DNA from: a virus
DNA length: 25,435 nt
Virus record (IMG/VR): IMGVR_UViG_3300038825_000793
Location: 9,678-35,112 of that record
Reading direction: 5' to 3' (one strand)
Positions 1 through 25,435 of this stretch are shown here, in pieces. Position 1 is the first letter of the stretch; each line of letters starts with the position of its first letter. The position numbers and the translations under genes are program-made. The notes beneath the pieces were generated by a model. It had not been told where the DNA came from, did not search any database, and worked only from the letters and a program-made list of their open reading frames with translations.

Positions 1-162
1 AAGCGGTCTAATTTGCTCTATATGGAACGATTAACCGTTTAAGGTGTATTGGTATTAAAAACGAATAAAAGTGATTCTCATGAGGGTAAACAGTACCCAA
101 AAATAAAATAAATTAAATAAATTTTAAATAAGTGTTGCATATGTCAAAATAAATAATTAATC

Positions 163-168
163 TATACT
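163..168 (+). promoter_or_regulatory. Possible -10 promoter element
   Basis: TATACT matches the sigma70 -10 consensus at five of six positions and lies 24 bases before the first gene. No good -35 is correctly spaced: TTGCAT at 135-140 is 22 bp away, too far. This may be a weak or activator-dependent promoter. The first 191 bases hold no gene; besides this motif there is only a short palindrome, CTCATGAG, at 77-84. Confidence 0.3.
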
Positions 169-191
169 ATCATTTAAACAAAGGATATGAA

Positions 192-395
192 ATGAAGATA
201 ACTAAAAGAAACATCACAGAAGAAGATATCAAAGAATTTGAAAGCATATTTGATAAAGTATTGCTTCATTGGGAATTAAACAATCAAGAGATAATTGGTT
301 TTTTTGTTTCTCATGCTGAGATATTAAGTATTGATAAAATAAGATGGTTTTTTACAGAGGATAGCACTAGAACTTATAATTATGAAAAAATATAA
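192..395 (+). CDS. Hypothetical phage protein (67 aa)
   Basis: A small acidic protein of unknown function, with no recognisable domain, signal peptide or membrane segment. The ATG at 192 follows an AAGGAT ribosome-binding site at 181-186 with suitable spacing. It opens a block of four short + strand genes that ends at the terminator at 1399-1428, and the next gene starts 16 bases after its stop. Gene calling rests on the ribosome-binding site and tight packing rather than on homology. Confidence 0.6.
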   Translation: MKITKRNITEEDIKEFESIFDKVLLHWELNNQEIIGFFVSHAEILSIDKIRWFFTEDSTRTYNYEKI

Positions 396-411
396 ACAAA
401 GGAGAATAGAA

Positions 412-597
412 ATGAATATAAATAATTTTCTATCAAATGCTTTAAACAAGTTAGTAGATGAAGACATAAAAAAGATGAAAGATAGAAACGGAAAAGATAA
501 AGTGTATTCAATCAATGGCGAGAGGTTTAACCTTGTCGGCAATAAAGATGACAATGGTAATACAAGATGGACACGTAAAGAAGTAAACAAAGGATAA
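412..597 (+). CDS. Hypothetical phage protein (61 aa)
   Basis: A small, highly charged protein of unknown function. The frame is open from an ATG at 382, but the ATG at 412 is preferred because AAAGGAG at 398-404 sits 7 bases before it, whereas 382 has no ribosome-binding site. The middle is lysine- and aspartate-rich, and the end (about residues 38-61) is rich in Asn, Gly and Lys. It sits in the first four-gene block, 16 bases after one gene and 4 bases before the next. Confidence 0.6.
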   Translation: MNINNFLSNALNKLVDEDIKKMKDRNGKDKVYSINGERFNLVGNKDDNGNTRWTRKEVNKG

Positions 598-601
598 TAA
601 A

Positions 602-1087
602 ATGTACTCATTAAATACAATACAACAACAGAATAAAAGCAATGCCAAGAAGTTAATTGATTTAACTATTAAAAATGGCGGAGTAAGTTTCAATAATGAC
701 CTAGAACCGTTAACATTAAAAGAAGGCTTTGCGGTAGGAATTAAAGACCTATTATGTGCTAATAGCAATCAGGAGGGAACTAAATACAATCACGAATCTT
801 GCTCGGATGGTTGTAAAATTGAACACGTCCCGAGCGTACCAACCCTTGAAAATCTTGAAAAGACTTTAAACACATTAGAACCTTTCAATGCTCATTGTAT
901 TGATGACAAAGGAAAGGGATATAATGCTTTTTATGGGTTATGGGTTGAATCTGGTTGGTTTTACTTGGATGGTTGTATCCATATTTTAGATTATCAAACC
1001 GCTGTAAACTATGGAAAGCACTTTAACCAACAAGCAATTTATGATTTCAAGAATGAAATTGAAATTAACTTAAAAGGTGGTAAATAA
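602..1087 (+). CDS. Hypothetical phage protein (161 aa)
   Basis: No family recognised with confidence. AAAGGA just upstream supports the ATG at 602. The N-terminal third is polar. Residues 62-71 carry a small cysteine/histidine cluster (HESCSDGCKIEH). The C-terminal third has an aromatic-rich stretch (YGLWVESGWFYLDGCIHI) followed by an alanine/glutamine helix, a layout that suggests a compact globular domain. The stop codon overlaps the start of the next gene (TAATG), so the two are probably translationally coupled. Functions such as host takeover or anti-restriction are possible from the location, but nothing in the sequence shows them. Confidence 0.65.
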   Translation: MYSLNTIQQQNKSNAKKLIDLTIKNGGVSFNNDLEPLTLKEGFAVGIKDLLCANSNQEGTKYNHESCSDGCKIEHVPSVPTLENLEKTLNTLEPFNAHCIDDKGKGYNAFYGLWVESGWFYLDGCIHILDYQTAVNYGKHFNQQAIYDFKNEIEINLKGGK

Positions 1088-1365
1088 TGACAAACGATAA
1101 AGTATGTAAAGCTTGGATAGAAGGGAAAAAAGCTAAATCAAATTCAATGAAGACTGATGGTATAAGTTTGTTTAGTTATCAAATGAAAATAGGGCAAACG
1201 TTAACCAATGGACTTAAACAAGTCTTAAATGTTCAAAAGCCTTATTTTTATTCTATGACTACTAGTAAGCATGTAGGAATAGCAAAAAGTTACTGCTCGA
1301 GAATAGTAAACCCTGTACCAATTCACTCCTATACGTTTGGCGGTCATTGGTACGTATTCCCATAA
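1087..1365 (+). CDS. Hypothetical phage protein (92 aa)
   Basis: Small basic protein of unknown function whose ATG overlaps the stop of the preceding gene (TAATG). The middle reads NSMKTDGISLFSYQMKIGQT and is followed by a Thr-Thr-Ser-Lys-His motif near residue 58. This arrangement resembles small uncharacterised early proteins of other phages, but I cannot name the family. It is the last gene of the first block; the terminator at 1399-1428 starts 34 bases after its stop. Confidence 0.6.
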   Translation: MTNDKVCKAWIEGKKAKSNSMKTDGISLFSYQMKIGQTLTNGLKQVLNVQKPYFYSMTTSKHVGIAKSYCSRIVNPVPIHSYTFGGHWYVFP

Positions 1366-1398
1366 ATAAACAATAGTTATTGACTATTAGAAATCGAT

Positions 1399-1428
1399 AA
1401 AGCCCCTATTAATTTAGGGGCTTTTTTT
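1399..1428 (+). terminator. Rho-independent terminator
   Basis: A perfect 10-bp stem, AAAGCCCCTA (1399-1408) with TAGGGGCTTT (1415-1424), closes a 6-base loop (TTAATT) and runs into seven T residues (1422-1428). It lies 34 bases after the stop of the 1087-1365 gene and should end transcription of the first gene block. Confidence 0.9.
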
Positions 1429-1622
1429 GTACCCATAAACACTAAGCAAATATATGATTCAAAACATACAATTTTTAGCCCATATTAGCCCCTTAAAGCC
1501 ACTTTCTCACATTAAACGGATACTAACCTTGATTAAACAAAATCTATCCATACAAGCTAAATTAGACCTATTAAATAAGATTTATAGAGAATCTAAGGGG
1601 GTTAGAATAGGATACTGCTTAT

Positions 1623-1637
1623 TGAGATTGAATCTCA
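1623..1637. promoter_or_regulatory. 15-bp dyad, possible operator
   Basis: TGAGATT-G-AATCTCA is a perfect inverted repeat with a single central base, the usual form of a site for a dimeric repressor. It lies about 145 bp upstream of the strong promoter at 1782, which is far for simple occlusion. It could also form a small hairpin in RNA. No regulator gene is recognisable in the window. Confidence 0.3.
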
Positions 1638-1715
1638 TTATCAAAAGATTGAAATTAGGAATAAAAAGAATAAGTAAAAATATGCAAAAAATAGGTCAAA
1701 ATAATTATAAATGGG

Positions 1716-1749
1716 GTTATATTTTTGGTTATATTTTCCGTTATATTTT
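1716..1749 (+). repeat. Three direct repeats, 12-bp period
   Basis: GTTATATTTT occurs exactly at 1716-1725, 1728-1737 and 1740-1749, so the copies are spaced precisely 12 bp apart. They end 32 bp before the -35 box at 1782. Weaker relatives (GTTTATATTGG at 1791, GTTATAAGTTGG at 1802) overlap the core promoter. The phasing suggests iterons or a cooperative operator. Confidence 0.55.
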
Positions 1750-1781
1750 GAAGATTATTTTTAAAATAAATAAAAAAAGAC

Positions 1782-1809
1782 TTGACACGTGTTTATATTG
1801 GGTTATAAG
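1782..1809 (+). promoter_or_regulatory. Sigma70-type early promoter
   Basis: A perfect -35 box TTGACA (1782-1787), a 16-bp spacer and a -10 box TATAAG (1804-1809) lie just ahead of the ribosome-binding site AAAGGAG and the ATG at 1836. This is the best promoter match in the window. It should drive the small-protein operon and possibly the replication genes downstream. Confidence 0.75.
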
Positions 1810-1835
1810 TTGGAACAACAAAAGGAGAACTAGAA

Positions 1836-1997
1836 ATGAATGCTGAACAAAAAAGAATGTTAATAAATCTAATGGTTATAACTGATGAGTATGATTTATT
1901 ACAAGAAAAAGACCAAAGTGATAAAGATTATAAAGACATTAAGAAAAACGCTTACCATAGTTTAATGAGATTTATAATGACAAAAGGAGATAAATAA
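1836..1997 (+). CDS. Hypothetical protein (53 aa)
   Basis: First gene behind the strong promoter. AAAGGAG at 1820-1826 precedes the ATG at 1836. The 53-residue product is a charged, probably helical protein (starts MNAEQKRMLINLMV, ends RFIMTKGDK) with no known domain. Its TAA stop overlaps the next ATG (TAATG), so translation of the pair is probably coupled. A tiny protein made from the strongest promoter is a typical position for a host-interacting early factor, but that is inference from position only. Confidence 0.6.
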   Translation: MNAEQKRMLINLMVITDEYDLLQEKDQSDKDYKDIKKNAYHSLMRFIMTKGDK

Positions 1998-2152
1998 TGG
2001 AAGTTTTATTAATAATTGTACTTATATTAGGTGTTATAATAGCTAACCTAAAATCAAGTTTAAATGTTGCCAATATCAAAAAAGATTATTGGCGAGAACT
2101 AGCTATTCAAGTGAATAATAATCTAAAAAAAGCAAATCAAAAGGAGAATTAA
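1997..2152 (+). CDS. Small single-pass membrane protein (51 aa)
   Basis: The N-terminus (MEVLLIIVLILGVIIANLKS) is one strongly hydrophobic segment of about 17 residues. A short polar, helical tail of about 32 residues follows, so the product is predicted to be an N-terminally anchored inner-membrane protein. It is coupled to the previous gene by TAATG. The end of its frame encodes AAGGAGAAT, which serves as ribosome-binding site for the gene starting at 2154. Function unknown. Confidence 0.6.
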   Translation: MEVLLIIVLILGVIIANLKSSLNVANIKKDYWRELAIQVNNNLKKANQKEN

Positions 2153-2153
2153 A

Positions 2154-2495
2154 ATGGACACTAAGAATATAAATAGTGCTATTTATACTATATTGACTAA
2201 TTTAGGAATAAAGGAAGTTAAAAAAGTGAAGATAAATAAAAATACAATATATTTTACAGACCAACTAGATAGAGTTATATCTATGCCTATGGTTATAAAT
2301 AGTGAGGTGATGGAGAGACAAAAAAAAGTAAGGCTATTTGTAACTGAATTTGTAGAACACATCTTTGAGGTAGATGAAAATAAGCTTGATAAAGAAATTG
2401 AAAAGATAGAAAAAAGCTCAAGTTGGAAAGTAAAATCCATTGATACACCCCAACATAGTAGAGAGCATACATATTTTAATCTGGAGGTGGAGTGA
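2154..2495 (+). CDS. Hypothetical phage protein (113 aa)
   Basis: A soluble, charged protein preceded by AAGGAG (2141-2146). The N-terminal half looks alpha/beta. Residues 60-90 form a glutamate/lysine-rich helix with possible coiled-coil character (EVDENKLDKEIEKIEKSSSW). No family recognised. The stop overlaps the next ATG (TGATG). It is the longest member of the small-protein operon and may be its core component. Confidence 0.6.
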   Translation: MDTKNINSAIYTILTNLGIKEVKKVKINKNTIYFTDQLDRVISMPMVINSEVMERQKKVRLFVTEFVEHIFEVDENKLDKEIEKIEKSSSWKVKSIDTPQHSREHTYFNLEVE

Positions 2496-2740
2496 TGAGA
2501 AGGAGATTAAATCATAATGATATCAAGGTTTATATAAGTAGTGATGATTCTTTATTTGTAGAAATCAAGGGTCAAACTATTTATATAGATACAAGTATGT
2601 CTGATAAGCTAATTGTTAATTCTTGGAATAACAAAAAAGTTTTAAAATCAGATTGTGATGAGATTGATTGGAGTATTGTGCAACAATTAGATAAAGATAG
2701 GCTTGTACTTACTACAGAAATAGAAAGAGAGGTGAAGTGA
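2495..2740 (+). CDS. Hypothetical phage protein (81 aa)
   Basis: Small protein with alternating hydrophobic residues, suggesting beta strands (IKVYISSDDSLFVEIKGQTI), and no known domain. The ATG at 2495 is preferred over a GTG at 2492 because GGAGGT at 2483-2488 is 6 bases from the ATG but only 3 from the GTG. Start and stop both overlap the neighbouring genes by one base (TGATG), which implies coupled translation. Confidence 0.6.
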   Translation: MRRRLNHNDIKVYISSDDSLFVEIKGQTIYIDTSMSDKLIVNSWNNKKVLKSDCDEIDWSIVQQLDKDRLVLTTEIEREVK

Positions 2741-2898
2741 TGGAATTTTTGAAACATTTATTAGGTAGTTGTGGAGAACCACATGGGTTATTATATATGC
2801 TATATGTATTTGGAGCATTTATAACTACAATGGTTAAGGCAGTATATTTTTCAATGAAATGGTGGATAGAAGATAATATAAAGGGATTTATGAAATGA
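2740..2898 (+). CDS. Small membrane protein (52 aa)
   Basis: A 52-codon frame beginning at the ATG that overlaps the previous stop (TGATG); the ribosome-binding GGTGA lies just upstream. Residues 17-37 (LLYMLYVFGAFITTMVKAVY) are hydrophobic enough for one membrane segment, followed by a short amphipathic tail with two tryptophans. The stop overlaps the next start (ATGA). This is the second single-pass protein in this operon, after 1997-2152. Function unknown. Confidence 0.55.
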   Translation: MEFLKHLLGSCGEPHGLLYMLYVFGAFITTMVKAVYFSMKWWIEDNIKGFMK

Positions 2899-3143
2899 AA
2901 CTAACAAAACAATATAAAAAAGATGCTCTATTCTATTCTAAGAAAAAAGATGGGGTAGTATGGATGATTAACTTTACTGATGATTATATTGCCCATAGGA
3001 CTTTAATGAATTTAGTTAGAGACGAGTATAAGGACACAAAAATACGCTTAGAATCTTTATATATGGATGGAGAATTAATGTATAAACGTGGAGATACTAA
3101 ATTAGAAATAGATGATTTTTATTATATATTGTCTGACAACTAG
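2895..3143 (+). CDS. Hypothetical phage protein (82 aa)
   Basis: Charged soluble protein with mixed alpha/beta character and no recognised domain. It begins at an ATG overlapping the preceding stop (ATGA) and is the last of six tightly overlapped genes behind the promoter at 1782. A 60-80 base gap follows before the next gene. Function unknown. Confidence 0.55.
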   Translation: MKLTKQYKKDALFYSKKKDGVVWMINFTDDYIAHRTLMNLVRDEYKDTKIRLESLYMDGELMYKRGDTKLEIDDFYYILSDN

Positions 3144-3225
3144 GCATAATAGTATGACAAATTGCATATTGCAAACATTTATATTTATAGGTTAAGTTCT
3201 GACTATGGAAAAGAAGGAATATCTA

Positions 3226-3396
3226 ATGGCTCAGAAAGAATGCTCAAATTATGATACAGGTTATATCTGCTCTGGAGTTATGATAGGAAAACATCTGGAG
3301 CAATGGATTGATTCTGAGTTATGTGGAAAGATATGTAGATTAAAGGAAGGCAAAGATTGTGAATATTTTGACAAAATTGTTAAACCAATTTTATAG
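3226..3396 (+). CDS. Cysteine-rich small protein (56 aa)
   Basis: A 56-residue protein with five cysteines spread along its length, compatible with a small metal-binding fold, though no canonical CxxC pair exists. The frame is open from an ATG at 3205, but the ATG at 3226 is preferred because AAGGA at 3214-3218 sits 7 bases before it and nothing similar precedes 3205. It stands alone between the small-protein operon and the hairpin at 3396-3440. Function unknown. Confidence 0.5.
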   Translation: MAQKECSNYDTGYICSGVMIGKHLEQWIDSELCGKICRLKEGKDCEYFDKIVKPIL

Positions 3397-3444
3397 AATG
3401 GGTTACAGGGTGGATTTCCCTCCTTTACCACCCTCCATTCTTTT
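3396..3444 (+). terminator. Terminator-like hairpin before the initiator gene
   Basis: GAATGG (3396-3401) pairs with CCATTC (3435-3440), and AGGGTGG (3407-3413) pairs with CCACCCT (3428-3434). The 5' arm has a 5-base bulge (GTTAC) and the apical loop is 14 bases. Four T residues follow (3441-3444), then at once AAGGAG, the ribosome-binding site of the initiator gene. The hairpin begins in the preceding stop codon. It could be a partial terminator, an attenuator or an RNA processing site. Confidence 0.55.
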
Positions 3445-3456
3445 AAGGAGTGTTAT

Positions 3457-4245
3457 ATGAGTTACATAGGTTATATCCCTAAGTCTATTAGGCATCATCA
3501 ATACTTATCACCAAGAGATAAGTTATTATATTGTGAAATAACTGCCTGTTTAGATGATAATGGTATCTGTATGAAGAATAATATATATTTTGCTCACGTT
3601 ACAGGATGTACTAAATCCACTATATCTGCCTCAATGACTAAATTAAGAGAACTTAATTATATTGATGTTATTATTGAGAAAGATAGAGATACGCAAAAAT
3701 TTAAGAAGAGATATATTACTTTAAAAGCCATGTCTGATTTTCAAGGTGAGGGTAGCTTAGAATTTAAAAAAGCCATATCGGATTCTCAAGGTGGGGTAAG
3801 CGATGATTCTGGTTATATTCCAGAGGATAGGGATGGTAAAACCAAGTCTTATACAGACGACTCTATTATTATAAATAATAATATTAGATATATATACTCT
3901 AATAAGAGGCATAGTATAAAATACAATTCCAAGATAACTGATGAACAAAAGGAATATCTAAAATCAATTATAATAGAATTTTATACTGAGAAGCATAAAC
4001 AATTTCCAAATCACATTAAAGAGGATTGGTATAATGACGAGGACTTAACTATTGGTTCTATTAATACTTTATTTGATTTGATTGTGATTGATAAATGGGA
4101 TGAAAAAGAAGTAAGGGATGTTATAAGATGGGCAACAACAGATAAGTTCTGGTCATCTAACTTACTTAGTTTAAGAACACTAAGAACAAAATCAAGAAAT
4201 GGCATGACTAAATTTGCCAACTTGCAGATTAAATACACTAACTAA
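3457..4245 (+). CDS. Phage replication initiator (winged helix)
   Basis: Probable replication initiator / helicase loader of 262 residues, with an architecture like lambda O or DnaD-like proteins. The N-terminal ~90 residues look like a winged helix-turn-helix: MSYIGYIPKSIRHHQYLSPR, then TGCTKSTISASMTKLRELNY as the recognition part. A low-complexity linker (about 90-150) contains a 15-residue repeat (KAMSDFQGEG / KAISDSQGGV). The C-terminal region (about 185-262) ends in the tryptophan-containing pattern DKFWSSNLLSLRTLR...NGMTKFANLQ, seen in many phage replication proteins. AAGGAG at 3445-3450 sets the start. The primase-helicase follows two genes downstream, which fits a loader role. The linker DNA has origin-like features. 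Confidence 0.7.
   Translation: MSYIGYIPKSIRHHQYLSPRDKLLYCEITACLDDNGICMKNNIYFAHVTGCTKSTISASMTKLRELNYIDVIIEKDRDTQKFKKRYITLKAMSDFQGEGSLEFKKAISDSQGGVSDDSGYIPEDRDGKTKSYTDDSIIINNNIRYIYSNKRHSIKYNSKITDEQKEYLKSIIIEFYTEKHKQFPNHIKEDWYNDEDLTIGSINTLFDLIVIDKWDEKEVRDVIRWATTDKFWSSNLLSLRTLRTKSRNGMTKFANLQIKYTN
3723..3801 (+). repeat. Two 34-bp direct repeats in the initiator gene
   Basis: The segments 3723-3756 and 3768-3801 match at about 28 of 34 positions with a 45-bp period; both begin AAAAGCCAT and share TCAAGGTG. They lie in the codons for the linker of the replication initiator and just upstream of a very AT-rich tract. By analogy with lambda ori inside gene O, they may be initiator-binding iterons. 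Confidence 0.45.
3863..3935. other. AT-rich tract, possible origin unwinding element
   Basis: This stretch within the initiator gene is almost free of G and C at its left end (CTATTATTATAAATAATAAT and onward to about 3896). It follows the two 34-bp repeats by about 60 bp. It encodes an Ile/Asn/Tyr-rich linker of no obvious structural importance. This is the position of a DNA unwinding element in lambdoid origins; the assignment is inference. Confidence 0.4.
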
Positions 4246-4256
4246 AGGAGATAATA

Positions 4257-4592
4257 ATGAGAATACAAATAGATGGATGGGAGTTTTTTGATTCAGTAAA
4301 GGCATATCTATCAGATAAGCATAATTATGAATTAGATACTGATGAGAAAGAGGTACATTTTAACTTTGATATAGATGCAAAACCCAACTTATATCGTTAT
4401 AAAAAAGATACGAAGTGGAACGATGAAAAAGTTGAGTTTGATATAATCAATGAATATGAAGTGGACGGTCTTTATGTTAAGAGGAAGAAAAAAGGTTCTG
4501 AGAAATATCAGTATGTGAAACTAGATGAAGATTGTTATCCAACAATGAAAAGTATCCATGAAGATACTGAAGTCAATATTAACATTTATTAA
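4257..4592 (+). CDS. Hypothetical phage protein (111 aa)
   Basis: An acidic, lysine-rich soluble protein with no recognised family. AAAGGAGATAATA just upstream gives a strong ribosome-binding site for the ATG at 4257. The sequence looks beta-rich (EVHFNFDIDAKPNLYRYKKD, YEVDGLYVKRKKKGSEKYQY). It sits between the initiator and the primase-helicase, so a replication accessory role is possible but not shown. Confidence 0.6.
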   Translation: MRIQIDGWEFFDSVKAYLSDKHNYELDTDEKEVHFNFDIDAKPNLYRYKKDTKWNDEKVEFDIINEYEVDGLYVKRKKKGSEKYQYVKLDEDCYPTMKSIHEDTEVNINIY

Positions 4593-4604
4593 GGAGATAG
4601 TAAA

Positions 4605-4988
4605 ATGAATATACAGGGATTAAGAGGTGGGCTTTATAACCCCACAATTAGAGACATGGTGCGTAGAAGTGAGTGTTCCCCAAGTGCTAATGTAAAAATG
4701 CCACCAAAAGGAAGACGTAGAGGCTATAAACAAGATGAATTATCTAAAAAAAGATATCTTAGTCATTTTGAATCTTTAGTCTTTTATTTTGGAGAAGAGT
4801 GGTTTGACTTAAAGAACCAATTAGGAGATTCAATTAGTGCTAATCATAACGCTAAAATGAGAAGACAGCCTTCCAGATGTGATAAATGTGAAAGAGAATG
4901 GGCAGTAGATAGTGAAGGTCAATATTACCTAGATGATTCATTTAAAAGGCTACCATTGCAAACTGATACTTGTATGGAGTGTGAATGA
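4605..4988 (+). CDS. Putative zinc-binding protein (127 aa)
   Basis: AAGGAGATAG precedes the ATG. The N-terminal half is basic (KMPPKGRRRGYKQDELSKKR), suggesting nucleic-acid contact. The C-terminus carries two pairs, CDKC and CMEC, about 28 residues apart, forming a likely single zinc ribbon that ends at the last residues. Its stop overlaps the start of the primase-helicase (ATGA), implying coupled expression and possibly a replication accessory role. I do not recognise the family. Confidence 0.6.
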   Translation: MNIQGLRGGLYNPTIRDMVRRSECSPSANVKMPPKGRRRGYKQDELSKKRYLSHFESLVFYFGEEWFDLKNQLGDSISANHNAKMRRQPSRCDKCEREWAVDSEGQYYLDDSFKRLPLQTDTCMECE

Positions 4989-6664
4989 GTTTTGAAGAGG
5001 TAGGTATATATCTCAGGAATACATCAGGGCAGGAGAAAACCAAATGCCCTGAGTGTTCCCCTAATAGGAGGAAGAAGGCTGACCCTTGTCTTAGTGTTAA
5101 TATTGATGAGGGTATTTGGAAGTGTCATCATTGTGGTTGGAAGGGTTCATTAAATAAAAAGAATGATACTTATATTCCACCTCCTCCTATTGTAAAGCCA
5201 GAGCCTCCTAAAACAGATATCCCAGATAAAGTATATCAATGGTTTGAAGATAGAGGTATATCTAAGCCTGTAGTTGATGATGCTAAAATAGGTTATGAAA
5301 ATAGATGGATACATTTCCCCTTTTATAAAGATGGTGAAGTGGTTAATATTAAATCAAGAACTGCTGATAAGCAATTTAGACAAGCTAAGAATGCTGAGAA
5401 GTGTTTTTATAGATTTGATGTTATGTCTGGTATGGAAACTATTATAATTACAGAAGGCGAAATGGATGCTTTAAGCTTAGTGGAAGCTGGTTATAATAAC
5501 GTGGTGAGTGTTCCAGATGGTGCTATTGCTCCTAATTCAAATCCAAGCGATAGAAAGTTTAGTTATTTATTATCTGCTGAAGAGCATTTGATGAACGCTA
5601 CTACAATTATATTGGCAATGGATAATGATTCTTCTGGTAATGCAATGCGAGAAGAACTATCAAGAAGGATAGGTCGTGAAAAGTGCTATCGTGTTAATTA
5701 TCCAGAGGGTTGTAAGGATATGAATGAAGTCCTTATAAAGCATGGTGAAGATAGATTGACTGAGATTATAACAGATGCTCATCCTTATCCTATTGATGGT
5801 GTTGTATTAATAGATGATGTGTTAGAAGATGCTATTGATTTATTAAACACTCCAGACACAAAAGGATTAACCACTGGTTGGGAAGCATTAGACGAATATT
5901 ATCGTATATCTCCATCAGAAGTTACAATCGTTACTGGTGTCCCTAATATGGGTAAATCTGAGTGGATGGATGCCTTAATGATTAACTTAATCCAAGACAA
6001 TGGGTGGAAGTTTGGTATATTCTCTGCTGAGAATTTTCCTGTCAAACACCATTTATTAAAGCTTGTAGGTAAGTTCACTAATAAGCCATTCTGGGGTAGC
6101 GATAGGATGGATGAAAAAACTGCCAGAAATTCAATGAATATTCTTAATGAGCATATTAAGTTTATTGGCACTCAAGAAGATACAGTAACCATGGAGAGTA
6201 TATTAGACCAAGCAAGAATACTAAATTTTAGATATGGTTTAAATGGATTGGTAATTGACCCTTGGAATACTATTGAACATAAATTTAGAGATGGAGAAAA
6301 TGAAACCAATTATGTATCCAGAATATTGGCAAGCCTTAATACTTTTGCTAAGATACATGAGATTCATATATGGGTAGTAGCACATCCTAGAAAAATGGAA
6401 AGTGATAATCATAGGAAGCCTGTTGTCCCTACTCCATATGATATATCTGGTAGTGCTAATTTTTATAACAAAGCTGATAACTGTATAACTGTACATAGAC
6501 ACAAAAGTGAAGATGAAGATTATGTTGGTATTCATGTCCAGAAAGTGAGATTCCAATATAAAAATGGTACAACAGGTACAGGTAAACTAAGCTATAATGT
6601 AAGGAGTGGAAACTATTTTGAATATTTCTCAGAAGACAAAAAAACATTATTTGGAAAGATGTAA
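4985..6664 (+). CDS. Bifunctional DNA primase/helicase
   Basis: A 559-residue fusion like T7 gp4: it should make RNA primers on the lagging strand and unwind the fork 5' to 3' as a hexamer. A zinc ribbon (C21/C24, C47/C50) is followed by a proline-rich linker. The TOPRIM domain carries E157 in TEGEMDA and D213/D215 in AMDNDSSG. The RecA-like helicase domain carries Walker A GVPNMGKS (318-325), a catalytic-type glutamate E350 (FSAEN), Walker B D425 in GLVIDPW and H467 in VVAHPRK. All key residues are present. The start overlaps the preceding stop (ATGA). No separate helicase or primase is seen in the window. Confidence 0.92.
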   Translation: MSFEEVGIYLRNTSGQEKTKCPECSPNRRKKADPCLSVNIDEGIWKCHHCGWKGSLNKKNDTYIPPPPIVKPEPPKTDIPDKVYQWFEDRGISKPVVDDAKIGYENRWIHFPFYKDGEVVNIKSRTADKQFRQAKNAEKCFYRFDVMSGMETIIITEGEMDALSLVEAGYNNVVSVPDGAIAPNSNPSDRKFSYLLSAEEHLMNATTIILAMDNDSSGNAMREELSRRIGREKCYRVNYPEGCKDMNEVLIKHGEDRLTEIITDAHPYPIDGVVLIDDVLEDAIDLLNTPDTKGLTTGWEALDEYYRISPSEVTIVTGVPNMGKSEWMDALMINLIQDNGWKFGIFSAENFPVKHHLLKLVGKFTNKPFWGSDRMDEKTARNSMNILNEHIKFIGTQEDTVTMESILDQARILNFRYGLNGLVIDPWNTIEHKFRDGENETNYVSRILASLNTFAKIHEIHIWVVAHPRKMESDNHRKPVVPTPYDISGSANFYNKADNCITVHRHKSEDEDYVGIHVQKVRFQYKNGTTGTGKLSYNVRSGNYFEYFSEDKKTLFGKM

Positions 6665-6827
6665 AGATATACCAGATAAGTTACAATTGAATTATAGAAT
6701 AAGAAAGATGAGTAGAAGATTACATAAAGAATTTGATGAAGTCTGGGTTAAATACGAAAATGGAGATGCGACTTTTGATGATTGGAAGAAATCACTTAAT
6801 AAATGGCTACAATCGGAGTTAATATGA
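6606..6827 (+). CDS. Hypothetical small basic protein (73 aa)
   Basis: A lysine/arginine- and tryptophan-rich, probably all-helical protein. The start is uncertain. The GTG at 6606 abuts AAGGAG itself, so the ribosome may use the TTG at 6618, 11 bases after that AAGGAG. Either choice overlaps the last 47-59 bases of the primase-helicase gene. The stop overlaps the next ATG (ATGA). The pattern DGYxxW-like DATFDDWKKSLNKWLQ near the end is helical. Function unknown; its position suggests a link to replication. Confidence 0.5.
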   Translation: METILNISQKTKKHYLERCKDIPDKLQLNYRIRKMSRRLHKEFDEVWVKYENGDATFDDWKKSLNKWLQSELI

Positions 6828-7708
6828 AATGTCAATGCGGCAGTAATAATGTTCACAAGCGTGGTAATAGAAATAATAAACAACGTACAAGATGTATGGA
6901 TTGTGGGAAATGGGAGTCTAGTTATCTTTCGCCAGAGGGTGCAAAGATATTGTTATTTGATATAGAGACAACCCCTATGGAAGTATTTGTCTGGGGATTG
7001 TTTGGCAATAAGTATATTGACCATAAAAATGTTATAAAAGATTGGAATGTTTTGAGCTGGTCTGCTAAATGGTTGTTTGATTCTAATGTTATATCTGATA
7101 TACAAACTCCTAAAGAAGCAATTAATAGAGATGACAAAAGAGTTCTAAAGGGTATATGGGATTTGATTAATCAAGCAGATATAATAATAGCTCACAATGG
7201 AGATAAGTTTGATATTAAGAAATTAAATACAAGATTTTATCTTAATGAATATGAGCCACCTTCTCCTTATCGCTCTATTGACACATTGAAGGTTATAAAA
7301 AAGAGCTTTGCTTTTTCTTCTAATCGCTTAGATTATATTGCAAAGTTAATCCAGAATAAAGGTAAAATAGAAACTAACTTTAAATTATGGACTGATTGTT
7401 TAGAGGGTCAAAGTGATGCTTTAAATAAGATGTTAGCATACAATGAAGAAGATGTTAGGTTGTTAGAAGAAGTATATTTAGAGATTAGACCGTGGGCTAA
7501 ACCACATCCTAATATTGGTGTACATTGCGATGGTTCTGTATGTCCTACTTGTGGTAGTGATGATATAGAAGATAATGGCAAATATTATACTACTAATACT
7601 AATAAATATCAATCTTTTAGATGTAATGGTTGCGGTGCTTTATCTAGGTCTATTGATAGCCAATTATCATTAGATGAGCGTAAAGATTTAATGCGACCCT
7701 TGCCTTAA
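6824..7708 (+). CDS. DEDD-type 3'-5' exonuclease with two zinc ribbons
   Basis: A 294-residue RNase H-fold exonuclease of the DnaQ/YprB type. Order: an N-terminal zinc ribbon (C3, C5, C24, C27); motif I FDIETTP with D46 and E48; motif II AHNGDKFDIKKL with D130; motif III YNEEDVRLLEEVY around residue 205; then a second zinc ribbon, CPTC...CNGC. The acidic residues for two-metal catalysis are all present. There is no polymerase domain, so it is a free-standing nuclease, probably for proofreading, end processing or recombination. The ATG at 6824 is chosen because GGAG is 5 bases upstream; an in-frame ATG at 6803 lacks a site. Its start overlaps the previous stop. Confidence 0.8.
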   Translation: MKCQCGSNNVHKRGNRNNKQRTRCMDCGKWESSYLSPEGAKILLFDIETTPMEVFVWGLFGNKYIDHKNVIKDWNVLSWSAKWLFDSNVISDIQTPKEAINRDDKRVLKGIWDLINQADIIIAHNGDKFDIKKLNTRFYLNEYEPPSPYRSIDTLKVIKKSFAFSSNRLDYIAKLIQNKGKIETNFKLWTDCLEGQSDALNKMLAYNEEDVRLLEEVYLEIRPWAKPHPNIGVHCDGSVCPTCGSDDIEDNGKYYTTNTNKYQSFRCNGCGALSRSIDSQLSLDERKDLMRPLP

Positions 7709-7893
7709 TGCTTGACTTCCTAAGTAAAGTAAGCGTATTATCTGACATGAATAAAGAACAAAAAGATACATTTAATATTGAGTTCCCAGAAGCAATGACT
7801 CCAGAAGAAATTGAATGGATAAAAGAATATATATTCAAGTTTCTTGCAAGACACTCATGTAAAATAGAAAAGAACCCTAATGCCAATGTTTAG
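7708..7893 (+). CDS. Hypothetical phage protein (61 aa)
   Basis: Small acidic protein. The end of the exonuclease gene overlaps its start (TAATG), and it overlaps the following gene by 14 bases. A TPEEIEWIKEYIFKFLARHS helix suggests an all-alpha fold. No family recognised and no strong ribosome-binding site, so translation is probably coupled to the exonuclease. Confidence 0.5.
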   Translation: MLDFLSKVSVLSDMNKEQKDTFNIEFPEAMTPEEIEWIKEYIFKFLARHSCKIEKNPNANV

Positions 7894-8140
7894 AGACACA
7901 GTTAAGCCTGTATATTATTTCACAGTTTCTTGGGATGGTATTAGTGAAGAAACAGAAGGTTCTGTGACTTACACGAGAGAAAGTTTTTCACTCGCTGTAG
8001 ATGGGATTAAGTATTATCTGGATAAATACAAGGAAAGAAGTCCTTATATTTCTGGGTTGTCTTTTGTTCAAGGTGAAAGTAGTGAAAACTTATTAACCGA
8101 CAAATTAAAAAATAAAATAGAGAAGGAATGCAATGGATAG
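7880..8140 (+). CDS. Hypothetical phage protein (86 aa)
   Basis: Soluble protein of unknown function starting with beta-like segments (VKPVYYFTVSWDGI) and ending with a charged helix (LTDKLKNKIEKECNG). A second in-frame ATG at 7886 is an equally possible start, since neither has a clear ribosome-binding site. It overlaps the previous gene by 14 bases and the next by 8. It lies between the exonuclease and the possible OB-fold protein. Confidence 0.5.
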   Translation: MPMFRDTVKPVYYFTVSWDGISEETEGSVTYTRESFSLAVDGIKYYLDKYKERSPYISGLSFVQGESSENLLTDKLKNKIEKECNG

Positions 8141-8597
8141 TAAAACATTAAAAATAAGAGCAAATACCGATAACAATGTTAAGTTTTTATTTGATAGTCC
8201 ACTTGAAGGTACTAACGCTTATGGAGTATATCATTTATATAAGTTTGACGTAGAAGGTGAAGAGCATAGCTTATTTGCAACAGATAACTTACATGAGAAA
8301 CTTAAAGATTATAATAAGGGCGATGTAGTTAATATTCGCAAAGAAGAATATGAAGCTGGTAAAATGGGTTGGATAGTTACTCCAGCAGAAGGTGTAGTCG
8401 CAAGACCAAGCACTACTAAAACAGGTGGTGAAATAGTTAGAGACCTTGATGCGAGAACTCAAGACATACATAGACAAGTATGTTTAAAACTAGCAGTACA
8501 ATCTATGGGTACATCTGAAACTTTAGATTTTGCAATGGTTAAATTGCGTATGGAAGGGCTTATTAATATCCTTGACTCAAAGGATGACCTTCTCTAA
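8133..8597 (+). CDS. Possible OB-fold single-stranded DNA-binding protein
   Basis: 154 residues. The N-terminal ~85 residues alternate short beta strands: VKFLFDSPLEGTNAYGVYHL, EHSLFATD, GDVVNIRK, GWIVTPAEG. This resembles an OB-fold with conserved aromatics. After a Ser/Thr-rich linker, the C-terminal part (about 100-154) is helical. Position in a replication/recombination operon that lacks any other single-strand binding protein fits this idea. No acidic C-terminal tail typical of bacterial SSB is seen beyond LDSKDDLL, which is short but acidic. AAGGA upstream supports the start. The fold call is inference from pattern only. Confidence 0.4.
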   Translation: MDSKTLKIRANTDNNVKFLFDSPLEGTNAYGVYHLYKFDVEGEEHSLFATDNLHEKLKDYNKGDVVNIRKEEYEAGKMGWIVTPAEGVVARPSTTKTGGEIVRDLDARTQDIHRQVCLKLAVQSMGTSETLDFAMVKLRMEGLINILDSKDDLL

Positions 8598-8599
8598 AC

Positions 8600-8941
8600 A
8601 TGAAAAAATCCAATATAACTAAATTGGATAAATCATGGTCTGAAAAAGTCCGTGAGTATGGGATGTGTGAAAAATGCCATAAGCTATCTCCCCTAAATGC
8701 TCATCATTTCTACTCACGGTCAGTCAGGTCAGTTAGATGGGATACTGACAATGGCTTTTGTTTATGTGTTGGCTGCCATACGTTCTCATCTCATTTCTCT
8801 GCACATAAAACACCAGCAGAATTTGTTGAATGGGCAATAGAACGTAGAGGGAAAGAATGGTATGATAGCTTAAAGGTAAGAAAGAATCAAACTGTTAAGT
8901 ATATTGATGATGATGTTGATAAATTATTAGATGAGTTATAA
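8600..8941 (+). CDS. HNH-family endonuclease-like protein
   Basis: 113 residues with the hallmarks of an HNH/treble-clef nuclease: C23-x2-C26, A34-H35-H36, a DNGFCLC segment with N51, and C59-H60. Zinc would bind the cysteine pairs and the His/Asn residues would form the catalytic ββα-metal site. It resembles small phage HNH and NinG-like proteins, so resolution of recombination intermediates or packaging-related cutting are possible roles. There is no terminase nearby in the window to support packaging. No clear ribosome-binding site precedes it, and the stop overlaps the next ATG (TAATG). Confidence 0.65.
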   Translation: MKKSNITKLDKSWSEKVREYGMCEKCHKLSPLNAHHFYSRSVRSVRWDTDNGFCLCVGCHTFSSHFSAHKTPAEFVEWAIERRGKEWYDSLKVRKNQTVKYIDDDVDKLLDEL

Positions 8942-9201
8942 TGTTTAAAATAGACTTAAATGACAATTTAGAATTTATAATGGATAAGCAGGCACATTTA
9001 TATGTATCTTTTGGTTTATATTATTTTTTTTATACATATACCGATGATATGATACTTTCTATTTGTTTAACTTTTCTAACTGGTTTTGTTTATGAATTGT
9101 TTCAAGGTTTTTCTAAACGACATACTGGCTTTTCTTTTATAGATATGGTATATAATGTAATTGGAATTATGATTGCATATGTATTACATTGTATACTATA
9201 A
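8941..9201 (+). CDS. VanZ/YfiM-like small membrane protein
   Basis: An 86-residue integral membrane protein with three hydrophobic stretches (about 20-33, 37-51, 67-86). Conserved-looking polar residues are placed as in VanZ/YfiM-like families: D15-K16-x2-H19, S23, G48-x3-E52, G63-F-S-x2-D68 and N72-x2-G75. The biochemical role of this family is poorly known. In phages such proteins could alter the envelope or help lysis. The start overlaps the HNH gene stop (TAATG). An envelope protein within a replication operon is unusual and suggests an early effect on the host. Confidence 0.5.
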   Translation: MFKIDLNDNLEFIMDKQAHLYVSFGLYYFFYTYTDDMILSICLTFLTGFVYELFQGFSKRHTGFSFIDMVYNVIGIMIAYVLHCIL

Positions 9202-9237
9202 TGTTTATTGATTTTACAAAAGTAAGAAGGAGTGATA

Positions 9238-9468
9238 ATGTTTAAAATAAAAGAACTATTTAATTTGATAACAGGACTATGGGCAGATACAGAAGCTGAA
9301 TTAAGCTCATTATCCAGAGAAGATTTAATTCGCCTTCTTAATAATATCAGTAATAAAGTAGATGGAATGGTAGATATTATGAATGACTTTTCAGTCTGCT
9401 CTCATTGTGATGGAGATAGGATTAGTATATGCGAACCATGTCTAGACGATATGGAAGAAAATAATTAG
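9238..9468 (+). CDS. Hypothetical zinc-ribbon-like protein (76 aa)
   Basis: AAGGAG at 9227-9232 lies 5 bases before the ATG at 9238; an in-frame GTG at 9232 is inside that site and is rejected. The N-terminal part is helical (ELSSLSREDLIRLLNNISNK), and the C-terminus carries two CxxC pairs (CSHC and CEPC), a likely zinc-binding hairpin. Its first 12 bases are identical to those of the gene at 8941 (ATGTTTAAAATA), possibly by chance. The structured RNA begins 4 bases after its stop. Confidence 0.55.
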   Translation: MFKIKELFNLITGLWADTEAELSSLSREDLIRLLNNISNKVDGMVDIMNDFSVCSHCDGDRISICEPCLDDMEENN

Positions 9469-9471
9469 TAT

Positions 9472-9660
9472 TATGGGGGCATCCGATAATAGATTAAACA
9501 GGTATTGTTTTAATTATAAAATCGAGTGTTTGCTGTGGTTGGCTTCCCCATATAAATTTGAAGTCAGAAGTGCCAATTAACAATAAACAAGTGCTGATTA
9601 GCACGGTGTTTGATTTGAATACCTTAAAGTAAGATTGGTGGAGGCTACCATGACTTCGAA
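9472..9660 (+). ncRNA. Structured RNA / cis-regulatory leader candidate
   Basis: This gap can fold into two domains. Domain 1: TATGGGG (9472-9478) pairs with CCCCATA (9546-9552), enclosing CGAT/ATCG (9484/9521) and an inner hairpin ATTAAACA (9493-9500) with TGTTTTAAT (9506-9514, one bulged T). Domain 2: TTTGAAGTCA (9557-9566) pairs with TGACTTCGAA (9651-9660, one G-U), closing three hairpins: GTGCT/AGCAC (9591-9604), GGTGTT/AATACC (9605-9623, 7-base loop) and TGGT/ACCA (9636-9650). The last loop holds GGAGG, and the closing stem buries the AUG of the leader ORF at 9650. I match it to no known riboswitch or tRNA. Confidence 0.5.
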
Positions 9661-9688
9661 AACATTAGTAATAAGTAATAAAAAGTAA
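9650..9688 (+). CDS. Putative 12-residue leader peptide
   Basis: ATG at 9650 lies 5 bases after a strong ribosome-binding site (GGAGG, 9640-9644) and encodes MTSKTLVISNKK. Its TAA overlaps the ATG of the nuclease gene (TAATG at 9686-9690). The nuclease has no ribosome-binding site of its own, so its translation should depend on this short ORF. The site and start codon are both part of the proposed RNA structure. A -1 slip on the final AAA AAG would alternatively fuse the peptide to the nuclease. Confidence 0.4.
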   Translation: MTSKTLVISNKK

Positions 9689-10032
9689 TGCAGTATAATA
9701 ATGATTTTAAATATGATTTAAAAGTAGGGCAAGCTAAAGAAAAAGAGCTTGGCGACATAATCAATGATAAAACCATAGAAGTTAAGTATGATTTACAGTC
9801 GCTGTCTACTGGCAATGTATATGTAGAATACTTTAGCAGGGGTAAGCCAAGTGGGATAAGTACTTCTGATGCTGAATATTACTGTTTTTGTCTTGGAGAG
9901 ACATACCATTTAATAAGCACAAAAACTTTAAAAGAGAGATGTAGAGTATATCTTACCACCTTAAGAGATAAAGTAGGTGGGGATAATAATACATCTAAGG
10001 GTATATTACTGCCCTTGTCTGATTTGTTTTAA
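9688..10032 (+). CDS. PD-(D/E)XK-like nuclease
   Basis: 114 residues with a likely restriction-endonuclease fold: a helix with K17-E18-x-E20, D27, the signature E31-V-K33, and E47 in GNVYVEYFSRGKPSG. A further SDAEYYCF strand and ISTKTLKE segment follow. This spacing resembles small phage nucleases and Holliday-junction-resolvase-like proteins that cut branched or damaged DNA; the exact substrate cannot be told. Translation is probably coupled to the leader peptide at 9650. The neighbouring NinB-like and HNH genes support a recombination role. Catalytic-residue assignment is inferred from the motif pattern. Confidence 0.6.
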   Translation: MQYNNDFKYDLKVGQAKEKELGDIINDKTIEVKYDLQSLSTGNVYVEYFSRGKPSGISTSDAEYYCFCLGETYHLISTKTLKERCRVYLTTLRDKVGGDNNTSKGILLPLSDLF

Positions 10033-10062
10033 TAAAATAATCAAGCTGAAGGAGAAGTTAGA

Positions 10063-10239
10063 ATGAAAGAAAAAAGACTAGATGAAAAAACCTTCTTAGA
10101 AAAAGGTGTCATGATAAAGCCATTGGTAAGTAAGTGCAATTTTTGGAGAGTGAATCTTGAAGATGAAATAACAATTCAATTGATGATAAAAGAAGATGTG
10201 GAAATTGCCCTATCTAATAAGTGGTGTGAGTTGGTATGA
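10063..10239 (+). CDS. Hypothetical phage protein (58 aa)
   Basis: A short frame supported by AAGGAGAAG before the ATG at 10063 and by an ATGA overlap with the next gene. The product is charged, begins MKEKRLDEKTFLEKGVMIKP and has two cysteines and two tryptophans. The middle looks beta-like (NFWRVNLEDEITIQLMI). No family recognised. Confidence 0.55.
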   Translation: MKEKRLDEKTFLEKGVMIKPLVSKCNFWRVNLEDEITIQLMIKEDVEIALSNKWCELV

Positions 10240-10553
10240 AAGTTCCAGACTTTATAAAGTGGGCAGAGTCTGTTCAAAAAGAAGAGAATAGAATTATGCT
10301 CACTAAAGGTAAAGAATACACTGTAAGTGATGAAGATAAGTTTAAGAATTTTAAGAGTATAGCAGAGCGTATAAATATTGAACCTCAGAAAGTTGCTTTA
10401 ATCTATTTACTTAAACATATGGATTCAATTAGAAATTATGTTTTATCTGGAGTAGAATCCTCAGATGAACCTATAATGGGTAGGGTTATGGATGCTAGAA
10501 ACTATCTGCTTTTACTAGGAGGTATGATTGAAGAAGCAATGGACAATAGATGA
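10236..10553 (+). CDS. Possible all-alpha NTP pyrophosphatase-like protein
   Basis: 105 residues, predicted all-helical. The segment KGKEYTVSDEDKFKNF, then RINIEPQKVALIYLLKHMDSI, and finally DEPIMGRVMDARNYLLLLGGMIEE resembles the layout of small phage proteins of the DUF1599 / MazG-like group. In that layout acidic residues (here E/D in EDKF and D86-A-R-N) bind metal for nucleotide hydrolysis. This would fit a nucleotide-pool role in the DNA-metabolism arm. Identification rests on remembered pattern, so it is tentative. Starts at ATGA overlap and overlaps the next gene by 26 bases. Confidence 0.45.
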   Translation: MKVPDFIKWAESVQKEENRIMLTKGKEYTVSDEDKFKNFKSIAERINIEPQKVALIYLLKHMDSIRNYVLSGVESSDEPIMGRVMDARNYLLLLGGMIEEAMDNR

Positions 10554-10767
10554 TTCTATACAATGGGTAATAGATACCCTTGATAATACTGTGGTTGATA
10601 AGAAAGGTAGAGAGAATCATAAATATGACGAAGTTCGAGCTGATTTAGATTTAAAGTGGTGTCCATTATGTGAATGTAAATGGGAGATATTTGAGAATAG
10701 ATTATGGTCTTCTCCTGACCAAGAATTATGGGAAAGAGTTGTATGCAGAGATTGCATTGCACAGTAG
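10528..10767 (+). CDS. Hypothetical zinc-binding protein (79 aa), TTG start
   Basis: No ATG is available in this frame near the start. A TTG at 10528 lies 5 bases after AGGAGG (10517-10522), one of the strongest ribosome-binding sites in the window, so the TTG start is well supported. The frame overlaps the end of the previous gene by 26 bases. The product has CPLC and CRDC pairs about 26 residues apart, a likely zinc ribbon, and three tryptophans in the C-terminal half. Family unknown. Confidence 0.55.
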   Translation: MKKQWTIDDSIQWVIDTLDNTVVDKKGRENHKYDEVRADLDLKWCPLCECKWEIFENRLWSSPDQELWERVVCRDCIAQ

Positions 10768-11057
10768 AAAATGGTATTATAAATCTTCCTACGGTAGATG
10801 TTAAAGATGGTGAGTATTATTTTGAATTAAAAGAAGTTGGTGTAAGGTCTGGACAACAAAATAATTATTATTGGCAGATTATTGATATACTATCAGAAGA
10901 ATTAGGTTATACTAAACAAGAAATGCACCAAACAATTAAAAATCACTTTGATATTATATCTACAAAAGATTTAGAACGTAAAGAATTTAGTGATTTTCTC
11001 GAAAGATTAGTAAGGTGGAGTGCAATAGAATTAAATATAGTTATACCCGACCCCTAA
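10743..11057 (+). CDS. NinB-like recombination protein
   Basis: 104 residues from the ATG at 10743 (GAG 4 bases upstream); an in-frame ATG at 10728 is also possible. Typical NinB features are visible: RSGQQNNYYWQIIDILSEEL near residue 36, then EMHQTIKNHF, a ST.xLxxxEFxxFLE segment and RWSAIELNIVIPDP at the end. Lambda NinB (Orf) binds single-stranded DNA and mediates loading of recombinases, acting in recombination. Its place at the end of the DNA-metabolism arm with nuclease genes fits. The frame overlaps the previous gene by 25 bases and is the last gene on the + strand. Confidence 0.7.
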   Translation: MQRLHCTVENGIINLPTVDVKDGEYYFELKEVGVRSGQQNNYYWQIIDILSEELGYTKQEMHQTIKNHFDIISTKDLERKEFSDFLERLVRWSAIELNIVIPDP

Positions 11058-11117
11058 TATAGCTATATAAGGCTCAAATATACCCCTAGAAGCTCGTTTT
11101 ATTATTTATCCGATACT
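11058..11117. other. Convergence point of the two arms
   Basis: Sixty bases separate the last + strand gene from the end of the - strand late genes. The stretch contains a 12-bp palindrome ATATAGCTATAT (11057-11068) and two copies of ACCCCTA (11050 and 11082), but no GC-rich hairpin followed by T residues on either strand. No intrinsic terminator is evident. Confidence 0.5.
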
Positions 11118-11897
11118 CTATGCCAACTGTTCTCTTAAGCTCACATTTGCACTAAATACGTTAGGTGCAACTTCAGTAAATTCAATTGGATTTACAAGCC
11201 TTACATAATGATAATTAGTATCATCGTAGTATATAAATTTCTTCCAATCTTGCACATTAGCATTTAAAGCTTCTAAAGCAGTTTTTTGCGTACTTAGTAT
11301 ATGTGAGAAAGTAAAATCCCATGTAGTCTTTGGAGCGTGTCTTTTATTAGCATACTCATTCCCACCATATGAGGTTACTACATCTGTCCCAAACTCTTCT
11401 CCAATTTTTGAATTTAACTCTGGATTTACATCGAAAGTATATTTTGAACCAATAATCATCTCAGACAAATAATCATAATTATTAGCAGTACCATTGTATA
11501 TATAAATATATCTTTTACTGTTTGCTACTGCAAAAACATTCCAATCAGTTGCTGGGTGGTTTGTAGCCATTGTCGTTATATAATCTGTCCCAGTATTAAA
11601 TGTATTATCTGTATCATCTGATGAGTAAACTAATAAGTCATTTGTATCTGCTCCACTATGATATAATGCTATAGTATCAGAAGATTTAGCTGAACCTAAA
11701 TCAATTTGTACTATTTCATATTGACTCCATGAACTAAATGGTAAAGGAATAGAAATATTTTGGTCTGCAATACGCTCTATATTCCCTATACTACCAGTGT
11801 CTGAGAAAGTTTTCTCCGCACCAGCACCAGAGTACGCACCGCTTTTAATTGTTGCTTCTGAAAATCCCACACTATCATATATAAATTGTCTTGCCAT
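11118..11897 (-). CDS. Distal/minor tail protein
   Basis: 259 residues, the last gene of the tail operon. The middle (about 45-150) is beta-rich with YEIVQIDLGSAKSSDTIALY, a pattern like discoidin/galactose-binding jelly rolls of tail tips. The C-terminal part (about 160-259) resembles a tail-fold domain with WDFTFSHILSTQKTALEALN. Position two genes after the tape measure fits a tail-tip or baseplate component made for host attachment. GAGGTG precedes the ATG, whose start overlaps the previous stop (TAATG). Exact family not recognised. Confidence 0.55.
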   Translation of the reverse strand: MARQFIYDSVGFSEATIKSGAYSGAGAEKTFSDTGSIGNIERIADQNISIPLPFSSWSQYEIVQIDLGSAKSSDTIALYHSGADTNDLLVYSSDDTDNTFNTGTDYITTMATNHPATDWNVFAVANSKRYIYIYNGTANNYDYLSEMIIGSKYTFDVNPELNSKIGEEFGTDVVTSYGGNEYANKRHAPKTTWDFTFSHILSTQKTALEALNANVQDWKKFIYYDDTNYHYVRLVNPIEFTEVAPNVFSANVSLREQLA

Positions 11898-14062
11898 TAC
11901 GACACCTCTGTTAAAGTTAATTTTGTCATATTAGGTGACTTAGATACATTAGTCACCATAAAATAATCTGAACTTGCAAGAGCAGTTCCAAAGATTTTTA
12001 AATCTGATGGAAAGTTAGATAGGATTACAATGTCTCCTATCTCGATATTAACATATTTCATCTTGCTTGTTGTAATTTTTAATACTGGTTTTCTATCTTT
12101 GTAATAATCTAATAGCGTATCTTCATAAGCATCTGCAACTGTGCTATCTGAAATATAAGGAGCATCAAATATCAATTCATTTGTAATATTGTACCCACTT
12201 GAAGATGTACCTTTACTTGTAGAATCTTCTGATGATGATGTATTTTCTATTGTTTGCTCTGAGCCATAGTCAAAATTATATGTTAAACTAATTTTATTTC
12301 TAATATGCCCAGAGTCAGTTAAAGCTATATTTTCTATATTGCAATCATTAAAATCTATTGTTTGAGTGATATCTCCACTAGCATATGTACCAGCTCTTTT
12401 TCTACCAAATATCCGTAATGCACCTGACTCGTTAAAATGATAAAATAACCCTGACTGTCTGCATATCTTTTTTAATACACCATCTGCATCTTCTAAACTA
12501 TATTGGCTAAATCTTAATTTTACATCGCTAGTATTTGATGTGTTAAATATATTTTTTAATTTACCTGTTGTTTTAGTTCCATAGTCATCAAATGTAGCAG
12601 TATCTATGGATGCCCCAAGAAACTTCCTGCCTATATCTTCAATCATATATGCTGGGTTCTCTATAAAATCTGAAGTAGTATAACCATTAGAACGACCAGA
12701 TGTCAAGTCTGAACTATATTTACGACCCTTTAGTGAACCGTACATCATCCTTACTTCTTTAGGTACATTATGGTCGGTAGATATAGCTACTGTTCTACCA
12801 GACCTTTGTTCTCCCACGACATATGACTTACCTTTCATATTGGCATTAGAATGATAGAATCTACTAATTTTTTTCTCAATCACTACATCTTCTATTGTAT
12901 AATCTCCAATAATTAATATAGAATATACTTCTACGTCAAAAGAACCACCAGAGTCACTACTATCTAAACGTAATTTAACTTGCCTTCCTGCACTATCAGT
13001 AGATAAAGCTATACTGGCTACTACGTTTGTACCGTTTGATAAATTTGCACTAATTGGATTATTAGAGCTATCAGTAAATTTTAAAAAATCAGTAGAGCCG
13101 GGACTTACAAAATCAGAAGTATAATACACTAAAAGATTTAACCCAGTTCTATCTTGTCCTTTAGGTAAATGTGGAACACCAAAACTAAAATCAACTGCAT
13201 TGGCACTACTTGATAAATCCTTACTAGAGGAATTGCTAAAATTTTGTACTTCTGTTACTCCTGTAACAAATGCACCAGATTCTAATAGATTGCCAGATAT
13301 ATAAGCTTTTGGATTGCTTATTGTTACTAAGTTATCATCAAATGAAGCATACACATCACTAAGATACATTTCCATATTCTTATCTCGGACTGTATGTAAT
13401 GTTTCCGTATCTGCTTTTGCCTCAATTCCTCCTTGAGTAGCATCCCATTTATTACTTACAATCATAGGTGCGTGTTCACCAGTATGTCTATCAAATGCAG
13501 AACTAGGTAATGATAAGTTTCTATCAAAATCTCCATAAACAAATGGGACTGGTTTACCTACATTTTCTAGAGGGACATCTACCCCAGAGAGTAAAGTTGT
13601 TGGAATTTCAATATTATATTTATTTAATATATCATTTAATGTTATACTGAATGTTTTTTCGTCATAGCTTGTAGTAACACCTATAATACCAGTAGCTAAA
13701 ATTTGATGGTCAGAATGGCTAGTTACATTTTCATCTGCTACGTATAATTCCCATTTACGATTAGTAAATTCTTTATCTGAATAATAATCAGAGAATCTCT
13801 GTCCTTCAATCGCATTAGTAGCATTGGCAACCTTTAAAGACATAGTACCAAACTTTACTTCAAAATCATTTAGATTAGCAGAATAACTTAAAGCTCCCCA
13901 TGAAGTAACAACCCCATGATAGACTACAGAATTTATAGTTCTATCTTTATCTGATAATCCTATAAAGCTAGATTCATCATCATAGTATAATTTAATATAC
14001 CAAAAAGAAGATGTTGAATCTTTAGAGAACTGAGTTGATAGATTTGACGATAAACTAAGCAA
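11897..14062 (-). CDS. Large tail-tip / baseplate protein
   Basis: 721 residues, next after the tape measure on the same strand, the usual place for a distal tail or tail-associated hub protein. It begins with beta segments (SSFWYIKLYYDDESSFIGLS), has NVGKPVPFVYGDF near residue 165, a long beta-rich middle and a C-terminal region (about 500-721) with DVKLRFSQYSLEDADGVLKK and ENIALTDSGHIRNKISLTYN. The latter resembles phage hub domains that set up the tail tip. The start is a TTG at 14062 with AGGA 8 bases upstream; no nearer ATG exists. It overlaps the tape measure gene by 8 bases. Confidence 0.6.
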   Translation of the reverse strand: MLSLSSNLSTQFSKDSTSSFWYIKLYYDDESSFIGLSDKDRTINSVVYHGVVTSWGALSYSANLNDFEVKFGTMSLKVANATNAIEGQRFSDYYSDKEFTNRKWELYVADENVTSHSDHQILATGIIGVTTSYDEKTFSITLNDILNKYNIEIPTTLLSGVDVPLENVGKPVPFVYGDFDRNLSLPSSAFDRHTGEHAPMIVSNKWDATQGGIEAKADTETLHTVRDKNMEMYLSDVYASFDDNLVTISNPKAYISGNLLESGAFVTGVTEVQNFSNSSSKDLSSSANAVDFSFGVPHLPKGQDRTGLNLLVYYTSDFVSPGSTDFLKFTDSSNNPISANLSNGTNVVASIALSTDSAGRQVKLRLDSSDSGGSFDVEVYSILIIGDYTIEDVVIEKKISRFYHSNANMKGKSYVVGEQRSGRTVAISTDHNVPKEVRMMYGSLKGRKYSSDLTSGRSNGYTTSDFIENPAYMIEDIGRKFLGASIDTATFDDYGTKTTGKLKNIFNTSNTSDVKLRFSQYSLEDADGVLKKICRQSGLFYHFNESGALRIFGRKRAGTYASGDITQTIDFNDCNIENIALTDSGHIRNKISLTYNFDYGSEQTIENTSSSEDSTSKGTSSSGYNITNELIFDAPYISDSTVADAYEDTLLDYYKDRKPVLKITTSKMKYVNIEIGDIVILSNFPSDLKIFGTALASSDYFMVTNVSKSPNMTKLTLTEVS

Positions 14063-15800
14063 GAGCTTGTCCTGATGAATTAATTGCTGGTATCAATGTA
14101 TTTGTGACGTAATCTTGGTCAACTACACCACCTTGTATATTTACTGTTATGCCAGAAGCTTTCATTGCTCTTTCTTCTGGTCTATCTACAGGAGTTATTT
14201 GTACGTGTTCTCTTCCTGCTTCACCTACCATTATTAATTCTGGTTTATTTGTAACAAAGTCACCACCTTTAGCAAACTGTTGTGCTTCTATATTAGCTAC
14301 ATTTGCAAGACCAGTAGCAATAACTGATGCCATTGCTAATAAATTAAATGGGTATACACCTGTTTTTAAAGCATTATTTGCACCAGCGTATGTATCAATT
14401 ATAGCTTGTGCTTGAGCTAATCTTTTGGATACTTTAGCAGAACCCTTCATGGCTTTATTTAGCTCTCCCATTGCCCCTATACTACTAGAGACTGTTTTTA
14501 ATTTTGCTTCTTTAATTTTATCTTCTAAAGCAAGTCTTTGCATATCTAATTGCATTTCTTTTTTATATGCTTCTTCTTTACTTAATCCAGAAACAGCAAT
14601 TAAATCTGTTTCTTCTTTAATTAATCTTAGCCTCTCTTCTAGATTTATATTACCATCCTGCATAAAGAATTGTTGCATTTCTAGCAATTGTATTTCAACT
14701 TCTAATCCTTTTGCTAACGCACCTTGTTTAACTTCCATATCACCCAAAGCACCCTCCAGTGCTTTTAATTCTTCAGTCAATTCTGTTGACGAACCTGAAA
14801 AAAGATTAAATTTATCTATCAATGCTCCGACTGCCATAGTAGCACCAAATATTATTAAATTTTTCTTTGATATCTTATTTAAAAGTGCCATTGATTTAGT
14901 AGCAATTAACGCACCTCTCGACACTGCTAGATAACCAAGTGCTAATCCCCCTAAAGCAGTGCCATAAGCTTTAACATCCTCAGTGTCAATTGCATCCGCC
15001 ACTGTCTTTATAGCAGATGCAAATAATTTAATCATAGGGATTACCACTACACCTATATCTTCTCCTAAGTCACCTAATGAATTTCCTAAAGAATCCATTG
15101 CCCCTAGATAAGTATCAGCATCTGCTTCTGCTTGACCGCCATATAAATCACTTAATGATTGAGTTGCACTCTCAAGTCTTTCTGTAGAACCTTGAGTGCC
15201 AACCATCTCTACTGCATATCTTGTAAGGGCATTAGTCGTACTAAATACACTCTTACCAACTAAATCCACTGCGGAATTTAAATCCATTCCTTTAGCTACA
15301 GCTAAATCCATCGAAGCTTTTGTTAACCTAGCGATTGCTTTTTCATTATCCGTATAAGCACCTAATAGAGACATTGCAGATATAGTTTCTTCGTCCCCGA
15401 ATCTAGTAACTTTTTGTTGTTGAGAAGCAAAGGCTAATAAAGCATCTGACCTTTTCCCTATTGACGTAGTGAGTTTATTTTCTGCTCTTTCTTGCTCTCC
15501 AGCTAATTTTGCCATTTTACCAAGAGTCATTGAAAATATACCGCCAGCAAATGATGCAAGAAGCATTTTTGACCTTAATACAGCAAAAGAACCACCTAGT
15601 ATTCTAGTATTATGTACTAATGGTAATACTCCTTCTCCAAGCTTTTTATTAGCCTCTGTTTGTTTTTTAGTGCTTCTTACAATCTTAGCTTGTGAATTTA
15701 TAAGTGCTTTAGTTGAGCGGTCTAAAGATTTAATCGCTTGGTTTAAACTTTTATGCCCACTAGGACTAAATTTAATTTTTATATCAGGAATCTTTGCCAT
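14055..15800 (-). CDS. Tail tape measure protein
   Basis: 581 residues that would set tail length and exit with the DNA. The N-terminus is a lysine-rich helical region (about 1-60). Hydrophobic segments follow around 75-100 and 250-325 (for example LGGLALGYLAVSRGALIATK), and again near 480-500. Heptad-like helices occupy about 340-470. The C-terminus carries the typical GGDFVTNKPELIMVGEAGRE, then HVQITPV. Gene order (major tail protein, chaperones, tape measure, tail tip) matches siphophages. At about 1.5 Å per residue the tail would be under 90 nm. It overlaps the chaperone T frame by 17 bases and has only a weak ribosome-binding site. Confidence 0.88.
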   Translation of the reverse strand: MAKIPDIKIKFSPSGHKSLNQAIKSLDRSTKALINSQAKIVRSTKKQTEANKKLGEGVLPLVHNTRILGGSFAVLRSKMLLASFAGGIFSMTLGKMAKLAGEQERAENKLTTSIGKRSDALLAFASQQQKVTRFGDEETISAMSLLGAYTDNEKAIARLTKASMDLAVAKGMDLNSAVDLVGKSVFSTTNALTRYAVEMVGTQGSTERLESATQSLSDLYGGQAEADADTYLGAMDSLGNSLGDLGEDIGVVVIPMIKLFASAIKTVADAIDTEDVKAYGTALGGLALGYLAVSRGALIATKSMALLNKISKKNLIIFGATMAVGALIDKFNLFSGSSTELTEELKALEGALGDMEVKQGALAKGLEVEIQLLEMQQFFMQDGNINLEERLRLIKEETDLIAVSGLSKEEAYKKEMQLDMQRLALEDKIKEAKLKTVSSSIGAMGELNKAMKGSAKVSKRLAQAQAIIDTYAGANNALKTGVYPFNLLAMASVIATGLANVANIEAQQFAKGGDFVTNKPELIMVGEAGREHVQITPVDRPEERAMKASGITVNIQGGVVDQDYVTNTLIPAINSSGQALA

Positions 15801-16164
15801 AATTAACTGCTTTCGACTTTTGTCGTTCTAATAAAGTTTTCAATAAGAATGATTTTGCTACCCACTTTGAAGGTTGCTCTCCATAACTACCTTTATAGGG
15901 TGATATGCCAAAATCTTTTGAGTACACAAATCTGGAAATATCTTTCTGGGATTCTTTGGTCAGGAATAAGTTTTGACAAGCAAAGAAGGGTAGTTGTGCC
16001 ATTATTGACTCAGCAATATTGAAAGTACCACCCTTTTCATTCGCTTCTTTAGTTTCCTCAACAACGAGGTCTATTACATCCCATACATCTTTATCTGAGG
16101 TAAAGGTTTGCATAGGATAACTCCCATCAATTAAGACAGGTACTTGAGCCTCGTAAGGGTACAT
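15784..16164 (-). CDS. Tail assembly chaperone, T part (frameshift product)
   Basis: The T frame of a gpG/gpGT-like pair. The ATG at 16164 has no properly placed ribosome-binding site, and the frame is open upstream through 16230. A -1 slip at GGGGGAA would add 22 residues (IESLTLELNFLIEERCEGCR...) before this ATG and join it to the 86-residue G protein, giving about 234 residues. In lambda and relatives gpGT wraps the tape measure during tail assembly and is absent from the finished virion. This 126-residue segment has no clear domain. It overlaps the tape measure start. Confidence 0.7.
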   Translation of the reverse strand: MYPYEAQVPVLIDGSYPMQTFTSDKDVWDVIDLVVEETKEANEKGGTFNIAESIMAQLPFFACQNLFLTKESQKDISRFVYSKDFGISPYKGSYGEQPSKWVAKSFLLKTLLERQKSKAVNYGKDS

Positions 16165-16177
16165 ATGAAATCTGCAC

Positions 16178-16236
16178 CCCTCACATCTTTCTTCTATGAG
16201 GAAGTTTAATTCCAGAGTGAGGGATTCTATTCCCCC
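16178..16236 (-). promoter_or_regulatory. Programmed -1 frameshift signal
   Basis: Reading the - strand, GGGGGAA (16236-16230) precedes the G stop TAG (16229-16227); in frame it reads TTG GGG GAA TAG. The GGG tRNA can re-pair perfectly after a -1 slip. Six bases on, CCCTCAC (16223-16217) pairs with GTGAGGG (16184-16178), extendable by a U-G and an A-U pair to 9 bp and leaving a loop of 32 bases. A slippery run followed at short spacing by a stable stem is the classical arrangement. Confidence 0.75.
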
Positions 16237-16487
16237 AAGCGTTGATATTCCTGTACAGCCAATGACAGCTTATTTTTGTCATCTTCGGAAAGAGACTTAA
16301 TAAATTTATCATCTGCACCTTCAACTCCTCTGCGAATCCATGCTGTTCTAGCCTGAGAAAGATTAGTAATACTTACTACTTTGTCATTTTCATATTTCAT
16401 CTGTGGTACATCATTACAAAAGTCAATATCATCTACTGACATTTCTTTGATTTTTACAGATTGTTTTGATAATTTAAAGTCTTTCAT
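16227..16487 (-). CDS. Tail assembly chaperone, G part
   Basis: 86 residues, expressed alone by normal termination. Its position between major tail protein and tape measure, small size and charged helical C-terminus match lambda gpG-type chaperones. It begins KDFKLSKQSVKIKEMSVDDI and ends AVQEYQRLGE at the slip site. In other phages the ratio of G to GT is set by frameshifting and is critical for tail assembly. GAG 7 bases upstream of the ATG is a modest ribosome-binding site. It starts 2 bases after the major tail protein stop. Confidence 0.75.
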   Translation of the reverse strand: MKDFKLSKQSVKIKEMSVDDIDFCNDVPQMKYENDKVVSITNLSQARTAWIRRGVEGADDKFIKSLSEDDKNKLSLAVQEYQRLGE

Positions 16488-16489
16488 GC

Positions 16490-17476
16490 TTACTCTGTAT
16501 CAAATTCTACTAAGGCATCTGTTCCATCATCGACTGATTTAATAGAGCAATCAAGCATCATTAAATCACCTTCTGATAAAGCTACGTCAGTAAATACACC
16601 ATTTTGAATATTTACACCAAAATTAGCATCATTAGTAATTACTAACATATTGCCAGATAATGCTGCTGTCTGAGTATCGAAACTATTTATAAAACCTTTT
16701 GTATTACCATCATATTTTACTTGAGCTTCGGCTGTAACTGCTATTTCTGCACCACGACTTACTACTTCAAATCCATCTGAAGCAACACCAGTAAATACTG
16801 CTTGGCTTTCTATTGCAGTAGTGAATGATGACATAATAACATCTGTATTAAATACTTTGTGAGCTGATGACCCAGATAATTTTGGGATAGTCGTATTTGC
16901 ATAAGCTGTAATAGTAGGACTAGCGGTTGAAGCTAAATCTGGTTTTTTACCTGTCATTAAAGTAGCAGACCATTTATACTGTCCACCGTCTGTACCAGCT
17001 TCTGCTGTTATTGAAAATGAAGTTACAACACAGCCAAAAAATTCTAAACCTTGTTGATTGGTTGTATCTGAAGGTTGCATAACTAATGTAAGAGATGAAG
17101 CAGCGTTAGTTACAGCAGCCCCATATTTTTGAGAAGCACCAGTAAAGCCACTTGCCACTGCTACATTCCCAGTTACATCATTACATATATTTTGTGCTAG
17201 TAGCTTATGACCAGTATCAACGTGAAGTGTCCCTGATAAAGATATTTCAACAGCTCTTAGAGCATTTTCTTGAAAGAAATCTTCATCTTTAAAAGTTCGT
17301 GATGCACCACTTCGTACATCTAATTTTTGATTTACATTTAATGTAGGGAATCCAATAGAATCAACATCTAATTGATTCATTGTGCTTCCAATACCAGTTG
17401 CCCCAGCATTAGTTGCATCTGATACAATTCCTACTTTCCATTCTTTTGGTGAGAATGCGTGTGCTACAGTAGCCAT
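16490..17476 (-). CDS. Major tail protein
   Basis: 328 residues, beta-rich and low in cysteine, preceded by AAGGAG. The N-terminal half has the tube-like feel of SFSITAEAGTDGGQYKWSAT and a typical LDVRSGASRTFKDEDFF loop. The gene order, with connectors upstream and chaperones plus tape measure downstream, is the siphophage standard for the tail tube subunit. Its start overlaps the previous stop (TAATG). The size is within the range of tube proteins with an extra C-terminal domain. Assigned from context and composition rather than motif. Confidence 0.7.
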   Translation of the reverse strand: MATVAHAFSPKEWKVGIVSDATNAGATGIGSTMNQLDVDSIGFPTLNVNQKLDVRSGASRTFKDEDFFQENALRAVEISLSGTLHVDTGHKLLAQNICNDVTGNVAVASGFTGASQKYGAAVTNAASSLTLVMQPSDTTNQQGLEFFGCVVTSFSITAEAGTDGGQYKWSATLMTGKKPDLASTASPTITAYANTTIPKLSGSSAHKVFNTDVIMSSFTTAIESQAVFTGVASDGFEVVSRGAEIAVTAEAQVKYDGNTKGFINSFDTQTAALSGNMLVITNDANFGVNIQNGVFTDVALSEGDLMMLDCSIKSVDDGTDALVEFDTE

Positions 17477-17664
17477 TATTTATCTCCTTCTTTTTCTTTG
17501 GATGGAGACTTCTTCATCTCAACCAAGTGTTCTAATGATTCTGGGACTGTAGATACTTCTACTTCTTTCCCTGATTTTAATTCTTCCCATTCTTCTTGAG
17601 AAACCCCACAAGATTTCCAAGCATTAGGCAGAGAAGTGCCTACATCTTTTATTTTAACTTTCAT
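17476..17664 (-). CDS. Small charged protein before the major tail gene (62 aa)
   Basis: AAGGAT precedes the ATG at 17664. The product is lysine/glutamate-rich, with a KIKDVGTSLPNAWKSCGVSQ segment followed by a disordered-looking charged tail (SPSKEKEGDK). Its stop overlaps the start of the major tail gene. Short proteins at this place occur in other phages, sometimes carrying a fold that aids tail assembly, but I do not recognise this one. Confidence 0.55.
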   Translation of the reverse strand: MKVKIKDVGTSLPNAWKSCGVSQEEWEELKSGKEVEVSTVPESLEHLVEMKKSPSKEKEGDK

Positions 17665-17683
17665 AGTAATCCTTGTTACTTTC

Positions 17684-18115
17684 CTATGTTATGTTACCTA
17701 AGTATTTACCTCTCCATTCCCATCTAACAACATTCAACCCTTCAATTACTTCCTCTTCTTCTGTCTTTTCATTGATTCGAGCTTCTTCTAATAATCCATC
17801 AATAAATGTATTATTCATGTTGCTGAAGAACAGAGCTTCTATTCTGGATACTTGTCTTAGGATATGTTCCCAAGTATCCTTCTTAATATTTTTTTCTTTA
17901 AACGTATATGATACATCAATAATGTATTCTCTTAATTCTGCACTTGCCATTCTATCAATAGAATCAGAACCTACTGGACTTAATCTAATAGATTGGCTTC
18001 CCATATCTTTAAAATCACCTGTATAAATAGGTATTGTCCCAGCAAATTCTGTATTTAAGAATGACCTTATAGGGTCTAATATTTTATCTTCCCATATATT
18101 AGTGAAAGTTATCAT
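17684..18115 (-). CDS. Tail completion / terminator-like protein
   Basis: 143 residues located between the head-tail connector and the major tail protein, where siphophages encode the tail terminator or completion protein that caps the tube. It shows mixed alpha/beta character: FTNIWEDKILDPIRSFLNTE, a central beta region (IRLSPVGSDS, YIIDVSYTFK) and a helix with HILRQVSRIEALFF. This alpha-beta-alpha order with a central sheet resembles terminator proteins of the lambda gpU / HK97 gp10 group. ATGA overlap with the preceding gene. Assignment by context. Confidence 0.55.
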   Translation of the reverse strand: MITFTNIWEDKILDPIRSFLNTEFAGTIPIYTGDFKDMGSQSIRLSPVGSDSIDRMASAELREYIIDVSYTFKEKNIKKDTWEHILRQVSRIEALFFSNMNNTFIDGLLEEARINEKTEEEEVIEGLNVVRWEWRGKYLGNIT

Positions 18116-19056
18116 CTACGAGTAACTCTCATAGAACGTGGATAACCTAAATCTGCTGTTTCATTCTTACCTACAACTTCTATTTCCCAATAGTCATTAA
18201 TTGTAGCAGAGTCACCAGTATCACCAGCAAATCTAATATATAACCCATTGCCTACAGGTTGATAATTGCCATTAATAGTATCTGAATAAGATGCAGCCTC
18301 ACTTTGATTCATTCTCTCTGAGCCTAATCTATCTGAATCTCCAGCCCAATAAGAATACACCGCAGTACCGATTACTCCAGCAGTGGTTATCTTTACACCT
18401 ATTCTATCATAGATACCAGCATATGCACCTCTTGTATCTATTACTCTTAGGCTTCCTGAGACAGAGCCTTCTCGTATAACCCCCATTGAGGCATCGCCAG
18501 TTGTTTGCCAAGATAGTTTTGTGCTTCCATCATTTAACGAAGCTATGTTTGTGTTTGCTTCTAAAAATAAAGCATCTGCTATTTCAGATGTAGGTTGTGC
18601 TGCACGAATTAAAAAACTACAAGCTAATAAAGCAGTAGTGCGTACTATGATATAATCATAGTTACCATCTTGGTCTTTAAATTGTTCTCTTGGTAGTTTA
18701 CCATCTAGCATAGAATCTAGGTACTTAGAAGAATTTAATAGATATCTTGTACGAATATCTCCCCAATCTTCACCTGATTCCATTAAAATATCATTTGGAT
18801 TAGCGGTAGAATTATAATAGTAGCACACATCATCTGTATAATACCATTCTCCGTTTGCTGAGACATTGGCAGAGCTAGCTTCAGCGTTTCCTAGATTTTC
18901 TCCATTTGCAAATAGTTGTGTAATTAAACCACAGTTCTCTGCTTTATAACGACTACCTGAATCTACTACCCATCCATATAAAGTAGTTTTAGTATCAAAA
19001 GAATCAATATCGGGGAATACGTCTTTTAAGTCTCTATTTGTTGCGTAAGTTGCCAT
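18112..19056 (-). CDS. Head-tail connector (adaptor)
   Basis: 314 residues. The N-terminal ATNRDLKDVFPDIDSFD, an all-helical stretch with SKYLDSMLDGKLPREQF, and the helix IVRTTALLACSFLIRAAQP resemble HK97 gp6-type connectors that form a ring under the portal. Two extra regions are unusual: a 70-residue insert after residue 27 (WVVDSGSRYKAENCGLIT onwards) and a C-terminal beta-rich part (200-314), making it longer than a simple adaptor. AAAGGA upstream sets the ATG at 19056. It opens the connector/tail operon, separated by 66 bases from the endolysin gene. Confidence 0.6.
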   Translation of the reverse strand: MATYATNRDLKDVFPDIDSFDTKTTLYGWVVDSGSRYKAENCGLITQLFANGENLGNAEASSANVSANGEWYYTDDVCYYYNSTANPNDILMESGEDWGDIRTRYLLNSSKYLDSMLDGKLPREQFKDQDGNYDYIIVRTTALLACSFLIRAAQPTSEIADALFLEANTNIASLNDGSTKLSWQTTGDASMGVIREGSVSGSLRVIDTRGAYAGIYDRIGVKITTAGVIGTAVYSYWAGDSDRLGSERMNQSEAASYSDTINGNYQPVGNGLYIRFAGDTGDSATINDYWEIEVVGKNETADLGYPRSMRVTRR

Positions 19057-19082
19057 ATTGTTCCTTTAGTTTAATTTGTTTT

Positions 19083-19111
19083 AATATAAGCATTATATCT
19101 TTCTTATACAA
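19083..19111 (-). promoter_or_regulatory. Possible promoter for the connector/tail genes
   Basis: On the - strand TTGTAT (19111-19106) and TATATT (19088-19083) are separated by exactly 17 bp, and the ATG of the connector gene lies 27 bases beyond the -10 box. The -35 matches the sigma70 consensus at only three positions, so this may be a late promoter needing help. A second -10-like TATAAT overlaps it but lacks a partner. Confidence 0.35.
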
Positions 19112-19122
19112 TAGAGTAATCA

Positions 19123-19599
19123 TTATTCTTCATTGATTGCTCTTTTAAACCAACCATACCAATACTTCTCTTGAGATTGATTCTTATTAACAATTTGTGA
19201 ATAAAATAAAGCTCTAAATGCCTGAAATCGGGACTTTTTTATTCTCTTTGACTCTCTTATCGTATTTCTACCAATCCTTCCGTCTATAGACAGTTTTGGG
19301 CTTCCTGTGGAGTTCACAGCACGTTGCAGTATCTTAACTGCATTACCTTGCCCATGATTTACTACAGCATCAAAATAGTCTGCTCTAATATCTTCTGGCA
19401 GTTTCTCTGCTTTAGATGGAATCCAGTAGTCTTTTAAATAGATATTAACTGCTTTCTCTACAGTGAGTTCTTTTATATTTACATCTGGATAAGAACGCTT
19501 AGAAATACCAAAGCGAGTTTCACCGCCCCTATCGTCAGGGTCATTTACATAGCCACCCTCTCGCTTTAGCACTTCAGGTATGATTTGAGCGAATGTCAC
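19123..19599 (-). CDS. Endolysin, GH108 N-acetylmuramidase
   Basis: 158 residues, close to full length for glycoside hydrolase family 108. The signature REGGYVNDPDDRGGETRFGIS contains the catalytic Glu14 (E in EGGY). The C-terminal half matches the peptidoglycan-binding part (AVNHGQGNAVKILQRAVNST, IDGRIGRNTI). It would cut the muramic acid-glucosamine bond to lyse the host. No signal peptide or membrane anchor is seen, so it needs the neighbouring holin. The start is a GTG overlapping the previous stop (GTGA), with AGGA 7 bases upstream. Part of the lysis block. Confidence 0.88.
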   Translation of the reverse strand: MTFAQIIPEVLKREGGYVNDPDDRGGETRFGISKRSYPDVNIKELTVEKAVNIYLKDYWIPSKAEKLPEDIRADYFDAVVNHGQGNAVKILQRAVNSTGSPKLSIDGRIGRNTIRESKRIKKSRFQAFRALFYSQIVNKNQSQEKYWYGWFKRAINEE

Positions 19600-19775
19600 T
19601 TTTTTCCTATTACTTCACCCATGACGTTTTCAAAAACTTCATAGATGGCTTCAATAATCTTTTCTTCAGTCTTCTCATTAATTATTGGAATATTAATATT
19701 TTTATTTAATTCAGAGACAATCTTTGCTTTATTATCTCCATTAAATAAATAATCCATAATCATTTTACCTATCAT
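19596..19775 (-). CDS. Hypothetical protein between holin and endolysin (59 aa)
   Basis: A short frame missed by length-based gene finding. ATG at 19775 overlaps the preceding stop (ATGA) with GAGGT upstream, and its TGA overlaps the endolysin GTG. The product is helical and charged (IGKMIMDYLFNGDNKAKIVS, then INEKTEEKIIEAIYEVFENV), with no membrane segment. Tight coupling on both sides supports expression. Function unknown; perhaps a lysis regulator. Confidence 0.5.
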   Translation of the reverse strand: MIGKMIMDYLFNGDNKAKIVSELNKNINIPIINEKTEEKIIEAIYEVFENVMGEVIGKK

Positions 19776-19996
19776 AATAACCTCATTACTACGTTAATTG
19801 TTATTGGAATAATAAATACTCCTATCATTCCGATTGTTTTTATTCTTATCAATGATGCCTCATGTTGAGCCACTTTACCATTAATTCTTTCAAGATGTTT
19901 CTCAATCCTGCCAATTCTATGCACTACTTCTTCTTGTCTCGTAGAAACTTGTACAAGTAAACTGTGCATTTCATCTCTATATTCAGTCACTTTCAC
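19772..19996 (-). CDS. XhlA-like holin-associated membrane protein
   Basis: 74 residues: an N-terminal amphipathic coiled-coil region (about 3-52) with VVHRIGRIEKHLERINGKVA, then a C-terminal membrane segment (MIGVFIIPITINVVMRLL, about 57-74). This layout matches hemolysin XhlA-type proteins that work with holins at lysis. The GTG start at 19996 overlaps the previous stop (GTGA); a second GTG at 19990 is possible. Directly upstream of the endolysin block on the same strand. Confidence 0.6.
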   Translation of the reverse strand: MKVTEYRDEMHSLLVQVSTRQEEVVHRIGRIEKHLERINGKVAQHEASLIRIKTIGMIGVFIIPITINVVMRLL

Positions 19997-20250
19997 GACC
20001 CTTTTCCGTTAAGCCTTCCTTTGATAAAATTTAAATCATCTGTTACATCATTTAACTCTTTAACAATATCTTCTCTATGCCTTAAAGCTATTTCATCAGA
20101 ACGATTCCATCTATTAATTAAAGCAATTACTTTATCATCTGTTTCGTGTAATTTTTTCATTAAAGTTTTCTGGAGGAACATAATTTGACCTGCAAAAAGC
20201 GTAATTAATACCCCTACTACACCCCACTCTTGTACTAGTAATTTTTCCAT
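19993..20250 (-). CDS. Membrane protein with coiled coil, holin-like (85 aa)
   Basis: One N-terminal membrane segment (about 8-27, GVVGVLITLFAGQIMFLQK) followed by a long charged helix with heptad character (about 33-80). The mirror arrangement of the following XhlA-like gene suggests the two could pair in the membrane. A holin needs at least one membrane segment, so this is one candidate; the true holin cannot be fixed from sequence. AAGGAAA precedes the ATG. Stop overlaps next start. Confidence 0.5.
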   Translation of the reverse strand: MEKLLVQEWGVVGVLITLFAGQIMFLQKTLMKKLHETDDKVIALINRWNRSDEIALRHREDIVKELNDVTDDLNFIKGRLNGKGS

Positions 20251-20262
20251 TTATTTCCTTTT

Positions 20263-20637
20263 TTAATTATCATCATCGTAATATATAGCATTTTCAGGTA
20301 TTCTAATCTTACCGTAATCACATCTATAATATTTTACTTTGCCATAATCTTGTAGTTCAGATACTTCACAATCAAATTCTTTTTCCCCGAATAACTCAGG
20401 GGACTGTTCTATATACGGAGAATCTTCTTGGATAATAGTTTCTTTTATTACTGAAGGTTTACCCTTTACTTCCTGAGAAACTGTTTGTGGTACACCATTA
20501 ACTACTATATATCTTGCTTTTTTAGACTCTATTCCTTTTTCAATTACATCTTTTTTAATAATTTTAGGAGTCTCTGGTTGATACTCTTTAGCATCAGCTT
20601 GTTTAATTGTTGAAGTCCATTTTACTCTTTGAGTCAT
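20263..20637 (-). CDS. Hypothetical phage protein (124 aa)
   Basis: A hydrophilic protein, rich in Lys, Glu and Pro over residues 15-90 and probably extended or disordered (QPETPKIIKKDVIEKGIESK), with a more globular end (DCEVSELQDYGKVKYYRCDY). It sits 40-odd bases after a hairpin (20653-20678) that lies between it and the upstream gene. No family recognised; structural accessory or lysis role are both possible. Confidence 0.5.
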   Translation of the reverse strand: MTQRVKWTSTIKQADAKEYQPETPKIIKKDVIEKGIESKKARYIVVNGVPQTVSQEVKGKPSVIKETIIQEDSPYIEQSPELFGEKEFDCEVSELQDYGKVKYYRCDYGKIRIPENAIYYDDDN

Positions 20638-20652
20638 AATATTCCTATAAAT

Positions 20653-20678
20653 AGGGCAAGCTAATTAAAGCCTGCCCT
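20653..20678 (-). terminator. Hairpin in the late operon (attenuator or weak terminator)
   Basis: On the - strand AGGGCAGGCT (20678-20669) pairs with AGCTTGCCCT (20662-20653) in a 10-bp stem with one G-U pair and a 6-base loop. The bases after it (ATTTATAGG) are only partly U-rich, so termination may be incomplete. It lies between two genes of the lysis block, 16 bases before the next ATG. Confidence 0.45.
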
Positions 20679-20685
20679 AGATTAT

Positions 20686-20910
20686 TTATTCTTCTTCCTT
20701 ATTCAACCCTTGCTTTAAAGATTCAATAAAGGCTTGCCTGCCAAACTGTAATTGTTGCAAATTAAATGTTACACTTTCAATCTTACGATTTAAGTCTGCA
20801 ATATGAGCTACCATTACTTTTTGGTCATCTGCCAGCTCTTCTATATTGTATTCTTTATCGTCAAGTTGTAATACAGGTTGGTTTTTTTCTTTTGTTTTTG
20901 TTTTACCCAT
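20686..20910 (-). CDS. DUF6447-like small coiled-coil protein
   Basis: 74 residues. The pattern LDDKEYNIEELADDQKVMVA followed by a heptad helix (HIADLNRKIESVTFNLQQLQ) resembles the small DUF6447-type proteins seen near structural genes in marine phages. Function unknown. AAGGAA precedes the ATG. The gene lies 2 bases after the lipoprotein gene. Family assignment is from memory of the motif and should be checked. Confidence 0.5.
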   Translation of the reverse strand: MGKTKTKEKNQPVLQLDDKEYNIEELADDQKVMVAHIADLNRKIESVTFNLQQLQFGRQAFIESLKQGLNKEEE

Positions 20911-20912
20911 TA

Positions 20913-21269
20913 TTATTCCTTCTGTTTATTGTTATTTTTTACAGTATCTTTCTTAGAACCATATCTTTTATATAATTCATCTATAAAACTTTCTTTCATC
21001 ACTTGCAAAATAGAATCTTGTTCTGCTTTTTCTAAAGCTGCGATACTATCTTCTTTTGCTTTTTGCTCATCTGTTTTAATTTTCTTAACAGAAAAGACTG
21101 ATTCAAATATTTTAGTAGTATCTCCTGACATCATATTCTTTGTAAAATCTGGATTAGCTTCTTCAAACTTTTCATATTTATCTTTAACTTTTGCACCAGT
21201 TTCAATTACGTTATCCATATTAAAACAAGATAGCATTAATAAACTAGCAGATGTAATTAATAATCTCAT
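20913..21269 (-). CDS. Lipoprotein, candidate outer-membrane spanin
   Basis: 118 residues with a lipoprotein signal: MRLLITSASLLMLSC, where LMLSC is the lipobox and Cys15 would be lipidated. The mature part is a long, highly charged helix with coiled-coil tendency (DEQKAKEDSIAALEKAEQDS) ending in basic residues. Its ATG overlaps the stop of the preceding membrane protein (ATGA). A lipoprotein coupled to an N-anchored coiled-coil protein in a lysis block is the o-spanin/i-spanin arrangement used to disrupt the outer membrane. The lack of a proline-rich tail and its longer length are unusual for an o-spanin. Confidence 0.5.
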   Translation of the reverse strand: MRLLITSASLLMLSCFNMDNVIETGAKVKDKYEKFEEANPDFTKNMMSGDTTKIFESVFSVKKIKTDEQKAKEDSIAALEKAEQDSILQVMKESFIDELYKRYGSKKDTVKNNNKQKE

Positions 21270-21535
21270 GGTTTCTTTAATCCCATTTTTTGCAACAAAC
21301 TTCTCTGCTCTCTAACTTCTTCTTCTAATTCTTCCATATGCTCTTGCTCCATTCCTTTTACAGCAGAAGTCAATACAGTAACTCTATCTTCCATATCATT
21401 AAGTCTTATGCTTATTTCTTGAAATTTCATTTGTGCTTGATACCAGCTTCCTGTGACAATACCTACCCCTATCATTGCCTTAATTAAAAAAGCTACAGAG
21501 ATATGTACTTGAGCGTTCTCGCTGATTGCCTTCAA
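21266..21535 (-). CDS. Candidate inner-membrane spanin
   Basis: 89 residues with one N-terminal membrane segment (about 12-33) and a periplasmic coiled coil (about 38-85: EISIRLNDMEDRVTVLTSAV, then glutamate-rich). This is the i-spanin layout, and the next gene is a lipoprotein that overlaps by ATGA. The TTG start at 21535 overlaps the previous stop (TTGA). Alternatively it could be a holin or an accessory of the lysis block. Confidence 0.45.
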   Translation of the reverse strand: MKAISENAQVHISVAFLIKAMIGVGIVTGSWYQAQMKFQEISIRLNDMEDRVTVLTSAVKGMEQEHMEELEEEVREQRSLLQKMGLKKP

Positions 21536-21762
21536 TTAATTCCCAATTTCATATGCATACATACAGGACAAGTGTCCATTGAATGGTTTGGACTATCTAA
21601 TCTCAACTTATCATAATTTTGTTCTGCGTGTCCTAATCTAACTTCCATAACGTCTTGGTCTTTATCTACACCAAGCGTGGTTGTCATTAACCATCCTGTT
21701 AGTCCTACAATTGTAGCACCTATCCCTGAAAGGATTGCTCCTTGTAAATCTATTTTTTTCAT
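21532..21762 (-). CDS. Small membrane protein with CPVC motif (76 aa)
   Basis: One N-terminal membrane segment (about 8-30, AILSGIGATIVGLTGWLMTT) is followed by a charged helix, and the tail carries CPVCMH, a redox- or metal-type CxxC motif. It may be a holin-like or lysis accessory protein. Only a weak ribosome-binding site (GGGGCG) precedes the ATG. Confidence 0.5.
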   Translation of the reverse strand: MKKIDLQGAILSGIGATIVGLTGWLMTTTLGVDKDQDVMEVRLGHAEQNYDKLRLDSPNHSMDTCPVCMHMKLGIN

Positions 21763-21792
21763 ATCTATATCGCCCCAATTTTAATTTTTTAT

Positions 21793-22098
21793 TCAATTCT
21801 TAGTACCCCATGATTCTGTTCTTTGTTGTGGAGTATGGTTAAATGTTTTCGTTGGTGTACTTGTTCTTTTTTCTCCACTACTTCTATTGTATCCACTACT
21901 ATTATTCTGTGGTCTTTGTCTGTTAAATGTGTCAAGATGCCTGTCATAGTAGTAGTATTGATTAGGATAAGGTCTGTAGATATATCTTACTTCAAGATTT
22001 CTATAGTCAATCTTTTTAGGAGGAACTCCATTCGTCATTTCAACCACTATAAGAGCTGAAACAAATCCTATAAAAAAGTATGCTATCCCTTTAAGCAT
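21793..22098 (-). CDS. Membrane-anchored low-complexity protein (101 aa)
   Basis: A membrane segment (about 4-21, [18 protein letters not shown]) is followed by a tyrosine-rich part ([20 protein letters not shown]) and an Asn/Ser/Thr/Gln-rich tail, probably disordered and periplasmic. The ATG at 22098, with GAGG 9 bases upstream, is preferred over the TTG at 22113. It overlaps the end of the fibre gene by 8 bases. Function unknown. Confidence 0.5.
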
Positions 22099-22489
22099 TT
22101 TCAAGTGCCTCAATTCGTGATTTTAAAGCATCATTAGAAGTTGATAATTCTTGGATTGCTTTAACAAGATAAGCCAACATTATTTGGTCTCTGGATGTAT
22201 CAATTTTTTTAACCTCAATCTCATCTTCAGCTTTATATGACTTGCCATCGTATGTAATATTTCCAGTAACTGTTTCTTTAGATGTCTTGACATTGACTGG
22301 AATATGTTCTTCAAATTCTTGAGCTATGAATCCTGCCTTTACATCCTTCCACCAATCTTTTGAATCTGTATGTTGCATATTCCCTGACAGATAATCATGT
22401 GTATAATTATAAGATACTGGATGAAGTGCATTTATTTTATCTAACCCACCTGTTAAATCAGCTACATTCTCTTTAATTCTACTGTCAGA
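22091..22489 (-). other. S74 auto-cleaving chaperone domain
   Basis: The last 132 residues of the fibre gene. The SDxRLKxN-type motif (SDSRIKEN) starts the domain, with catalytic Ser and Lys in place. The middle has [10 protein letters not shown] and GFIAQEFEE, typical for this family; the end is a helical tail that guides trimerisation. Self-cleavage is expected just before the first Ser, leaving the fibre trimer. Confidence 0.8.
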
Positions 22490-25435
22490 AGCTATTGCCA
22501 TAGTAGTTTCAACGCCACCTGACCCATCGCCTCTAATTGAATCAAGAACACCCCCTGCATCAGAAAATTCTACATAGAGATTGCCAGTCGTGGGATTACT
22601 ATTGTGATTCGTGTTTAACTTTAGAACACTTGCGGAATTTCCAGAACTTGAATTTTCAAAATACACCATAGTTCCTGAAGATAAATCTTTTGTAGCATGC
22701 AACAGAGTAGATGGACTCGCAGTACCAATTCCACATTTATCTGCAATGTAAACTGTACCATCAGAGCCATAAATCTTCATTTTAGAAGATAATCCACTTG
22801 AAGTTCCAACTCGAAATGTCATTGTGTTAGTATTTTGAGAACCAGTAAACGTATCACTTGCATCAAGTTTTATCACTGCTGCTACTGAATTAGCACTTGG
22901 GTCATCAACTAACCATTGATATTTTCCTAATTCATTCCCTGCTGAAATACTTGTATCTTTTCTATGGAGATTTATTACTGCTGAATCGTCAGAATTACTT
23001 GAAACAGTTAAATGTGCTAAAGGAGAAGCAGTCCCAATTCCGACATTGCCTGAACCATCTATAGTCATAGCTTCCACTAATGTTTCTGATGCAGTAGTTA
23101 CAAAATGTAATTCACTTTCCTCACTATTCTCAGTTACATTAACGTGTTTAGCATAAATACCTGAAAGACAACCATCACCATTATGGTCTGCTCCAGTAAA
23201 GGTAAGAGATGAAATTGCATTTACACCTCCAGTATTATGAATATTTATACCTTGTCCTAAATTTTGAGCAACAGTTGTTAAATTATTATGTTCAAGTTCT
23301 AATACATAATCTGGACTCGCAGTACCAATTCCGACATTGCCTGATTTTTCCACAACAAAGCGGTCTGAATAATCGTCACCTACCGAACTACTAGAACTTT
23401 GTAACCTTAGTATGTATTCGCCACTATCATTATCAGTTGTTCTAACAAGTAATCCTTCAGAGCCATCATGGACATTAGTCATCTGCATAGCATATCCATC
23501 AATTCCAGTTGTAATATCCACAGCACCATCTATATCCACTACATCTAAGTTGGTTGTACCATCTACATCTAAATCTCCATTAAAATCTGCGTTTCCTGCT
23601 AATGTTAAAGTAGTTGCCATATCCACAGCACCATCAATATCTACTACATCTAAGTTGGTTACTCCATCAACATCTATTGCACCACTAATATCTAATGAAG
23701 CAAAAGTACCTACGCCTGTGGTTGTAATTGCGTTACCTGTACTAATTGCCCCAAATCCTGAAGCAATAGAGCCACTTGATAATGCACCCACAGTTGTGAT
23801 TGCTGTTGAGCTTCCAATGTCAAGTGCTACTGGGTCAGTTGTTCCATCACCAACTAATATTTCACCATCTGCTAATACTGCTGTAGCTGTGACTGCCCCT
23901 GTTCCACTACCTAATAAAACACCACCATCAATTAAAGATGTTGCACCTGTTCCACCACGAGCTACTGATAAAGTCCCAGTTGTTCCAGCTACTATTGGTA
24001 GTCCAGTTGCGTTAGTTAATACACCGCTTGCTGGTGTACCCAGTGCTGGTGTAGTTAATGTTGGTGCTGTTAAAGTTTTATTGGTTAAAGTGTCTGTAGT
24101 TGCCTTACCTACGAAAGTATCTGAAGCATCTGGTATTGTCCAAGTTCTGTCTGCTGTTGGGTCTGTTACGCTTATACTTGTCTCAAAATCATTAGGTGTA
24201 CCACCTTCAAATACTAAAGGAGTCGCACCACTAAGAGTGCCAATGGATGTAATGGTAGATTGAGTAGCGTTTATGTTTATTGAATTACCAGACTTAGTTA
24301 GTCCAGTTCCAGCCGTAATATGTCCTGCATCAGAGAATTGTGAGAATGTAATGCCATCAGTCCCTACTGCAACTGATTCAGGTTCGTTAGTACAAACCCA
24401 ACCTGTATCTGCACCAGCAGTACCTCCAGATATAAATACGAAACTACTTGCTACTTCTGACGGAGCATCAAAGTCTGTTGCTCTCGCCCAAGCCCCAGCA
24501 GCGGTTACATAAATTCCGTTCTGGGAAGCGGTAGATTGGTTTTTAACGAGTATTCGGGATGTAGAGGTAGTAACACCATCTATTGACTGTTCACCTGATA
24601 AGGTAATATTGGCTGTAGTTGCAACAGCACATGAATCTTTAACATTCAATCCTTGTGCTACTGAATCAACATAAGCTTTAATAGATTGCTGAGTTGCTAA
24701 ATGTGTGTTAGAATCACTGGCAAAAGTATCTTCATCCTTAATGGCTGTTCCTGATACACCAGTATCAAATACAGGGCTTGTTAATGTTTTATTTGTAAGT
24801 GTCTGTGAGGAAGTTAATTGGACAATATTACTATTTGTAATAGATGTAATTTTAGTTGCTGTATCTGCATTTCCAGTAACATCTCCTGTTATATCACCTA
24901 CAAAAGCAGTTGATGTAACGCTTGTTGCTCCAGTTAGAACTCCTGCATCTACAACAATTGTCCCATCAAGAACTATTTGTTGTCCTGCTAATGGCGTAAT
25001 AAGTAAATCTGTTCCAGCAGTTGAAGATATAGTGTTCCCATCAATATTAATATTATCTACTTGTAATGCTGTTAATGTTCCTAATGAAGTGATTTGAGTT
25101 TGACTAGCATCTACATTAAATGTTCTTGAAGCTGCAATAGTACCACCACCACTTAATCCTGTACCAGCAGTTAAAGTTACGCCACTATGGTCTATATGCT
25201 CGTTAGCTACAAAACCAGTTGTGCTATCGTGAACAACGTCTGAACTTGCAAGGGTAATCGTTCTATTGGCAGCTATAGTGCCACCTCCAGATAGGATACC
25301 TCCAGCAGATATGCTTACTGCTGTATGGTCGATATGTTCATTAGCTACAAATCCACTTAAACTATCATGGACTATTTCAGAATCTACTGAATTAAAAGTT
25401 ACTGTATTTCCTGAACCAACAGTTACAACACCAGT
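22091..25435 (-). CDS. Large fibre-like protein with S74 chaperone, partial
   Basis: At least 1114 residues; the frame stays open to the right edge, so the 5' end lies outside the window. The upstream part is beta-rich and repetitive: 46-residue repeats with [17 protein letters not shown] segments, 35-residue repeats with [11 protein letters not shown], and three GIGTASP units. The last 132 residues form the S74 intramolecular chaperone ([13 protein letters not shown]; catalytic Ser and Lys in SDSRIK) that trimerises the fibre and then cuts itself off before the Ser (codons 22490/22489). A final helix ([12 protein letters not shown]) ends the protein. It should bind host surface polymers. A TTG at 24649 is an internal codon. 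Confidence 0.85.
23514..23676 (-). repeat. 35-residue repeats in the fibre gene
   Basis: Plus-strand ATATCCACAGCACCATC occurs at 23514 and again at 23619, 105 bp later. About 57 bp of each copy are nearly identical. They encode [11 protein letters not shown]-type units of the fibre shaft. The high DNA identity suggests a recent duplication or recombination between copies. Confidence 0.7.
25144..25435 (-). repeat. 46-residue repeats in the fibre gene
   Basis: Two copies, 138 bp apart, of a unit containing [10 protein letters not shown] followed by a beta segment and [16 protein letters not shown]. The second copy reaches the window edge, so more may follow. They probably form a repeated shaft or binding element. 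Confidence 0.65.

Follow-up and report, generated by a model that had tools for sequence, protein, structure and literature searches.

Architecture of the 219-nt gap

The DNA analysed here (hereafter the window) is a 25,435-nt stretch of an uncultured, probably marine phage (IMG/VR record IMGVR_UViG_3300038825_000793, positions 9,678 to 35,112). Within it, a 219-nt gap lies between ORF 9232-9468, which encodes a small CxxC...CxxC protein, and ORF 9688-10032, which encodes a PHROG 13596 protein; both genes are on the + strand, and the stop codon of the first lies 3 nt before the stem that we call P1. Comparison with related phages indicates that positions 9472-9660, read on the same strand, encode a two-domain structured noncoding RNA. 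An earlier note on the window had proposed that the gap folds into a stem-loop followed by a multi-branched domain with a 10-bp closing helix, and our folding confirmed this arrangement: the gap reached -52.2 kcal/mol, compared to a mean of -41.7 for shuffled sequences (z -2.58), and 2 of the 200 shuffles were equally stable. Taken alone, domain B was the more stable (z -3.50, 1/200 shuffles) and domain A the weaker (z -1.98, 8/200).

Domain A (9472-9552) is closed by P1, formed by its 5′ strand TATGGGGG (9472-9479) and its 3′ strand TCCCCATA (9545-9552); the first stem-loop of the gap is closed by TATGGGGG/TTCCCCATA. The 3′ strand is followed by an A-rich flank. Inside P1, the domain consists of a variable interior and, just before the 3′ strand, the motif GTGGTTGGC (9535-9543; family form GGNUUGGC, core UGGC), which is invariant in our alignment A3 and varies in the wider family. 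Domain B (9557-9660) is multi-branched. Its closing helix, TTTGAAGTCA (9557-9566) with TGACTTCGAA (9651-9660), was found as predicted and contains one G-U pair. The helix encloses a long hairpin, GTGCCAATT...GATTAGCAC (9570-9604), with a C-A mismatch in the window and in its relative L082; a second hairpin, GGTGTTTGATTTGAATACC (9605-9623), for which we infer that GATTTGAAT...AAGTAAGAT with a GAA/AGUA pairing could be an alternative; and a 3′ hairpin, GGTGGAGGCTACC (9637-9649), whose loop does hold the GGAGG (9640-9644) that had been pointed out. Likewise, the AUG of a 12-codon ORF (9650-9688) sits at 9650-9652 and overlaps the closing stem, and this ORF ends in TAATG, overlapping the start of the next gene. 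A loop-loop pairing between GGUUGGC of domain A and GCCAAUU of domain B is possible in the window; we discarded it, as it is not kept in the relative L085.

The stability of the gap as a single sequence is only modest. The best stem of the window is not unusual per 800 nt of AT-rich DNA (27 of 60 shuffles were as good), and in most genomes the best stems per 800 nt did not exceed those of shuffles, so that single-sequence stem strength was rejected as proof. We regard the structure as real because comparison among relatives shows it.

Searches against known RNAs returned nothing that would name the element. Across the whole window, no Rfam 15 family matched at its gathering cut-off; a permissive search of positions 9300-9800 stayed empty up to E = 5, and the relatives gave nothing meaningful, which agrees with the proposal that the element matches no known riboswitch class; ARAGORN found no tRNA or tmRNA. 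Translational bypassing, a T-box and a kink-turn, considered by eye only, were dismissed for want of a continuing ORF or a consensus.

Close relatives and the neighbouring PHROG 13596 gene

Close relatives of the window were chosen by their upstream protein, and hence not by the RNA. The four genomes obtained (L082-L085) have DNA identities to the window of 98% (L082), 89-90% (L083 and L084) and 79% (L085), and all align with it through the whole element to position 9667. Over the element, identity to the window was 197/199 in L082, 180/198 in L083 and 168/194 in L085 (99%, 91% and 87% of the aligned positions), compared to third-codon identities in the neighbouring genes of 0.87-0.96, 0.70-0.87 and 0.62-0.65, respectively. 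The element thus changes less than the third codon positions of its neighbours, and this constraint supports the expectation that so large a structured gap has a function.

Base changes among these sequences also bear on the fold. In an alignment of five sequences (A1), three pairs were changed on both sides. All three belong to domain B: the closing helix, which becomes TTTGAGATCA/TGATCTCAAA in L085, accounts for two and the long hairpin for the third. As many double compensations arose in just 2 of 500 shuffles, and slid controls gave 0-1; when the partner strand was slid, pairing fell from 96% to 33-48%. One-sided changes mostly produced G-U pairs (six pair positions, compared to two with C-A), a preference that fits pairing in an RNA of the + strand. 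Together with the recoding of P1 across the wider family described below, the covariation favours the structure that had been proposed.

The earlier note went further and suggested that the structured RNA and the leader peptide encoded by the 12-codon ORF regulate the gene that follows, labelled a nuclease. In its favour, the TAATG couples the two reading frames and, as we accept, this gene starts in the window genome with no good ribosome-binding site before it. The close relatives nonetheless largely refute this model, which we now hold to be very unlikely: past position 9667, L082-L084 skip to the gene found at window position 10236 (PHROG 6802) and L085 to another ORF, so that the RNA is present where the nuclease gene is absent. 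The leader peptide is not conserved either. In L082-L084 the mini-ORF has 8-9 codons and its 3′ part resembles the Shine-Dalgarno site (AAAGGA) of the next gene; the tail of the 12-codon version is special to the window, and GGAGG reads GGCAG in L085.

The nuclease gene itself is a cassette inserted just downstream of the element in the window genome and does not belong to the element. The small gene that follows (near 10064-10239) is part of the same insertion; in L096, L097 and L099 a homologue of it precedes the PHROG 6802 gene. Homologues of the nuclease occur widely in other phages, where different genes stand upstream. We read 80 loci around such homologues, and the element was in none of those inspected; the R1 covariance model (see below) found none in a sample of the loci. 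In related phages, a homologue directly follows the RNA in L165 and L225 and lies ∼1.2 kb before it in L103, L111-L113, L115, L116 and L121. Most relatives have no nuclease gene beside the RNA; the co-occurrence expected of a translational switch was not borne out, and the view of the neighbouring nuclease as the RNA's target has to be corrected. As for the label, the protein has a conserved E-x-K pattern, although no library names it a nuclease: PHROG 13596 is of unknown function, and the protein of ORF 9688-10032 had no Pfam or PDB match. Separately, another variable stem-loop (GGTCGGGG...CCCCTTCC), whose interior differs strongly, lies directly before the PHROG 13596 homologue in L067, L078 and L080.

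A family of recoded stems at one genomic position

Domain A has relatives well beyond these genomes. The wider family was first found by reading upstream of PHROG 6802 homologues, and it now comprises more than 50 viral contigs, which are not all independent, given that IMG/VR contigs overlap between samples and partly stem from the same phages. Its hallmarks are the closing stem, the (U)GGNUUGGC motif just before the 3′ strand and the A-rich flank. We built two covariance models, R1 from members of the TTGCCCC/GGGGCAA type and R2 from members of the TATGGGG/CCCCATA type; the window scored 85.7 bits with R2 (9465-9566) as part of the training set of that model. When 84 sources (815 kb) were searched, R1 gave 35 and R2 18 matches at E ≤ 1. 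Every one of them was on the + strand, and those in the contigs inspected lay at the syntenic place. Records searched as a whole had one strong match each, without a further copy elsewhere in the genome. Neither model recovers the members of the other; synteny, the shared motif and the flank are what suggest that the two stem types belong to one family.

Two scans relied on the 3′ half only. The first (GTGGTTGGC[N]TTCCCCATA), over 2.9 million viral contigs, returned 21 contigs, and TATGGGG lay 54-67 nt upstream in 21/21; the second returned nine contigs, seven of them family members. These scans and the relatives selected by protein are the part of the sample free of a pairing requirement, with which many other members were first picked. 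Besides the two types above, the stems were recoded between genomes as TGCCCTAT/ATAGGGCA, ATGCTCCA/TGGAGCAT and GGGGATAT/ATATCCCC. L122 and L128, missed at first by the models and the descriptor, carry new stems at the same place (ATGCTCCAAG/CTTGGAGCAT and GGGGATATC/GATATCCCC, respectively), as does L167 (AATGCCTT/AAGGCATT), which had seemed to be without the element; L095 still appears to be so. Across 13 members with 8 distinct stems, P1 pairing was kept in 104/104 pairs, a count for which the complementary stretch was taken as the 5′ strand; the shuffled mean was 53, and none of 2000 shuffles did as well. Within this conserved frame the interior is hypervariable (64-153 nt). The evolutionary pattern is an unusual one: stems are recoded base pair by base pair, and a short motif is retained.

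The place of the element is as constant as its frame. There is a single domain A per genome; it lies on the coding strand, right after the stop codon of recombination-module genes, and usually starts a few bases from that codon or overlaps the last codons of the preceding gene. The syntenic place is occupied in L082-L085, L094-L110, L221 and L104. Stem covariation and conserved position, the two marks expected of a new structured RNA family, were thus both found, and we propose the element as such a family. As a separate observation, a 93-nt span of the NinG/HNH coding sequence (e.g. L124, L132, L139 and L140) holds a recurring stem, CGTTGGATGCCATGT/GCGTGGCATCCAATG, stronger than nearly all shuffles.

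Outside uncultured phages the element was sought with little return. Three versions of it had no nucleotide match in cultured phages, where the nearest PHROG 6802 homologues are only 31-35% identical. Among 85,000 bacterial species genomes there were three pattern matches, which we took as chance: they had no family-like context, and their R1 score was at noise level or absent. The element thus gives a lineage of uncultured phages a well-supported family of structured RNAs that is missing from Rfam and from cultured phages and found in no convincing cellular genome. Structured RNAs in marine phages as such are already known: the manA, wcaG and PhotoRC-II motifs, among the closest known systems, come mostly from marine metagenomes and cyanophages and were described as accompanying particular gene families (PMC2864571). 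Our element, by contrast, is not tied to the next gene and has no Rfam match.

The genes 3′ of the element differ between genomes and include PHROG 6802, small membrane proteins, basic peptides and PHROG 13596-like nucleases. This weighs against the possibility that the element is a riboswitch- or thermometer-like 5′ leader gating whichever gene follows, in the window through the GGAGG and AUG of domain B. A start codon does lie 17-35 nt after P1 in many genomes, and in the window GGAGG is in a loop and AUG in a stem, as such a leader would have them. Yet the downstream genes are unrelated, most of them are preceded by a Shine-Dalgarno site of their own that lies clear of the stems, and GGAGG is lost in L085; nor is there the consistent link to a downstream gene that marks a metabolite riboswitch. 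We consider a leader of this kind unlikely. In the space between RNA and next start, L118, L120, L143, L147, L149 and L153 have a short palindrome, GTTAA...TTAAC, right before the Shine-Dalgarno site; its centre varies, and it could be a hairpin or an operator.

Candidate roles of the element

Since the following gene differs from one relative to the next, a role on the transcript or in trans is favoured over control of one gene's translation, and the best reading of the locus would be a phage RNA element that does not depend on the gene after it and is no switch dedicated to the nuclease. The form that we judge most likely, at about an even chance, is that of an early-operon element acting in cis as nascent RNA. 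The element would be read from the coding strand within the transcript of the early/recombination module and, given its position, would fold as soon as the ribosome has left the upstream gene. Its closing stems may serve to display an unchanging motif (for domain A, GGNUUGGC) in surroundings that vary freely, and its action, presumably as RNA, would target the transcript or a trans-acting partner rather than the translation of any single gene. In cis, such a role could concern elongation/antitermination, mRNA processing or mRNA stability.

In function, the nearest precedent is the put RNA of the lambdoid phage HK022, a folded nascent RNA in early transcripts that acts in cis on pausing and termination, irrespective of the gene downstream (PMC9378689). 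Our element would resemble put as a folded cis element of a presumed early transcript for which the next gene is irrelevant. Unlike put, it lies mid-operon, after recombination genes, there is no known sequence link between the two, and its action on RNA polymerase would be hypothetical. Position and gene independence fit a put-like element; transcription is presumed, and the 11 promoters found in the region do not stand above chance (8.6 expected). A clear intrinsic terminator (AAAGCCCCTATTAATTTAGGGGCTTTTTTT) was noticed elsewhere in the window, between early ORFs at ∼1399-1431.

The main rival to a cis nascent-RNA element is a processed one: the element would be excised or separately transcribed and act in trans as a phage small RNA, with the hypervariable interior as its target-specific part. 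Noncoding RNAs encoded between phage genes are known among phage-derived small RNAs (review PMC12197685), and ours, known here from sequence, would be alike in this respect. The irrelevance of the next gene, the conserved frame around an interior of such variable length and the tandem second modules with variable loops described below would all suit a small RNA. On the other hand, a search near the element revealed neither a promoter nor a terminator of its own, and P1 often overlaps or abuts the upstream stop codon, so that the element looks built into the operon. We hold this as a tentative possibility. An RNA fixed at one place regardless of the next gene is a good candidate for a cis transcription element or a host-redirecting small RNA.

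The location inside a recombination-gene module also invites the idea that the inverted repeats act at the DNA level, as a replication origin or as a packaging or recombination site. We find this exceedingly improbable: G-U pairs are preferred over A-C, the structure is multi-branched with a conserved single-strand motif, and GC skew, by which we sought an origin, follows the coding strand with no switch at the element.

Domain B of the window type was seen only in the close relatives of the window, and several other genomes have a further structured module 3′ of domain A. One kind, in which a CANUA...GACC pair is conserved and the apical loop hypervariable, occurs in L136, L137 and relatives, L225 and L228, where its closing stems are recoded as GATAGGGAA/TTCCCTATC, GGTAGGAGA/TTTCCTACC, GGCAGAGA/TCTCTGCC and GGTGAGAA/TTCTCACC. 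It stands in tandem after domain A in L136 (5771-5841), L137 (5598-5670), L149 (5632-5678) and L228 (497-557), and in L225 on the minus strand, near 4445-4490 of the reverse complement. By analogy, its AGUA/GAC form resembles the bulged-G element of the 23S rRNA sarcin-ricin loop. More speculatively, and in our view rather doubtfully, the gap could be one form of an 'RNA island' of this phage lineage, made up of one to three structured modules that can be exchanged (domain A with GGNUUGGC; elsewhere a domain B with CANUA/GACC in a recoded stem) and that would act, through an as yet undescribed mechanism, to control either the early transcript or a process of the host.

Two further observations concern these modules. 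In L137-type genomes (e.g. L137 near 5560-5597), CACTAA in the loop of domain A and TTAGTG at the 5′ edge of the second module have a perfect 6-bp complementarity, also present in L167 and not in L146, which might form a pseudoknot or a switch. Finally, the same kind of second module, as CACUA...CGACC with the closing stem TGCAAGGGA/TCCCTTGCA, is found by itself in L181, a related phage (∼12526-12564, minus strand; also in L185), where it occupies a 76-base gap that separates two small early ORFs at a distance from the domain A locus.
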